A stretch of 64,000 bases of DNA from Companilactobacillus farciminis KCTC 3681 = DSM 20184 (lineage in GTDB: Bacteria > Bacillota > Bacilli > Lactobacillales > Lactobacillaceae). The translations under genes and the position numbers were made by a program. Numbering within the stretch: the stretch's first letter is position 1; each line of letters begins with the position of its first letter. The DNA is taken from assembly GCF_002706745.1 (NCBI RefSeq), contig NZ_CP017702.1:620001-684000 (forward strand). The letters are read 5' to 3'. Positions 1 to 64,000 of this stretch are shown piece by piece. Below the pieces are notes generated by a model. The model searched no databases. It worked only from the letters and a program-made list of their open reading frames with translations, and was not told the origin of the DNA.

Positions 1-2
1 CG

Positions 3-3757
<3,755 letters not shown>

Positions 3758-3767
3758 GAGAACAGAT

Positions 3768-4901
3768 TTGAAAAAATTCTTAAAAACTACAACGTTACTA
3801 TTAATGTGCTCGATTTTTTTAGCTGCCTGTGGTAATCTACAAGATTCCAGCCTCTCATCGGGTGGTAGCGATTCTTCAAAGAGTACGGTTCAGACTGCTT
3901 CATCGTCTGACTCTAGTAGTTACGATGTTTTATTAAGTGATGGAAAGTACAAAACTAGTCCAATTTCTGGCTTAACTGCGGCTGATAATGCTAATCAATT
4001 CAACAGCAGAAGCTTTGAAAGTGGTTTGATGAAATTGTCTAAAAAGCAATTCTCAACTAATTCATATGTTTTCCAAGAAGGCCAAGTGCTTTCTGCCAGC
4101 ACGGTTAATAAGTGGTTAGCCCGCAAGAGCAAGAAGAATCCTACTGGATTGAATCCGGCTTCTAATGGTTCAACGGCTGCTAACAAACGAACACCAATGT
4201 ATTTCCAACAATTGCTTGAAGAAGACTACCTTCAAAAGCAAGATGGCAAATATAAATTGGCTGGCATCTCGATCGGTGTTGCGATGAACAAGATCGATTA
4301 CTACCAAAAGAAACAATACGGTGCGACCTACAAGACTTCTATTACAGAAGCTGAACAAAAAGAACAAGGTCAAAGAATTGCCCAAGAAATTGTTCAACGC
4401 TTGCGTAAAGATGATAAAGTGGGTAATATTCCTATTGTTGTGGGATTATATTCAGTAGCTCCTGCCGATACTTTAGTTGGAGGAAATTATTTCCAATATT
4501 CCTTCAGTAAGAGTGGCGAATTAGGTAGTTGGAAAGATTTAGAATACAAGAGCCAAATGTTGCCAGTTGTTAATGGTGATACAGCGATTAGCAGTAGCGA
4601 TGCCGATGCCTTTTCTAACTTTAAGACACACATCCAAAATTACTTCCCTAATCTTTCTGGTGTCACAGCTCAAGCTCATTACGATGGCACGAACCTCAAG
4701 TCAATGGATATTACGATCAATACTCAATTTGATGGTTTAGCTCAAGTAACTAGCTTTACTCAATTCGTTCAACAGAGTGCCACTAAATACTTACCATCTG
4801 GTGCTGATTTGGATATCAATATTCAAACAGTCGACGAGCAACAGTCAGTCGTAACTAGAAATAATGGTAAATTCTATTCACATGTTTATGATGCAGATTA
4901 A
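3768..4901 (+). CDS. camS: CamS family sex-pheromone-type lipoprotein
   Basis: A secreted lipoprotein of the CamS family; in enterococci and staphylococci the cleaved signal peptides of relatives act as pheromones. I choose the TTG at 3768 because AGGAG lies 7 bp upstream. The longer ATG-started frame from 3714 runs back into ligA and has no ribosome site. From TTG the protein is 377 aa with a short basic N-terminus, a hydrophobic stretch and lipobox LAAC with Cys21 as the lipidated residue. A Ser-rich linker follows, then the CamS body (YLQKQDGKYKLAGISIG, VVGLYSVAPADTLVGGNYF). Its place between ligA and gatC is typical of Lactobacillales. The role of the mature protein is not known from sequence. 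Confidence 0.9.
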   Translation: MKKFLKTTTLLLMCSIFLAACGNLQDSSLSSGGSDSSKSTVQTASSSDSSSYDVLLSDGKYKTSPISGLTAADNANQFNSRSFESGLMKLSKKQFSTNSYVFQEGQVLSASTVNKWLARKSKKNPTGLNPASNGSTAANKRTPMYFQQLLEEDYLQKQDGKYKLAGISIGVAMNKIDYYQKKQYGATYKTSITEAEQKEQGQRIAQEIVQRLRKDDKVGNIPIVVGLYSVAPADTLVGGNYFQYSFSKSGELGSWKDLEYKSQMLPVVNGDTAISSSDADAFSNFKTHIQNYFPNLSGVTAQAHYDGTNLKSMDITINTQFDGLAQVTSFTQFVQQSATKYLPSGADLDINIQTVDEQQSVVTRNNGKFYSHVYDAD

Positions 4902-4915
4902 AAAAGGAGAAACTT

Positions 4916-5215
4916 ATGATTTCAAAAGAGGAAATTTTACACGTTGCCACATTGGCTAATTTGAAATTCCAACCTGACGAAGTTGATAGTTTTGTCGATC
5001 AATTAGATAAGATCGTCAACATGGAAAGCAAACTATCAAGCGTTGATACAACTGGAATTGAACCTACATACAATATGGGTGACACAAGTACGGTCTTCCG
5101 TGAAGATAAGGGGATTCACACTCAAACTAGAGAACAAATGCTTGAAAATGTTCCTGAAACTGACAACAACCTTATCAAGGTACCAACAATTGTTGACAAG
5201 GAGGACGACGAATAG
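4916..5215 (+). CDS. gatC: Aspartyl/glutamyl-tRNA amidotransferase subunit C
   Basis: Small subunit (99 aa) of the GatCAB complex, which converts Glu-tRNA(Gln) and sometimes Asp-tRNA(Asn) to the amidated forms. The protein starts [18 protein letters not shown], typical of GatC, and wraps around the GatA-GatB interface in known structures. AAAGGAG precedes the ATG by about 6 bp. Its TAG stop shares one base with the GTG start of gatA, so the two are translationally coupled. The order gatC-gatA-gatB is intact. Confidence 0.95.
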
Positions 5216-6672
5216 TGGATTACATGAAGGAAACAATCAATTCATTGCACCAAAAACTTGCTGACAAAGAGTTGACTGCTCAAGATTTAACACAACAAAC
5301 TTTAGATGATATCAATGCTAAAGAAGACAAATTAAACGCCTTTATCACAGTTAACGATAAGGCTGTTGATGATGCTAAAAAAGTTGACGAAAAGGGTATC
5401 AACGGACGTTTAGCTGGTATTCCAATCGCTATCAAGGATAATATCGTCACAAATGGCATCAAGACTACTGCTGCAAGTAAGATCTTGTACAACTTTATGC
5501 CAGTTTACAGTGCTACAGTTCTAGAAAAACTAGAAAATGCTGGTGCAATCGATATTGGTAAGACTAACCTTGATGAATTTGCTATGGGTTCATCTACTGA
5601 AACATCACACTTTGGAACAAGTAAGAATCCTTGGGACTTCAGTCGTGTTCCTGGTGGTTCTTCAGGTGGTTCCGCTGCTGCTGTTGCTTCAGGTGAAGTA
5701 GTGGCTGCTTTAGGTACAGATACTGGTGGCTCAATCAGACAACCTGCTGCCTTTAACGGAATCTTTGGTATCAAACCAACATACGGTCGTGTTTCACGTT
5801 GGGGCGTTATCGCCTTTGCTTCAAGTCTTGACCAAGTTGGTGTAATGTCAAAACGTGTTGAAGACTCAGCTGAAGTTCTTTCTGTCATTGCTGGACATGA
5901 TGATCATGATTCAACTAGTTCAGAAAAAGAAGTTCCAGATTACCGTGCTAACTTGAACAAAGATATGATTGGCGTTAAGATTGCCGTTCCTAAAGAGTTC
6001 TATCACGAAGGCACACACAAAGATATTTTGGACAGTGTAAATAAAGCCCTTGAAGCTTACAAGAAGATGGGAGCTACTGTTGAAGAAGTCAGCTTGCCAT
6101 CATTGAAGCATGCCGTTGAAGTTTATTACGTCCTAGCTTCCAGTGAAGCCTCATCTAACCTTCAAAGATACGATGGTGTTAGATATGGTTACCGTGCTAA
6201 AGACGTCAAGAACATCAAAGACTTGTTTGTAAACTCAAGATCTGAAGGATTCGGGGATGAAGTAAAACGTCGTATCATGCTTGGTACATTTGCTTTGTCT
6301 GCTGGTGCTTACGATGCTTACTTCAAGAAAGCTGCTCAAGTAAGAACTATCTTCATCAATGAAATGTCAAATGTCTTAAAGGACTATGACCTAATTATGG
6401 GACCTTCAACAACTACACCTGCTTTCAAGATTGGTGAAAAAGTTGATGATCCATTGGCAATGTACATGAACGATATTTTGACTATTCCTGCTAACTTGGC
6501 TGGATTGCCAGCTGCTTCAGTACCTGCAGGTTTAGCTGACGGTATGCCAGTTGGTCTACAAATTATCGGTAAACCATTTGCTGAACAAGATGTCTTCAAT
6601 GCAGCTTATGCATTACAAGAAGAAAATAAATTCTATGAACAAATACCAACTGCACTTAAGGGGGAAGACTAA
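5215..6672 (+). CDS. gatA: Aspartyl/glutamyl-tRNA amidotransferase subunit A
   Basis: Glutaminase subunit of GatCAB, an amidase-signature enzyme that releases ammonia from glutamine for transamidation. It is 485 aa. The Ser-cisSer-Lys triad is visible as K74 (IAIKDN), S149 in PGGSSGGS and S173 in [10 protein letters not shown] choose GTG at 5215, overlapping the gatC stop by one base, because AAGGAGG at 5198-5204 sits 10 bp before it; the in-frame ATG at 5224 would be 19 bp away. The last base is shared with the gatB region (TAATG overlap), so the three genes form a coupled operon. Confidence 0.96.
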
Positions 6673-8102
6673 TGAATTTTGAAACAACTATCGGACTAGA
6701 AGTTCACGTTGAACTAAAGACTAAGTCCAAGATGTACAGTCCTTCACCAGTTGCTTATGGTGCTGAATCTAACGTTAATACCAATGTGATTGACTTTGGT
6801 TTTCCAGGAACATTACCAACTGTAAATAAAAATGGATATCGTCTAGGTGTCATGGTAGCTTTGGCATTGAACGCTGAAATCGAACACCACACACACTTTG
6901 ATCGTAAGAACTACTTCTACCCAGATAATCCTAAAGCTTACCAAATTACTCAACAAGACAAGCCATTAGGTCATGATGGTTATGTTGAAATTGAAGTTGA
7001 TGGGGAAAAGAAGCACATCGGTGTTGAAGAACTTCACGTCGAAGAAGATGCTGGTAAGAATACTCACGGTAACAACGGTTATTCATACGTTGATTTGAAC
7101 CGTCAAGGTACTCCTTTGATTGAAATTGTTTCAAAGCCTGATATGCATTCTCCTGAAGAAGCTTATCAATATCTAGAAAACCTTCGTAAGATCATCCAAT
7201 TTACTGGTGCATCTGATGTTAAGATGGAAGAAGGTTCAATGCGTGTTGATACTAATATTTCAATTCGCCCAGTCGGTTCAGACACTTATGGTACAAAAGT
7301 CGAATTGAAGAACTTGAACTCATTCAACCACGTTAAATTGGGTCTAGCTTATGAAGAAAAACGTCAAGCTAACATCTTGAAACAAGGTGGACACATCGGT
7401 CAAGAAACTAGACGTTTTGATGAAAAGACTGGCGAAACATTCTTAATGCGTGTTAAGTCTGGTGCTGACGATTATCGTTACTTCCCAGAACCTGACTTGC
7501 CAGATTATGAAATTTCACCAGATTGGGTTGCTGAAATCAAAGCTAGTTTGCCAGAATCAGCTGCCAAAAGACGTGTTCGTTACATCAACGAATTAGGAAT
7601 TCCTGAATATGATGCCGGCGTTTTGACAGATACTAAGGAAATGTCTGACTTCTTTGATGAAGCCGTTTCTTACAAAGCTAATCCAAAACTAGTTTCTAAC
7701 TGGTTGATGGGTGAAGTTAATGGTTACTTGAACGAAAAGAAAGTTGGTTTGTTAGATACTAAGTTGACACCAGAACACTTAGCTAAGATGATCAATTTGA
7801 TTTCTGATGGAACTATTTCTTCTAAGATTGCTAAGAAAGTCTTCAAGGAAACAATCAGTAACGGAACAGAACCAGAAGAATGGGTTAAGTCTAAAGGTCT
7901 TGTTCAAGAATCTGATCCTGCTGTCTTGAAACCAATGATTTTGGAAATCTTGGACAACAATCAACAATCAATCGATGACTTTAAGAACGGTAAAGATCGT
8001 GCTGTCGGTTACTTGGTTGGTCAAATCATGAAACAAACACACGGACAAGCTAACCCTAAAGTCGTTAACAAGATTTTGATGGCAGAGTTAAATAGTCGTT
8101 AG
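6672..8102 (+). CDS. gatB: Aspartyl/glutamyl-tRNA amidotransferase subunit B
   Basis: Kinase/transamidase subunit of GatCAB: it phosphorylates the acyl group of the mischarged tRNA and accepts ammonia channelled from GatA. It is 476 aa. The N-terminal catalytic cradle shows [26 protein letters not shown] and the [13 protein letters not shown] signature. The C-terminal ~150 residues form the helical YqeY-like tRNA-binding tail ([19 protein letters not shown]). The ATG overlaps the gatA stop by one base. Length and motifs are normal. Confidence 0.96.
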
Positions 8103-8114
8103 TGAGGGAAAGAT

Positions 8115-9122
8115 ATGCGTGCTAGACTGATATATAATCCAACTTCAGGCCACGAGACCATGAACAGTAATGTTGGAGACATTTTGAATATTATTGAAAA
8201 AGCTGGTTATGAGGCTAGTGCCTATCGAACGACACCGAAGAAAAACTCAGCTAAAGATGAAGCCAGACGAGTAGCTAAAGAGGGCTTTGAATTAGTAGTT
8301 GCTGCTGGTGGGGATGGTACGATCAATGAGGTTGTCAACGGAATTGCCGATTTGGACAAACGTCCAGAGTTAGCGATTATTCCGGCCGGGACAACTAATG
8401 ATTACGCCAGAGCTTTGAAGATTCCCCGTGATGATGTAGTTGAAGCAGCTAAAGTTATTCTTAAAGGTCAAAAATTGCCAGTCGACATCGGTCAAGCTGG
8501 TGAAAAATACTTTATTAATATCGCCGGTGGTGGGTCGATGACCGAATTGACTTATGAGGTTCCTTCAGCTTATAAATCAATTTTGGGATACTTGGCTTAT
8601 CTCGTTAAAGGTGCTGAATTACTACCAAGAGTTAGTCCAGTTGATATGCACATTGAATACGATGATGGTGTATTCGATGGCAAAGCAACAATGTTTTTGA
8701 TTGGTTTGACTAATTCAATCGGTGGAATGGAACAAATTGCCCCTAACTCAGTAATTGGCGATGGGACATTCTCATTGATCATTGTTAAAGAGACAAACTT
8801 GCGTGATCTCGTACATTTGATTGCGTTAGTTCTTAACGGTGGTCGTCATGTTTACAATCCAAAGGTTATTTATACTAAGACGAAGAAAATCTCGGTTCAC
8901 GCCAACGATGGCAATCGTCTGATGGTTAACCTCGATGGTGAATATGGTGGGGATGCGCCAATGGTATTCACTAATTTGCATAATCATTTAAATATTTATG
9001 CGAATGTGGATTCTATCCCGCTCAAAGCAATTGACACATCAACTCTTAGTGAAAAAGATGCTGGTGAAAAGATCATCGAAGAAGAAAAAAATCTTGACGA
9101 TGATAAAAAAGAAGATAAATAA
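8115..9122 (+). CDS. dgkB: Diacylglycerol/lipid kinase (DgkB/YegS family)
   Basis: A soluble lipid kinase of the DAGK catalytic family, which recycles diacylglycerol released during lipoteichoic acid synthesis into phosphatidic acid. It is 335 aa. The N-terminal nucleotide-binding domain shows IYNPTSGHE and the GGDGTINEVVNG loop, followed by PAGTTNDYARAL. The C-terminal half is the beta-sandwich with NLDGEYGGDAP. The last ~25 residues are very acidic and lysine-rich (EKIIEEEKNLDDDKKEDK), a non-conserved tail. It begins 12 bp after gatB behind GAGGGAAAG and closes the housekeeping operon; a repeat element follows. Confidence 0.9.
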   Translation: MRARLIYNPTSGHETMNSNVGDILNIIEKAGYEASAYRTTPKKNSAKDEARRVAKEGFELVVAAGGDGTINEVVNGIADLDKRPELAIIPAGTTNDYARALKIPRDDVVEAAKVILKGQKLPVDIGQAGEKYFINIAGGGSMTELTYEVPSAYKSILGYLAYLVKGAELLPRVSPVDMHIEYDDGVFDGKATMFLIGLTNSIGGMEQIAPNSVIGDGTFSLIIVKETNLRDLVHLIALVLNGGRHVYNPKVIYTKTKKISVHANDGNRLMVNLDGEYGGDAPMVFTNLHNHLNIYANVDSIPLKAIDTSTLSEKDAGEKIIEEEKNLDDDKKEDK

Positions 9123-9147
9123 AAAAGAATTTAGAAGTGGATCATAT

Positions 9148-9456
9148 TGATTCTTTCTTAGTTAGGTTAGTATTTGAACTGCTGTCACTACCGACTAGAT
9201 AATGTTTCGTTTCTTTTATATTAAATAATTAAGAAATAAAGAATAGAACAACTATCTAGTCCGGAATAGCGAAGAAAATTGGCTCAAATGTGAAATTTCT
9301 CTTGGCAATTTATTGCCTAGTGAAAGGTCGAGCTTGAAGACTTTGCCCGGTCTTGGTCTTAGCAAAGGCTCCAAGTCGTGCCCACATTGTTCCAGCCAAA
9401 TTTTCTTCGCTATGGAGGACGGAATACTTCAACTAACTAAGGTTAAGAAAGAATCT
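9148..9456 (+). repeat. Dispersed structured intergenic element, copy A (nested)
   Basis: The core runs about 9258-9424 and is nearly identical to 44978-45153. Terminal stem P1 pairs AATAGCGAAGAAAATTGGCT with AGCCAAATTTTCTTCGCTAT. Inner helices are P2 (ATGTG with CACAT), a P3 hairpin around GGCAATTTATTGCC, and P4 (CTTTGC with GCAAAG). The core sits inside a second, outer inverted repeat: GATTCTTTCTTA near 9148 pairs with TAAGAAAGAATC near 9445. The text at 9180-9202 (CACTACCGACTAGATAA) resembles the end of the other subtype at 40.2 kb, so one element seems inserted in the remnant of another. The gap between dgkB and rlmD holds nothing else. Confidence 0.85.
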
Positions 9457-9495
9457 CATTTTTGGACACTTCTTTTTTCTATGTATAGGTGAAAA

Positions 9496-10854
9496 ATGGA
9501 AAAACCAAATTTAAAAAAGAACCAAGAAATAGAATTGAATATCGAAGATTTATCATACGAAGGTAAGGGTGTTGCTAAAGTTGACGACTTTACACTCTTC
9601 GTTGACAATGCTTTGCCAAATGAAACAGTTAAGGCTGTTATTACTCGTGTGAATAAAAACTTTGGCTTTGCGAGAACTTTGGAAGTTTTGAAGGAATCTC
9701 CAGATCGTGTTCATGATATCGATGCAGTTTATGCTCAAACTGGAATTGCTCCTTTGAGTCATTTGAAGTATGACAAACAACTTGAATTCAAACGTAATCA
9801 AGTCGTAACTGACTTTGACAAGATTGGTTTGAAAGATGTTGTTGTTAATAAGACTTTGGGAATGGAATCACCATTCAACTACCGTAACAAGGCTCAAGTG
9901 CCTGTCCGCCAAGTTAATGGTAAATTGACAACTGGTTTTTATCGTCGTCGCTCACACGATTTAGTACCAATGGAAAACTTCTTGATCCAAGATCCTAAGA
10001 TTGATGCTGAAATCTTGCGTGTACGTGATATTTTACGTAAATACAATGTTCGTGGTTATGATGAAAAGAATCAAAAGGGTCAAATTAGAACTATCATGGT
10101 ACGTCGTGCTTACTTTACTGGTGAGATGATGATTGTCTTAGTTTCTCGTACGCCTGATATTTCTCATTACAAAGACATCACGAAAGAAATTTTGGACAAC
10201 CCAGAAGTTAAGTCATTGTTCTTGAACATCAATTCAAAGAACACTAATGTGATTTTTGGTCAAAAGATGACTTTATTAGGTGGCAAGAAGTACATTGACG
10301 ATGAAATTTTGGGTCACACTTATCGAATTTCACCACGTTCTTTCTACCAAGTTAACCCTGTTCAAACTCAAAACTTGTATCAAATGGCTATCGACAAGGC
10401 TGAACTCACTGGTAAAGAAAATGTTGTCGATGCTTATTCTGGTATCGGTACAATCGGTTTGTCACTTGCAGATAAGGCTAAACACGTTACTGGTATCGAA
10501 GTTATCGAAGACGCCGTTAAAGATGCTGACCAAAATGCTAAACTCAACAACATCACAAATGCTGACTTCGTTGTTGGTAAGACTGAAGATGTATTGGACG
10601 AATGGGCTAAAAATGACATCTCAGTTGATGTTTTGATGGTCGATCCTCCACGTAAAGGTTTGGCTAGTTCTTTGATTGATTCATTGAAGAATATCAAACC
10701 AGAAAAGATTGTTTATATCAGTTGCAACCCAGCCACATTGGCTCGTGATTTGTCATTGTTAAGCGATACTTATGAAATTGGCGATGTGACACCAGTTGAT
10801 ATGTTCCCAATGACGAACCATATTGAAAGTGTTACTCAACTTAAATTGAAATAG
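9496..10854 (+). CDS. rlmD: 23S rRNA (uracil-C5)-methyltransferase, RlmD/RumA-TrmA family
   Basis: SAM-dependent enzyme that makes 5-methyluridine in rRNA. It is 452 aa with an N-terminal TRAM domain (residues 1-60), a central domain, and a Rossmann methyltransferase domain with VVDAYSGIGTIGLSLA. The catalytic cysteine is in ISCNPATLARDL, and VDPPRKGL is the substrate loop. The four cysteines that bind the Fe-S cluster in RumA-type enzymes are absent: the equivalent stretch reads AVYAQTGIAPLSHLKYD. This is therefore the cluster-free form, which I believe is common in lactobacilli. A ribosome site (AGGTGAAAA) precedes the ATG and a strong terminator follows. Confidence 0.9.
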   Translation: MEKPNLKKNQEIELNIEDLSYEGKGVAKVDDFTLFVDNALPNETVKAVITRVNKNFGFARTLEVLKESPDRVHDIDAVYAQTGIAPLSHLKYDKQLEFKRNQVVTDFDKIGLKDVVVNKTLGMESPFNYRNKAQVPVRQVNGKLTTGFYRRRSHDLVPMENFLIQDPKIDAEILRVRDILRKYNVRGYDEKNQKGQIRTIMVRRAYFTGEMMIVLVSRTPDISHYKDITKEILDNPEVKSLFLNINSKNTNVIFGQKMTLLGGKKYIDDEILGHTYRISPRSFYQVNPVQTQNLYQMAIDKAELTGKENVVDAYSGIGTIGLSLADKAKHVTGIEVIEDAVKDADQNAKLNNITNADFVVGKTEDVLDEWAKNDISVDVLMVDPPRKGLASSLIDSLKNIKPEKIVYISCNPATLARDLSLLSDTYEIGDVTPVDMFPMTNHIESVTQLKLK

Positions 10855-10859
10855 TTATT

Positions 10860-10901
10860 AAAAAATTCCTTCGAAAATTTATTTTTTTGAAGGAATTTTT
10901 T
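10860..10901 (+). terminator. Rho-independent terminator after rlmD
   Basis: AAATTCCTTC pairs with GAAGGAATTT across a loop of about 15 bases and is followed by a T run. The A run on the other side could let it act weakly in both directions. Confidence 0.85.
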
Positions 10902-10981
10902 GTATGCTGTTATTTTATTGAATGTGGCAATCAACTCAACGTATAATTATGAAAATCAAAAGTAAAAAAGGATAATAAATC

Positions 10982-11584
10982 ATGATTGTATGGACGATTC
11001 AGCCGTATGAGGTGTATCAACAACTGATGGAAAATGGAGTCTTTTATTGTAATCCGGCTAAATCGGAGAATTTAGAATTCGATAATTTTCAACTGGCCTA
11101 TAAGTGGATGACTCAAAAAATGATAAAAAAAGTTGGTCTACCACCTAAAGAAATAAGAACACCTATCTGGGCTTGGTATCGTAGTAATAATTTCACGCAT
11201 AAAAGGCCGGACTTTCGACGTTGGAAGGGGTTCGATGATGCAGTCTGTATTGAACTTGATGTTCCTGAAGAACAAGTACTATTGAGTGACTTTGAGGGGT
11301 GGCATTTTGTATTAAATGATTGGTTCTATTCATCAGCGACCAGTGAAGAAGAGTGGGATAAATGTGATAAGTGGTTTGATAATTTGAGTGAGAATGAACA
11401 AGCTCAAGTTAAAGAAGCATCTTGGCAACGAATTTTTGACATTACCATACAACATGGTGAATGGACCCAAAATGGATTTGCTGTACAGGGATGTTTTTGG
11501 GAAATTAAAAAAGAGCAAGTTCGGACAGTTTGGCGTTTACAAAAGGGAAAAAAGATTTATAAAATAGATTCATTACATATTTAA
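10982..11584 (+). CDS. DUF3841 family protein
   Basis: A soluble 200-aa protein, rich in tryptophan. It starts MIVWTIQPYEVYQQL and contains WAWYRSNNF, RPDFRRWKGF, EGWHFVLNDWF and the late motif VQGCFWEIKKEQV, which match my memory of DUF3841. The family has no established function. AAAAAGGATAATAAATC supplies a modest ribosome site before the ATG. It has its own upstream gap after a terminator and no clear operon partner. Confidence 0.75.
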   Translation: MIVWTIQPYEVYQQLMENGVFYCNPAKSENLEFDNFQLAYKWMTQKMIKKVGLPPKEIRTPIWAWYRSNNFTHKRPDFRRWKGFDDAVCIELDVPEEQVLLSDFEGWHFVLNDWFYSSATSEEEWDKCDKWFDNLSENEQAQVKEASWQRIFDITIQHGEWTQNGFAVQGCFWEIKKEQVRTVWRLQKGKKIYKIDSLHI

Positions 11585-11642
11585 CTTTATCTTTAATAAT
11601 GTTAAAATAAAATAAACAAAGTTAAAGAAGAGGAGGCGGATA

Positions 11643-11918
11643 ATGAATTGGTTTATAAATTTAGAACCAGAGGATCAAGAATTTATTAAGGAGTTTGTTT
11701 TAGCCTCAGGTTCTTTGAAACAATTAGCCAAAAATTATGGGGTCAGTTATCCGACGGTTCGTTTGCGTGTTGATAAATTGATTGGTCAGATTAAGTTATC
11801 AGATCAAAACAAAGATTCATTTGAAGTATCGATCATGCAGATGGTTGTCGATAAACAATTAGAATTTGACGTTGCAAAAAAAATAATCGAAAAGTATGAG
11901 GACAGTAAAAATGAGTAG
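11643..11918 (+). CDS. DUF2089 family HTH protein
   Basis: A 91-aa putative DNA-binding protein. Residues 20-50 (GSLKQLAKNYGVSYPTVRLR) form a recognisable helix-turn-helix and the C-terminus is helical (KIIEKYED). DUF2089 members are commonly found next to small membrane proteins, as here: the next ATG lies 8 bp before this stop, giving a translationally coupled pair. A GAGGAGGCGG ribosome site precedes the ATG. I infer a regulator of the following membrane genes, perhaps its own operon; no operator was identified. Confidence 0.8.
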   Translation: MNWFINLEPEDQEFIKEFVLASGSLKQLAKNYGVSYPTVRLRVDKLIGQIKLSDQNKDSFEVSIMQMVVDKQLEFDVAKKIIEKYEDSKNE

Positions 11919-12201
11919 TTTTTTGTTGATTTTATTTATAGTTGCTTTAATTGCCTTTCAGTCCTTTACTGGTTACAAACAGAATAAATATTTGGGAGCA
12001 ATTATCCCGGTAGTTTTTTGTGCGATAGTACTTTATTTGATGATGATGACAGATTATCATTGGAATTTACGTAATATTGTAATGCCGATGATTGGATTGG
12101 CCAGTTTTATTGGGATTTACAACGCTGGTAGTGAATCAAAAAACAAGAAACTGCAGCAAGAATTGGATAAAATGAAAGCAAAAGACAGTATGAAGAAATA
12201 A
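11911..12201 (+). CDS. Small membrane protein, three predicted TM segments
   Basis: A 96-aa protein. The start at 11911 overlaps the end of the DUF2089 gene by 8 bp; a longer frame from 11896 adds five residues but is not supported. Hydrophobic segments lie near residues 3-18, 27-45 and 52-72. The tail is charged (KNKKLQQELDKMKAKDS), probably cytosolic and perhaps coiled. No family is recognised. It probably belongs to one operon with the HTH gene before it and the 62-aa membrane protein after it. Confidence 0.75.
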   Translation: MSSFLLILFIVALIAFQSFTGYKQNKYLGAIIPVVFCAIVLYLMMMTDYHWNLRNIVMPMIGLASFIGIYNAGSESKNKKLQQELDKMKAKDSMKK

Positions 12202-12213
12202 GGGTAGATATCG

Positions 12214-12402
12214 ATGAAGATAATTTTTGCGATTGGAGCAATCTTAATAGCAATTTGGCAGATTGTTGTTTCTAAGCAGTATTTCGACAGTATAAAAAAA
12301 CAATCAAGTCCAGTGATTTTGGCCTTGATTGCTTTGATATTTAGTTTAATTTTTGCGGCAGTATTGTTAATTTGGGGTGTCAAAACTTTGATAGGTTTCT
12401 AA
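12214..12402 (+). CDS. Small two-TM membrane protein
   Basis: A 62-aa protein with two hydrophobic segments (about residues 2-18 and 33-58) separated by a short polar loop with a YFDSIKKQSS motif. AAGGGTAG lies about 8 bp before the ATG. It is the third gene of the DUF2089 operon and its stop abuts the convergent hydrolase gene with no terminator between them. The function is unknown. Confidence 0.7.
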   Translation: MKIIFAIGAILIAIWQIVVSKQYFDSIKKQSSPVILALIALIFSLIFAAVLLIWGVKTLIGF

Positions 12403-13272
12403 TCAGGGTTTGGGCACTTTTTTATTTGGTGCTTGGTTGATGCCGTTGCCAACGATGTATTGATGAAAGATGTTGATAAACTGTTCATTGTCGATCATAT
12501 CGGAATGTTGAGCCTTAGAACCAGTTAAGGTAATTAAGGTGTAACGTTTGATGTGACCTTCGTAAATGTATTTACCCGCATCGACGCTACCTAGTGGAAC
12601 GATTCCATCATCAGTATACAGTTGGGTTCCAGCAATTGAATAGTAAGTTAAATCAGTTGGAATTTTGTCACGATTCTTGATCAATTCGTGAAGCATTTGA
12701 GTCCGGTTGGCGGTGTTCTTTTCTTCAAAGTTATAAGGAGTTCCAACTGTCAGCATGTGGTTAACGCTGATTGAGGAGTCGTCGAAATAATCTTCAAAGA
12801 AGTAGGTCCAGATCAAACCACCATTAGAATGTCCGAAGGCATTGAAGGTATTGAAACGGTATCTTTGCTTGAGCTTATTAAAGGCGATGTTGAACCAAGC
12901 GGCTTGTTTCTTGATATTTGAATAACCGTCTTTATTATTTTCAAAGCCGACGACGATGAAAGGCTGATTGTCACTGGCCCGAACTTTACCGGTATAAGTG
13001 ATTTTGCCATCAGTGTGGACGGTCATTTTCAAAAGAGAATGATGCTCGCCAAATTGGTTGTTGATAGTTTTTACTAGGCTATCGAAACGATTAGCAGAAG
13101 CACTAGAACCGGGGATCATGATGACAGGCGACATGGGTGAGTTGTATCGTCCAGCTAAAGTCGTAACATTTTTTCTGGTCCAAATGTAGGAAGGCACACC
13201 CAAGACGATGAAAATTAAAATCAAGAAGATTAGATATTTGATGTTTTTATTCTTTCTTAAGTCACGGCGCAT
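12403..13272 (-). CDS. DUF915 alpha/beta hydrolase, membrane-anchored
   Basis: A 289-aa serine hydrolase of the DUF915 type (lipase-like fold). One N-terminal TM segment (residues 12-28) probably anchors it outside the cell. The nucleophile elbow is GHSNGG (serine near 146). MIPGSSASANRFDSL is the oxyanion-region motif, and a C-terminal histidine lies in KAQHSDM. The ATG shares one base with the stop of the upstream PTS IIC gene, so the two are coupled. A second, diverged member lies at 57303-58154. The substrate is unknown; the PTS partner hints at handling a sugar conjugate, which is only inference. Confidence 0.85.
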   Translation of the reverse strand: MRRDLRKNKNIKYLIFLILIFIVLGVPSYIWTRKNVTTLAGRYNSPMSPVIMIPGSSASANRFDSLVKTINNQFGEHHSLLKMTVHTDGKITYTGKVRASDNQPFIVVGFENNKDGYSNIKKQAAWFNIAFNKLKQRYRFNTFNAFGHSNGGLIWTYFFEDYFDDSSISVNHMLTVGTPYNFEEKNTANRTQMLHELIKNRDKIPTDLTYYSIAGTQLYTDDGIVPLGSVDAGKYIYEGHIKRYTLITLTGSKAQHSDMIDNEQFINIFHQYIVGNGINQAPNKKVPKP

Positions 13273-14588
13273 TACTTAACACCTTCTTCAAGACTTAAAT
13301 TGTCCAATATTTTGACCTTTGCGGCCATTTTGACGAAGGGGATATAGATCCATGTCGAAATAATTACCGCCAAAATTGAGAACAATAGAGCTCTCCAGCT
13401 GCCGTTTGTCCCGATGAAGGCAATTAGTGGTCCTGGCGTTCCAATGGGCACAGGATAGACGCTAGGTGGCATTAAATGCAAAGCTATGGCAACAGCAGCC
13501 ATTAACATGTTGGCAATTGGTGCTAGGATAAATGGAATCAGAAAAATAACATTGAACAAAACTGGGATTCCTGTCATAACACCACTACCAATATTAAAGA
13601 TGCTAGGAACCATGGCCCAACGAGCGACCGTTTGAAAATTTTTATCTTTAGAAATAATCAGAATAGCGATAATCAAGCCAAGGACTGAACCTGTCCCACC
13701 AAAAGTAGCAAAGGCATGATAGAGAGTTGAACTAGTGAAGGGGTTAGGAGCATTCCAAGCAGTGTGTTTTTCCAGAGCGTAATTCAAATTAACAGTAGAA
13801 AGAACATCCATTTTTTCAACGCCGAGAGCTGAATAAGTTCCTGACCAGCCAAAGAAGGACATGATCAGAGTATAAACTGAAAAGATCAGTGTTTTGAATA
13901 GTTGAGCCCAATCATTATTAGAAGTGTACTCAGAAGCGAGTGAATTGATGAAATTGCCGGGAGCTTCTGAATAGTAGGTGATGTTGACGAAAACACTAAT
14001 TAACATCGCAATCAATAGTGAAAAGACGATTGGTTTCAAAGAGATGAAGGTTCTTTCCAAAACGTTGTTGTTGGGAGTAGTAGGAACTTGCTGACTACAT
14101 TTCTTGAACAACCAACCGATAAAAATACCCCAAAGAATTGCAAAGAGTAAGCCTTTCATTCCTAAAATTTGGGGATGAAATGAGATTGGTTGAACTTTTG
14201 AGTAGGAGTAGTCGATAATCAAGAATGAACTGATACCAGTGATACCAGCTAACTGATCATCACGATTGAAATACTTGGCACTGTATTTAGCAGCCCCAAA
14301 GACAGCAATCACCGATACCCAACCGAGTGACATGTTGTACAAACCATTAGCAATATCTTCAATTTCTCGATAAATAAGGTCATTACCGATCGTAGGGAAG
14401 ATGTCAGTTAAGAAACCCTCTCGACCCAAGACGATGGTTTGAATGATTTTGACAAAACTACCGAATAAGGCGAATGGAAAAATCAACAACAGAGTTCGCT
14501 GGATTATCCGATATAACAGCAATTTTTGAATTCTTAAAGTTAAATGAATTAGTTTTTCTTCAAACTTATTATTAAATTGAACTTGCAT
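13272..14588 (-). CDS. PTS sugar transporter, EIIC subunit (lactose/cellobiose type)
   Basis: A 438-aa integral membrane protein with about ten TM segments, the permease part of a sugar phosphotransferase system. Typical EIIC text includes FGGTGSVLGLIIAI, NIGSGVMTGIPVLFN and a late PVPIGTPGPLIAF loop. The N-terminus (FEEKLIHLTLRIQKLLLYRIIQRT) is basic. No EIIA or EIIB domain is fused or adjacent, so it must borrow partners encoded elsewhere. It overlaps by one base the DUF915 hydrolase that follows, an unusual pairing. The sugar cannot be told from sequence. Confidence 0.8.
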   Translation of the reverse strand: MQVQFNNKFEEKLIHLTLRIQKLLLYRIIQRTLLLIFPFALFGSFVKIIQTIVLGREGFLTDIFPTIGNDLIYREIEDIANGLYNMSLGWVSVIAVFGAAKYSAKYFNRDDQLAGITGISSFLIIDYSYSKVQPISFHPQILGMKGLLFAILWGIFIGWLFKKCSQQVPTTPNNNVLERTFISLKPIVFSLLIAMLISVFVNITYYSEAPGNFINSLASEYTSNNDWAQLFKTLIFSVYTLIMSFFGWSGTYSALGVEKMDVLSTVNLNYALEKHTAWNAPNPFTSSTLYHAFATFGGTGSVLGLIIAILIISKDKNFQTVARWAMVPSIFNIGSGVMTGIPVLFNVIFLIPFILAPIANMLMAAVAIALHLMPPSVYPVPIGTPGPLIAFIGTNGSWRALLFSILAVIISTWIYIPFVKMAAKVKILDNLSLEEGVK

Positions 14589-14641
14589 GAAAAGACCTCA
14601 ATTTTTTCATTTATGTTTCCAAGAAAAGTATAACCTCAAAC

Positions 14642-14674
14642 AAAAAAGGCCGCCATTATAGCGACCTTTTTTTA
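14642..14674 (-). terminator. Terminator overlapping the 3' end of the permease gene
   Basis: Read on the minus strand, AAAAAAAGGTCGC pairs with GCGGCCTTTTTTT. The left arm lies inside the last codons of the permease gene and the T run follows its stop directly. The A run allows weak bidirectional use. Confidence 0.85.
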
Positions 14675-15996
14675 TTGAAATAATGAATGTAATAAACTGG
14701 CAAGCCTAATAAGGTAATTCCAATTCCCATGAAAGCTAATCCTGGTTGTCTAAGCAAAGTAGAGATAATGATGTAACCCCCACCAGCCAAGGTAATCAGC
14801 GGTGGAATCGGATAGAAATTAATTTTGTAAGGACGTTCCAATTCTGGTTCGTTGCGACGTAAAATGAATACTCCAATGAACATCATCATCGAAAAAATCC
14901 ACATTACGAAAACTAACATATCGGTAAGGTAATCAAAACTACCCATGAAAATCATCACGATAGCAATGATAGTTTGAATCAAACCGGCATTAGCGGGTAC
15001 ACGAGTTTTTTTAGTAAGTTTTCCAAAGAATTTTGAAAAGACGATTTCATCATCAGTTCCCAAAACGTAACTGACACGTGGACCAGTCATTGTGTAACCA
15101 TTAACGGAACCAAAGACTGAAATCAAAATACCGATCGTAACGATTTTTCCACCAATATCACCGAAAATTCTGATGGCAGCTTCAGAAGCCGCATTTTGAT
15201 TTCCAGGGATGAGATGGAAAGGCAAGAATTTGATGAAGACAAAGCTAATCAAGACGTAGATTAAAGTGATCAAAAACAAACCAACGATAATTGATCTAGA
15301 TAAGTCTTTTTCCGGACGCTTCATTTCACCGGCTAAATTACCAACGTTCATCCAACCGTCGAAAGCAAACATCGTTGCTAACAATCCGCCACCCAAAGAT
15401 GACCAGAAATTAGCGTGTGTTCCTGAATTGATTGGAAAGAGTGAAACGGCATGCGTTGATGGTGTAAATAAACCAACTGCGATGATCAAAACAATCGGAA
15501 CTAGTTTAGCAATTAAAGAAATTGATTGAATGCTTCCACCGACTTTGGCACCGAGCAAATTGACCAAATATAAGAAAATTGCCAAGGTAATAGCGATTGG
15601 AATTTGCCAAGTACTAGGAAGGTTCAAAAGATTCATAACTTGTGTCGCAAAAATAATCGATAATGCAGAAATTCCTGCAGGATAGTAAATAACTGATTGA
15701 GCCCAAGCTAAAAGAAATGCTGGAACTTTACCATAGATATATTCAATATATTTATAAATACCACCAGCAACGGGTAATGCGGAGGCAAGTTCAGCGACCG
15801 TCAAACCAGCGTTGATTGTAATGAAACCAGCTAATAGCCAAACTAAAATCGTCAGACTAGAAGAACCAGTAGCCGTTGTAACGCTAGAAATCTTGAAGAA
15901 AACTCCACCACCGATAACTAAGCCCATAACTGTAGATAGTGCTGGAAAGAAACCGAGATCCCTCTTGAGGCTAAATTTATCTGTTTCGTCGTTCAT
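14656..15996 (-). CDS. APC-family amino acid permease (SteT/LAT-like exchanger)
   Basis: A 446-aa, 12-TM amino acid transporter. The helix I signature GLVIGGGVFFK and ELASALPVAGGIYKYIEYIYG match the LAT/SteT-type branch, with GWMNVGNLAGEMKRPEKDL in helix VI. Members such as Bacillus SteT exchange serine and threonine; the substrate here is not certain. GAGGGGAGCAC lies just upstream of the ATG. It is a single-gene unit whose terminator overlaps its final codons. Confidence 0.88.
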   Translation of the reverse strand: MNDETDKFSLKRDLGFFPALSTVMGLVIGGGVFFKISSVTTATGSSSLTILVWLLAGFITINAGLTVAELASALPVAGGIYKYIEYIYGKVPAFLLAWAQSVIYYPAGISALSIIFATQVMNLLNLPSTWQIPIAITLAIFLYLVNLLGAKVGGSIQSISLIAKLVPIVLIIAVGLFTPSTHAVSLFPINSGTHANFWSSLGGGLLATMFAFDGWMNVGNLAGEMKRPEKDLSRSIIVGLFLITLIYVLISFVFIKFLPFHLIPGNQNAASEAAIRIFGDIGGKIVTIGILISVFGSVNGYTMTGPRVSYVLGTDDEIVFSKFFGKLTKKTRVPANAGLIQTIIAIVMIFMGSFDYLTDMLVFVMWIFSMMMFIGVFILRRNEPELERPYKINFYPIPPLITLAGGGYIIISTLLRQPGLAFMGIGITLLGLPVYYIHYFNKKRSL

Positions 15997-16120
15997 AAAG
16001 TAAAAAGTGCTCCCCTCAAATGGTTAAAATAAAATTATATACCATATTGTTAATACTACGAAACTTTTTTTATGGTAATTACGCTTACATATAAGTAAAA
16101 TTGAACTTAGAGGTGATTTT

Positions 16121-17116
16121 ATGATTAGTTTAGGAATAATAGGAACAAATTGGATCACAGAACAATTTATTAAGGCAGTAGATGAGACGAAGACTTTTGA
16201 ACTGACGCATGTCTATTCAAGAACGTTGGAGAAAGCTCAGAGTTTTATCGCTGATTTAAAAAAGCAAAATATCGACATGAGTACTGATTTGAATGACTTC
16301 TTCAAGAAGGATTTTGATACAGTCTACATTGCATCTCCAAACGCTTTGCACTTCAGTCAAGCTAAGTTGGCGATTGAAAACAACAAGAATGTGATTGTGG
16401 AAAAGCCAAGTACTTCTAACATTCAAGAGTTCAGTGTTTTGGAGAAGCTGGCTCAAGAAAAAGGCTTGTACATCTTTGAAGCTGCTAGACACATTCACGA
16501 ACCGATCTTTAAGAAGATTGAAGAAATCGTTGATAAACATCGTGATGAACTCAGTGGAGCAACCTTCTCATACATGAAATATTCGAGCCGTTATGACGCC
16601 TATTTAGCAGGTAAGAATCCTAATATCTTTACAACTAAATTCTCTGGTGGTGCTTTGTATGATTTGGGCGTTTACACAGTTTATGATGCTGTCGTCTTAT
16701 TCGGTCAACCAGAAAAAGTCGAATATAGCGCTGAATTTCTCAGTTCAGGTATCGACGGTAGCGGTAGTTTGACTTTGAAGTATCCAAACTTTGATGTCAA
16801 TATCATTATCGGTAAGACGAAGAATTCTTACATGTCATCTGAAATTTACTTTGGACGTGACACTTTAGTCCTAGATAACGGTGGGGATATTCATCATCTT
16901 GATTGGGCTGACGACAATAAGAATGTTACAGATGTACCAACAGTTAAGAGCCAAAATCCTATGGATTCTGAAGCTAGAGAATTTGCCAGAATTATGTTAG
17001 AAAAAGATTCGGCTACTTATGATAAACTGTTAGGATACGCTAGAATAGTAAACAGAGTTCTAGAACAAGCAAGAACAAGCGCAGGTCTTGTTTTTGAAGC
17101 AGATGAGGAAAAATAA
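16121..17116 (+). CDS. Gfo/Idh/MocA family oxidoreductase
   Basis: A 331-aa NAD(P)-dependent dehydrogenase. The N-terminal Rossmann domain begins LGIIGTNWI with YIASPNALHF, and EKPSTSN is the conserved lysine motif; the C-terminal domain is the mixed beta-sheet (GGALYDLGVYTVYDAV). These enzymes act on sugars, inositols or related alcohols, but the substrate is not determinable. TTAGAGGTGATTTT gives a good ribosome site. The DEAD-box gene starts immediately after its stop, so the two are co-transcribed. Confidence 0.85.
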   Translation: MISLGIIGTNWITEQFIKAVDETKTFELTHVYSRTLEKAQSFIADLKKQNIDMSTDLNDFFKKDFDTVYIASPNALHFSQAKLAIENNKNVIVEKPSTSNIQEFSVLEKLAQEKGLYIFEAARHIHEPIFKKIEEIVDKHRDELSGATFSYMKYSSRYDAYLAGKNPNIFTTKFSGGALYDLGVYTVYDAVVLFGQPEKVEYSAEFLSSGIDGSGSLTLKYPNFDVNIIIGKTKNSYMSSEIYFGRDTLVLDNGGDIHHLDWADDNKNVTDVPTVKSQNPMDSEAREFARIMLEKDSATYDKLLGYARIVNRVLEQARTSAGLVFEADEEK

Positions 17117-17117
17117 A

Positions 17118-18344
17118 TTGGAAATACCAAAATTATATCAAGCTTATTTTGAGCAAAACCATTTTGAAACTTTGACTAAAATTCAAGATGCAGTCTACAT
17201 GCCTTTTAAAGAGGGCAAAGATTTAGTCGCCATGGCACCAACTGGATCTGGTAAAACGTTAGGATTCGTTATGCCAATGATTGAGACACTCGTGCCTAAA
17301 GACGGATTACAAGTGTTGATATTGGAACCTTCACAGGAACTAGCCATGCAAGTTAGAGATGTTATCCAACCACTAGCAAAGTTAGTTGATTGCAAGGTTC
17401 AAGCATTGACTGGTGGGGCTAATCCAACTCGTCAATTGAAGAAATTGAAAGAAAAACCAGAGATCATCGTCGCTACTTTGGGCCGTTTGAATGAATTAAC
17501 TGAAGCTAGAAAAGTTAAACTCGGCAATTTAAATACAGTTATCGTTGATGAAGCTGATGAAATGTTGAATGAAAGCAAGTTGGAGAGTGTTAGAAAAACT
17601 ATTTCACAAATGCCAGCCGACGTACAAATGACTTTCTTCTCAGCCACAGGCAACGATATTTTCCAAGACATGCACAAGTGGTTTGGACAAGACTTTCTAG
17701 TTATCGACCAAAGAAACGACACTAGTTATACGGCTGGTATCAAGCATTATTTCGTTGATGCTAATAGTGAATTCATCAAGAATGCAATGTTACGTGAATT
17801 AGCTCATGACAAGAAATTCTTAGGAATTGTCTTTTTCAATAATTCTCGTTCCTTGCACAAAGCTATCAGTGATATGAATCATGATAAAACTAATTTCGTA
17901 ACGCTAGATAGCAAGATGTCCTCTCAACAAAGAAAAACAGCCATCCAATTGTTCTCTAACAAGCGCGTTAACTTGTTATTGACAACTGACGTAGCTGCTC
18001 GTGGAATGGATATCGCTGACGTTAATACGATCGTCAATTACATGGTTCCTCGCGATAACAGTGAATACGTTCACCGTGCTGGTCGTACCGGAAGAATGGG
18101 TAGGAGCGGTAATGTAATTACTTTTGGTAACAGTCACGATATGAGAAACCTCCAAGATATCGTTGATGTAACGCTTAAAAAGGTCTACATTGACCATGAT
18201 GGTAAGCTTACTAAGAAGCCAACCTTTGATAAAAAGAAACGTTATAACGATAAAAATAAATCAAAAGCTGCCGCTAAACCTAAGAAACGTTTGCGTGATC
18301 AGAAGAATAAAGGTAAACGTAAGTTCCACAAAAAAGAAGAATAA
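17118..18344 (+). CDS. DEAD-box RNA helicase
   Basis: ATP-dependent RNA helicase of 408 aa. Motifs are in order: Q motif (F-TKIQ), I (APTGSGKT), Ia (PSQELA), GG (TGG), II (DEAD), III (SAT), V (TTDVAARGMD) and VI (HRAGRTGR). The tail is lysine-rich (about residues 365-408), as in CshB/YfmL-like helicases acting in ribosome assembly or cold growth. I choose TTG at 17118 because GAGGA lies 8 bp upstream; the in-frame ATG at 17103 lies inside the preceding gene and has no ribosome site. A hairpin and the tRNA-Arg gene follow. Confidence 0.9.
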   Translation: MEIPKLYQAYFEQNHFETLTKIQDAVYMPFKEGKDLVAMAPTGSGKTLGFVMPMIETLVPKDGLQVLILEPSQELAMQVRDVIQPLAKLVDCKVQALTGGANPTRQLKKLKEKPEIIVATLGRLNELTEARKVKLGNLNTVIVDEADEMLNESKLESVRKTISQMPADVQMTFFSATGNDIFQDMHKWFGQDFLVIDQRNDTSYTAGIKHYFVDANSEFIKNAMLRELAHDKKFLGIVFFNNSRSLHKAISDMNHDKTNFVTLDSKMSSQQRKTAIQLFSNKRVNLLLTTDVAARGMDIADVNTIVNYMVPRDNSEYVHRAGRTGRMGRSGNVITFGNSHDMRNLQDIVDVTLKKVYIDHDGKLTKKPTFDKKKRYNDKNKSKAAAKPKKRLRDQKNKGKRKFHKKEE

Positions 18345-18370
18345 AACTAAATCAAACTACGTTAGAATAT

Positions 18371-18402
18371 GCACACTTTTTGCGTTAAAATAAAAGGTGT
18401 GC
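18371..18402 (+). terminator. Hairpin between helicase and tRNA-Arg
   Basis: GCACACTTTT pairs with AAAAGGTGTGC around an AT-rich loop. There is no long T run after it, so it may be a weak terminator or a processing signal ahead of the tRNA. Confidence 0.5.
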
Positions 18403-18406
18403 TTAT

Positions 18407-18480
18407 GGTCCCTTGGCCCAGTTGGATAGAGCAACTGCCTCCTAAGCAGTAGGTCCCCGGTTCGATTCCGGGAGGGATCA
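18407..18480 (+). tRNA. tRNA-Arg (anticodon CCU)
   Basis: A full cloverleaf is visible. Acceptor GGTCCCT pairs with AGGGATC plus discriminator A. The anticodon stem ACTGC/GCAGT closes the loop CTCCTAA, giving anticodon CCT. The T arm is CCCGG-TTCGATT-CCGGG. CCA is not encoded. The 3' part of this gene is repeated at 20.2 and 22.4 kb, so it is the attachment site of the island that follows. Confidence 0.97.
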
Positions 18481-18504
18481 TTTTAACCATTTCCTTATGA
18501 TATC
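18459..18504 (+). repeat. Attachment-type direct repeat 1 (tRNA-Arg 3' end)
   Basis: The T arm and acceptor end of tRNA-Arg plus about 24 bp downstream (TTTTAACCATTTCC, then TTATGATATC). The same stretch recurs at 20209-20254 with a few changes and, shortened, at 22370-22394. This is the pattern left by integration at a tRNA 3' end. Confidence 0.85.
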
Positions 18505-18551
18505 ATGATATATGATATGTTTTCTTCATGTTATAACTATTAGGTAAGGAT

Positions 18552-18646
18552 GGAACCCTGTTAGGGACCATCTCTTGCGGTTTTGGTGGAGAACTTTAAT
18601 AATCCGAAAAGGTTTATGGTGATTTCGATTGTTAGGGTTCTTTTTT
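18552..18646 (+). ncRNA. Candidate structured small RNA, copy 1
   Basis: GAACCCT near the start pairs with AGGGTTC at the end, which is followed at once by six T residues, like a long terminator-closed RNA. Inside, AATCCGAAA pairs with TTTCGATT (one bulge). The same 95 bp recurs at 20663-20756. No convincing promoter was found, so it could also be a leader or an antisense RNA. Confidence 0.45.
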
Positions 18647-18748
18647 GTACTAAAATTTCATAGGTATCATTATCTCTTCTTTTTTCTATACCTTATGATT
18701 TATAAACTCTGTTAAATCAACGTTTATAAATCATAAGAATTTGTATTA

Positions 18749-18777
18749 TTGATGAAAAAATAGAGATGGGTTATAAT
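18749..18777 (+). promoter_or_regulatory. Promoter of antitoxin RNA, copy 1
   Basis: TTGATG, a 17-bp spacer, then TATAAT (18772-18777). An identical arrangement lies at 20855-20883. Confidence 0.85.
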
Positions 18778-18783
18778 GTGGAT

Positions 18784-18905
18784 GTAATAAAAAAGGAACC
18801 GATGCGGTAACATCGGTTCTCCTGCAAGCCGCTAGAGGCGGTGACTAGCTTAAGATTAGTAAATAACCGTTAAACCTGTCAAAGTTTATGGACGGTTATT
18901 TTTTT
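18784..18905 (+). ncRNA. Type I antitoxin RNA, copy 1
   Basis: Predicted transcript from the TATAAT promoter to a terminator (AATAACCGT with ACGGTTATT, then T run). It contains hairpins GAACCGATG/CATCGGTTC and CCGC/GGCGG. It converges on the minus-strand toxin gene: its 3' terminator region overlaps the toxin 3' end by 20 bp, so the two RNAs can pair. This is the layout of Fst/TxpA-type type I toxin-antitoxin loci. Start and end are inferred from sequence only. Confidence 0.75.
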
Positions 18906-18978
18906 GGTTAAACTTTAGAATTAATACAACCAACGTCGCAAATGAAATCATTAACGATAACGCTTGGTATACGCTCAT
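18886..18978 (-). CDS. Putative holin-like type I toxin (Hol_Tox/BsrG-TxpA-like), copy 1
   Basis: A 30-aa peptide beginning MSVYQALSLMISFATL, then a run of V, L and I, ending in a charged tail (KFNQKNNRP). One TM helix and a basic C-terminus fit the Hol_Tox family, whose B. subtilis members start M-[ST]-VY-x-[ST]-L. The start ATG has AAAGGG close upstream, and GCCC seven bases earlier can pair with that GGGC and hide the ribosome site, as in other type I toxins. Compared with the second copy, the differences up to the tail are synonymous (GCG/GCA, ACG/ACA, GTA/GTT), showing that this reading frame is selected. Likely a membrane-active toxin, inferred from the family. Confidence 0.85.
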   Translation of the reverse strand: MSVYQALSLMISFATLVVLILKFNQKNNRP

Positions 18979-19225
18979 GCTGCCCTTTCTCGGGGCGACG
19001 CGCACTTCTTTTAGTTTTATCCATAGGCATCACCTCGCAATTGTTCGGCTAGCCACCGCCTTAACTTCTTACATTATTCATTATCCATGAAAAGCGGCTT
19101 AATTCAAATTGTTTTGAGTCTATTAAGGAAACTTTTAAATTTTTTTATTTTATATATAAGTATTATTTACTTAATACGACATCCTAGATATGATGATAAT
19201 ACGACATATCATGGAGGGATGAAAT

Positions 19226-19508
19226 TTGAAAAGGTTGACGAGTGGAAACTGGGTTTTTATGTTGGATATGGGAAATGTAGATTTATTGCAGCATTGTTCA
19301 TAGCCTAACTTTTTTGCAACGTTGACGCACGGTAATATTGAAAATCAAGAAGTTCATATTGCCAACTTTGATGATCAATTACGAGATGAAATCCTTCATG
19401 ATATTGAAATTACATCGAGAATAAAAGATGAAGAAGAACTAAAAAAAATATTTTATTTATTTAACAAAATAGGTCAGTACTCATGCCATAGGCATATTTG
19501 ATGATTAA
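19226..19508 (+). pseudogene. Inactivated copy of the 93-aa island gene
   Basis: Aligns along its full length with the intact gene at 21325-21606. TTG start at 19226 with GGAGGG upstream. Codon 26 is TAG (19301-19303) where the intact copy has CAG. A one-base insertion in the A run near 19441 then shifts the frame. Before the nonsense codon the differences are synonymous in this frame (GAT/GAC twice, TCA/TCG), so the gene was under selection before it died. The alternative frame from 19219 shows amino-acid changes at the same sites and is rejected. Confidence 0.8.
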
Positions 19509-19597
19509 TCATTGCTTTGGTATACTAAAAAAGCGGTCGGTGTAATCGGTTGCAGACCTTAATTGACGGCATCCCTTCAGGGGGATGTCTTTTTTTA
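19498..19597 (+). ncRNA. Small RNA with promoter and terminator, copy 1
   Basis: The promoter is TTGATG (19498-19503), a 17-bp spacer and TATACT (19521-19526). A ~65-nt transcript would start near 19533 and end at a terminator (CATCCC with GGGATG, then eight T). The body has a GCGGTCGG...ATCGGTTGC segment. The whole unit recurs at 21596-21694 with small changes. The promoter overlaps the end of the 93-aa gene. It could be a second antisense regulator or a regulatory sRNA; no target is identified. Confidence 0.65.
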
Positions 19598-19696
19598 TAA
19601 TGTAGTAAGTTGTGATTTACTTTTAAATAACTCGAGTTATGATGTGAATGTAATAGATAGATAACGAAAAGAAGTAAATAAAAAGGATGAATTAAA

Positions 19697-20044
19697 ATGA
19701 AAAGATTTGATCAAGAAATTTTATTGTCTACCACTCGTACAGATGATGATAAAGTCGGACATCCATTTTTGATTCAGAATACGTTTTATGATCGCCATGG
19801 AGAAATAAAAAAAAGAACTTTAGAGATAGATCCTAAATCAGATGCATATGAATATTTTTATATTCAATTTTCAAGTGATCGTTATCAACCGGATCAATAT
19901 AGATTAATTTTAAGATTGGATAGTTTTAAGTGCGGTGGTATTGATTATGCTGAAGCTGTAAAGGGAAAAATCGATCAGATGATTTCATTGGGGGAGAGTA
20001 TAAACGAACAATTAAAAAAAGAAGGATGGATTGAATTTAAGTGA
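19697..20044 (+). CDS. Island protein family, paralogue 1 (115 aa, unknown)
   Basis: A soluble 115-aa protein starting MKRFDQEILLSTTRTDDDKVG. Conserved landmarks in the three local copies are PFLIQNTF-DRHGEIKKRT, YFYI--SS-RY-PD-Y and an ending in KEGWIE. The C-terminal third looks helical (VKGKIDQMISLGESINEQL). No family is recognised. AAAAAGGATG precedes the ATG. About 80% identical by eye to the copy at 21808 and less to that at 24234. Its position next to toxin-antitoxin genes may mean an immunity or regulatory role, but that is only a guess. Confidence 0.75.
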   Translation: MKRFDQEILLSTTRTDDDKVGHPFLIQNTFYDRHGEIKKRTLEIDPKSDAYEYFYIQFSSDRYQPDQYRLILRLDSFKCGGIDYAEAVKGKIDQMISLGESINEQLKKEGWIEFK

Positions 20045-20182
20045 TTTTGTCCTTTGGAATGTTAATGAATATAGGATATAATTCAATTATAGAAAGCGGA
20101 TATTTTTGGCACATTTTTGAAGTAAAAAAAAGTTTGTGAAAAAATCTATCCGCCGCATCCACTGTCCTGCAAGGAGTAAAGA

Positions 20183-20254
20183 ACCTGCTAAAAAAACAGG
20201 TGCATTTTGGTTCTATTCCGGGAGGAATCATTTCAACCATTTTCTTATGATATC
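20183..20254 (+). repeat. Attachment-type direct repeat 2 with flanking hairpin
   Basis: 20209-20254 repeats the tRNA-Arg T arm and acceptor end plus downstream bases (a TTCTATTCC version of the T loop). Just before it, ACCTG pairs with CAGGT around an A-rich loop (20183-20201); the third copy has GCCTG with CAGGC at that place, a paired change. The tRNA 5' half is not restored, so this is an att relic, not a working tRNA. Confidence 0.75.
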
Positions 20255-20433
20255 TTTGACCCAGATCTTTTTTGACACACTCTTGAAATATCAAGAAAAA
20301 TACATTTTTTGTGTGATTAATTAAAGTGACTTCTTTTCTAATAGTGAGGGCATCTTAAGCAAAAAACTTTCGTATAATCAATTAATGAAGTGTTGTGATT
20401 GAGATAAACTCTAAAGACATTTGGAGGTAAAAA

Positions 20434-20610
20434 ATGAATGAAGAAGAAAGTTATAAACCTTATTCTGCTAAAAGATGGCATGGACAATTGAGCGATTTAG
20501 AAACAATTAAACATGGACATCCAACAAAGGAACAAAAAGCTCGGATGGAAGAGTTTAGAAAGGGATGCAGAGAATTAATAGAAAAGCGTAAACGTGAAGG
20601 CAAACCTTAG
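20434..20610 (+). CDS. Small basic protein, 58 aa, unknown
   Basis: Reads MNEEESYKPYSAKRWHG through a charged helical region to KRKREGKP and stop. TTTGGAGGTAAAAA is a very good ribosome site 6-7 bp upstream. A related but deleted version lies at 24101-24191. The protein has many K, R and E residues and no hydrophobic segment, so it is probably cytosolic. It lies between the two duplicated units and has no copy before the first one. Confidence 0.7.
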   Translation: MNEEESYKPYSAKRWHGQLSDLETIKHGHPTKEQKARMEEFRKGCRELIEKRKREGKP

Positions 20611-20662
20611 ATATTATGATATATGATATGTTTTCTTCATGTTCTAATTATTAGATAAGTAT

Positions 20663-20756
20663 GGAACTCCGTTAGGGACCATCTCTTGTGGTTTTGATAG
20701 AGAGCTTTAATAATCCGAAAAGGTTTATGGTGATTTCGATTGTTAGGTTCTTTTTT
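20663..20756 (+). ncRNA. Candidate structured small RNA, copy 2
   Basis: Second copy of 18552-18646, about 90% identical by eye. The inner AATCCGAAA/TTTCGATT stem and the T run are kept. The outer closing stem is weaker here (GGAACTCC against TAGGTTC). Confidence 0.4.
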
Positions 20757-20854
20757 GTACTAAAATTCCATAGCTATCATTATCTCTTTTTTTCTGTATC
20801 TTATGCTATAAACGCTGTTAAATCAACACTTATAAATCATAAGAATTTGTATTA

Positions 20855-20883
20855 TTGATGAAAAAATAGAGATGGGTTATAAT
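20855..20883 (+). promoter_or_regulatory. Promoter of antitoxin RNA, copy 2
   Basis: TTGATG (20855-20860), a 17-bp spacer and TATAAT (20878-20883), identical to copy 1. Confidence 0.85.
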
Positions 20884-20889
20884 GTGGAT

Positions 20890-21014
20890 GTAATAAAAAA
20901 GGAACCGATGCAGGTAACATCGATTCCCTTGTAAGCCGCTAGAGGCGGTGACAAACTTAACTTGTTAAAAAATAACCGTTAAACTGGTCAAAGTTTAGTG
21001 ACGGTTATTTTTTT
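20890..21014 (+). ncRNA. Type I antitoxin RNA, copy 2
   Basis: Same architecture as copy 1, ending in AATAACCGT/ACGGTTATT with a run of eight T. The hairpin GAA-CGATG/CATCG-TTC is kept with changes. It converges on and overlaps the 3' end of the second toxin gene. Confidence 0.75.
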
Positions 21015-21088
21015 TGATTAAACTTTAGAATTAAAACAACCAATGTCGCAAATGAAATCATTAACGATAATGCTTGGTATACGCTCAT
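21005..21088 (-). CDS. Putative holin-like type I toxin, copy 2
   Basis: A 27-aa peptide identical to copy 1 through KFNQK. An extra T in the terminator's T run shifts the end, so the protein stops after KK instead of NNRP. The TM core is unchanged, and the same AAAGGG ribosome site can be masked by an upstream GCCC. Both copies look functional, which is unusual because sibling antitoxins can cross-pair. Confidence 0.85.
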   Translation of the reverse strand: MSVYQALSLMISFATLVVLILKFNQKK

Positions 21089-21324
21089 GCTGCCCTTTCT
21101 CGGGGCAACGCGCACTTCTTTTAGTTTTATCCATAGGCATCACCTCGCAATTGTTCGGTTAGCCACCGCCTTAACTTCTTACATTATTCATTATCCATGA
21201 AAAACGGCCTAATTCAAATTGTTTTGGGCCTATTAAAGAAACTTTTAAATTATATAAAAGTATTATTTACTTAATATCACATCCCAGATATGATAATAAT
21301 AGGACATATCTAGAAGGAATAAGA

Positions 21325-21606
21325 TTGAAAAGGTTGACGAGTGGAAACTGGGTTTTTATGTTGGACATGGGAAATGTAGACTTATTGCAGCATTGTTCGC
21401 AGCCTAACTTTTTTGCAACGTTGACGCACGGTAATATTGAAAATCAAGAAGTTCATATTGCTAACTTTGATGATCAATTACGAGATGAAATCCTCCATGA
21501 TATTGAAATTATATCGAGAATAAAAGATGAAGAAGAACTAAAAAAACATTTTATTTATTTAACAAAACAGGTCATTACTCATGCCATAGGCATATTTGAT
21601 GATTAA
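21325..21606 (+). CDS. Island gene, 93 aa, unknown (intact copy)
   Basis: TTG start with AAGGA 7 bp upstream. The sequence begins MKRLTSGNWVFMLDMGN and includes THGNIENQEVHIANFDD and a helical end (KDEEELKKHFIYLTKQV). No family is recognised. The copy at 19226-19508 is broken by a nonsense codon and a frameshift, while most differences between the two are synonymous in this frame. The sRNA promoter begins inside its last codons. Confidence 0.7.
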   Translation: MKRLTSGNWVFMLDMGNVDLLQHCSQPNFFATLTHGNIENQEVHIANFDDQLRDEILHDIEIISRIKDEEELKKHFIYLTKQVITHAIGIFDD

Positions 21607-21694
21607 TCGTTGCTTTGATATACTAAAAAAGCGACCGGTGTAATCGGTTGCAGCCCTTAAATTGACGGCATCCCTTCAGGGGATGTCTTTTTTT
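21596..21694 (+). ncRNA. Small RNA with promoter and terminator, copy 2
   Basis: TTGATG (21596-21601), 17 bp, TATACT (21619-21624), then a ~63-nt transcript with GCGACCGG...TCGGTTGC. The terminator is CATCCC/GGGATG with a T run. Compared with copy 1, one stem changes from GCGGTCGG to GCGACCGG and the distal GCAGACC to GCAGCCC. Confidence 0.65.
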
Positions 21695-21807
21695 ATAATG
21701 TAGTAAGTTGTGATTTACTTTTAAATAACTCGAGTTATGATGTGAATGTAATCAGATAGACAACGAAAAGAAATAAAATTTTTAATAGATAAAAAGGATG
21801 AATTAAA

Positions 21808-22155
21808 ATGAAAAGATTTGATCAAGAGATTTTATTGTCTACCACTCGTACAGATGATGATAAAGTTGGACAACCGTTTTTGATTCAGAATACATTTTAT
21901 GATCGTCATGGAGAAATAAAGAAAAGAACTTTAGAATTAGATTCTAGGTCAGATGCATATGAATATTTTTATATTCAATTTTCAAGTGATCGTTATCAAC
22001 CGGACCAGTTTAGATTAATTTTAAGATTGGATAATTTTAAGTGTGGCAATATTGATTATGCTGAGGAAGTGAAAGAACAAATTGATGAAATTGTATCATT
22101 GGCAGAAAAAATAAATAAGAAATTAAAAAAAGAAGGATGGATTGAATTTAAGTAA
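21808..22155 (+). CDS. Island protein family, paralogue 2 (115 aa, unknown)
   Basis: Intact second member, starting MKRFDQEILLSTTRTDDDKVGQPF and ending KKEGWIEFK. It differs from paralogue 1 mostly in the C-terminal helix (EEVKEQIDEIVSLAEKINKKL). AAAAAGGATG lies before the ATG. It belongs to the second duplicated unit and is followed by the third att repeat. The function is unknown. Confidence 0.75.
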   Translation: MKRFDQEILLSTTRTDDDKVGQPFLIQNTFYDRHGEIKKRTLELDSRSDAYEYFYIQFSSDRYQPDQFRLILRLDNFKCGNIDYAEEVKEQIDEIVSLAEKINKKLKKEGWIEFK

Positions 22156-22343
22156 TTTTGTCCTTTGGAATATCAATAAATATAGGATATAATTCAATTA
22201 TAGAAAGTGGAGATTTGTAACGGCAAAAACATTGTCTAAAAAAGGAAAAAATGACTTTTTAAATTTTTGCCACATTTTTGAAGTAAAAAAAGTTTGTGAA
22301 AAAAATCTATCCGCTGTATCCACTGTCCTGCAAGGAGTAGAGA

Positions 22344-22394
22344 GCCTGTTAAAAAAACAGGCGCATTTTGGTTCTATTCCGGGAGGGATCATTT
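22344..22394 (+). repeat. Attachment-type direct repeat 3 with flanking hairpin
   Basis: 22370-22394 repeats the tRNA-Arg 3' end (GGTTCTATTCCGGGAGGGATC) and ends where similarity to the other two repeats stops. The upstream hairpin GCCTG/CAGGC (22344-22362) is the compensated form of the one at 20183. This marks the outer border of the second unit. Confidence 0.8.
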
Positions 22395-22427
22395 GGTGTT
22401 ATTCCAAATAATATCCTTAAAAAAATT

Positions 22428-22473
22428 ACCAAAAGCCACGAATGTTAATTTAATAACATTCGTGGCTTTTGGT
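22428..22473. repeat. Perfect 19-bp inverted repeat
   Basis: CCAAAAGCCACGAATGTTA is followed by a six-base loop and its exact complement. There is no T run on either side, so a simple terminator is not certain. It lies just outside the third att repeat. The rest of 22156-22645 holds only a short tandem repeat and a terminator. Confidence 0.75.
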
Positions 22474-22546
22474 TTCCGTCTTTATTAATGGATGTTTTTT
22501 TCCTAAGAATCGTAATAAAAAACTCTGTAGGACTATAGACCACCTC

Positions 22547-22590
22547 TTTTATATATTTGTGTCATTTTATATATTTGTGTCATTTTATAT
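22547..22590 (+). repeat. Tandem repeat, 18-bp unit
   Basis: TTTTATATATTTGTGTCA occurs twice in full and once in part. AT-rich and non-coding. Confidence 0.8.
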
Positions 22591-22616
22591 AGTTTCTCCC
22601 AATATTTGGATAAAAT

Positions 22617-22639
22617 AAAAGACCATCTAAGGTCTTTTT
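22617..22639 (-). terminator. Bidirectional terminator after the lipoprotein gene
   Basis: AAAAGACC pairs with GGTCTTTT around a six-base loop, with a T run on one side and an A run on the other. It lies a few bases beyond the minus-strand stop. Confidence 0.8.
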
Positions 22640-22645
22640 TATTTA

Positions 22646-23587
22646 TTAAAGTTGAATTATTCCAGTATCGTAGTCCTTATGGGTATCATATGCAAAATCA
22701 TCATCACCATAATTGTTACCAGTAAATATAATCCGGACACTAGTTATATCAGTGGCATTTTGCATATTAGGAATAAAGAAGTATACCCAACCATCTTTTT
22801 TAGCACCTTTAAGTAAATCACCGCCGACATCGTCGCTCTCATATATATCTGCATCTATTTGTTGGCCATCGTTAGTAGTCAATGTGCCTTGATTTGGGTA
22901 AATTTTAACATCATAATCTGGACTACTTACGTTAAAATGAACCCCGATTAATCCCTGTAAGGTAGTTCCATCGCTATCTTCATAATCTCCATCGAACTTT
23001 CCAACGTTGATATTATCGATGATTGTTTGTACGCCTGCCCATGAAGAATCAGACCAATCTGTTTTATGTTTTTTAATATCCGTATATTTATAACCCTCGG
23101 AATCATTTGTTTCATCGTCAGTATTTTCGTCTGATGAGTTATCATTTTCGGCATCTATTTTTTTATCCCATTTTATCCAATTTTTTATAGCCTTTGTGTC
23201 GGAACCATCAAAATATTGGTCTGCTATTTTTTTAGAAGAGGCATAGAAGTAATCTTCAAATTCCTCATCTTTGAAACTATTTAATGTACGACGCATTTTT
23301 TTATTCATATTCATGAGTGCTTTAGTTAATTTTTTGTTTTCGGTATTCTTTTCTAACTTTTGATCTTCCTGATCGATAATATCAATACTTTTTTTTACCT
23401 GTTTTAAATATTTAGATTTCTTTTCTGTTCTACGAGTAACCTTGTATGCTTTCAAAGTAGCAGCATTTGTGGTATTAAAGGATTCCTCTAAATCCGATTT
23501 GCTCATTTTGGTGTTGGTTGAGCAGGCCGTAGCAAAGATCATTACCATCCCTAAAATAGATAGGAATAGTAGTAATTTTTTCTTCAT
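22646..23587 (-). CDS. Putative lipoprotein with a DUF4352-like C-terminal domain
   Basis: A 313-aa exported lipoprotein. I start at the ATG at 23587 because GGGGGA lies 8 bp before it; a GTG five codons earlier has no ribosome site. The signal peptide ends in lipobox ATAC. Residues ~25-130 are lysine-rich and helical, followed by a D/E/N-rich linker (ENDNSSDENTDDETNDSE). The C-terminal ~110 residues (VHFNVSSPDYDVKIYPNQG, VGGDLLKGAKKDGWVYFFIP) look like the immunoglobulin-like DUF4352 fold. It is oriented against the island genes and lies past the third att repeat. The function is unknown. Confidence 0.75.
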   Translation of the reverse strand: MKKKLLLFLSILGMVMIFATACSTNTKMSKSDLEESFNTTNAATLKAYKVTRRTEKKSKYLKQVKKSIDIIDQEDQKLEKNTENKKLTKALMNMNKKMRRTLNSFKDEEFEDYFYASSKKIADQYFDGSDTKAIKNWIKWDKKIDAENDNSSDENTDDETNDSEGYKYTDIKKHKTDWSDSSWAGVQTIIDNINVGKFDGDYEDSDGTTLQGLIGVHFNVSSPDYDVKIYPNQGTLTTNDGQQIDADIYESDDVGGDLLKGAKKDGWVYFFIPNMQNATDITSVRIIFTGNNYGDDDFAYDTHKDYDTGIIQL

Positions 23588-24100
23588 CTTGTTTTCCCCC
23601 ACAGAAAGTCAGCTTTTATTGTCATCAGGATTTGGACGAAGCGTAATCATACTTTTTCTAAGGATTGTGCAAAAATAACTTTAGTTTTTCTTTCAATCAC
23701 TAAGTTAGCGCTTACAACAATGCCAAAAAATGCCACATTTGATATAGATAATAAAATATATATCTTAGCTCACAGGATGAGGCATACTAATGTCTTACTA
23801 GACTTTTAAGCTTTTAATTATTACAATGACAGATTTCCTTATTTCTTATTATCCATTAATAGTGAGGTAATTCAAAGTTTTTAAACAAATTATATGGTAA
23901 ATAATAATTATTAATTTTATTTATATATAAGGCTAAAGTTTAAATACTGGTATGGATATGAAACGTTGATAATTTAAGTACAATTAGACAATTAAAGCGT
24001 TTTTTATAAGGATATCTGTGATAGAAATGAAAAGTTTCGTATAATCATATTAATAGGGAAATGATGAAGTCGAGTTCAAAATATATTTGGAGATAGAAAA

Positions 24101-24191
24101 ATGAACGAGAAAGAGAAAAAATGTGAACTTTATTCTGCAAAAAGATTGCAGGAAATTAATAGAAACGCGTAAACAAGAAGGTAAACCTTAA
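24101..24191 (+). pseudogene. Deleted relative of the 58-aa gene
   Basis: The start (MNEKEKKCELYSAKR) and the end (AGGTAAACCTTAA) match the gene at 20434-20610, but about 89 bp in the middle are missing. The rest is out of frame and the reading stops after 24 codons. The rest of 23588-24233 is AT-rich with no other feature seen. Confidence 0.65.
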
Positions 24192-24233
24192 ACTAGGTAT
24201 TTTGAACAATGATCTTAAAGGGGGGAGTAAAAA

Positions 24234-24578
24234 ATGAAAAGATATGATCGTAAAATATTGGTGTCTACCATTCTTACAGATGATGATGAAGAGGGACAAC
24301 CTTTCTTAATTCAAAATACATTTTTCGATCGTCATGGAGAAATAAAGAAAAGAACTATAGAATTAAATCCTAAGTCGAATGCTTATAGATATTTTTACAT
24401 CGAAGCTTCAAGTGGTCGCTATGAGCCTGATAAATATGCACTATACCTAAGGATGGATAGTTTCCAAAGCGGCAATATTGCGTATGCTAAACTTGTAAGA
24501 GAACAACTTGATGAAATTATATCGTTAGGGGAAACTATGAAAATGAGTTTGGATAAAGAAGGATGGATTGAAATCTAA
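24234..24578 (+). CDS. Island protein family, paralogue 3 (114 aa, unknown)
   Basis: The most diverged of the three copies, starting MKRYDRKILVSTILTDDDEEGQPF. It keeps PFLIQNTFFDRHGEIKKRT, RY-PDKY and the KEGWIE end. AAAGGGGGGAG gives a strong ribosome site. It follows the deleted 58-aa relative, so the pair 58-aa gene plus 115-aa gene may be an ancestral unit. The function is unknown. Confidence 0.75.
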   Translation: MKRYDRKILVSTILTDDDEEGQPFLIQNTFFDRHGEIKKRTIELNPKSNAYRYFYIEASSGRYEPDKYALYLRMDSFQSGNIAYAKLVREQLDEIISLGETMKMSLDKEGWIEI

Positions 24579-24590
24579 GTATCTAATATT

Positions 24591-24716
24591 TTATTTAATT
24601 AAAAAATAGAGTATACCTAAAAATAGTATGATTATGACTAACCATTGATACCATTTTGTTGGTTTGTAAAGTTCAACTGATATTGTAGTGTTATGTTTGT
24701 GGTACGTTTTTTTCAT
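24591..24716 (-). CDS. Small single-TM protein, 41 aa
   Basis: Minus-strand ORF starting MKKTYHKHNTTISVELYKP, then one strongly hydrophobic helix (WLVIIILFLGILYFLI) and a final lysine. AAGGAGT lies 10 bp before the ATG, a very good ribosome site. The N-terminal part is cytosolic by charge. No family is recognised; it may be a membrane-active or regulatory peptide. Confidence 0.65.
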   Translation of the reverse strand: MKKTYHKHNTTISVELYKPTKWYQWLVIIILFLGILYFLIK

Positions 24717-24806
24717 AATGTACGACTCCTTAAAAGATATTAGTGAATTAAATCGTAATATTAAACTGTTTTTAACCGATTTTTTATTTTGGAGGAAATG
24801 ATTATA

Positions 24807-25019
24807 ATGCAGATCAATAAAATATTACCCGAATTTACATGGATAAAGGTCAAAGATGGTCGGACTGGTACGATTGCTGAAGTACATGATGATGGAAAGA
24901 AATCTAATTATTTTGTTGAGTATATTCCACACTCTCAATGCGAAGATGATGACTCATTTTGTGCTAATAATGAAGATATAATTAAATATATAATTAAATA
25001 TATCTTACCAAATAATTAG
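24807..25019 (+). CDS. DUF4926-like small protein
   Basis: A 70-aa soluble protein. The ATG at 24807 is chosen because GGAGG at 24791-24795 is 11 bp upstream; the nearer ATG at 24798 is too close and the TTG at 24789 overlaps the site. The core G--GTIAEVHDDG, then YFVEYIP resembles the small DUF4926 beta-barrel. The C-terminus is acidic with two cysteines. The thioesterase gene starts 9 bp after its stop, so they may share a transcript. Confidence 0.6.
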   Translation: MQINKILPEFTWIKVKDGRTGTIAEVHDDGKKSNYFVEYIPHSQCEDDDSFCANNEDIIKYIIKYILPNN

Positions 25020-25028
25020 GAGAAAACC

Positions 25029-25532
25029 ATGCAAAACTTAAAATGTAGTGACACCTTATCAATCAGTAACCATCGGGTCTTTTCATCTGATTTGAATGAG
25101 CACAATACTGTCTTTGGTGGCAAAACATTGATGACGATTGACGATAATTCATCTATATCGGCGTCACGAATTGCTCGGATTGAAACAGTGACTGCTTCGA
25201 TAGATCAAGTTAATTTTATTTTACCGTTTGGTCTACAAGATTCGATGTGTACCGAGTCTTACGTGTCCGGTGTTGGTAGTCGCTCAATTGAAGTCTTTAC
25301 TAAAATAATTGGAGAACATCTAAAGACTGGCAAGAGATTTCTAGGTTTGACTTGCTTTTCTACATTTGTGGTGACTGATAAAAGCATCGTCTTGCCAAGT
25401 ATTGTGCCTGATAGCGATGAAGCAGAGTATGTTTGCAGCGGTTATCAAAAACGTCAATCTGAACGTTTAGAAAAATTGTTAGAACAAGAAAAGTTTAATC
25501 AAAATATTAGTTTGAAGTTTCCTTGGCAATAA
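25029..25532 (+). CDS. Acyl-CoA thioesterase (hotdog fold, YkhA/YciA type)
   Basis: A 167-aa hotdog-fold enzyme that hydrolyses acyl-CoA. Motifs seen are HRVFSSDLNEHNTVFGGKTL, with the catalytic Asn/Gly-Gly region, IDDNSSISASRIAR, and VGSRSIEVFTKIIGE. AGGAGAAAACC precedes the ATG. A cre-like box and a PTS gene follow. The natural acyl chain is unknown. Confidence 0.85.
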   Translation: MQNLKCSDTLSISNHRVFSSDLNEHNTVFGGKTLMTIDDNSSISASRIARIETVTASIDQVNFILPFGLQDSMCTESYVSGVGSRSIEVFTKIIGEHLKTGKRFLGLTCFSTFVVTDKSIVLPSIVPDSDEAEYVCSGYQKRQSERLEKLLEQEKFNQNISLKFPWQ

Positions 25533-25549
25533 AGTGTCACAGGTATCAT

Positions 25550-25563
25550 TGAAAGCCCTTTCA
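25550..25563 (+). promoter_or_regulatory. cre-like CcpA site upstream of PTS IIC
   Basis: TGAAAGCCCTTTCA is a perfect palindrome with one mismatch to the cre consensus (central CG). It lies 46 bp before the PTS ATG. Confidence 0.55.
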
Positions 25564-25608
25564 TTAACGTGATATAAATTATGTATACAAAAACGAGGGG
25601 GTTAAGAG

Positions 25609-26883
25609 ATGAAAAGTTTTATTGCCTTTATGGAGAAACACTTTTTACCAGTTGCTTCAAAAGTCGGTAATCAACGTCATTTAATTGCGATTCGTGATGC
25701 ATTCGCGTACACAATGCCGTTAATGATCGTTGGTGCCTTTGCCGTACTGATTAACAATTTACCTATTCCCGGATTCCAAGAGTTTATGAATGGGGTCTTC
25801 AGCCAAAAGATGGGGGATTCATACGTTTGGACTCTATTAGGTGGAAATATTTGGAATGGTTCATTCGCTATTCTTTCTATCTTTATTTCATTCTTAGTTG
25901 CTCACAACTTAGCTAAATCTTACGGTGTTGACGGAATTTCTGCCGGTATCGTATCATTAGGTTCTTTCTTTGCCGTTGGTGGTGCACAAGGAATGGATTC
26001 AGCCGGATTGTTCGTAGCCTTATTGGTTGGTTTACTTTCTACTGAATTATTTAGACGTTTATCTGATGTAGATAAATTCACAATTAAGATGCCTGACGGA
26101 GTTCCACCAGCAGTTGCTAAGTCATTCGCTGCTTTACTTCCAGCTATTATCACAATCACTGTCTTTGCCTTTATTACAATGCTTCTAAATGCTATGGGTA
26201 TCGAAAATGTTGTTACAGCTTTCTACAAGGCTGTTCAAGAACCATTCATGGGTATGGCAAATTCATATCCAACAGCATTATTGATTTCCTTTATCACACC
26301 ATTCTTATGGTTCTTTGGTCTTCACGGTGCCAACATGATCGAGCCTTTCATGCAAACTATCAATGCTCCAGCTATTCAAGCTAATGTTGCTGCATTGAAG
26401 GCAGGTAAGGAAATTCCATATATCGTCAATAAACCATTTATGGATTCATTCGTTAATATCGGTGGTACAGGGGTAACAATCGGTTTGATCATCGCCATTT
26501 TTATCGTTGGTAGAAGAAATAAACCTTATATGTCAGTTGCATCCTTAGCATCAGCTCCAGGTTTGTTCAATATTAACGAACCATTAGCGTTTGGTCTTCC
26601 ATTAGTATTGAATCCAATTTTATTCGTACCGTATATTTTGGCTCCAATGGTTTGTGTAAGTATTGCTTACTTTGCTACAGCTAGTGGCTTTATGCCAGCT
26701 GCAACAAGTATGCCGCCTTGGGTAACGCCACCAATCATTGGGGGGATCATCGCTACCGCAAGTTGGCAAGGAGGGGTTATTGCAGCACTTAATATTGCAG
26801 TTGCTGCCCTCATTTATGCACCATTTGTTTATATGAGTACAGCTATGGAAATCAACAAAGCAAACAAATTGCTCGATGATTAA
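25609..26883 (+). CDS. celB: PTS cellobiose-type EIIC permease
   Basis: A 424-aa sugar permease of the lactose/cellobiose PTS family, about ten TM helices. It starts MKSFIAFMEKHFLPVASKVG, typical of CelB, with FGLHGANMIEPFMQ, NIGGTGVTIGLIIAI and NINEPLAFGLPLVLNP. A strong GAGGGGGTTAAG site precedes the ATG. No EIIA or EIIB gene is near. The RpiR-type regulator downstream and the cre-like box upstream suggest sugar-responsive control. The substrate may be a beta-glucoside. Confidence 0.85.
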   Translation: MKSFIAFMEKHFLPVASKVGNQRHLIAIRDAFAYTMPLMIVGAFAVLINNLPIPGFQEFMNGVFSQKMGDSYVWTLLGGNIWNGSFAILSIFISFLVAHNLAKSYGVDGISAGIVSLGSFFAVGGAQGMDSAGLFVALLVGLLSTELFRRLSDVDKFTIKMPDGVPPAVAKSFAALLPAIITITVFAFITMLLNAMGIENVVTAFYKAVQEPFMGMANSYPTALLISFITPFLWFFGLHGANMIEPFMQTINAPAIQANVAALKAGKEIPYIVNKPFMDSFVNIGGTGVTIGLIIAIFIVGRRNKPYMSVASLASAPGLFNINEPLAFGLPLVLNPILFVPYILAPMVCVSIAYFATASGFMPAATSMPPWVTPPIIGGIIATASWQGGVIAALNIAVAALIYAPFVYMSTAMEINKANKLLDD

Positions 26884-27050
26884 TTAACGTTCTAAAGAAG
26901 GATGACATTGCTCATCCTTTTTATTTTCTCCAAAATGATACAGGCAGTGACAATAATGTCATATTTATCACGGATGAGTTAAAATGCTCTTGCGAAGCTA
27001 ATTTCATGTAATGTAGAATTAAATAAAACGTTTACAAAGTAGGTAAGGGA

Positions 27051-27818
27051 ATGCTCTTTTTAGATCATACGCCAGAATTGACAGAAACAGATATGATAAT
27101 TTATCGCATAATAGTCAAAAACATGAACACAGTTGTTTACATGCGGATTCGTGATTTGGCCAAAATAACGTATTGTAGTACAGCCAGTATTCAGCGGTTT
27201 TGTCAGAAATTTGATTGTGCTGGTTGGTCAGAATTTAAGACACGTTTGAAATTGTACGTCGCAAATAAAAATTTGAATCAAGAGTATCCGACTGATTTGG
27301 ACAGTGGGGAAGTCGTTCGTTCAATCATGGAAACCGATACGCCAGATGGGCGGCAAAAAATTGACGAAGTTGCCAAGATGCTTTTGACACGCAAGCAAGT
27401 ACTTTGGATTGGTCAGGGAACTTCTAAAATATTGGCTGAATTTGGGGCAGTCAACTATTCTAGTTTTGTTAATTTATCGCTTTTGATTCAAAATCCCATC
27501 GACAATCCAATCGTTGATTTCGATGAAACTGCCACTGACGAATTGTGTTTAATCGTTTGTTCAGTTTCTGGAGAAAATCATATCATCATCAAATATATCG
27601 ACAATTTTATTAAACATAAGATTCCAGTCGTGGCTATCACCAATAACGTTACTTCGACAATTGCCAAGATGAGCCAATATACGCTGACTTATTTTGCAAC
27701 GCAACAAATGATTGAAAGCGACAATGTGACTACCCAGACACCAGCAATGTTTTTGATTGAAAAATTGATTCGTCGAGCTTCATCATTGAAACAGGTTGAA
27801 AAAGATTCTAAACTTTAA
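27051..27818 (+). CDS. RpiR/MurR-family transcription regulator
   Basis: A 255-aa regulator with an N-terminal HTH_6 domain (IRDLAKITYCSTASIQRFCQKF) and a C-terminal SIS sugar-phosphate-binding domain (QVLWIGQGTSKILAEF, VCSVSGENHIIIKYID). AGGTAAGGGA lies before the ATG. Family members sense phosphosugars and control adjacent uptake genes, so the PTS gene upstream is the likely target. No operator was defined. Confidence 0.88.
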   Translation: MLFLDHTPELTETDMIIYRIIVKNMNTVVYMRIRDLAKITYCSTASIQRFCQKFDCAGWSEFKTRLKLYVANKNLNQEYPTDLDSGEVVRSIMETDTPDGRQKIDEVAKMLLTRKQVLWIGQGTSKILAEFGAVNYSSFVNLSLLIQNPIDNPIVDFDETATDELCLIVCSVSGENHIIIKYIDNFIKHKIPVVAITNNVTSTIAKMSQYTLTYFATQQMIESDNVTTQTPAMFLIEKLIRRASSLKQVEKDSKL

Positions 27819-27823
27819 AACGC

Positions 27824-27860
27824 AAAAAAGACCAGAAGTCATATGATTTCTGGTCTTTTT
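27824..27860. terminator. Bidirectional terminator between convergent genes
   Basis: AAAAAGACCAGAA pairs with TTTCTGGTCTTTTT. It serves both the RpiR gene (+) and the SLAP-protein gene (-). Confidence 0.9.
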
Positions 27861-27871
27861 GATATAAGAGA

Positions 27872-29716
27872 TTAGATTAAATCGTTAGCACTGACCCATT
27901 CGTTGGTAGCAACACGGTACATTGTTTGACCGTTGATAGTAGCTGACTTGTCAGTTCTCCAGGCTGTGTTCTTAGCTAAAGCACGGTTAGTAACTTTTTG
28001 GCCATTAGCTTGGTATAATCTGGCGTCATTCTTTGTGAAGACGTTTTGATCAAGTGGTGTAACTTCTAATCCATCAGCTAATTTAGCCCATTCGTTAGTA
28101 GCCACACGTAAGTAGTTTACGCCATCAAGATTCATTAACTTGTCAGCGTACCATGATGAGTCTCCACCTAAAGCACGGTTCTTCAATTCATTACCGTTTT
28201 CATCGAATAAAGTTGCGATTGTGTTTGGTAGTGCGTAGAAAGTAGTTTGGTGGTTAGAGATTGATTTGGTGTGAGTTGGTTTTGTTACTGGTTTTTCTGT
28301 TTCTGTCTTGTTGGTGTTAGAACTATGTGTATTAGAGTTATTGGATGATGAGCTTGAATTTGTTGTAGTTATAGCATCCTTTGGAATTATAGCTTGACCA
28401 TTTTCACCATATTCAATATCCCCAGCCCAAAGTGTAAATTTATCATTTGTTTTTATTTGATTACCATCACTGTCAGAAACAAAAGCTTTTTCTATTTTTC
28501 CATTTTTATCAAAGTTTACTGTTATAAATCCCTTAGGAGGAACGATATCAGTGATACTTCCATTTTTTATTTTCAAAAATGAGAAGGTACTAATAGATCC
28601 CGTGCTATCATTTTTAATGATTTGATAGTTAGTTGTATATTCATTTTTTGAATTGTCAAAATTAGTTCTAATTGCCTTGATTTCATCTGAACTTTTATCG
28701 GGAGTTATGCTGCTTGTTAATTCATCTAATTTTTCAGCATAGGCTTTATAAGCTTCATTTAGAACTTTGCTTGAATTTGAAAAGGGAGAATGACCAGTTT
28801 TCTCAACTTTTAAATCAAATTTTAGTGATTCAATTTCTGATTGTGCAGCTTTGATTGTTGATTTTTCACTATCGATAGTCAAATCACCATTTGAGGTCAC
28901 TGTACCATCAGCAGAGATATTGATGGAAACAGATAATCCAGGAACACTTCCCTTACTTACATCGATATTAGAAGTAGAACTGCCTGATTCCGTAGGCACG
29001 TCTGTAATAATTGTAGTAGAAGTTGTATCGTCAGATGATTTAACTGAAACGGTAATATCATTCAGCAAAATTTTATTTTGATAATCTTGTTGTAATTGAT
29101 TCATTTGAGTTGTTAATTCTTTTATTTCTGAAATAGATTTAACTTCTGCGTTATCAATCTTTTCATCAGTTTCAGTAATGAAATTTTGAATGTTTTTAGT
29201 AGTTGTTGTTGAACCGTTTAATGAATCAATTGGAACTGAGCTTTTGAATTCATCATACTTAGGAGTGAAGTTGTCAAGAGCATTTTTTACATTTTCTGGA
29301 TTTTTATCGCCAGTAGTGTCGACTATTGGTAATTGTCCTTGGTCGTTAATCTTAGTAGGGTCTATCGTTACGTTACCATTTTCATCAAGTGTGAATGATA
29401 CGTTGTAATCATTTGTTGATTCATCATTATTTTTTGGATCAACAATAAAATAATTTGCTGGAAGAGTTAATTCTACATCTTCAGCAACGCCAAATTCCTT
29501 AAAAGTGTGTGTTACAGAAATACTCTTAACTTCCTTTGACTCAATATCATAAGTTTTTACGTCAAACGTTTTCGTTAATGAATCTTGGCTTTGATTTTTA
29601 GTAGTGCCTTCTGATCCAGTCACTTCTCCAGCCAAAACCGTAGTAGCATTACTTACTGGTGCAGCGAGTGTTAGTGCAATAATCCCTAAAACAATTGGTC
29701 CATAATGTTTCTTCAT
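27872..29716 (-). CDS. Secreted surface protein with two C-terminal SLAP domains
   Basis: A 614-aa exported protein. I use the ATG at 29716, which GGAGGG precedes by 9 bp; upstream in-frame starts lie in the leader. The signal peptide is MKKHYGPIVLGIIALTLAAPVSNATTVLAG. The middle has repeated beta-rich segments and helical stretches (EIKELTTQMNQLQQDYQNK), then a Ser/Asn/Thr-rich linker. The last ~120 residues are two SLAP repeats, each ending [RV]ATNEW, which bind secondary wall polymers in lactobacilli. Probably a wall-bound fibre-like protein; the ligand is unknown. Confidence 0.85.
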   Translation of the reverse strand: MKKHYGPIVLGIIALTLAAPVSNATTVLAGEVTGSEGTTKNQSQDSLTKTFDVKTYDIESKEVKSISVTHTFKEFGVAEDVELTLPANYFIVDPKNNDESTNDYNVSFTLDENGNVTIDPTKINDQGQLPIVDTTGDKNPENVKNALDNFTPKYDEFKSSVPIDSLNGSTTTTKNIQNFITETDEKIDNAEVKSISEIKELTTQMNQLQQDYQNKILLNDITVSVKSSDDTTSTTIITDVPTESGSSTSNIDVSKGSVPGLSVSINISADGTVTSNGDLTIDSEKSTIKAAQSEIESLKFDLKVEKTGHSPFSNSSKVLNEAYKAYAEKLDELTSSITPDKSSDEIKAIRTNFDNSKNEYTTNYQIIKNDSTGSISTFSFLKIKNGSITDIVPPKGFITVNFDKNGKIEKAFVSDSDGNQIKTNDKFTLWAGDIEYGENGQAIIPKDAITTTNSSSSSNNSNTHSSNTNKTETEKPVTKPTHTKSISNHQTTFYALPNTIATLFDENGNELKNRALGGDSSWYADKLMNLDGVNYLRVATNEWAKLADGLEVTPLDQNVFTKNDARLYQANGQKVTNRALAKNTAWRTDKSATINGQTMYRVATNEWVSANDLI

Positions 29717-29765
29717 ATCTAATCCCTCCATGTAGTTGTTTACAAGAAAAATATAACAAATCAAG

Positions 29766-29782
29766 ACGACACGTATTGTCGT
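29766..29782. promoter_or_regulatory. Palindrome in the SLAP-gene promoter region
   Basis: ACGACA-CGTAT-TGTCGT, about 50 bp upstream of the SLAP-protein ATG. A candidate operator; the regulator is not known. Confidence 0.4.
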
Positions 29783-29802
29783 TTTGTTACATTGAGGAAA
29801 AT

Positions 29803-29835
29803 TTATTAAAAAAAACAGGCTTATTATGCCTGTTT
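29803..29835 (-). terminator. Terminator shielding the SLAP gene from upstream reads
   Basis: On the minus strand AAACAGGC pairs with GCCTGTTT and eight T follow. It lies between marR and the SLAP gene. Confidence 0.7.
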
Positions 29836-29992
29836 AATTCATTTTATAGTCGATTTTTCAATAATTGGAGAGAACTCCCATGACTAAGAATTCATTGTTA
29901 CCGAGTACGAATGATAACAAAACGAGAATGGCAGTTTGAAATTTGTAATTATGCATAATGTTGACCGAACTTTCAAGTATATTTAGGCAAAG

Positions 29993-30016
29993 AAAAAAGA
30001 ATCGCTATGGATTCTT
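29993..30016 (-). terminator. Terminator at the end of marR
   Basis: AAGAATC pairs with GATTCTT on the minus strand, followed by a T run. The left arm overlaps the stop codon. Confidence 0.65.
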
Positions 30017-30452
30017 AATGTAAATTAGTAGCTAAAATCATATCGCGCAATGCTTCAAAATCCTTACTGGCAAAAGATTCCTGTAGCGCTTCGTCGACGA
30101 TTTTGGCAGTTTCTTTAAAATGATTGATCCCCGATTGGGTAATTTGTAAGCAGACTTCTTTTTGATTTTCATCGCTGTGGTAGCGAATGATAGGCTTACA
30201 AGGCTTATTTTCCAGTCTGACAGCCATTCTTGAGACGGCAGCTGAACTGAGGTGCAAGGAGTCTTTAATCTCTAACAAGCTAGCTTTAGAGTCATAGCGG
30301 TCATAAAGATAGTGTAAGAAACTAAATTCAGCAGGTGATAAATCATATTTAATCAAGATTTTTTCCAGCTTGGTTTGAATGTCATTTTCGAAATGTTTCA
30401 TGCTCAACCAAGTGCAAACATTTGATGGTTGATTGATAATCGTCACCTCCAA
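30015..30452 (-). CDS. MarR-family transcription regulator
   Basis: A winged-helix regulator of up to 145 aa. The recognition region is LEIKDSLHLSSAAVSRMAVRLE, followed by the wing (CKPIIRYHSDENQKEVCLQIT) and a C-terminal dimerisation helix. The start is uncertain: the frame opens at TTG 30452, but a strong GGAGGTGA covers the first codons, so translation probably begins a few codons later. The first normal ATG (30401) would cut helix 1. It is divergent from the DUF3290-DUF421 pair, the likely target. Confidence 0.85.
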   Translation of the reverse strand: MEVTIINQPSNVCTWLSMKHFENDIQTKLEKILIKYDLSPAEFSFLHYLYDRYDSKASLLEIKDSLHLSSAAVSRMAVRLENKPCKPIIRYHSDENQKEVCLQITQSGINHFKETAKIVDEALQESFASKDFEALRDMILATNLH

Positions 30453-30461
30453 TAAAAAATA

Positions 30462-30534
30462 TTAACGATTTAGTATTATGAAACAATTTTATTACTTGTG
30501 CAAGCAAAGATTATTAACCATGAATTAGCGATTT
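30462..30534 (+). promoter_or_regulatory. Divergent promoter region with two like-sequence boxes
   Basis: TTAACGATTT (30462) and TTAGCGATTT (30525) are near-identical direct boxes. The second ends just before TATACT (30537-30542), the probable -10 of the DUF3290 gene, and the first lies by the marR start. Candidate MarR operators, by position only. Confidence 0.5.
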
Positions 30535-30573
30535 GCTATACTAATCGTATATTAAATAGGCGAGGGTATAAAA

Positions 30574-31023
30574 ATGAATTTTTATTCGTATCAATATTTA
30601 GTCGATCACAACAATGAACCAAATTTCCTATTTATTATAGGAATAATAATTTTAGCTGTGGCAATTTTTGTGACCGCTTTTTTGTATTTTAGAAATCGTT
30701 CTGATAATAAATATCGTGACTTGTTGATTATTTTTGCCTTTGGAATCGTTTTATTTGTCGGAATCAATTACAACAATTATGAGCAACAACTGGATATTAG
30801 CAATAAAACTAGTCAGACCTTAGATTTGATGGCGTCGGTCGCTAAGGAAAAGAAAGTTTCCAAGAAAAAACTGTATTCGAATAATTCTAGTTTGACAGAA
30901 GGCATGTTGATAAAAGCAGGCAAGAATATTTATCGGGTCAGTTTTGATAATAATTTGAGTAGTTACACGTTAACGAAAGCTAGTATCATCAGTTCGCAAA
31001 AAATTAATCTTATCAAGAAATAG
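30574..31023 (+). CDS. DUF3290 family membrane protein
   Basis: A 149-aa protein starting MNFYSYQYLVDHNNEPNF. Two TM helices (about residues 20-42 and 50-66) are followed by a ~80-residue extracellular or cytosolic domain (LTEGMLIKAGKNIYRVSFD). GCGAGGGTATAAAA precedes the ATG. It is paired 8 bp upstream with a DUF421 gene, the standard combination in lactobacilli. The function is unknown; it is probably under the divergent MarR regulator. Confidence 0.85.
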   Translation: MNFYSYQYLVDHNNEPNFLFIIGIIILAVAIFVTAFLYFRNRSDNKYRDLLIIFAFGIVLFVGINYNNYEQQLDISNKTSQTLDLMASVAKEKKVSKKKLYSNNSSLTEGMLIKAGKNIYRVSFDNNLSSYTLTKASIISSQKINLIKK

Positions 31024-31031
31024 GTGAAATA

Positions 31032-31661
31032 ATGGTCTTACAATACGGTGATTTAACTTTAAAGTTTATTATTGGATTCTTATTCATGGTTTTGCAAATT
31101 AATTTATTTGGTCGTGGCAACATTGCGCCAACTAGTGCCATTGACCAACTACAAAATTACGTTTTAGGTGGTATCGTCGGTGGGATGATTTACAACTCCA
31201 GTATCACGATTTTGCAATTCTCCTTAGTCTTGTTGATTTGGACCTTGGTGGTTTTCGTGGCCAAGTTCTTGACTAATCACAATAATTTATTCAGAAAGGT
31301 TATTCAAGGTGATCCCAAAGTTATTGTCAAGAATGGCAAGATCGATGTTAATTTAGCTTTGAAAAATGGTTTGTCAGCTAACGATTTGTCATTCAAATTG
31401 CGTCAAGCTGGAATCATGGATGTTCGTAACGTTAAAAGAGCTGTCTTTGAACGTAATGGTCAATTGACGATCATTATGAAAAATGAAGACAATCTCAAGT
31501 ATCCGGTAATTTTGGATGGTCAGATCGATCATGACGAACTAGAAGCTATCGGTAAAGACAATGACTGGATCGAAAATGAATTGCAAAAACGTGGTTTGGA
31601 GGCTTCAGATATTTATATGGCTAACTATATTAGTGGTCAATTAGTGGTTTATAAATATTAA
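31032..31661 (+). CDS. DUF421 family membrane protein (YetF-like)
   Basis: A 209-aa protein with three N-terminal TM helices and the DUF421 soluble domain (GDPKVIVKNGKIDVNLALKN, LSFKLRQAGIMDVRNVKRAV). YetF-type proteins are linked to spore or envelope processes in Bacillus; no role is established here. AGGTGAAATA precedes the ATG. It forms an operon with the DUF3290 gene. Confidence 0.88.
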   Translation: MVLQYGDLTLKFIIGFLFMVLQINLFGRGNIAPTSAIDQLQNYVLGGIVGGMIYNSSITILQFSLVLLIWTLVVFVAKFLTNHNNLFRKVIQGDPKVIVKNGKIDVNLALKNGLSANDLSFKLRQAGIMDVRNVKRAVFERNGQLTIIMKNEDNLKYPVILDGQIDHDELEAIGKDNDWIENELQKRGLEASDIYMANYISGQLVVYKY

Positions 31662-31740
31662 GTTAGGTACTCCGAAACGATTTTTATTAAGTGGATAACT
31701 GTATTAGAATAGAACTGTAATAAATTTTGGTGGTGATAAC

Positions 31741-31911
31741 ATGGCAAGTGGTTCTAAGGCGTTCTCTGTTTTCATGCTGATTTTTTATGCGATATTGTTG
31801 TACTTTGTTTTCGCTGATAAAAATATGATTGCAATGTATATGATGGCAATCGGTATGTTTATTGAGGCTTTAGTGAATTGTGTTTGTACGTTTCAATCAA
31901 AAACTAAATAG
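31741..31911 (+). CDS. Small two-TM membrane protein, 56 aa
   Basis: Starts MASGSKAFSVFMLIFYAILLYFV and has a second hydrophobic segment rich in methionine (MIAMYMMAIGMFIEALVNC). GGTGGTGATAAC is a moderate ribosome site. It ends 14 bp before the multicopper oxidase ATG, so the two may be co-transcribed. The methionine and cysteine content is suggestive of metal handling, but this is only a guess. Confidence 0.65.
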   Translation: MASGSKAFSVFMLIFYAILLYFVFADKNMIAMYMMAIGMFIEALVNCVCTFQSKTK

Positions 31912-31925
31912 GGTGGCGATTATAA

Positions 31926-33389
31926 ATGTCAGATTCAAAAGTTTACAATGATTACTTTTTCGATGAACCAATTTTTGACTTGCACGACGGTGGCTATATT
32001 CCGCTAGAAAAGGCTGATGTAAAAGATCAACCATTGAATATTCCTGCAGTCATCAAGCCGGACAAAGTAGATGGAAATGACGTCTACTATACGATTACAG
32101 CTCAAGAAGGGGAAACACAGATCCTTCCTGGCAAGAAGACTAAGACTTGGGGTTATAACGCTTCATTGCTTGGTCAAACGATTGTCTTTAAACAAGGTGT
32201 ACATTATCACATTCACCTCGTTAACAAATTACCAGAAGTTACTACTTTCCACTGGCACGGATTAAATGTTACTGGACCAGTCGTTGATGGTGGGCCACAC
32301 GCTCCAGTTTATCCAGATGGCAGTCGTGATATTGACTTTACTTTGGATCAACCAGCACAAACAGATTGGCTCCATCCACATCCATGTCCAAATACGGCTC
32401 GTCAAGTTTGGAACGGCTTGGCTGCTGCAGTTGTAGTAACTGATGATGAAGAAGCTAAACTTCCATTCCCAAGAAATTATGGTGTCGATGATATTCCGGT
32501 TATTTTGCAAGACAGAAGTTATCACGACAATCAATTGGATTACAAAGCTGACTACGATGTCGACGGTACTTTAGGTAAGTATGCCTTAGTTAATGGTACG
32601 ATCAACGGTGTCTTCAACGTTACGACTCAAAGGGTTCGTCTAAGAATTTTGGATGGTTCTGACCGTCGTGAGTGGAGATTGCATTTTGACGACAATCATG
32701 AATTTACCCAAATTGCTTCCGATGGTGGAACGTTACCTGAACCAGTTAAGTTCACTAAGTTGATGTTGACTTGTGCTGAACGTGCTGAAGTTATCGTTGA
32801 CTTTGGCGACAAGAAGCCCGGTGATGTGGTTACTTTGATGAGTGACGATATGCCAATTATGAAATTCAAGATTGGTGAATTTGCCAAGGATGATACGAAA
32901 TTGCCAGAACATTTGACAACTATCGATGCACCAAAGGTTACTCCAGGACTTCCTGTAACGAGAACTGTTATGTCAGGAATGGATGACCAAGTACGTTTGG
33001 ATGGCAAGCTCTTCGATATGCAAAGAATCGACCGTAAACAAAAGATTGGCGATACTGTCCTTTGGGATGTCGTTAATACTAATGATATGGACGGTGGTAT
33101 GATTCACCCATTCCATATGCACGGTTGCCAATTCTTAGTTCTCAGTCGTAATGGCAAAGAACCTTATCCTAATGAACACGGTTGGAAAGATACTGTTGGT
33201 GTCAATGCTGGCGAAACAGTTAGAATCGCGGTTCAATTCACTAAATTTGGTGTTTACATGTATCACTGCCACATTCTCGAACACGAAGACACTGGTATGA
33301 TGGCTCAGATTGAAGCTTATGATCCAAATCATGAACATAAATATCATTTAATTAGTATGGATGAGATGAATCACCCAAAAAATAAATAA
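31926..33389 (+). CDS. Multicopper oxidase
   Basis: A 487-aa laccase-like enzyme with three cupredoxin domains. Copper motifs are all present: FHWHG, HPHPCP, HPFHMHG and YHCHILEHEDTGMM. There is no signal peptide, so it is probably cytosolic, as in other lactobacillar enzymes that oxidise phenols, biogenic amines or Cu(I). GGGTGGCGAT precedes the ATG. A terminator follows. Roles in copper or oxygen tolerance are possible, and the NADH oxidases downstream fit an oxygen theme. Confidence 0.92.
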   Translation: MSDSKVYNDYFFDEPIFDLHDGGYIPLEKADVKDQPLNIPAVIKPDKVDGNDVYYTITAQEGETQILPGKKTKTWGYNASLLGQTIVFKQGVHYHIHLVNKLPEVTTFHWHGLNVTGPVVDGGPHAPVYPDGSRDIDFTLDQPAQTDWLHPHPCPNTARQVWNGLAAAVVVTDDEEAKLPFPRNYGVDDIPVILQDRSYHDNQLDYKADYDVDGTLGKYALVNGTINGVFNVTTQRVRLRILDGSDRREWRLHFDDNHEFTQIASDGGTLPEPVKFTKLMLTCAERAEVIVDFGDKKPGDVVTLMSDDMPIMKFKIGEFAKDDTKLPEHLTTIDAPKVTPGLPVTRTVMSGMDDQVRLDGKLFDMQRIDRKQKIGDTVLWDVVNTNDMDGGMIHPFHMHGCQFLVLSRNGKEPYPNEHGWKDTVGVNAGETVRIAVQFTKFGVYMYHCHILEHEDTGMMAQIEAYDPNHEHKYHLISMDEMNHPKNK

Positions 33390-33441
33390 AATTGACAAAA
33401 AAATTGACTAGTTTTAAACTCGATTTGTGAAGTTTGTCAAT

Positions 33442-33482
33442 AAAAAGAGGCAATACTAACGTTGGTTGGTATTGCCTCTTTT
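33442..33482 (+). terminator. Terminator after the multicopper oxidase
   Basis: AAAAGAGGCAATAC pairs with GTATTGCCTCTTTT, with a T run. It lies between the oxidase and the YczE-like gene and argues against any start for the latter before 33482. Confidence 0.9.
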
Positions 33483-33501
33483 CTCAAAGAAGGAAAGTAA
33501 T

Positions 33502-34149
33502 GTGGGGAAATTTAAAGTTCGTTTAGGATATTTGATATTTGCGATTGTTTTGGATGCTTTTTCTAATGCCGTGATGATCGACAGCAATATGGGCAGTGCC
33601 GTTTGGATGTCTTCAGCGGTCAATATTTCGTCATTTTTGCATTCACCATATGGAACGACCTTGTTCGTTTATGCAGTTTTGGTCACGATTGCTAATCAGA
33701 TACTTTTGAGAAAATTCGATAGTCATATTTTTATTTCTAACTTATTATTCTCATTTCCATTTAGCTATTTGGTCGGTATCTTTTCGAATGTCTTAAATCC
33801 ACTCGGACTAAATCAATTGCCCCTGTTAATGCGACTAGTAGTCAACATCTTGGGATTAGTCGGAGTGTCGATTGGAACATCGATTTATCAAAGGTGCAAT
33901 TTGATTCAACATCCTAATGATGAATTGGCTTACTTATTGCGTTTCAAATATTTGCACGGTTCTGCTGGTTGGGGACAGTTGTTAAGCTACACGCCACCAG
34001 TAGTAATTATGGTTATTTGTTTTGCAATGACAGGACATATTTTGTCAGTTGGGATCGGTACTATCTTAGCGATGTTTTTCCAAGGCGTCATCATTGGTAT
34101 CTCAGACAAAATTGTTGTTCCTTCATTAAAGCATCATTACTCATTTTAG
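33502..34149 (+). CDS. YczE/YitT-like membrane protein
   Basis: A 215-aa protein with five or six TM segments, starting (GTG) MGKFKVRLGYLIFAIVLDAFSNAV. GTG at 33502 is used because AAGGA lies 7 bp upstream and the longer frame begins inside a terminator. MIDSNMGSAVWMSSAVNIS and GIGTILAMFFQGVIIG resemble YczE-type proteins of unknown function. It stands alone. Confidence 0.75.
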   Translation: MGKFKVRLGYLIFAIVLDAFSNAVMIDSNMGSAVWMSSAVNISSFLHSPYGTTLFVYAVLVTIANQILLRKFDSHIFISNLLFSFPFSYLVGIFSNVLNPLGLNQLPLLMRLVVNILGLVGVSIGTSIYQRCNLIQHPNDELAYLLRFKYLHGSAGWGQLLSYTPPVVIMVICFAMTGHILSVGIGTILAMFFQGVIIGISDKIVVPSLKHHYSF

Positions 34150-34266
34150 AAAATTATTATAAAAAGAGTTAGAATAATTGCCTAATTGTCTTGCGATAGA
34201 AGCCCACATGGTTTACTATGACTAGTAGGGACTACCAGATTTAAAAACAACTGATTCCTTCCCAAC

Positions 34267-34294
34267 GGTGAGATTAATTTCTCACTATTTTTTT
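34267..34294 (+). terminator. Terminator ending a possible small transcript
   Basis: GTGAGA pairs with TCTCAC, then a T run. The preceding ~100 bp (34170-34265) has conserved-looking paired text but no clear promoter, so it may be only the 3' UTR of the YczE-like gene. Confidence 0.6.
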
Positions 34295-34330
34295 GTCGTG
34301 AAAAGGGATCTTATTAAAATAATTGTATAT

Positions 34331-34379
34331 AAAAAACCTCGTTGAAATGTATTCTAAATTACATTTTAGCGAGGTTTTT
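34331..34379. terminator. Bidirectional terminator at the GGDEF gene end
   Basis: AAAACCTCG pairs with CGAGGTTTT, with an inner ATGTA/TACAT stem. T runs on both strands. Confidence 0.85.
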
Positions 34380-34381
34380 GT

Positions 34382-35590
34382 TTACAGTTCTAATTCTTTT
34401 TCATCGAAGTTTATCGTTTCACCCTCAACAGTCAGACGATTTCTTCCAGAGTTTTTGGATTCATATAAGTATTTGTCGACACGGTTGAATAGGTCATCAA
34501 AATCTGAGTCAGTTTTCTTTAATTGAGAAATACCAAAGGAGATACTGACGTTTAATTTCTGTCCCTTTAAAAAGAGTGGTGTGTTGACTAACGAATCCCG
34601 CAGGTCCTTGACGATGGGGATACATTGTTTAGGAGTTTTACCACGAAAGACGATGATAAACTCTTCGCCACCAAAACGGAATAATTGGCCCTTAGTGTCC
34701 GTTAAAAACATTTCACGTTCCATTGTATGGGCAACGTGTTTAAGCACCTCATCACCCGTAGAATGGCCATATTGATCATTAAATTCTTTGAAGTGATCGA
34801 TATCAAACATCGTAACTGTTAAAGGAACATTTTCACTGTGATAAGTTTGATAGATCTCTTGGGCAGTTTTATCTAGATTAGCACGGTTTCTAATTCCAGT
34901 CAGTTCGTCATAATTGACTTGGACTTGCAAATCGTTGTAGGTTAGCATTGTTTCTTGAACCTTTTTAGCACAGAATCGAATAATCGACATGTAGATCAAG
35001 AAGACTAGCATCATATTGGCAATCTCGTAAACTGGGAAACTGTGGTCGACCCACAACAAAATCCACCAAGACAAGCCGAAGAGGACTTGTAGAACTAAGT
35101 ACTTCCATTCTGAATTTTGAAGATTCTCAGTTTGTAGATAAATGAAAATGACGATTGCTACTAAGAAAATATAGGATGCAATAAAAAATGGTAAGTCTTT
35201 ATTTTCCAAACGTTCAATATTCATTGAATTGTAGTAGACAAAGGGCATGAGAATATTTATCCACAAAGTGATCTGGTTTCTGATCAAATACATGCAGTAT
35301 AGCAGGATCGTCAATTGGGCATTTGCATATAACCAACCATTATTGATCGAACCATCGTTCAAAATATGGAAGATTTGCTGCAACATTATCATGCTGAAAG
35401 CCAAGACGGCTCCTTCGATTAAATGTGCACATAATCGTTGATAGATTGGGGAAGAGTTGCTGATTCTTCGTTCGAGCGAGTAGGCAACAATTGTGATTAT
35501 TGTAATTAATCCAATCGTAACAAGCGTGATAATTGCTGAATTAATATTCAGATAATTATTCATAATACGTTCTAAGATAATGTTTGACAC
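34382..35590 (-). CDS. Membrane-bound diguanylate cyclase (GGDEF), copy 1
   Basis: A 402-aa protein with about six N-terminal TM helices (residues 15-205) and a GGDEF domain. The active site is GGEEF (307-311) and the metal motif FDIDHFKEFND is intact, so it should make c-di-GMP from GTP. There is no RxxD inhibitory site before GGEEF. The GTG start has GAGGGG 6 bp upstream. It is homologous over its full length to the gene at 40710-41915, and the two flank an NADH-oxidase/EAL block in mirror orientation. Confidence 0.9.
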   Translation of the reverse strand: MSNIILERIMNNYLNINSAIITLVTIGLITIITIVAYSLERRISNSSPIYQRLCAHLIEGAVLAFSMIMLQQIFHILNDGSINNGWLYANAQLTILLYCMYLIRNQITLWINILMPFVYYNSMNIERLENKDLPFFIASYIFLVAIVIFIYLQTENLQNSEWKYLVLQVLFGLSWWILLWVDHSFPVYEIANMMLVFLIYMSIIRFCAKKVQETMLTYNDLQVQVNYDELTGIRNRANLDKTAQEIYQTYHSENVPLTVTMFDIDHFKEFNDQYGHSTGDEVLKHVAHTMEREMFLTDTKGQLFRFGGEEFIIVFRGKTPKQCIPIVKDLRDSLVNTPLFLKGQKLNVSISFGISQLKKTDSDFDDLFNRVDKYLYESKNSGRNRLTVEGETINFDEKELEL

Positions 35591-35859
35591 AATTACCCCT
35601 CAATTTAAATTTTTTAAGCATGGCTAATTTCAAATATTTAGCATGTTTTTTTTATCACATACTGTACATTATACGAGATAATTCATGAGATGTATAACGT
35701 AAATTTAAATTATTATTTTACCAAAAAATTAATTAGTAAAAAAGATATTTAAACATTTATAGATAAAATGCGTTATTATAATATAAATAGATAATTACAA
35801 AATTATGTTTAAAGTTCATTTTAATGAGCAGATAATTATTATAAAATGAGGGATTAGTA

Positions 35860-37215
35860 ATGAAAGTAGTAGTTATAGGCTGTACGCATGCAGGAACCGC
35901 AGCTGTGGAACAAATTTTGGAAGAACATCCTGGAACACAGGTCACAGTTTACGAACGTGATGACAATATTTCGTTTCTATCCTGTGGAATTGCGCTTTAC
36001 TTAGGGCATAAGGTAAAACATCTTGAAGATATGTTTTATGCAGATCCTAAAGACTTGGAAAAACTAGGTGCAAAAGTCTATATGAAACATGATGTTTTAA
36101 AAATTGATTCCAAGAATAAAACAATCATGTGTGAAGATATGAAGACTCACCAAATTATTAATGACACTTATGACAAGTTGATCATGACGACGGGTTCAAC
36201 TGTTGCAGTACCACCAATTATGGGAATTTCTGATACAAGAATTTTGATGTGTAAGAGTTATGCTCAAGCAGAAGCTATTTATGAAACTGCTAAAGAGTAC
36301 AAGAATATTACCATCGTTGGTGGCGGCTATATTGGAGTAGAGCTCGCTGAAAGTTATGCTAATACTGATCACAAAGTTTCTTTGATTCAGTCTCGTGATC
36401 AAGTTTTGAATAATTATTTGGATAAGGATATGTCGCAAAACGTTATCGAATTGTTGAAAGAACATGACGTGGATGTTTATTTGAATGAACGTGTAACTGG
36501 TTTTACTAGGGATGATGATGACAGTATCTTAATTGAAACGACTAAAGCTGATCATAAAGCTGATTTGGTAATTGTTTGTACCGGATTTGTCGCTAATACT
36601 GAATTGTTGCGGGGACAAGTCGACATGGATCGTCACGGGGCAATCATTATTAATGAGTATACGCAGACGTCTAATCCAGATATTTACGCTGCTGGGGATG
36701 CTTGTACAGTAATTTTCAATCCAACCGGCAAGCACGCTTATATGCCACTGGCTACCAATGCTATTCGTCAAGGTGCTTTGGCAGGAACTAATGTCTTTGG
36801 CAATATTAAAAAGTATATGGGGACACAAGCTACCTCTGCCATGGAACTATTTGGCTATACAATTGCTTCAACTGGTTTAACGTTACAACATGCTTTGAAT
36901 AGCAAGATCAACGCCGATACAGTAACTTATCACGACTATTATCGTCCTAAGTACATGCCAACGACTGAGATGTTGACGGTCAAATTAGTTTACAATAAGG
37001 ACAATCATTTGATTTTGGGAGCACAATTTTTCAGCAAGCACGAAGTCGCTCAATCAGCTAATACGATGTCGGTCTGCATTCAAAACAAGAATACAATCGA
37101 CGATCTGGCTTATATGGATATGTTGTTCCAACCAAATTATGACAATCCATTCAATTACTTGAACTTGGTTGCTCAAAAAGCTTTGGCTAAAGAAAGAGAA
37201 GTTAAGGCCAAATAA
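35860..37215 (+). CDS. nox: NADH oxidase (H2O-forming, Nox type), copy 1
   Basis: A 451-aa flavoprotein of the pyridine-nucleotide disulphide oxidoreductase family that reduces oxygen with NADH. The redox cysteine is C42 in FLSCGIALYLG. The FAD site is at the N-terminus (VVIGCTHAGTAA) and the NADH site is IVGGGYIGVELAESYA. The C-terminal dimerisation domain is present (YYRPKYMPTTEMLT). ATGAGGGATTAGTA precedes the ATG. A close paralogue lies at 38654; the two are about 70% identical by eye. Confidence 0.92.
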   Translation: MKVVVIGCTHAGTAAVEQILEEHPGTQVTVYERDDNISFLSCGIALYLGHKVKHLEDMFYADPKDLEKLGAKVYMKHDVLKIDSKNKTIMCEDMKTHQIINDTYDKLIMTTGSTVAVPPIMGISDTRILMCKSYAQAEAIYETAKEYKNITIVGGGYIGVELAESYANTDHKVSLIQSRDQVLNNYLDKDMSQNVIELLKEHDVDVYLNERVTGFTRDDDDSILIETTKADHKADLVIVCTGFVANTELLRGQVDMDRHGAIIINEYTQTSNPDIYAAGDACTVIFNPTGKHAYMPLATNAIRQGALAGTNVFGNIKKYMGTQATSAMELFGYTIASTGLTLQHALNSKINADTVTYHDYYRPKYMPTTEMLTVKLVYNKDNHLILGAQFFSKHEVAQSANTMSVCIQNKNTIDDLAYMDMLFQPNYDNPFNYLNLVAQKALAKEREVKAK

Positions 37216-37217
37216 AT

Positions 37218-37258
37218 AGCATCTATTCAGAATTCGAAAATCTGAGTAGATGCTTTTT
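37218..37258. terminator. Terminator between nox copy 1 and the EAL gene
   Basis: AGCATCTA-TCAGA pairs with TCTGA-TAGATGCT, then a T run. It can serve the nox gene and, weakly, the convergent EAL gene. Confidence 0.85.
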
Positions 37259-37265
37259 GTTTGCT

Positions 37266-37949
37266 TTAAAATTTATCATCATCTGGTTCCAATTTAAGTA
37301 GACGAGGTTTGCCGTAATAGTAACCTTGTCGTAAGTCGATCTCTAAGGAATCAGCTAATTGATCGTCATTGTCGTCTTCGATACCCTCAAGAATGAAACG
37401 TAAATTATGTTTTCGACTAAAGTCGCGCCAAAAGATAACTTTGCTTTCAATATCGGGGTCACGTAGTTTTTCGCCAAAGTTTTGAATGGCAAATTTAATT
37501 TCTGAAGCGAGAGGAACTAATTCTTTAATATTTTCTAGTTGGTTAACACCAGTTCCACAATCATCTAGGGAAAAGTCCATACCATAATCAATGAAGTCTT
37601 TTATTAAGGGAACCAACTGAGAATTGGGCCAATTTTGATCGGGTGTATCTTCAGTAAGTTCGACAACTAAACGCAAGGGACGCAAAATCCTTTGTGCTTC
37701 AATAATAGCTGTACGAACTTCTGGGTCCATCAACTGATTACGATTGATATTGACTGAAACGGAACCAATTTTGAGTGATAATAATTTGGTTGTCGCTATT
37801 AAGACTGAAGCCATTGTATGAGATGGGACATCCGAAAAATTATGAGGTGGTCTCCATCCTTGCTCAGTCTTTTTCTTCATTAATAACTCATAACCTATTA
37901 AAGAGTTATTAAATTTGTCAAGCTGAGGCTGAATAAAAAATCTGTACAT
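37266..37949 (-). CDS. EAL-domain c-di-GMP phosphodiesterase, stand-alone
   Basis: A 227-aa protein made only of an EAL domain, with no sensor. Catalytic positions are visible: E21 (YELLMK for EAL), N67 (VNIN), E97 (VELTED), D129-D130 (DDCGTG), K in EIKF, E in ILEGIED, and QGYYYGKP. The usual DDFGTG loop has Cys in place of Phe. It should hydrolyse c-di-GMP and so oppose the two flanking GGDEF proteins. It lies minus between the two nox genes. Confidence 0.88.
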   Translation of the reverse strand: MYRFFIQPQLDKFNNSLIGYELLMKKKTEQGWRPPHNFSDVPSHTMASVLIATTKLLSLKIGSVSVNINRNQLMDPEVRTAIIEAQRILRPLRLVVELTEDTPDQNWPNSQLVPLIKDFIDYGMDFSLDDCGTGVNQLENIKELVPLASEIKFAIQNFGEKLRDPDIESKVIFWRDFSRKHNLRFILEGIEDDNDDQLADSLEIDLRQGYYYGKPRLLKLEPDDDKF

Positions 37950-38012
37950 AACAAACTCCTTTTGACAATCTTCTAATTCCCAAAGTCATGTTTAAAACCT
38001 GTGATAATGGTA

Positions 38013-38447
38013 CTACAATTCTAGCTTCATGTCGTGATGCAAAATGCCGGCTTCTTTATATTGTTCGCCAACGACTTTAAAACCTAATTTGGTATAAAAC
38101 ATTTGGGCATGATCTTGTGCACCTAGAATAACATATTGATAGTTCTCTTTTTTAGCAAAATCGAAAATATATTTTAACAATTTTGAACCTAAATGTTTTT
38201 GACGATATTCTTTTAAAACAGCCACACGTTGAACGTGGATCCCATTATCTTCGGTTACGAAAAATCGGGCAGTTGCCATAGGAGTTTGATCGTCATAGAG
38301 CACAAAATGAGTGCAGTGATCTTCTAATTTATCAATTTCAATATCTTCGGGAACGTTTTGTTCTTTTACGAAGACGGTTGTTCGTATGTTTAAACTGTCA
38401 CGATAAATCTCAGAATTTATATCAGTCGTATATTTAATTTGATACAT
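38013..38447 (-). CDS. GNAT N-acetyltransferase (YjcF/ElaA type)
   Basis: A 144-aa acetyl-CoA-dependent transferase. The start is the ATG of MYQIKYTTD at 38447; an upstream in-frame ATG adds a non-conserved 11 residues. Acetyl-CoA motif: VQRVAVLKEYRQKHLGSKLL. Substrate side: IRTTVFVKEQNVPEDIE, typical of the YjcF-like subgroup. The substrate is unknown. It lies 65 bp upstream of the EAL gene on the same strand. Confidence 0.85.
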   Translation of the reverse strand: MYQIKYTTDINSEIYRDSLNIRTTVFVKEQNVPEDIEIDKLEDHCTHFVLYDDQTPMATARFFVTEDNGIHVQRVAVLKEYRQKHLGSKLLKYIFDFAKKENYQYVILGAQDHAQMFYTKLGFKVVGEQYKEAGILHHDMKLEL

Positions 38448-38653
38448 CTTTACCAACCCCGTTATTAAAAAAGTCAACACAAGATAATTATATTACAAAT
38501 GCTACTCGATTTTTGTTCTATTTTTGATATAAAAAAATACAATTTTTAAAAAATCACTTAATTTTACGATTGATATAATTTATATATATGTTGTGTTATG
38601 CTTAAAAGAATAGAGACTAGTATACAAATGTACTGTAGAGGAGGAACCGACGA

Positions 38654-40006
38654 ATGAAAGTTATTGTTGTCGGATGTACACATGCTGGAACAGCTGCAGT
38701 TGAACAAATTTTAACAAAACACCCAGAGACTGAAGTAACAGTCTACGAACGTGATGATAACATTGCCTTTTTATCTTGCGGTATTGCTTTGTATTTGGGG
38801 AGAATCGTTAATCGTCTTGAAGACATGTTTTACGCGGATCCTACCACACTTGAAGGCTATGGCGCTGAAGTTCATATGAAGCACAATGTCTTGAAGATAG
38901 ATTCAAAAAATAAAAAAATTGTCGTTCAAGATTTACAAACTCAAGAAATCTTTGAAGATACTTATGACAAGTTGATCATGACAACTGGTTCAGAAGTTGG
39001 GGTACCTCCAATTAAAGGAATGGATAATTCCAGAGTTTTGTTGTGTAAGAGTTACGCACAAGCTAAGAAAATCTATGAATCGGCCTTGAATTATCCAAGC
39101 ATCGCCATCGTTGGTGCTGGATATGTTGGTGTCGAATTGGCTGAAAGTTATGCTAATACCGTTCACGAAGTATCACTGATTCAATCTCGTGATCAAATTT
39201 TAAATAATTACGTTGATGATGGTCTGTCAGAAGAAATCATCGATAAGCTAAAAGAACACGATGTTAAAGTTCACCTCGGTGAAAGGGTAGCTGCAATTGA
39301 AGATGGCGAACAATTAACCATCAAGACTAAGGCCGGTAATGATTACAAAGCCGATTTAGTAATTGTCTGCACTGGATTCTTTGCCAATACTGATTTGTTG
39401 CGTGGACAAGTACAAATGGACGGTTACGGTGCCATCATAATCAATGATTACATGCAGACATCAAATCCTGATATTTATGCAGGTGGCGATTCCTGTGTCG
39501 TTAAATTCAATCCAACTGGTGAAATGCGTTATATTCCATTAGCTTCCAGTGCCGTTCGTCAAGGTACTTTAGCGGGAATCAATATTTTTGGCAACATCCG
39601 CAAGTACATGGGAACACAAGCTACAACTGCGATGGAAATCTTTGGCTACACTTTGGCTGAAACTGGTTTGACTTATAAAAAAGCTATTGCCAATGGAATC
39701 AATGCCGATTATGTGGTTTACAAAGATTACTATCGTCCTAATTATATGCCAACAACTGATATGTTGACGATCTACTTGGTTTACGATAAGGATAACCGCA
39801 AGGTTCTAGGAGCACAGTTATTCAGTAAACACGAAGTAGCCCAATCAGCTAATGCTGTTTCGATTTGTATTCAAAACAATAATACGATTGATGATTTAGC
39901 CTATGTTGACATGCTGTTCCAACCAAATTATGATAATCCTTTGAATTATTTGAATCTGGTTGCACAAATGGCAATCGATAAAGAAGATGAAGCTGTTAAG
40001 GAGTAG
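38654..40006 (+). CDS. nox: NADH oxidase (H2O-forming, Nox type), copy 2
   Basis: A 450-aa paralogue of 35860-37215 with the same redox cysteine (FLSCGIALYLG) and the FAD (VVGCTHAGTAA) and NADH (IVGAGYVGVELAESYA) sites. TAGAGGAGGAACC is a strong ribosome site. The pair probably arose by local duplication, with the EAL and GNAT genes inserted or retained between them. Two dispersed repeat elements follow. Confidence 0.92.
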   Translation: MKVIVVGCTHAGTAAVEQILTKHPETEVTVYERDDNIAFLSCGIALYLGRIVNRLEDMFYADPTTLEGYGAEVHMKHNVLKIDSKNKKIVVQDLQTQEIFEDTYDKLIMTTGSEVGVPPIKGMDNSRVLLCKSYAQAKKIYESALNYPSIAIVGAGYVGVELAESYANTVHEVSLIQSRDQILNNYVDDGLSEEIIDKLKEHDVKVHLGERVAAIEDGEQLTIKTKAGNDYKADLVIVCTGFFANTDLLRGQVQMDGYGAIIINDYMQTSNPDIYAGGDSCVVKFNPTGEMRYIPLASSAVRQGTLAGINIFGNIRKYMGTQATTAMEIFGYTLAETGLTYKKAIANGINADYVVYKDYYRPNYMPTTDMLTIYLVYDKDNRKVLGAQLFSKHEVAQSANAVSICIQNNNTIDDLAYVDMLFQPNYDNPLNYLNLVAQMAIDKEDEAVKE

Positions 40007-40080
40007 TCTTCAAGTTAAATCAATGAACTGAAGAAACATCTATTCAGTTTTTTACGGTTCTTTCTCAAGTTAGGTTATAG

Positions 40081-40256
40081 ATGTCGTCGTCCGTTCTGCT
40101 TTGTGGACGCTGGAACGTACTGGGCGCAACTTTAAGCCAATTCCAGAACCGGGAACTGTCTTAAAGCTTGGCCTTTCACTAAGCAATAAATTGCTAAGTG
40201 AAATTTCAGTACTGAGCATCCACAAAGCTGCCACTACCGACTAAATAACGACATTT
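40081..40256 (-). repeat. Dispersed structured element, subtype 2
   Basis: Read on minus, P1 is GCTTTGTGGATGCT with AGCGTCCACAAAGC, P2 GTACTG with CAGTAC, and P3 TTTCACTTAGCAAT with ATTGCTTAGTGAAA (14 perfect pairs). P4 is GCTTTAAG with CTTAAAG. The core matches the other copies but the terminal stem sequence is entirely different and still paired. Together with the next element it fills the 40007-40709 gap. Confidence 0.85.
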
Positions 40257-40359
40257 ATTATTTATTTCAAGTAAATCAAAATAGCATCAATTCAGATATA
40301 GCATTTAACTATTTATCTGAATTGATGCTTATTTGTTTGACTGTATAAAAATATAAAAC

Positions 40360-40532
40360 AACTCTCTAGTCTGGAATAGCAAAGAAAATTGGCTCAGTAG
40401 TGAATTTATTCTTAGCAACTTGTTGCTTAGAATAAGGTCGAGTTTTGAGATTTTGCGCACTTGGTTTATGCAAAAGCTCAAAATCGTGCCCACTACGTTC
40501 CAGCCAAATTTTCTTTGCTATGGAGGACGGAA
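40360..40532 (+). repeat. Dispersed structured element, copy B (subtype 1)
   Basis: P1 as in copy A with GCAAAG/CTTTGC at the end in place of GCGAAG/CTTCGC. P2 is GTAGTG with CACTAC. P3 is TTATTCTTAGCAAC with GTTGCTTAGAATAA (14 perfect pairs). P4 is TTTTGC with GCAAAA. Each stem differs from copy A by paired changes. Confidence 0.88.
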
Positions 40533-40709
40533 TATTATTACTAATCAAAATTAATGAAGTTTTTGCTTTTAAAATAATAATGTTATAAAAAAATTAAAAT
40601 AAAAATTTGCTTTTTTGAATGGTATTTTTCCTTGTCAAAATGTATATTAAAAAAGGCGTTTCGAATGCTAGAATTTTGGTAGTTAATAGAATATTTTGAG
40701 GGTGATCAT

Positions 40710-41915
40710 ATGGGTTTAGGTGAAATCATTCGGATTTGCTTGAGCACTAATGCCTTAGTTACCGGAATCGTGACGGTCGGGCTAATAACCATCATCACCT
40801 ATATTGCGCTTACTTTTGAAAAAGATATTGAATTGTCTTCAGATTGGGCAAATAAATTAGTTTCAGGATTATCAGAAGTTATTTTGCTTTTTACAGCTAG
40901 CTTTGTCGTGATCAAAGTTTTTGAAAGTCTGACGGTGGGTAGTCGGATCGAATTAGGTAGCTTGTTCATTAATGCAGAGTTAACGCTGTTTTTTTATTTC
41001 ATGTTTATTTTTAATAATCGATTGATAGTTATTTTAAATATTGGTTTGCCATTGTTGTACCATTTAGTTTCCGATTCCCAGCAGCATCACCAAATAGTTT
41101 GGCCATTATTCATTGGTGCTTATGTATTGTTAGCTGTTGTCACTGAATATTTGTATACGCACAAAGATGAATTATACATTTTTGATTACAGATATATTGT
41201 GGGACAAATTTTATTTGGAATCTGTTGGTGGTGTCTACTTTGGATTGATTTTCGTTGGCCACTGGCCAATATTATTGGTATGTTGATTTTATTCGAGGTT
41301 TATATGTTTATAGCTCGAATAATTGAAATAAAGATGGAAAACTATTTTTATACATTCAATCGGCTGAAGAAAAAAGTTAATTACGATGCTTTGACTGGAG
41401 TTAGAAATCGAGCTAATTTAAATAAATTTTCAAAAGCAGTTTATGATGAACACTGTAAAGATCTGTGGAAACCATTGACAGTCATAATTTTTGATATCGA
41501 TGGTTTCAAAAACTTCAATGATCATTATGGACACGATATAGGGGATCAAGTGCTTCGGTACGTATCGCATTTAGTTGAAAGAGAGCTTCACCTAGACAAT
41601 GATGGGGGCAGGTTGTTCCGTTATGGTGGAGAAGAGTTTCTCATTATCATTGAAGGAGTAAATGGTGATGAGAGTGTTAAATTAGTTAAATCTATCAATA
41701 AGACTTTGAGGAATGTACCGCTTTTTACACAGGATATGAGTTTGAATATAACTTTGTCCTTTGGCGTGACTACTTTAAGGTCTACCGATAAATCTTTCAG
41801 TGATGTTTTCAAGCGAGCTGATCGTTATTTATATCAATCTAAGAATAGTGGACGGAATTCATTTACGGTTGAAGGACGGACACAGCCAAATGAAGACAAA
41901 CAAAAAAACCAGTAG
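40710..41915 (+). CDS. Membrane-bound diguanylate cyclase (GGDEF), copy 2
   Basis: A 401-aa homologue of 34382-35590: six N-terminal TM helices and a GGDEF domain with GGEEF at 306-310 and FDIDGFKNFND. No RxxD inhibitory site. GAGGGTGATCAT precedes the ATG. It has its own terminator. The mirror-image arrangement with copy 1 around the nox/EAL block is discussed under findings. Confidence 0.9.
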   Translation: MGLGEIIRICLSTNALVTGIVTVGLITIITYIALTFEKDIELSSDWANKLVSGLSEVILLFTASFVVIKVFESLTVGSRIELGSLFINAELTLFFYFMFIFNNRLIVILNIGLPLLYHLVSDSQQHHQIVWPLFIGAYVLLAVVTEYLYTHKDELYIFDYRYIVGQILFGICWWCLLWIDFRWPLANIIGMLILFEVYMFIARIIEIKMENYFYTFNRLKKKVNYDALTGVRNRANLNKFSKAVYDEHCKDLWKPLTVIIFDIDGFKNFNDHYGHDIGDQVLRYVSHLVERELHLDNDGGRLFRYGGEEFLIIIEGVNGDESVKLVKSINKTLRNVPLFTQDMSLNITLSFGVTTLRSTDKSFSDVFKRADRYLYQSKNSGRNSFTVEGRTQPNEDKQKNQ

Positions 41916-41940
41916 GTGGGGAACCTGACTGGTTTTTTAG
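41903..41940. terminator. Bidirectional terminator after GGDEF copy 2
   Basis: AAAAAACCAGTAGG pairs with CCTGACTGGTTTTTT (one mismatch). It probably also ends the minus-strand RNA that comes from 42243. Confidence 0.85.
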
Positions 41941-42243
41941 GTTGATCGATAGGAGCAAGAAATTAATTTACGTCATTGAATGATGGGGTATTCAATGAAT
42001 CGGGGAGATTATTATGATCCGTTGTATTTTTGGGCAAATTTAAGAAATGAGTTTTTTTCTCCTATCGCGTTGTAATTGGGAGTTACAACTTATCAACTGG
42101 ATATCTAGAATAAGCATCTATGCATAGATAATTTATTCTATATGGGAGGCAAAAAATAAACTTTGAAAAGCTTATTCTAGACTTGGCAAAGTATATATTT
42201 TAGCCCCTCCTTCCTCTATGTTAGCGCTTTCTCTCATTGGTAC
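41941..42243 (-). ncRNA. Candidate CcpA-controlled structured RNA
   Basis: The 532-bp gap between the GGDEF and fba genes carries no ORF but has a promoter (42250-42278), a cre box and strong pairings. CGATAGGAG (41947) pairs with CTCCTATCG (42059). TCATTGAAT (41973) pairs with ATTCAATGA (41990). GTTGTAA (42069) pairs with TTACAAC (42083). TCTAGAATAAGC (42104) pairs with GCTTATTCTAGA (42170), or alternatively TAGAATAA with TTATTCTA (42133). A minus transcript of ~300-340 nt ending at 41903 would contain all of these. Not a family I recognise. Confidence 0.6.
42219..42232 (-). promoter_or_regulatory. cre box just downstream of a predicted start
   Basis: AGAAAGCGCTAACA on minus, one mismatch to the cre core. 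It lies about +11 to +24 from the predicted start, a position used for CcpA roadblock. Confidence 0.6.
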
Positions 42244-42249
42244 AAAGTC

Positions 42250-42278
42250 ATTATAGCAAGTTTCTTTTTATTTCACAA
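42250..42278 (-). promoter_or_regulatory. Minus-strand promoter of the structured RNA
   Basis: TTGTGA, a 17-bp spacer and TATAAT on the minus strand. The start is predicted near 42243. Confidence 0.7.
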
Positions 42279-42409
42279 TTCAAAAGCTCATGATATGTAA
42301 ATGGAAAACTACACAGAATTAAGGAGTATCAAGGAGTTTGCGTACTTTCTTGCTAAAAAAAGATTTTTTTAATAATTAGTTATTTTTTCACAAAGTTTTA
42401 GGGTACAAA

Positions 42410-42438
42410 AAAAGACGAAGATCAAAATCTTCGTCTTA
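42410..42438 (-). terminator. Terminator after fba
   Basis: AAGACGAAGAT pairs with ATCTTCGTCTT around a short loop, with a T run on the minus strand. Confidence 0.9.
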
Positions 42439-42447
42439 ATAAAGTCA

Positions 42448-43314
42448 TTAGATTGATGGTGTACCGAACCACTTGATACGTTCGATAGTTGTATCAGTAA
42501 TAGCTTTTGTACCAGGTGCAAGCAACTTACGTGGGTCATAACCCTTAGCGTCAACATCTTGGTCATGTCCGGCTTCGATGTATTCACGTGTAGCTTTAGC
42601 AAAGGCTAATTGTAATTCAGTATTAACGTTAACCTTTGAAATACCCATTGAGATAGCCTTAACGATTTGTTCCTTAGGGATACCTGAACCACCATGCAAT
42701 ACAAGTGGTGTTGAGATTTCAGCAGCTAATTCTTGTAGACGGTCAAAGCTTAGACCTTTCCAGTTGTCAGGGTAAACACCATGGATGTTACCAATACCAA
42801 CAGCTAGGTAGTCAACGCCTGTAGCAGCAAGTGTCTTAGCTTCTTCAACATCAGCTAGTTCACCAAGACCAGTAATACCATCTTCAGTACCACCGATTGA
42901 ACCAACTTCAGCTTCAACAGACATACCCTTAGCGTGAGCTAATTTAACGATTTCCTTTGTCTTTTCAAGGTTTTCGTCGAATGGTAGGTCATGACCATCG
43001 AACATAACTGAGTTGTAACCAACTTCGATACATTCTTTGGCAGCTTCGTAGTTACCATGATCCAAGTGCATTACAACTGGAACTGTAATACCCATTGATT
43101 TGATTGTGTCTTGTACAAGGTGTAGACATAATTCGTAACCACCCATGTACTTAGCAGCACCCATTGATGTTTGAACCAAGATAGGTGTTTGTGTTTCTTG
43201 GGCAGCAGCTAAAATACCACGTGTCCATTCCAAGTCGTTGATGTTAAAAGCACCAACAGCATATTTGCCTTTACGGGCATTGTTGAAAATTTCGTTACCG
43301 TTTGTTAAAACCAT
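42448..43314 (-). CDS. fba: Class II fructose-1,6-bisphosphate aldolase
   Basis: A zinc-dependent glycolytic aldolase of 288 aa. I start at 43314 (MVLTNGNEIF) because GGAGG lies 7 bp before it; the nine extra upstream residues are not conserved. Metal and substrate motifs: VVMHLDHGNYE, SVMFDGHDLPFDENLE, EAEVGSIGGTEDG, and LHGGSGIPKEQI. A cre box lies about 100 bp upstream. Single gene with a strong terminator. Confidence 0.96.
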   Translation of the reverse strand: MVLTNGNEIFNNARKGKYAVGAFNINDLEWTRGILAAAQETQTPILVQTSMGAAKYMGGYELCLHLVQDTIKSMGITVPVVMHLDHGNYEAAKECIEVGYNSVMFDGHDLPFDENLEKTKEIVKLAHAKGMSVEAEVGSIGGTEDGITGLGELADVEEAKTLAATGVDYLAVGIGNIHGVYPDNWKGLSFDRLQELAAEISTPLVLHGGSGIPKEQIVKAISMGISKVNVNTELQLAFAKATREYIEAGHDQDVDAKGYDPRKLLAPGTKAITDTTIERIKWFGTPSI

Positions 43315-43408
43315 CGATAATCCTCCAAAAATTCCATTCATTATTTGAATACATTAATAATTCTAACTCAAAAGCCGAAAAATTCCTACAATTTTTATCA
43401 AACTATTT

Positions 43409-43424
43409 CAGTAAACGCTTACCG
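43409..43424 (-). promoter_or_regulatory. cre-like box upstream of fba
   Basis: GTAAACGCTTAC core (GTAAGCGTTTAC on minus) fits the CcpA consensus closely. It overlaps the end of the small membrane-protein gene and lies ~95 bp before the fba start. Confidence 0.6.
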
Positions 43425-43601
43425 AAAATGAAAATAACAATAGAAAGCCATTAAGTAGAGGATAATGAGAAAAATTAAAATATACCACCAGTATTTTTTT
43501 CCTTTTGATTTAATGAGCGTGTTGTAAATTGCGATAACGACGAAAAAAGCAATTAAGGTGGTGAGAATGCTTAAAATTATTAAAACTGGTAAATTTATCA
43601 T
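43419..43601 (-). CDS. Small two-TM membrane protein, 60 aa
   Basis: MINLPVLIILSILTTLIAFFVVIAIY, then a basic loop (NTLIKSKGKKYWW) and a second helix. The ribosome site is weak (AAAGGTCGG 12 bp upstream), so the call is tentative. It is upstream of fba on the same strand. Confidence 0.45.
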   Translation of the reverse strand: MINLPVLIILSILTTLIAFFVVIAIYNTLIKSKGKKYWWYILIFLIILYLMAFYCYFHFR

Positions 43602-43705
43602 GTTGGGATAACCGACCTTTTTTCAGAAAATAAGAGAAAACCTAACTACCTATATTAATACAGATATCTTTGATATACTGGAACTAATTTATTGAGGTGA
43701 TAATT

Positions 43706-44848
43706 TTGAAGAAAATTAAAGTTATGACTGTTTTTGGTACAAGACCAGAAGCAATTAAAATGGCACCACTCGTTTTAAAATTAAAGCAAAATAGTGATTG
43801 TTTTGAAACTGTAACTGTTGTTACGGCACAACATCGTGAGATGCTTGATTCAGTCTTGGAAATTTTTAAAATCAAACCAGACTATGATTTGAACATTATG
43901 AAAGAACGCCAAACTCTAAGCGGTATCACAGGATTAGTTTTGAAGGAATTAGATAGTATCATCGAAAAAGAAACTCCTGATATCATTCTAGTTCATGGTG
44001 ATACAACAACAACTTTCAGTGCAGCTCTTTCAGCATTTTACCACCAAACAGCTATTGGACACGTGGAAGCTGGCTTGAGAACTTGGAATAAGTACTCACC
44101 ATGGCCTGAAGAGATGAACCGTCAAATGACTGATGATTTGACTGACCTTTATTTTGCCCCAACTAACGAAAGTAAAGCTAACTTGTTGAAGGAAAATCAT
44201 CATGGTGAAAATATCTTCGTAACTGGTAATACAGCTATTGATGCTTTGAGAAGTACCGTTCACAAAGATTATCATCACGATATTTTGGACGTCATCGATC
44301 CTGATAAGAAGATGATCTTAATCACTATGCACCGTCGTGAAAACCAAGGCGAACCAATGAAGCAAGTCTTCAAAGCGATGAAGAAAGTCGTTGCTAAGCA
44401 TAATGATATCGAATTAGTTTACCCAGTGCATTTGAACCCAGTTGTTCAACAAACTGCCAAAGATATTTTGGGTGGCGTTGATCGAATTCACTTGATCGAA
44501 CCACTCGATGTCGTTGATTTCCACAACTTAGCATCGAGAAGTTACTTTATTATGACCGATTCCGGTGGTGTTCAAGAAGAAGCACCTTCATTAGGAAAAC
44601 CTGTTTTAGTATTGCGTGATACAACAGAACGTCCCGAAGGTGTCGAAGCTGGAACTTTGAAGTTAGTCGGAACTGACGCCGATGTTGTTGAGAAGGAAAT
44701 GACTAACTTGATTACTAATAAGGATGAATACGAACGTATGGCTAATGCCAAAAACCCTTATGGTGATGGTAAAGCATCCGAAAGAATCCTTGATTCAATT
44801 AGTTATTACTTCAAACAAACTGACCAAAAACCTGACGAATTTAAATAG
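43706..44848 (+). CDS. wecB: UDP-N-acetylglucosamine 2-epimerase
   Basis: Converts UDP-GlcNAc to UDP-ManNAc for wall polysaccharide or teichoic-acid linkage units. It is 380 aa from TTG at 43706, which GAGGTGA (43694-43700) precedes by 5 bp; an in-frame GTG at 43697 lies inside that site. Motifs: VFGTRPEAIKMAPL, THQREM-type AQHREMLD, HGDTTTTFS, GHVEAGLRT, MHRRENQGEP and TDSGGVQEEAPSLGKP. A strong terminator follows. Confidence 0.94.
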   Translation: MKKIKVMTVFGTRPEAIKMAPLVLKLKQNSDCFETVTVVTAQHREMLDSVLEIFKIKPDYDLNIMKERQTLSGITGLVLKELDSIIEKETPDIILVHGDTTTTFSAALSAFYHQTAIGHVEAGLRTWNKYSPWPEEMNRQMTDDLTDLYFAPTNESKANLLKENHHGENIFVTGNTAIDALRSTVHKDYHHDILDVIDPDKKMILITMHRRENQGEPMKQVFKAMKKVVAKHNDIELVYPVHLNPVVQQTAKDILGGVDRIHLIEPLDVVDFHNLASRSYFIMTDSGGVQEEAPSLGKPVLVLRDTTERPEGVEAGTLKLVGTDADVVEKEMTNLITNKDEYERMANAKNPYGDGKASERILDSISYYFKQTDQKPDEFK

Positions 44849-44855
44849 TAAAAAA

Positions 44856-44909
44856 TAACTCCACTAGATATTTACTTGATAGGGTAAATGTTCTGGTGGA
44901 GTTTTTTTA
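44856..44909 (+). terminator. Terminator after wecB
   Basis: AACTCCAC pairs with GTGGAGTT and an inner ATTTAC/GTAAAT stem; T run. Confidence 0.85.
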
Positions 44910-44977
44910 GTTAATGTAGTGTTAAATTGTCATCGTTCGTTGTTTATTTCAAACTATTAAAGGATAAAGAAAAGAAC

Positions 44978-45153
44978 TACTATCTAGTCCGGAATAGCGA
45001 AGAAAATTGGCTCAAATGTGAAATTTCTCTTGGCAATTTATTGCCTAGTGAAAGGTCGAGCTTGAAGACTTTGCCCGGTCTTGGTCTTAGCAAAGGCTCC
45101 AAGTCGTGCCCACATTGTTCCAGCCAAATTTTCTTCGCTATGGAGGACGGAAT
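44978..45153 (+). repeat. Dispersed structured element, copy C (subtype 1)
   Basis: Almost base-for-base the same as copy A (9258-9424). A 91-codon ORF crosses it but is rejected because the stems, not the codons, are conserved among copies. It fills the gap between wecB and gtrA. Confidence 0.88.
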
Positions 45154-45157
45154 ATTT

Positions 45158-45619
45158 TTAAGCTTCATTGCGACTTTTTCGTCGTTCTTTAAGACCTTTT
45201 AATCGTTCAATCAAATGACGATTCTTATAATTGAAAATCAACTTAGAAGAGAAGTAATTGAACAAACCAACGATCAATTGGTCAATTGCTTTAACAATCA
45301 AGTTGTTCCAAGGGAAAATCCAAACTGCGACAATCATGAAAATATCATCAAAAATCAATGAGAAGATCCGTGAGACTAAGAAGTAGAGACCTTCTTTGAG
45401 CAATTTTTTTGGATTTTCTATTTCTGATTTGAAAACATAGAGTTTCGTCACAAAAAATGAGAAGAAGTTGGAAATAAACCACGCGATAGTGTTAGCTATC
45501 CACAAAGTGATGTGGAAATAATTGTGTGACAGATCAAAGATACCGATATTGATTAGCGATGCTAGGAAACCAAAGAAGCAATACACCCAAAAATTACGAT
45601 ATTTTTTAATTAATCCCAT
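45158..45619 (-). CDS. GtrA family membrane protein
   Basis: A 153-aa protein with four TM helices, starting MGLIKKYRNFWVYCFFGFLASL. GtrA proteins help move lipid-linked sugars for wall or teichoic-acid glycosylation. Helix 2 (IANTIAWFISNFFSFF) and the later YFSSKLIFNYK are typical. The C-terminus is strongly basic. It starts 2 bp after the flavodoxin stop, giving an operon. Confidence 0.88.
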   Translation of the reverse strand: MGLIKKYRNFWVYCFFGFLASLINIGIFDLSHNYFHITLWIANTIAWFISNFFSFFVTKLYVFKSEIENPKKLLKEGLYFLVSRIFSLIFDDIFMIVAVWIFPWNNLIVKAIDQLIVGLFNYFSSKLIFNYKNRHLIERLKGLKERRKSRNEA

Positions 45620-45621
45620 GA

Positions 45622-46077
45622 CTAAAGATCCATTTCTTGAGCCTTTTTATAAATTGATTCCGCAAAGTGATCTAGATTATCGATATCATCTTGTTCAGGG
45701 TCTAATTCGACTTTGACAGATTGAGCACCTTTAACAGCTCCAACTTGGTCGAAAATCTTGCCAAATTCGTCAACGGCACGACAGAAGTCCTCGTAGAAAG
45801 TGTCACCGGAACCACAGACGCCGTAAACTTTGCCTGATAAATCAAGATCTTGCATGTCATCATAGAAATCTAAAGCTTCATCAGGGACGATACCTTGATC
45901 GTAGGTGTAACTAGCTACCACACAAATATCACTATCTTCAAAATCAGCTGCATCGGTTTGAGAAACTTCACTCATATCGACATCGCAACCTAATTCCTCG
46001 AATTTTTCTGTTAAAACGTATGCGATATCTTCATCATTACCAGTGATACTGGCAAATACGATTTTTACTTTTGTCAT
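45622..46077 (-). CDS. Flavodoxin
   Basis: A 151-aa FMN electron carrier. The start is the ATG at 46077 (MTKVKIVFASITGND); six upstream in-frame residues are ignored, and GAGGCGAC is the ribosome site. The phosphate loop is SITGNDED and the isoalloxazine loops are ASYTYDQG and GSGDTFYEDFC. It is followed by gtrA. The reductase partner is not in the window. Confidence 0.9.
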   Translation of the reverse strand: MTKVKIVFASITGNDEDIAYVLTEKFEELGCDVDMSEVSQTDAADFEDSDICVVASYTYDQGIVPDEALDFYDDMQDLDLSGKVYGVCGSGDTFYEDFCRAVDEFGKIFDQVGAVKGAQSVKVELDPEQDDIDNLDHFAESIYKKAQEMDL

Positions 46078-46207
46078 AATTAATTGTCGCCTCATTTATT
46101 TATATCTTGGGATATTATAGCAAATATTGAAATTAACAGCCACGCAATTAAAAAAACTCGGACAATGTTATAATGAAAATAACATTTTTGAAGGGACATG
46201 TTAAAAC

Positions 46208-47002
46208 GTGATTACATTAAAATCTGCAAGAGAAATCGAAGGAATGCAAAAGTCTGGAGAATTGCTTGCTAACACACACATTGGTTTGCGCGATATTATC
46301 AAACCGGGAATTTCCTCAATGGAAATCGAAAATTTTGCTAACGACTATATCGAATCTCACGGTGGCCGTCCATCAGAAAAGGGATTTGAAGGTTATAAAT
46401 ATGCTACTTGCGTCTGTGTCAACGATGAAGTTGCTCACGGAATTCCTCGTAAGAACTTGATCCTAAAGAGTGGGGATGTTTTAAAAGTCGATATGACTGT
46501 CAACTTGAATGGTTACGAAAGTGATTCTTGTTGGACTTATGCAGTAGGGGATATTTCCGCACAAGACCAAAAATTAATGGACGTAACTCACAAAGCTTTG
46601 TACTTAGGAATCGACCAAGCAGTAGTTGGCAATCGTCTAGGTGATATTGGTTATGCTATCCAACACTATGTTGAAGATGAAAACCATATGGGGGATGTCA
46701 GAGATTTAATCGGACATGGAATCCAGCCTACAATGCACGAAGCTCCTAATGTTCCCCACTATGGAGAACCTGGCCAAGGTTTAAGATTACGTGAAGGTAT
46801 GACGATTACAATTGAGCCAATGGTTAATTTAGGTACTTGGGAAATCAAAGATAAATTTGTCAAAGCCGACGGTTGGGAATACTTTGTTTCTGCCGATGGT
46901 ACTAATTCCGCTCAATATGAACATACTATTGCTATTACCAAAGATGGTCCTAAGATTTTGACATCACAAGATCCAGAATACGATGCTAAATATTTACTAT
47001 AA
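46208..47002 (+). CDS. map: Type I methionine aminopeptidase
   Basis: Removes the initiator methionine from new proteins. It is 264 aa with a GTG start; GAAGGG lies 13 bp upstream, and a nearer ATG is out of frame. Metal ligands: the aspartates in VDMTVNLNGYESDSCW, His in GHGIQ, Glu in TIEPM and Glu in YEHTIAIT. The YihY gene begins 13 bp downstream. Confidence 0.94.
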   Translation: MITLKSAREIEGMQKSGELLANTHIGLRDIIKPGISSMEIENFANDYIESHGGRPSEKGFEGYKYATCVCVNDEVAHGIPRKNLILKSGDVLKVDMTVNLNGYESDSCWTYAVGDISAQDQKLMDVTHKALYLGIDQAVVGNRLGDIGYAIQHYVEDENHMGDVRDLIGHGIQPTMHEAPNVPHYGEPGQGLRLREGMTITIEPMVNLGTWEIKDKFVKADGWEYFVSADGTNSAQYEHTIAITKDGPKILTSQDPEYDAKYLL

Positions 47003-47015
47003 TGTTGGTGAAATA

Positions 47016-47975
47016 ATGGATGATAATAAACAGCAGGTGCCATTATTTAAGCAATCGGTAAAAAAAAGAGAGAAATTTATCGGTTTCGTTAAATATGTTA
47101 CCCAAGCAATGAGCGACTCGAATGTACCCATGGCTTCAAAGGCAATCACATATTATATCCTGTTGTCATTGTTTCCAGCAGTTATTATTGTTGGAAATTT
47201 GATTCCACTATTACGATTAGATAAACCAACCGTGATCAGTTACATTGAATTCATTTTGCCAGACGATCTTCATCACTATTTATTGCCGACAATCATAAAG
47301 GTTTTGTCTAATTCTAATAGAGGTATCTTGTCAGTTGGTATTATTGTGGCTCTTTGGGCTATTTCCCGAGGTTTGAATATTGTACAAATGACCATGAATG
47401 AAGCTTACGGTTTGGATGTAAACAGTCTTTTTGTTGAAAAAACTTTCCTTAACTACATCATTCGTCGTGGGTTAGCTTTCTTTACCACATTGATGTTGTT
47501 AGTTGTTGGAGTGGCAGCAATTGTAACGTTTACATTCGGACAACTTTTTTTGAATTGGCTAATTCCGTTGCTACACGTGAATTCGCGTTGGTTAGATGAA
47601 TTTGCGCGTTGGAAATGGCCGTTCGCTATTGTTATAATGATTTTGATCGTGTTTGCTTTATTTTATTTTTTACCTAATATTCGTCTAAAATTTTATTACA
47701 TAATAACTGGTACCATCATTACTAGTGTTGGACTGCTAGGTCTATCGCAATTATTCTCATACTATTTGAAGTATTTCGGATCAGCTTGGGACAACTACGG
47801 TGCAATTGGTGCCATTATTGTGTTTTTGTTGTGGGTGAATATGTCAGTGACAATCTTTTTATTTGGAAATGCAATTAACGTTGCTTTCGCTGAGTCACTT
47901 GGCGGTCCATATTTAAGGAAAAGTACTGGTCGATTAACTAGTTATTTGCAGTCGCATGAAAAGGAGAATAATTAA
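47016..47975 (+). CDS. YihY/UPF0761 family membrane protein
   Basis: A 319-aa protein with six TM helices; formerly called RNase BN, a name not supported. I start at 47016 ([11 protein letters not shown]) after TTGGTGAAATA. Family landmarks: [23 protein letters not shown]-equivalent [16 protein letters not shown] and [15 protein letters not shown]. The stop overlaps the galU start by one base. Confidence 0.88.
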
Positions 47976-48889
47976 TGAAAGTCAGAAAAGCAATTATCCC
48001 AGCCGCAGGATTAGGAACAAGATTCTTGCCAGCAACTAAGGCATTGGCTAAGGAAATGTTACCAATCGTTGATAAGCCAACTATTCAATTCATCGTTGAA
48101 GAGGCTAAGGCTTCAGGTATTGAAGATATTTTAATTATTACTGGTAAAAACAAACGTTCTATCGAAGATCACTTTGATTCTGTACCAGAATTGGAACAAA
48201 ACCTTGAATCTAAGAATAAGACAGAATTGTTGAAGGTAGTTCAAGATACAACTAACCTTGGCGTTAACTTGTATTACAGTCGTCAAGCTCATCCAAATGG
48301 GTTGGGAGACGCTGTTGCTCAAGCTAGATCATTTATCGCCGATGAACCTTTCGTAGTTATGTTAGGTGACGATTTGATGAAGGATAAGGTTCCTTTGACA
48401 AAACAATTGATTGAAGACTATGAAAAGACTCATGCTTCAACAATTGCCGTTATGAGAGTCCCAGAAAGAGACGTTTCAAAATACGGTGTCATTGATCCTG
48501 AAGGCGAAAATGAACCAGGTTTATTCAATGTTAAGAAATTCGTTGAAAAGCCAAAAGTTGAAGATGCTCCAAGTAATTTAGCTATTATTGGTCGTTATTT
48601 GTTAACTCCAGAAATTTTTGATTTACTAGCAACTCAAAAACCAGGTGCTGGTAACGAAATTCAATTAACAGATGCTATTGACCGTATGAACAAAACTCAA
48701 CGTGTCTTCGCTCATGAATTTAAAGGCCAAAGATACGATGTCGGTAACAAGTTTGGTTACGTTAAGACTAATATTGAATATGGACTCACTCACCCCGAAG
48801 TTGAAGGTGAATTGAAACCATACATTCTCGAGCTTGCTAAGAAACTTCAAGCCGAAGAAAAACCTGCAACTAAAAAATCATCAAAATAA
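47975..48889 (+). CDS. galU: UTP-glucose-1-phosphate uridylyltransferase
   Basis: Makes UDP-glucose for wall polymers, glycolipids and the Leloir pathway. It is 304 aa. Motifs: [35 protein letters not shown], and [27 protein letters not shown] lies 7 bp upstream. The C-terminal 15 residues are lysine-rich and variable. Coupled to the YihY gene upstream. Confidence 0.95.
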
Positions 48890-49174
48890 TTAACCGAGTA
48901 ACAAACAGTCATTAGCAACTCTGAAACCAAAGAGTTGTTGATGGCTGTTTTTATTGTTGAAGAAAACTGGCATTTCATAATATTCTTTCTTGTTGAGAAG
49001 AACGAGGAATTCCCAATTTTTTAAACCGTGCAAATTGGCAGATGTTTTTAAGATCACTTCATCATCAATAATTTCAATATCGACGACGGGTAAATTCTTA
49101 TCAGGAGTTTCGACGAAAATTCGATTATTTTTTTTAAAATCATTTAACAATAAGATTAAATCAATAGTACGCAT
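48890..49174 (-). CDS. Hypothetical protein, 94 aa
   Basis: A soluble protein starting MRTIDLILLLNDFKKNNRIFVETP, with alternating beta-type text (NLPVVDIEIIDDEVILKTS) and no recognised family. It abuts the galU stop on the opposite strand with no terminator between. AGTGGTGGAAA lies before the ATG, a good ribosome site. Confidence 0.6.
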   Translation of the reverse strand: MRTIDLILLLNDFKKNNRIFVETPDKNLPVVDIEIIDDEVILKTSANLHGLKNWEFLVLLNKKEYYEMPVFFNNKNSHQQLFGFRVANDCLLLG

Positions 49175-49268
49175 AAGAAATTTCCACCACTTTTATTTGT
49201 TTTTCTGGCTTAATTAAATTATTATTAAGGCTTAAGGATATTTTACCAAGTTTGAAGGGACATGAAAT

Positions 49269-50432
49269 ATGGATCCAATAGTAATTATAGACGCAAAGAG
49301 AACTGCCATCGGTAAATTTAGAGGTCAATTCGCTGATATGACAGCAGTTCAATTAGGAACACAACTAGTTTCTAAGTTATTGAAAAAAAATCATCTAGAC
49401 CCCAAATTAGTTGATCAATTTATTTTTGGAAATGTTTATCAGACTGGTATGGGACAAAATACAGCCAGACAAATCGAACTAAATGCTGGTGGACGTGTCG
49501 ATGCTACAGCCATGACAATCAACCAAGTTTGTGGTTCAGGGATGAAAGCTATTTATGAAGGTGTTTCTGCTATCACAATGGGTAACGCTGATATCGTCGT
49601 TAGTGGTGGAGTTGAGAGTATGTCAAATGCTCCATTTTACGCACCTAGAACTGGCAAGATGGAAGTTTCTCCTAAATTATCTGATGCTTTGTTCAACGAT
49701 GGTTTGAATGATGCTTTCAGTCACTTGCCAATGGGTTTGACAGCTGAAAATGTTGCCAAAAAATATCACGTCACTAGAGAGCAACAAGATGAGTTTGCTT
49801 ACCAGTCACATCAAAGAGCTTTTAATGCTAAAGATAAACTGGCACAAGAAATTATTCCAATCGAAGTCAATGGCGAAGAAATCACTACAGATCAATCAGT
49901 TCGTCCAACTACGACTCTAGAACAAATGGGCAACTTGAGAACTGTTTTTGACAAAAAAGGAACTGTTACAGCCGGTAACTCTTCACCAATCAACGATGGA
50001 GCAGCCGCTTTAATTTTGATGAGAGCTAGTCGTGCCAAAGAATTAGGCTTAGATTATGTAGCTCAAATCACTGGTTACACAGAAGTTGGAATTGACCCTA
50101 ACTATATGGGTTATGCACCTTATTATGCAATCAAAAAGTATTTTAAACGTTATCAAACAGACCTAGCTGATTACGACTTATTTGAAGTTAATGAAGCTTT
50201 TGCAGCTCAAGCAGTTGCAGTTGGTCGCGACTTAGAGATTCCAAATGATAAATTAAATATTTATGGAGGGGCAATTGCCTTAGGTCATCCACTTGGAGCA
50301 ACCGGTACGAGAATGATTGCTACTTTGATCAACTCATTGAAACAAGAGAATAAAACGACCGGTTTAGCATCACTTTGCATTGGTGGCGGCATGGGCATGG
50401 CTATGGGTATCAAGCTTAATGAAAATCTATGA
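49269..50432 (+). CDS. Acetyl-CoA C-acetyltransferase (thiolase)
   Basis: Condenses two acetyl-CoA to acetoacetyl-CoA, the entry step of the mevalonate pathway. It is 387 aa. The nucleophile is in NQVCGSGMKA (Cys near 87), His in NEAFA-AQA-V and GHPLGATGTR, and the second Cys in ASLCIGGGMG. GAAGGGACATGAAAT precedes the ATG. It overlaps mvaA by 14 bp, forming thl-mvaA-mvaS. Confidence 0.94.
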   Translation: MDPIVIIDAKRTAIGKFRGQFADMTAVQLGTQLVSKLLKKNHLDPKLVDQFIFGNVYQTGMGQNTARQIELNAGGRVDATAMTINQVCGSGMKAIYEGVSAITMGNADIVVSGGVESMSNAPFYAPRTGKMEVSPKLSDALFNDGLNDAFSHLPMGLTAENVAKKYHVTREQQDEFAYQSHQRAFNAKDKLAQEIIPIEVNGEEITTDQSVRPTTTLEQMGNLRTVFDKKGTVTAGNSSPINDGAAALILMRASRAKELGLDYVAQITGYTEVGIDPNYMGYAPYYAIKKYFKRYQTDLADYDLFEVNEAFAAQAVAVGRDLEIPNDKLNIYGGAIALGHPLGATGTRMIATLINSLKQENKTTGLASLCIGGGMGMAMGIKLNENL

Positions 50433-51660
50433 GTTAACTCTTGAACAAAGAATCAAATACTTGCTGGAAAATGAATATATTGACCAACGACAAGCCGATT
50501 CATTACTAAAGCGACAGACTATTTCAAAAGATTTGGCTGATAGTTTGAGTGAAAATCAAATTGGCAGTTTTAGTTTGCCTTACGGATTCGCCACTGACTT
50601 CTTGGTTAATGGCAAAGATTATTTAGTGCCGATGACGATTGAAGAACCTTCAGTTATTGCTGCGGCTTCAAATGGTGCTAAAAGAATCAAGCATAGCGGT
50701 GGTTTCAAAACTTTTCCTTCTAAGCGAATCGTCTATGGACAGATTGTTTTGGAAAAAATTACTGATATTGATTTTGAACAATTGGAACAAAATAGTTCTG
50801 AAATTTTTAATTTTGCTCAAAATGCCCATCCTAGTTTGCTAAGACGTGGCGGTGGCATTGTATCGTTGAAATTCAATCGTTACGATGAATTTACAGAAAT
50901 TGAATTAGGGATTGATACTGTTGATGCAATGGGTGCTAATATGGTCAACACAATTCTAGAAAAGACGGCTCACAAAATCGTTGAATTAACTAATGATGAC
51001 GTTTTGTGCAGTATTTTATCCAACAGTGGTCAAGGTCAAGTTATCACCGTTGAAGCACGAGTTGATTTTGCCCAATTAGGGACTAAGGACATGACTGGTG
51101 AGCAAGTTGCTAACAGAATCGTTCAGTTATCCAGTTTCGCTCAAAAGTCGGTTAAACGAGCAATTACGCACAATAAGGGTATCATGAATGGAATCGATGC
51201 TGTTTTGTTAGCTACTGGTAACGATTTTCGAGCTCAAGAGGCGGCTGCTCACAGTTTTGCCTTTGAATCTGGACAATACCAACCGTTCAGCGAGTGGCAT
51301 ATAGAAGATGCTCAATTGGTTGGAACGTTGAAGATGCCGATTGAATTAGGAAGTGTTGGTGGTGCTATCAGAGCATTGCCAATGGCTCAATTGAGTTTAG
51401 CAATTATGAAGATCAAAGACAGTCAAGAATTACAGTCAGTCGTTGGAGCAGTCGGTTTAGCCAATAATTTGTCGGCTATCAGAGCTTTAGTTACGACTGG
51501 TATTCAAACTGGTCACATGGGCTTACAGAGTAAATCTTTAGCTGTTTCTGCTGGAGCGGTCGGTTCAGAAATTCACGCAGTTGCTGAAAAATTGAATCAA
51601 ACGAAAGATTATACAATCAAGAATGCTGAAAATATTTTGAAAGAGTTGAGAGAAAAATAA
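50419..51660 (+). CDS. mvaA: Hydroxymethylglutaryl-CoA reductase (class II)
   Basis: Reduces HMG-CoA to mevalonate. I start at 50419 (MKIYELTLEQRIKYLL); the longer frame adds 13 residues from the thiolase region. It is 413 aa. Motifs: ENQIGSFSLPYGFA, TIEEPSVIAAASNGAK, DAMGANM and GTLKMPIELGSVGGA. It is coupled to thiolase upstream (14-bp overlap) and mvaS downstream (one-base overlap). Confidence 0.93.
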   Translation: MKIYELTLEQRIKYLLENEYIDQRQADSLLKRQTISKDLADSLSENQIGSFSLPYGFATDFLVNGKDYLVPMTIEEPSVIAAASNGAKRIKHSGGFKTFPSKRIVYGQIVLEKITDIDFEQLEQNSSEIFNFAQNAHPSLLRRGGGIVSLKFNRYDEFTEIELGIDTVDAMGANMVNTILEKTAHKIVELTNDDVLCSILSNSGQGQVITVEARVDFAQLGTKDMTGEQVANRIVQLSSFAQKSVKRAITHNKGIMNGIDAVLLATGNDFRAQEAAAHSFAFESGQYQPFSEWHIEDAQLVGTLKMPIELGSVGGAIRALPMAQLSLAIMKIKDSQELQSVVGAVGLANNLSAIRALVTTGIQTGHMGLQSKSLAVSAGAVGSEIHAVAEKLNQTKDYTIKNAENILKELREK

Positions 51661-52814
51661 TGGATATAGGTATTGATAAAATAGGTTTTTACGTACCAAA
51701 AGATTATATTGATATTGTTGAATTAGCTAAGAGAAGAGACGTTGATCCTAACAAATTTACGATTGGAATCGGTCAAGACAAACAAGCTGTTCCTTTGCCC
51801 CATCAAGACGCTGTAACGATGGGTGCTAGTTCAGCTGATAGTATTTTGACAGACGAGGACAAAAAAGATTTAGGGATGCTGATTGTCGGAACTGAAAGCA
51901 GTGTTGATGAATCTAAGTCAACTGCCGCCTTTTTGATGGATTTGTTGGACCTTCCGGAAGATATTAGAGCTTATGAAATCAAACAAGCTTGTTACGGAGC
52001 TACAGCCGGTTTACAAACTGCTTATGATTTTGTCAGCTTGAATCCTGATAAAAAGGTTCTAGTCATTGCAACTGATATTGCTCGGTACGGTATCAAGACA
52101 CCAGGTGAGGTTACTCAAGGTGCGGGTTCAGTGGCAATGCTGATCAGTCAAAATCCTCGAGTTTTGAAGTTGAATCACGAATCAGTTTACATGACAAAAA
52201 ATGTCGGTGACTTCTGGCGTCCAACTTTCTCAAAGACAGCTTTTGCTAGAGGAAAGTTCTCCAATGAAATTTACGTCGAATTTTTCCAAACATTGTGGGC
52301 TAAATTCCAGAAGAAATACGATGCAACAGCTGATGACTTTTCAACGATGCTTTTCCATATCCCTTACACAAAGATGGGAACTAAAGCATTGAGAACTCTA
52401 GAAGGAAAAGTTTCCGATGAAAAATACGCTGAATTGACAGAGCACTATCAAAACAGTATCAAATTCAGTCGTGACGTGGGTAATCTTTATACAGGTTCCC
52501 TTTATTTAGGATTGTTGTCATACTTAGTTAACGGTGCAAAAGCCAATGAGAACGTCTTGATGTTCAGTTACGGGTCAGGTGCTGTCGGTGAATTGTTCAG
52601 TGCCAAGATCCAACCAGGTTTTGAACAAGTTATCGACAAGCAAGCCTTGATTGATATGTTAAATAATCGTCAAAAAATCACTATTGATGATTACGAAAAA
52701 ATCTATCAAATTGAATATAAAAACGATACGATCGTTGATCCATCAACTGTTAGCGACAAGTTCTATTTGAGTGAAATCAAAGAAAATGAACGTATTTATA
52801 AAAAAATGAAATAA
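51660..52814 (+). CDS. mvaS: Hydroxymethylglutaryl-CoA synthase
   Basis: Makes HMG-CoA from acetyl-CoA and acetoacetyl-CoA. It is 384 aa, starting MDIGIDKIGFYVPKDY. The catalytic Cys is in KQACYGATAGLQ, His in FHIPYTKMG and Glu in VGTESSVDESK. Its ATG shares a base with the mvaA stop. The first cre-controlled RNA gene begins five bases after its stop, and there is no terminator for mvaS before that promoter. Confidence 0.94.
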   Translation: MDIGIDKIGFYVPKDYIDIVELAKRRDVDPNKFTIGIGQDKQAVPLPHQDAVTMGASSADSILTDEDKKDLGMLIVGTESSVDESKSTAAFLMDLLDLPEDIRAYEIKQACYGATAGLQTAYDFVSLNPDKKVLVIATDIARYGIKTPGEVTQGAGSVAMLISQNPRVLKLNHESVYMTKNVGDFWRPTFSKTAFARGKFSNEIYVEFFQTLWAKFQKKYDATADDFSTMLFHIPYTKMGTKALRTLEGKVSDEKYAELTEHYQNSIKFSRDVGNLYTGSLYLGLLSYLVNGAKANENVLMFSYGSGAVGELFSAKIQPGFEQVIDKQALIDMLNNRQKITIDDYEKIYQIEYKNDTIVDPSTVSDKFYLSEIKENERIYKKMK

Positions 52815-52818
52815 AACA

Positions 52819-52847
52819 TTGTAAACGCTTACCTATGATGTTATATT
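52819..52847 (+). promoter_or_regulatory. Promoter with cre box over the -35, RNA copy 1
   Basis: TTGTAA, 17 bp, TATATT. TGTAAACGCTTACC (52820-52833) is a near-consensus cre box that covers most of the -35 and the start of the spacer, so CcpA binding would block polymerase. Confidence 0.75.
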
Positions 52848-52852
52848 AAAGA

Positions 52853-53234
52853 CGTGGTAAAGATGAAGTGTCAAGAACTGTAGCCCTAAAAAGATTTTGA
52901 TTCAGAAAATGTTATCGTTTTCCAGGAGATGGTAGGATTAGTCTAGAACAAATAAAAATTAAGGTAGTACAGTTCAACGGCATTTTAGGAACTAGCGAAA
53001 AAAGTTAACATAAGATCGACCTAATTAGTAGTAGTCGCGCAAGCTCAATACATAGTTCGCTAGGATCCTATAGTTGGACTAACATAAGTACATATTCATA
53101 TATAGTAAGATATGTTTCAGGTAGTAAGATTCATTTAAAGTTTAGATTCATTTAACGTTGATGAAACTGCAGTAAATTTCATCTTACCACTTATATCTAA
53201 CTAGGGACTCCCAACTCACGGGGGTCCTTTTTTA
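52853..53234 (+). ncRNA. Tandem CcpA-controlled long sRNA, copy 1
   Basis: A ~380-nt predicted transcript from the TATATT promoter to a terminator (GGGACTCCC with GGGGGTCC, then T run). Conserved blocks shared with copy 2: GTGGTAAAGATGAAGTGTCA, GAACTGTAGCCCT, GTACAGTTCAACG, GTTAACATAAGATCGACCT, AGTCGCGCAA and a GATGAAA/ATTTCATC hairpin. No ORF over 30 codons is shared; a six-codon reading MKCQEL is identical in both. It is not tmRNA, RNase P or 6S RNA as far as I can tell. Confidence 0.7.
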
Positions 53235-53336
53235 GTGCAGAGGGTGGTGCAAGCTTGCAGAACCCGTTTAGTAGTACAATGAGATGTTACAAAAATAGGG
53301 CAAATGATATAATCCTTAACGTATACAGCATCAAAG

Positions 53337-53365
53337 TTGTAAACGGTTACGGAAGGTGCTATATT
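53337..53365 (+). promoter_or_regulatory. Promoter with cre box over the -35, RNA copy 2
   Basis: TTGTAA, 17 bp, TATATT, the same spacing as copy 1. The cre box is TGTAAACGGTTACG (53338-53351), slightly weaker. Confidence 0.72.
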
Positions 53366-53370
53366 ATAGA

Positions 53371-53748
53371 TGTGGTAAAGATGAAGTGTCAGGAACTGTA
53401 GCCCTGAATGATTTTGATTAAGAAAGTTTTATCTCTGAAGTTTGGTAAGATTAGTACAAAGCAAATGAAAGTTAGAGTCAGTACAGTTCAACGACATTTT
53501 TGGGACTAGTGCCAAAGGTTAACATAAGATCGACCTATTAAAGTAGTCGCGCAAACTCAATACATGTTGCATTAGGATCCATTAGTTGAACAATATACAT
53601 GTGTTCGTAAAGTAAGATATGTTGCAAGTAGTAAGATTTAGAATTTAGATTCAATGTTTAAGTTTTAAAGTTGATGAAACTACAGTAAATTTCATCTTGC
53701 CACTTATATCTAACTGAGGACTCCCGGAGTGTGGGAGTTCTTTTTTTT
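53371..53748 (+). ncRNA. Tandem CcpA-controlled long sRNA, copy 2
   Basis: Same block order as copy 1, with spacer regions diverged. The terminator GGACTCCC/GGGAGTTC keeps its pairing although the loop and ends changed. The whole stretch 52815-53848 is occupied by the two RNAs, with no protein gene. Confidence 0.7.
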
Positions 53749-53848
53749 GCGTTTTAAATAGACGAATCAGCAACCTCAAGCTATAATCATTGGGTCAAAG
53801 ATAAAACTCGCCTTAGAATGTGGTAAATATCAAAAGGGGTGAGTAGCG

Positions 53849-54010
53849 ATGAAAAAGCTATTACAATTGATTTTGATTATCATTGATCTTTGTATAATGA
53901 TTACTGCACCATTAGTCGTGGCAATAATTGCCTTTGTTATAGGGATGTTGTTCTTGTTTCATTACATTTTTGATTTTGAAGAAAAAGCTGAGCATACAAA
54001 AAAAGATTGA
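53849..54010 (+). CDS. Small membrane protein, 53 aa
   Basis: Starts MKKLLQLILIIIDLCIMITAP, then a second hydrophobic segment (VVAIIAFVIGMLFLFHYIF) and a charged tail (EEKAEHTKKD). AGGGGTGAG lies 8 bp before the ATG. Its stop lies inside a terminator. No family is recognised; it sits directly after the second sRNA. Confidence 0.65.
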   Translation: MKKLLQLILIIIDLCIMITAPLVVAIIAFVIGMLFLFHYIFDFEEKAEHTKKD

Positions 54011-54036
54011 ACCCCTCACAGATTCAATCTTTTTTA
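54003..54036. terminator. Terminator between the 53-aa gene and the 3D-domain gene
   Basis: AAGATTGAA pairs with TTCAATCTT, then a T run. Confidence 0.8.
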
Positions 54037-54052
54037 TTTTGTCTATTTAACT

Positions 54053-54841
54053 TTAGCCAATTACTTGAACAGTAACGTTTTGACGACCAAATTGTAATGC
54101 TTGTGAATTAGGCATGGCGATGTCTAATTGGTTAGGATTGCTGTAAGCGAATAGTCCTGTATCATTAACAACACGATCATAAGTATTACCACTACCATCA
54201 GTAATTCTTAAATGTGTACCCTTAGGGAATTTTGAAAGATTAGCAGCAACACCGCTGTAACCCATATTTGAACCTAAAACGACAGGATCATAGGCTGTAG
54301 CTGACATTGTCAAAGTTTCCTTAACGTTGTCATTTGAAAGGTATGTGCCGTTGATCCAGTGACTTTGGCCTACATCATACCAAGTAGTATTGTTAGAATC
54401 GGTCTTGCTTGCATAAACGTGAAGTGATGAGCCGCCACTGATTGAACTGACATAATTACCATTTGGTGCATCGTAAATATTTACGTCACCATTAGCTTGA
54501 ACGTACATAGTTTTATCTAAAGCTGTAACAGGTTCTTCAGTAGAAAGATCGTGTGCTGAAACCCATGTGTTTGTAGCAACTTGATAATATGTTACGCCGT
54601 TAACATTGGCAACTTTATTTGTAATCCAAGCTGACTTGTTAGCTAGACTACGACTTGTTGTAGACATTGTATCATTTGACAATGAGTAAAGTGGTGCCCC
54701 ATTGCTATTTGTAATATAGATGACGCTACTAGTATCTGCTGATGCAACTGCAGCATTAACAGTTTGTGTTTGTGTACTGATTCCCATTAGTGCAAGTGTT
54801 GTAACTGTTAGAATGGATGCTGCAATTTTTTTGATATTCAT
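54053..54841 (-). CDS. Secreted protein with SLAP and 3D (DPBB) domains
   Basis: A 262-aa exported protein with a signal peptide (MNIKKIAASILTVTTLALMG, cleaved near NAAVA). Residues ~40-100 are a SLAP-like repeat (YYQVATNTWVSAHDLS), 108-170 an SH3-like segment, and 175-262 a 3D domain (TAYDPVVLGSNMGYSG, VVNDTGLFAYSNPNQLDIAM) with its conserved aspartates. 3D domains occur in lytic transglycosylase-like wall enzymes, so it is probably a wall hydrolase or modifier. Confidence 0.85.
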   Translation of the reverse strand: MNIKKIAASILTVTTLALMGISTQTQTVNAAVASADTSSVIYITNSNGAPLYSLSNDTMSTTSRSLANKSAWITNKVANVNGVTYYQVATNTWVSAHDLSTEEPVTALDKTMYVQANGDVNIYDAPNGNYVSSISGGSSLHVYASKTDSNNTTWYDVGQSHWINGTYLSNDNVKETLTMSATAYDPVVLGSNMGYSGVAANLSKFPKGTHLRITDGSGNTYDRVVNDTGLFAYSNPNQLDIAMPNSQALQFGRQNVTVQVIG

Positions 54842-55024
54842 TATAAAATGATTCCCCCGAATTATAAAAACTTGTATTTGTTTTTATTAATTTTTCTCAA
54901 CGGAGAGTATCATATAACGTATAGACCAAAAAATGTTGAATATAACCCAACTGTAAATTAGTTATAACTTAACTGTAAAAGACACGTAATGGTATTGAAA
55001 CACAAAATAGTCAAAAAATAGTAA

Positions 55025-55504
55025 TTATTTTTCTGAATATTTTTTGATTCCTTCAAGCATGTCGTCAATATTGTTGACCATCATACCATTCATTTTGATC
55101 AAACCAATCGTGTAATTGTTGATATAAGCAAAAGGATTTTCACCGATAGTCTTAACAGCCTCAAGCTTTTCAGGGTTTTCGAAGCCGTGTTGACGTAGGT
55201 CAGTGTAAACACCAATAACAGGTATTTCTTTACCGAAGGCCACACCAATTTCTGAAGCCACACCGTCGTCCATTGTGTCACCATCTAAGATAGCTACTAC
55301 TAAATCAGAAGAAAGAAGTTCTTTGTTGTCTTCTTGAGCAATTTTGATTGAATCAGCGTAATTCATTTTGTCGTTGATGTCGCCATTTTCTTGGGGAAGA
55401 TAGACTTCGATGTTGCTGTCCATCTTTCTGATCTTCTCAACTACATATTCGTTAAACATACGGTCAGCCAAAGCAAACAATCCGTTGGCAAAATAGATTT
55501 TCAT
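55025..55504 (-). CDS. Nucleoside 2-deoxyribosyltransferase
   Basis: Exchanges bases between deoxynucleosides for salvage. It is 159 aa from the ATG at 55504 (MKIYFANGLFALADR), with AAGGA upstream; 16 earlier in-frame residues are ignored. Motifs: LVVAILDGDTMDDGVASEIGVAFG, with the catalytic Glu in the SEIG segment, and the C-terminal N-YT-GL-K-NG. Single gene. Confidence 0.88.
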   Translation of the reverse strand: MKIYFANGLFALADRMFNEYVVEKIRKMDSNIEVYLPQENGDINDKMNYADSIKIAQEDNKELLSSDLVVAILDGDTMDDGVASEIGVAFGKEIPVIGVYTDLRQHGFENPEKLEAVKTIGENPFAYINNYTIGLIKMNGMMVNNIDDMLEGIKKYSEK

Positions 55505-55730
55505 TATTATTAAATCCTTCTTTCTTTTATTTGTTCTGTAATAGTTTAGCATGGATAAATGTATAAAAATACCGAATAGCGAAACATACGCAATATACCA
55601 TTTTTTATAAAATAGAATATTCCAATATTTAATAGAAAGTTTTACTAAAATAGAAGTTATAAATAGTCAATTTGTATATACAATTTACCTGTGAGATTCA
55701 AAAGCACAAGAATCCTATTGAGTTTAGTTT

Positions 55731-55765
55731 CCACAGGGGGACGGGTCAGGGTTTGAGGGCTGTGG
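55731..55765 (+). other. Hairpin loop with a G-quadruplex motif
   Basis: CCACAG (55731-55736) pairs with CTGTGG (55760-55765). Between them lie four G runs (GGGGG-AC-GGG-TCA-GGG-TTTGA-GGG), a canonical G4 motif in an AT-rich region. It fills most of the otherwise featureless gap 55505-55800. Confidence 0.65.
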
Positions 55766-55802
55766 TTTTGGATCCTACTACCTCACTTCTCAACAATATA
55801 TG

Positions 55803-55837
55803 AAAAAAGGTCGCAGACGTTAATCTGCGGCCTTTTT
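55803..55837 (-). terminator. Terminator after ilvE
   Basis: AAAAAGG-CGCAGA pairs with TCTGCG-CCTTTTT; works on minus and probably both ways. Confidence 0.85.
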
Positions 55838-55846
55838 GATTAGTTA

Positions 55847-56878
55847 TTATTCTACTACTTGAACCCAACCTTCAGGTGCTTCAACAGTACCAAATTGAAT
55901 TCCAGTTAATGTGTCATACAATTTCTTAGTTACAGGACCAACTTCAGTTTCACTGTAGAAGACGTGAAGGTTACCGTTGTGTTCCAAACCACCAATAGGT
56001 GAGATAACAGCAGCAGTACCACAAGCGCCGGCTTCAGCAAATTTGTCTAGTTGATCGATGTATACGTCGCCTTCTTCAGCTTCAAGTCCCAAACGGTTCT
56101 TAGCCAACCAAAGTAGTGAGTATTTAGTGATACTTGGAAGAATAGAAGGTGATTTAGGTGTTACAAAGACATTGTCCTTAGTAATACCAAAGAAGTTAGC
56201 TGATCCAACTTCCTCAATCTTCTTATGTTCGATAGGATCCAAGTAAACACAATCGGCAAAGCCATTATCATGAGCTTTTTCACCAGGGTAAAGACTGGCA
56301 GCATAGTTACCACCAACTTTACTTTGACCAGTACCTTTATGAGCGGCACGGTCGTATTGTGAAGTAGTGAAGTTAACTGGTGTAAGTCCACCCTTGAAGT
56401 AATTACCAACTGGCATTGCGAAGATGGTAAAGATATATTCTGGGGCAGCGTGAACACCAATTTGTTCACCAGTACCGATAATCAAAGGACGAATATAAAG
56501 TGTGGCACCATTGCCATAAGGTGGTACGAAGTCAGCATTAGCTTTTACAACTGATTTTACTGCTTCTACGAATTTGTCTTCTGGGAAAACAGGCATCAAG
56601 AGTCGTTCACATGAGTCCTTTAAACGTTTAGCATTGCGGTCTGGTCTGAACAATTGAATTTTGCCATCTGGGGTACGATACGCTTTCATACCTTCAAAAG
56701 CTGCTTGACCGTAGTGCAAGACTGGGGAAGCCTCACTAATGTGAAGTGTACTATCTTCTGTTAGTCCAGCATCTTGCCATGCGCCGTCTTTCCAATGTGC
56801 AGTAAAACGGTAAGGTAAGTCCATATAATTGAAACCTAGATTGTTCCAATCAATTTTTGTTGCATCTGCTTTTGCCAT
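55847..56878 (-). CDS. ilvE: Branched-chain amino acid aminotransferase
   Basis: PLP enzyme of 343 aa that interconverts branched-chain amino acids and 2-keto acids. The PLP lysine is in GQSKVGGNYAASLYPG. HYGQAAFEGMKAYR is at the start, and CGTAAVISPIGGL and YDTLTGIQFG at the end. AAGGAGATATAAAAT precedes the ATG. I looked for a T-box leader upstream and saw none. Single gene. Confidence 0.94.
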   Translation of the reverse strand: MAKADATKIDWNNLGFNYMDLPYRFTAHWKDGAWQDAGLTEDSTLHISEASPVLHYGQAAFEGMKAYRTPDGKIQLFRPDRNAKRLKDSCERLLMPVFPEDKFVEAVKSVVKANADFVPPYGNGATLYIRPLIIGTGEQIGVHAAPEYIFTIFAMPVGNYFKGGLTPVNFTTSQYDRAAHKGTGQSKVGGNYAASLYPGEKAHDNGFADCVYLDPIEHKKIEEVGSANFFGITKDNVFVTPKSPSILPSITKYSLLWLAKNRLGLEAEEGDVYIDQLDKFAEAGACGTAAVISPIGGLEHNGNLHVFYSETEVGPVTKKLYDTLTGIQFGTVEAPEGWVQVVE

Positions 56879-57078
56879 ATTTTATATCTCCTTTGTTAAA
56901 TTTTGTCTAATAAATTAATAACATTATTAAATTTATTAGATTCATAATAGTTAACATGCCAAAAAGTGTCAATGGTAAATTGGAATTTTTTTAATAATCC
57001 GTTTAATTAAGCAAAAAAATGAAAACTAGGTACAATAAGATTGAAATAACTCTTTTTTAAGTTAGGTAGTAGTATTAT

Positions 57079-57250
57079 TCCGTCCTCCATAGCAAAGAAA
57101 ATTTGGCTGGAACGCTGTGGGTACGACTTGGAGCCTTTGCTAAGACCAAAACCGGGCAAAGTCTTCAAGCTCGACCTTTCACTAGGCAATAAATTGCCAA
57201 GAGAAATTTCACAGCTGAGCCAATTTTCTTCGCTATTCCGGACTAGATAG
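57079..57250 (-). repeat. Dispersed structured element, copy D (subtype 1)
   Basis: Minus-strand copy. P2 is GCTGTG with CACAGC, where copy A has ATGTG with CACAT. P1, P3 and P4 are as in copy A with small changes. It lies between ilvE and the DUF915 gene; the rest of that gap (57251-57302) is the promoter and ribosome site of the latter. Confidence 0.88.
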
Positions 57251-57302
57251 TGCTTCTAAATTTAATATCAAAAGACATTATTTAGATTAGGAGTGATTTA
57301 AT

Positions 57303-58154
57303 TTGAGTAAAAAGAAAATAACTATCGCTACGATTATAGCTTCCTTGTTGTTGATTGTTGGAGTTTTTAGTTTCAGTAATTCAACTCAAGCTGCCACTAA
57401 AAAGAAGTATGTTCAAGAATCGATTCCAACCATCTTTTTTCACGGCTATGCCAGCAGTTTTCATGCTGAGCAACAAATGACCGGGGCTATTAAAAAAGCC
57501 GGTGTAACGAAGACTATCGTGCGTGTCAATGTCAGTCCTAATGGCTATGCTAAGATGATTGGTTCAATTCCTAAAAAAGCTAAGAATCCTATTGTAGAAG
57601 TGAATTTTGACAACAGTCGCAATGGCGATTACCACACTCAAGGTCAGTGGGCCAAAAATGTTATTAAAGTTGTTCAAGAAGATTACAAGTGTAAGAAAGT
57701 TAATCTAGTTGGGCATTCAATGGGAAATATGGCAATCAACTATTATATTTTGGACAATCCCGGATTAAAAGGTTTACCTAAGATAAATAAAGTTGTCGAT
57801 ATCGCCGGTCACTTTGATGGCATAATCGACGAAGATGATGAACCTAATGAAACAACATTAGATAAAAATGGTAAGCCAGATCGGATGAACTCTTTCTATA
57901 AAGAATTATTAGCTTTGAGAAAGACATATCCTACAAACATTAAAGTTTTAAATATCTATGGTGATAAAAATGACGGAACTCATTCTGATGGAGCGGTAAC
58001 GAATGCTTCTTCTAAGTCTTTGAAGTATTTAGTCTCTGGACGTGCTAAGTCTTATCAAGAAAAGAAGATTGTTGGTAAGATGGCAGCACATAGCAAGTTG
58101 CATGAGAATAAACAAGTTGATAAAGTATTGATCAATTTTCTATTTAAAAAATAA
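57303..58154 (+). CDS. Secreted DUF915 alpha/beta hydrolase
   Basis: A 283-aa exported hydrolase. The TTG start has AGGAG 9 bp upstream. Signal peptide: basic start, hydrophobic residues 8-26, cleavage near TQAATK. Motifs: IFFHGYASSFHAE, nucleophile GHSMGN, IYGDKNDGTHSDG (acid) and the C-terminal AAHSKLHENK (His). It is a diverged relative of 12403-13272. The substrate is unknown, perhaps esters in the wall or medium. Confidence 0.88.
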   Translation: MSKKKITIATIIASLLLIVGVFSFSNSTQAATKKKYVQESIPTIFFHGYASSFHAEQQMTGAIKKAGVTKTIVRVNVSPNGYAKMIGSIPKKAKNPIVEVNFDNSRNGDYHTQGQWAKNVIKVVQEDYKCKKVNLVGHSMGNMAINYYILDNPGLKGLPKINKVVDIAGHFDGIIDEDDEPNETTLDKNGKPDRMNSFYKELLALRKTYPTNIKVLNIYGDKNDGTHSDGAVTNASSKSLKYLVSGRAKSYQEKKIVGKMAAHSKLHENKQVDKVLINFLFKK

Positions 58155-58166
58155 GCTAAAAAACTA

Positions 58167-58517
58167 TTAAGCAAATGGGTACCATCCAGCAAGTGCAAAG
58201 CCGATTAAAGCAGTAACGATGCAAAAGACAATAACTGCCCAAATCAGTGACTTGCTGATAGTTTTTTGTGCCTTCCGAGCAAAAGCAATTTCAGCCAATG
58301 CAATAAATGCTAAGGCTACAATGATTTTTACGATCAACAGCATTGGTTCAACCGACCAAGCTTTGATTGCCAGTTTGATACCAGTAGCGATGATGACGAG
58401 ATAACCTACACGCGTGATCATTTCGTAAATCTTTGTGTGTGAATTAGTAAATAATACTAAAAGGATCATGATTGCCATGACCATCCAAGTAATTAAATGT
58501 GTCCATAACCAAATCAT
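58167..58517 (-). CDS. DUF1516/YisL family membrane protein
   Basis: A 116-aa protein with four TM helices, starting MIWLWTHLITWMVMAIMILL. IYEMITRVGYLVIIATGIKL and WAVIVFCIVTALIGFAL match YisL-like proteins. GAGGAGGCAAAAT precedes the ATG. The function is unknown. Confidence 0.82.
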   Translation of the reverse strand: MIWLWTHLITWMVMAIMILLVLFTNSHTKIYEMITRVGYLVIIATGIKLAIKAWSVEPMLLIVKIIVALAFIALAEIAFARKAQKTISKSLIWAVIVFCIVTALIGFALAGWYPFA

Positions 58518-58561
58518 ATTTTGCCTCCTCGATACACTTTCAATCTTAGCATTTTGATGAA

Positions 58562-58606
58562 AAAAAGTAGCAATCCAAAACTGCAGTTTGGAATTGCTAC
58601 TTTTTT
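58562..58606. terminator. Bidirectional terminator
   Basis: AAAAGTAGCAAT-CCAAA pairs with TTTGGA-ATTGCTACTTTT. It separates the SHOCT gene from the DUF1516 gene and overlaps the SHOCT stop. Confidence 0.88.
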
Positions 58607-58832
58607 ATTTCAGTAAATTTTCTTTTCTCTTGCGATAGTCATCATCAGAAACATTACCTTTGGCGTATTCTTGATCAAGAATTTCCAGGGCACTAGTTTT
58701 TGAATGACTGCGATTATTATTGAGTAAGTACAAGACAACTAAAGCAACTAATAGGATGATGATTCCATAGAACCAAAAACCAGAACCCATGAAGCCACCA
58801 CCAAAACCACGACAATTAGCAAATCCCATCAT
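58605..58832 (-). CDS. SHOCT-domain membrane protein
   Basis: A 75-aa protein with a glycine-rich N-terminus (MMGFANCRGFGGGFMGSG), one TM helix (FYGIIILLVALVVLYLL) and a C-terminal SHOCT motif (ALEILDQEYAKGNVSDDDYR). I start at 58832 because AAGGAAGTGATAACT leads to that ATG; a GTG three codons earlier lies within the ribosome site. The function is unknown. Confidence 0.8.
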   Translation of the reverse strand: MMGFANCRGFGGGFMGSGFWFYGIIILLVALVVLYLLNNNRSHSKTSALEILDQEYAKGNVSDDDYRKRKENLLK

Positions 58833-58902
58833 AGTTATCACTTCCTTAAAGTATTTCTACTTTAATTGTAAGTAAGAAGCATTTTAGGAGCAATCAAACT
58901 GC

Positions 58903-59892
58903 TTAGTTGGTACTTTGACGAAAGACCAATTTGGTCATTAGAATAACTTTTTTGGCAACGTGTCGAGGGTTAGTCAAGACATCTTGGATAGCATCGACAG
59001 CTGTTTCACCCATTTGAACCGTCGCCACGGCTACTGAGCTGAGTTCAGGATTTACTAAACTGGCTATGGACGTGTCATTGAAGCTAAAAATCTGAACTTG
59101 ATCAGGTACAGAAATTTGTTCTTCTTGTAAAGCCTTCAAGGCTCCACTAGCCATTGGATCGTTAGAAACGAAGAAAGCCTGTGGCAAATTAGGCAATGTC
59201 TGAATGGCTTGTTTCATCTGTTGATAACCAGATTCCTTCGTAAAGTCACCTTTGAAACAGAGTTCAGGTTTAAAAATGCCGTGCTTGTTCATAGCTTGTT
59301 GAAAACTATCGTAACGAAAGTCGGGAATGATTCGTTTGTCATCAGTTGAAGTTTCTTCACCATAAATTAAGCCGATGTCAGCAATATTTTGATTGGCAAA
59401 GTAGTCAACAACTTGTTCGATACCGTAATTGAAATCGGGCAAAATTGTATCAAAGCCCTTTGAAAATTGGTCATCATCAATGAAGACTAAATTCGAACTG
59501 ATTTTTTTCATAGTCGTTACTTGGTCTGAACTGAATTTTCCAATCGCAATGATTCCGTCGATGTCAGTAGGAATTTGTTCTAGATCATTGTGAAAGATTC
59601 TTAATATTTCAAAGCCATATTTTGGAGCTTGTTGTTCGATGCCTTCGCGGATCGTCATGTAGTACAAGTCATCTTGTTCTTTTGATTCGGAATACCACTG
59701 AACTAAAGCAATGTGCTTTTGAAAGCGAGAATTCTTGTGGTTAGCTTTTTGGTAGTTTAAATCAGTCGCAATTTTTAGAATATTAGCTCGCGTTTGGTCG
59801 GTGACTGATAAAGTCAGATCGTTATTTAAAACTCGTGAAACCGTAGCGGCAGAAACGTGGGCTTTTTTGGCAATATCTCGTAAGGTAGCCAT
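58903..59892 (-). CDS. galR: LacI-family regulator GalR
   Basis: A 329-aa repressor with an N-terminal LacI helix-turn-helix (LRDIAKKAHVSAATVSRVLN) and a periplasmic-binding-type sugar domain (DIGLIYGEETSTDD, AFFVSNDPMASGALKAL). Its ATG shares a base with the galT stop, so it is the third gene of galKTR. By position it senses galactose or a derivative and controls the operon from the site before galK. Confidence 0.9.
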   Translation of the reverse strand: MATLRDIAKKAHVSAATVSRVLNNDLTLSVTDQTRANILKIATDLNYQKANHKNSRFQKHIALVQWYSESKEQDDLYYMTIREGIEQQAPKYGFEILRIFHNDLEQIPTDIDGIIAIGKFSSDQVTTMKKISSNLVFIDDDQFSKGFDTILPDFNYGIEQVVDYFANQNIADIGLIYGEETSTDDKRIIPDFRYDSFQQAMNKHGIFKPELCFKGDFTKESGYQQMKQAIQTLPNLPQAFFVSNDPMASGALKALQEEQISVPDQVQIFSFNDTSIASLVNPELSSVAVATVQMGETAVDAIQDVLTNPRHVAKKVILMTKLVFRQSTN

Positions 59893-61337
59893 TATGAAAG
59901 ACTTCCTATGAATTTATCGAAGGCTTCTTGACCTTGTTGGTCCCATTTGAAAACTCCAGCATCTTCAAGCACTCGACCAAAGACTAAACCAGTTTCTTTA
60001 TCAACGATTTCTGACACGTTGTCTTCATTGAAGTCGTATTTTTCTTGAAGTTTATCAGCCCAAGCCTTGTGATATTCTGCCATTTGGTTAGGTTGTTTGA
60101 GTAAATAACGTTCGACTTCTTTTAGTTCATCTTTCAAGCGAGCGGGTAAAATTGCCCGACCCATGACCTCAATCAAGCCGATATTTTCTTTCTTGATGTG
60201 TTGAACATCTTGGTGGGGATGAAAAATACCATCAGGGAATTCTTTTGAAGTTTGGTTGTCACGCAAAACGATATCTAAAACGTAATTGTCATCGACTTTG
60301 TATGCAATTGGTGTGACAGTGTGGTGACGAGTTTTATCGGTGAAAGCTCTGACGTCAACCGTTTCATCAGAGTAGTTTTTCCAATTTTCGTGGATCAAAG
60401 TGGCAGCGGCAACTAATTGTTCTGGATTATCACTAGTCAAACGAATCGTTGAAAGTGGCCATTTGACGATACCAGCTTTGACATTTTTTACTGGAAGTGA
60501 AATATCGCGGTCAATTTTAGCTTTCATCATTGGAAATTGATGACGTCCACCTTGATAGTGGTCGTGACTGAGCATTGAACCACCAACGATTGGCAAATCA
60601 GCGTTACTGCCGACAAAGTATTGTGGAAACATCTTGATGATTTCAAGCAAGTTGTTGAAAGTATGTTGATTGATGATCATTGGTTGATGAATTTTGTTCA
60701 AGAAAATCGCATGTTCGCTGAAATAAGCGTAAGGCGAGTATTGGAAGCCCCAAGTTTGTCCACCGAGAGTGAAGCGGATGATACGGTGATTGCTTCTGGC
60801 TGGATAGCCGAGACGTCCTAAATAACCTTCGTTTTCCATGCACAGTTGGCATTTAGGATAACCAGTTTGCTTTTGTTTGCCGGCTAGAGCAATAGTTTTG
60901 GGGTCCTTTTCGGGTTTGGACAAATTGATAGTGATTTCGAGATTTCCGTAGTCAGTTTTGACTTGATAAGAGATATTTTTAGCGATGGCTTTGACTTTGA
61001 TATAGTCATTGTCTTGGCTCAACTTGTAAAAATAATTCGTGGCCGTTTCAGGGCTTTTTTGGTAGAGATTCCAAAACTTGGCGTTGACCTTAGAAGGTAG
61101 TGGCGTCACGAAGTTCATCAACTGGTCGTTGAGAATTTCTTTTTCAGTTTGATTATCTTCAATCTTGCCATTTTTGATAGCTGTTTTAATTAAAGCAGTT
61201 TTGATATTGTCGTCTGTTTGATGATTGTCGTCACCAACTAATGCACAGATACGATTGTATAAATAAGTTTTGTCGAGTTCTTGATAATCATTGTCAGAAT
61301 CAACGATCAAGTCGACAAATTGGTCAACACAGGACAT
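59892..61337 (-). CDS. galT: UDP-glucose-hexose-1-phosphate uridylyltransferase (class II GalT)
   Basis: Leloir-pathway enzyme that swaps Gal-1-P for the Glc-1-P of UDP-glucose. It is 481 aa, the long Firmicute type. Motifs: CQLCMENEGYLGRLGYPARSN, and the active-site region GSMLSHDHYQGGRHQFPM. GAGGTGGAAAAATA precedes the ATG, which overlaps the galK stop by one base. galE is not in this window. Confidence 0.93.
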   Translation of the reverse strand: MSCVDQFVDLIVDSDNDYQELDKTYLYNRICALVGDDNHQTDDNIKTALIKTAIKNGKIEDNQTEKEILNDQLMNFVTPLPSKVNAKFWNLYQKSPETATNYFYKLSQDNDYIKVKAIAKNISYQVKTDYGNLEITINLSKPEKDPKTIALAGKQKQTGYPKCQLCMENEGYLGRLGYPARSNHRIIRFTLGGQTWGFQYSPYAYFSEHAIFLNKIHQPMIINQHTFNNLLEIIKMFPQYFVGSNADLPIVGGSMLSHDHYQGGRHQFPMMKAKIDRDISLPVKNVKAGIVKWPLSTIRLTSDNPEQLVAAATLIHENWKNYSDETVDVRAFTDKTRHHTVTPIAYKVDDNYVLDIVLRDNQTSKEFPDGIFHPHQDVQHIKKENIGLIEVMGRAILPARLKDELKEVERYLLKQPNQMAEYHKAWADKLQEKYDFNEDNVSEIVDKETGLVFGRVLEDAGVFKWDQQGQEAFDKFIGSLS

Positions 61338-62521
61338 TATTTTTCCACCTCAGAGATTTTGATTTCACTTGGTCCGTCAGCAATTTCAGCAATGTAGAAG
61401 TCAGCGTTGTAGCCGATTTTTTCTTGATAAATTTGACCGACGTTTTGTTTGAATGTTTCCACTTGGTCTTTTTGAACGAAGGCAATTGCGCAACCACCAA
61501 ATCCGGCACCGACCATTCTTGCACCGAGGACACCATCTTGTTGCCAAGCAGCTTCAACTAAGGTATCGAGTTCGACACCAGTAACTTCATAATCGTAGTG
61601 AAGTGAAATGTGAGAAGCGTTGACGAGTTTTCCAAATTCAGTTAGGTTGTTTTCTTTTAGATATTTGATAGCTTTGAGAGTTCTTTGGTTTTCAAAGACG
61701 GCATGACGAGCACGACGAATCAAAATATCATCGTTGATCAAGTAAGAATTGCGGTCGAAGTCGTCGATTGATAATTCGCCTAGAGATTTGATATTTAGTT
61801 TAGTTTGAAGAAGGGCTAGGGCTTGTTCGCATTGGCTGCGGCGTTCGTTGTATTTGGAGTCAGCTAGAGCACGTTGCTTGTTAGTGTTCATAATTACGAT
61901 CACGTGGTCGCCGAGTTCAACTGGGGCGTAGTGGTATTCCATCGTATTAGTGTCGAGTAAGATAGCTTGGTCTTTTTTACCCATACCGACAGCAAATTCG
62001 TCCATGATTCCGGAATTAACGCCGATGTATTTATTTTCGTTTTGTTGGCCCATCTTAACGAGGTCGATTTGGTCGATTCCTAAGTTGAAGACGTCATTTA
62101 AGATATTACCCATTAGTAATTCGATTGAAGCAGAAGATGACAATCCAGCGCCATCCGGCAAGTTACCATGAACGTAAATGTTGAAGCCGTGGTCAATCTT
62201 GTAGCCAGCTTGTTGAATTAAATAAATCATCCCTTTAAGATAATTTGACCAGTTATCTGCTTTTTTATAAGTTAAGTCGTCTAAAGTGACTGAAATAATT
62301 CCTGTGTCTGGCAAATTAGCGGAATACATTTGAATTGTTTTGTCGTCTCGATTACCAAAAGCAGCGTAAGTTCCTAAACTGATAGCACATGGGAAGACGT
62401 TACCACCGTTGTAGTCAGTGTGTTCACCGATTAGATTGATTCTACCAGGTGAGAAGAAGAGCTTTTCAGCAGTTTCGTTAAAAATATCTTGATATCCTTG
62501 TAAAATTTCTTTCGTATCCAT
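61337..62521 (-). CDS. galK: Galactokinase
   Basis: Phosphorylates galactose at C1. It is 394 aa from ATG 62521, with GGAG 7 bp upstream; an ATG two codons earlier is too close to that site. Motifs: GRINLIGEHTDYNGG, LPDGAGLSSSASIELL and VGAGFGGCAIAF. First gene of galKTR, preceded by a cre box and a LacI-type operator candidate. Confidence 0.95.
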   Translation of the reverse strand: MDTKEILQGYQDIFNETAEKLFFSPGRINLIGEHTDYNGGNVFPCAISLGTYAAFGNRDDKTIQMYSANLPDTGIISVTLDDLTYKKADNWSNYLKGMIYLIQQAGYKIDHGFNIYVHGNLPDGAGLSSSASIELLMGNILNDVFNLGIDQIDLVKMGQQNENKYIGVNSGIMDEFAVGMGKKDQAILLDTNTMEYHYAPVELGDHVIVIMNTNKQRALADSKYNERRSQCEQALALLQTKLNIKSLGELSIDDFDRNSYLINDDILIRRARHAVFENQRTLKAIKYLKENNLTEFGKLVNASHISLHYDYEVTGVELDTLVEAAWQQDGVLGARMVGAGFGGCAIAFVQKDQVETFKQNVGQIYQEKIGYNADFYIAEIADGPSEIKISEVEK

Positions 62522-62535
62522 AATCATTCTCCATT

Positions 62536-62575
62536 TTTACTAAATATTTACTTAACAAAAATGATAGCGCTTTCC
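62536..62575 (-). promoter_or_regulatory. galKTR control region: cre box and operator candidate
   Basis: GGAAAGCGCTATCA on minus (62562-62575) fits the cre core with one mismatch. TTAAGTAAATATTTAGTAAA (62536-62555) is a palindrome of the LacI-operator kind, a likely GalR site. Both lie 15-55 bp before galK. Confidence 0.6.
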
Positions 62576-62670
62576 GATAACTAAAACAAGTAGTATAGAT
62601 TTAATTATTCCTATAAAATGTTATTATTATATGCATGAGTGCCCATACTGGAAAAAAGAGGAAGAATTCA

Positions 62671-63537
62671 ATGAAAACGGCAGTGGTAACTGATACAGCG
62701 TCTTATTTGACACCCGAACAAATTAAAAAATATAACATTACTGTTTTACCAATTACAGTTATTTTGGGGAATAAGCAGTACAAAGAAACTGAGGAATTAA
62801 CAGACCAAGAATTCTTTGATTATTTGCGTAACGAAAAAGAATTGCCAACGACTTCTCAAGTATCAATGGGACAAATTCAAGAAGCCTATGACCGTCTAGT
62901 TGATGAGGGCTATGACACGATTATTTCGATTCACTTGTCATTAGGGATTACTTCCTTTATGGACAATTTGAGAATGTTCGTTAAGAGCTATGACAAGGCT
63001 AAAGTTTATCCATTCGATTCTATGGCCGCCAGTGGTGCAGAAGCTGACTTAGTCATGATGGCAGGATTACTTGCGCAACAAGGCGTTGAACCCACTGAAA
63101 TAATTAAACGTTTGGAAAATTTAAGAGATTCTACACACATTTTGTTTGCTGTCGATGACTTGAAGCACTTGAGTAGAACCGGACGTCTAAGCAACCATTC
63201 TGCTATTATTGGTAGTTTGTTGAATGTGAAGCCGTTGTTGACTTTTAAAGATGGTAAGATTTATGCGATTGCCAAAGAAAGAACCATGCACCGTGCTTAC
63301 AGAATGATTGCTACAGAAATTAAGAAATATACAGAAGAACACCCTGATTGGAATTTGCACATTACTGTTGTTGATTCTAACAACCGTGAAATGCTAGATA
63401 AGTGGTCGAATGATTTCCAAAAAGATTTTCCTAAAGCTAGAATTTCTAAGAGCCATTTAGGACCAGCTATTAGTGTTCACACCGGTGAAAAGACTATGGG
63501 TGTCGTCTGGGATAAGGATTTTGAAAATGAAAACTAG
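62671..63537 (+). CDS. DegV family fatty-acid-binding protein
   Basis: A 288-aa DegV/FakB-like protein that in Firmicutes binds a fatty acid for the FakA kinase. I start at 62671 (MKTAVVTDTASYL) after AGAGGAAGAA. Motifs: VTDTASYL, TTSQVSMGQIQ, SIHLSLGITSF, DSMAASGAEADLV and LSRTGRLSNHSA. The following VOC gene overlaps its end by 11 bp. Confidence 0.92.
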   Translation: MKTAVVTDTASYLTPEQIKKYNITVLPITVILGNKQYKETEELTDQEFFDYLRNEKELPTTSQVSMGQIQEAYDRLVDEGYDTIISIHLSLGITSFMDNLRMFVKSYDKAKVYPFDSMAASGAEADLVMMAGLLAQQGVEPTEIIKRLENLRDSTHILFAVDDLKHLSRTGRLSNHSAIIGSLLNVKPLLTFKDGKIYAIAKERTMHRAYRMIATEIKKYTEEHPDWNLHITVVDSNNREMLDKWSNDFQKDFPKARISKSHLGPAISVHTGEKTMGVVWDKDFENEN

Positions 63538-63877
63538 AGTTGTATTGTACGTCAATGATGTTGATATGAGTGTTGATTTTTGGACAATGGAGTTTGGTGG
63601 CGAAGTCTCTGATCGTCAAACTTTAAATGGTGGCTATCAAAATGTCATCGTTAAAGTTTCATCAGAAATGGAATTGTCGATTTTTCCCAAAGACTATATC
63701 CAAATTTACGCTCCAGAAATTCCTGAGACTGTGCCATCATTGATGTTCTTCTCAGAAGACTTTTATCATTTGCATGAAGAAATTTTGAGTGCCAGTGAGA
63801 TCAGTGAAGTTAATGGTGTTTTGACCTTTAATTTCCAAGACCCTGAAGGCAATATGTTCGTCATGGCAAAAGCATAA
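63527..63877 (+). CDS. VOC/glyoxalase-superfamily protein
   Basis: A 116-aa protein starting MKTRVVLYVNDVDMSVDFW. It has the beta-alpha-beta-beta-beta VOC pattern and ends FNFQDPEGNMFVMAKA. Ligands are fewer than in true glyoxalase I, so an enzymatic role is not certain. The ATG overlaps the degV stop, so the two are coupled. A longer frame starting at 63473 is ignored. Confidence 0.8.
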   Translation: MKTRVVLYVNDVDMSVDFWTMEFGGEVSDRQTLNGGYQNVIVKVSSEMELSIFPKDYIQIYAPEIPETVPSLMFFSEDFYHLHEEILSASEISEVNGVLTFNFQDPEGNMFVMAKA

Positions 63878-63907
63878 GGTGAGTCCATTGTGGATTCATC
63901 TTTTTTT
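63878..63907 (+). terminator. Terminator after the degV-VOC operon
   Basis: TGAGTCCA pairs with TGGATTCA around a short loop, then seven T. The last 90 bp of the window are upstream of an unseen gene. Confidence 0.85.
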
Positions 63908-64000
63908 GTACGATTCGTCCAGTTATTAGGCATAGTTTTTGTTTGCACAAGTTTTCGCATGACAATACAATTTAAACAAGTGTCAGAAAGGAAACTATTA

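Follow-up and report, generated by a model that had tools for sequence, protein, structure and literature searches.

Directly behind the mvaS gene of Companilactobacillus farciminis, in the window studied here (the whole stretch of 64,000 nt that was analysed), two similar sequences follow one another, and they raise the question of what they encode, what controls them and whether their product could stand in for a regulator that the genus appears to lack.

Layout and operator of the tandem genes

The original prediction placed two tandem RNA genes at 52819-53748, and we found this position to be correct: the copies lie 518 nt apart and are 78% identical over ~360 nt. The promoter that had been proposed for each, with a cre-type site over the -35, and a terminator stem belonging to each copy were likewise located, as follows:

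51660-52814 (+): mvaS, the usual upstream neighbour, outside the RNA
52819-52847 (+): TTGTAA-17-TATATT promoter of copy 1, its -10 preceded by TG
52819-52832 (+): cre-type operator TTGTAAACGCTTAC over the -35 of copy 1 (pattern count, 56-copy alignment)
52853-53233 (+): RNA copy 1, of the a-type, including the whole T-run of its terminator (homology, alignment A1, fold z -4.36)
53203-53233 (+): intrinsic terminator of copy 1, stem 53203-53229
53337-53365 (+): promoter of copy 2, TTGTAA-17-TATATT, with TG before the -10
53337-53350 (+): cre-type operator TTGTAAACGGTTAC over the -35 of copy 2 (pattern count, 56-copy alignment)
53371-53748 (+): RNA copy 2, of the b-type, including the whole T-run of its terminator (homology, alignment A1, fold z -2.88)
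53716-53748 (+): intrinsic terminator of copy 2, stem 53716-53742

Searching the RNA loci of the genus with nhmmer, we recovered 56 full-length copies in 35 genomes. The predicted start of copy 1, ~52853, falls 42 nt past the last sense codon of mvaS, and the first RNA copy begins 41-43 nt past that codon in 31 of the 35 genomes. The distance is 242 nt in G017 and 1436 nt in G008, where the mvaS match has 50% identity; mvaS was not found in the stretch around the RNA locus for G027 and G035.

Across the 64 kb of the window, 0.21 sites of the pattern TTGNAANCGNTTNC would be expected; there are exactly two, at 52819 and 53337. When the full copies were aligned on the RNA body rather than on the promoter, TTG..A.CG.TT.C occupied positions -34 to -21 in 56 of 56, its fixed positions carrying 1.9-2 bits of information compared with 0.1-0.7 bits at -20 to -16; the -10 region was also near-invariant. 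Because the -35 hexamer accounts for only the first part of this motif, the remainder, CG.TT.C, which has 2 bits at each of its fixed positions, suggests a DNA-binding protein. The cre consensus is TGWAANCGNTNWCA, with which the operator of copy 1 agrees at 13 of 14 positions. From the sequence comparison, we regard the presence of two stand-alone RNA genes with a cre-type site in their promoters as strongly supported; since this site lies on the -35, repression is expected, and we infer that CcpA represses both genes. The same argument from a site on the -35 has been made for the 6S genes of lactic acid bacteria (PMC8414754). Of the 36 Companilactobacillus genomes, 35, including the window's own, contain a ccpA match over the curated cut-off (G032 falls below it). 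Other LacI-family matches were found in 35 of 36 genomes too, and the operator could serve another protein of this family instead of CcpA. Within the window, a LacI-family-like regulator gene at 58903-59892 (-) lies directly downstream of a galT-like gene at 59892-61337 (-); the regulator is a possible second binder of cre-like sites.

Each copy is predicted to be an independent gene for a folded non-coding RNA of ~335 nt, with the terminator next to it. One could instead read the RNA as a cis-acting leader or attenuator of a downstream gene, given that its terminal part is a structured region followed by a terminator. However, promoter and terminator belong to each copy, and copy 2 comes after copy 1, so that control of a neighbour in cis is unlikely. 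Moreover, in loci of unequal length, a downstream 53-aa ORF was found in 9 of the 35 RNA loci and a downstream 3D-domain gene in 22, in 21 of them on the opposite strand. We give the leader reading next to no weight.

A common fold and its possible role

We derived the architecture of the RNA from pair probabilities averaged over 56 individual foldings. A closing stem, P1, in which 5' GUGGUAA.GAUGAA pairs with 3' UUCAUCUURCCAC, encloses three arms (P2-P3-P5; P6-P7; P8) and is followed by the terminator. Conserved blocks alternating with diverged spacers had been described for the two copies; the blocks are real, but the unit that the copies share is a multibranched fold and not just a row of blocks. 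Its elements are:

53372-53703 (+): P1 closing stem, 53372-53385 with 53691-53703, 13 bp with one bulged A, 99.9% of cells paired
53386-53497 (+): P2-P5 arm, with P2 at 53386-53390:53493-53497, P3 at 53393-53400:53482-53489 and P5 at 53426-53434:53443-53451
53501-53581 (+): P6-P7 arm, with P6 at 53501-53512:53569-53581, P7 at 53531-53534:53546-53549 and a highly conserved internal loop with GUUAACAUAA
53121-53170 (+): P8 arm, given for copy 1, 53121-53125:53166-53170 and 53130-53134:53161-53165

Over the 73 pairs of alignment A1, 94.9% of cells are paired, compared with 39-46% when the partner strand is slid, and two-sided change is seen at 21 of the 73 pairs (150 cells), compared with 8-14 pairs (10-43 cells) when slid. 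Changes on both sides occur at 3 of 5 pairs in P2, 3 of 8 in P3 and 6 of 11 in P6 (98.7% paired), as well as at one pair of a short inner helix; they also occur at 8 of 9 pairs of the terminator helix. In the 56 full copies, no two-sided change was found in P1 (8 pairs invariant, 5 varying on one side only), P5 (0 of 9), P7 (invariant) or P8, whose two helices (9 and 10) have 97.9% and 94.3% of cells paired. Four b-type copies, including copy 2, have letters missing from the upper stem of P8.

Of 500 shuffles, 19 reached the observed number of further pair types. When all pairs of columns were scanned blindly against a null derived from a tree, no convincing pair emerged (best E ~1, the top two pairs being non-canonical); the aligned copies group into a few clades, and the power of such a scan is low. 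Support for the fold therefore comes from the counts on named helices, which were derived from the very sequences used for counting. Taken singly, both copies of the window fold better than their 100 shuffles, with z -4.36 for copy 1 and -2.88 for copy 2 (folded to 53744).

The best-conserved unpaired bases flank P7, as GUUAACAUAA.AU and, less strictly, GCAAGCUCAAUACAUG. We also noted an alternative helix, GUUCAAC:GUUGAAC, between 53486-53492 and 53585-53591, which has bases in common with P3 and would compete with part of it; it has 87.5% of cells paired and some two-sided change, and is possibly a switch, a pseudoknot or a chance pairing. Furthermore, GUUAAC is nearly invariant and self-complementary, and could bring two RNA molecules into contact.

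The fold also bears on whether the RNA is instead an mRNA for a very small peptide. Many copies have an MKCQEL frame near the 5' end, with a stop column common to 39 of the 56; in the remaining copies, however, the frame is shifted, extended or stopped early, and it sits within P1, P2 and P3, helices that alone would preserve its letters. No reading frame has its start and end kept in all 56 copies. We consider a coding function extremely improbable.

We hold it to be moderately probable that the product is a CcpA-repressed, stand-alone folded RNA, made when the preferred sugar runs out and acting via a protein partner. While that sugar is abundant, CcpA on the -35 would block the promoter; upon its exhaustion, the RNA would accumulate and act in trans, binding a protein or forming an RNP and so adjusting expression for slow growth. 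The protein-binding step is a matter of judgement, and in our view the most likely one: we favour it over simple pairing with mRNA because conservation covers the paired skeleton jointly with the bases of the internal loops, instead of falling on a single exposed antisense stretch. A likeness to multicopy sister antisense sRNAs is possible; the conserved part here is a large fold whose internal loops are kept as well.

The main rival to protein binding is a base-pairing regulatory RNA, also CcpA-repressed, which would silence or sponge mRNAs or sRNAs via GUUAACAUAA or AUAGUAAGAU, with the fold as a mere scaffold. Its logic of CcpA repression is that of RsaI and RosA. RsaI of Staphylococcus aureus is repressed by CcpA, released upon glucose starvation and pairs with mRNAs (PMC9266662), while RosA of Bacillus subtilis, whose transcription CcpA represses, sponges sRNAs and has pairing regions rich in G (PMC8216469). 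Consistent with such a role, some conserved stretches of the new RNA are predicted to be unpaired. Against it, conservation is spread across many blocks, several helices are maintained by compensatory change, and typical base-pairing sRNAs are shorter than the new RNA. We regard base pairing as possible, albeit doubtful. The new RNA matches no Rfam family, which separates it from RsaI, and is set against RosA by description only. The interest lies in a folded RNA family for which on and off conditions are clearly predicted, in food bacteria that can be cultured.

Range and duplication of the family

The RNA is present in 35 of 36 Companilactobacillus genomes, the exception being G034, a genome of 1.5 Mb. 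A search with copy 2 at E 0.001 matched 36 of 100 relatives. Of these, 35, the window's genome included, are Companilactobacillus; the 36th, from another genus, has a single exact match of 22 nt that we judged to be chance. The original prediction proposed a covariance search for homologues downstream of mvaS in other lactobacilli. For this we used R1, a covariance model that represents the P6/P7 domain. Run under strict filters, with the scoring of ten candidates in each genome, it matches 25 of 26 sampled Companilactobacillus genomes and 0 of 371 genomes from 39 other Lactobacillaceae genera, so that the expectation holds within the genus and not in the other lactobacilli searched. The exact core pattern, which misses diverged copies because it is exact, was found in 24 stretches from 23 of 84,980 species genomes, 22 of these being named Companilactobacillus and one an uncultured Lactobacillus MAG. 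C. futsaii and C. formosensis are among the named species with the closest copies. In viral contigs, this pattern was absent, and a distant-mode search of plasmid and phage collections yielded no homologues.

Two or three full copies are found in 20 genomes and one in 15, duplicates thus being retained in many Companilactobacillus species; genomes of the deeper clades mostly have one full copy (G001 has two). G015, G022, G024, G025 and G030 (loci L040, L042, L012, L041 and L035) have extra partial copies beside the full ones, which we excluded from all copy counts. Among the four partial-copy promoters shown, three deviate from the cre-type pattern and that of G022 retains it; some of the partial copies may thus be in decay. 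When the copies were placed in a tree, eleven of the b-type, drawn from different species, formed a cluster with support 85 that excludes the a-types of those species. In the kimchii-paralimentarius group, by contrast, the a and b copies are nearer each other. This tree is a rough guide, as the a-type cluster has support below 80 and G032, which belongs to a deep clade and has one copy, is placed oddly among the b-types on a long branch.

The 6S locus and relation to known RNAs

In lactic acid bacteria, the usual locus of 6S RNA (ssrS, RF00013) is between rarA and uspA (PMC8414754). The genome of the window has rarA, then a small membrane ORF, then usp, separated by -8 and 90 nt. The same arrangement is seen in all 36 Companilactobacillus genomes (L115-L150), with -8 to 12 nt from rarA to the small ORF and 72-91 nt from there to usp; hence the locus itself is intact, with room for a 6S gene in none of the 36. 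We examined 11 loci from other genera and checked the position in nine, of which eight have the 6S match between rarA and usp, the ninth having no rarA in the stretch.

The Rfam 6S model RF00013 is weak in Lactobacillaceae, missing 16 of 25 genomes outside Companilactobacillus, and is too weak to judge absence; we therefore built a tailored covariance model, R2, from 14 6S sequences of the order. With strict filters, R2 matches 26 of 26 genomes outside Companilactobacillus, six of which had supplied training sequences (the remaining 20 of 20 also matched), and 0 of 36 Companilactobacillus genomes. Looser filters gave weak matches in 5 of 10 Companilactobacillus genomes, the best at 24.5 bits and E 0.0078. 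Six weak loci were inspected: three are mutually homologous and presumably antisense to secE (the gene was read by eye), the other three are not homologous, and neither an Rfam match at E 0.1 nor a tRNA was found at any of the six. After this inspection, we judged the weak matches to be chance. A strongly diverged 6S elsewhere in Companilactobacillus is possible. A search with a Lacto-usp model produced no match, controls included, and so carries no weight. The sections of PMC8414754 consulted do not mention an absence of 6S in Companilactobacillus, and its main text does not name farciminis, alimentarius, crustorum or nantensis. The genus-wide absence of a recognisable 6S is unusual in itself.

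These observations raise the possibility that the new RNA is the 6S of the genus, relocated beside mvaS and remodelled beyond recognition. The usual 6S place is empty in 36 of 36 Companilactobacillus genomes, and the 5' and 3' ends of the new RNA pair, as do those of 6S. The 6S RNA of lactic acid bacteria is likewise stand-alone with paired ends, and has a cre site near its promoter in about one third of them (PMC8414754). However, R2 applied to the RNA locus with filters off scores at best 4.5 bits (E 0.14), which is chance level, and the new RNA is therefore not a recognisable 6S. It is also longer than 6S, has different flanking genes and adopts a multibranched fold, as opposed to a rod with one large bubble. 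We consider a remodelled 6S to be very unlikely. As a precedent for a CcpA-repressed RNA gene, the 6S RNA of L. lactis is 3-fold up in a CcpA-deficient mutant (PMC8414754).

A different relation would be replacement: Companilactobacillus would have lost 6S, and the task of restraining transcription at sugar exhaustion would have passed to a folded RNA that had newly arisen under cre control; this is a speculative proposal, to which we assign a low probability. A tree of the rarA and usp proteins, with a single outgroup genome as its root, places G034 as the sister of all 35 remaining genomes of the genus (support 80; 59 for the genus). G034 has no 6S, no new RNA and a single match to the ccpA model. 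A first branch without either RNA fits the loss of 6S before the gain of the new RNA, and the simplest reading of the tree would be that 6S was lost in the ancestor of the genus and the new RNA gained later; equally allowed is that the new RNA was instead lost from the small G034 genome. We stress that one loss and one gain make a single coincidence, which is a hint and not evidence of replacement. If replacement is true, one RNA would have substituted for another as a global regulator, 6S being among the most widespread bacterial regulators. Binding of sigma-A RNA polymerase and templating of product RNAs are marks of 6S; should the new RNA bind RNA polymerase, it would count as a convergent form of 6S. 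Otherwise, Companilactobacillus would be a natural knock-out of 6S, with sugar control by the new RNA as a separate layer. The testable question raised is what the consequences of 6S loss are, and whether another RNA is able to substitute.

At the gathering score, Rfam 15 finds nothing in the RNA region of the window, and 6S is absent from a permissive scan up to E 10, whose only two entries, one snoRNA and one scaRNA, have E 6. We take the families GOLLD, ROOL and OLE to be included in Rfam. These are likewise long, folded, conserved bacterial non-coding RNAs (PMC12286853), from which the new RNA differs in being shorter and tandem and in having no Rfam match up to E 10. A long non-coding RNA is also known in a lactobacillus, Lactobacillus salivarius; it is 520 nt long, borne on a megaplasmid and specific to L. 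salivarius (PMC5643018), and we set it apart by description. In the open-access literature that we searched, we saw no report of the new RNA or of 6S lacking in Companilactobacillus. CcpA-controlled regulatory RNAs are known as a kind; what appears to be new is this particular family, together with its fold and setting.

Elsewhere in the window, the Rfam model rli28 matches at 18908-19094 (-) and 21018-21204 (-), with 77 and 82 bits against a gathering score of 45. By eye, 21018-21204 (-) reads as a hydrophobic peptide of ~27 aa, which presumably resembles type I toxin peptides of the TxpA kind. A 115-aa gene near these matches is also duplicated, at 19697-20044 and 21808-22155.
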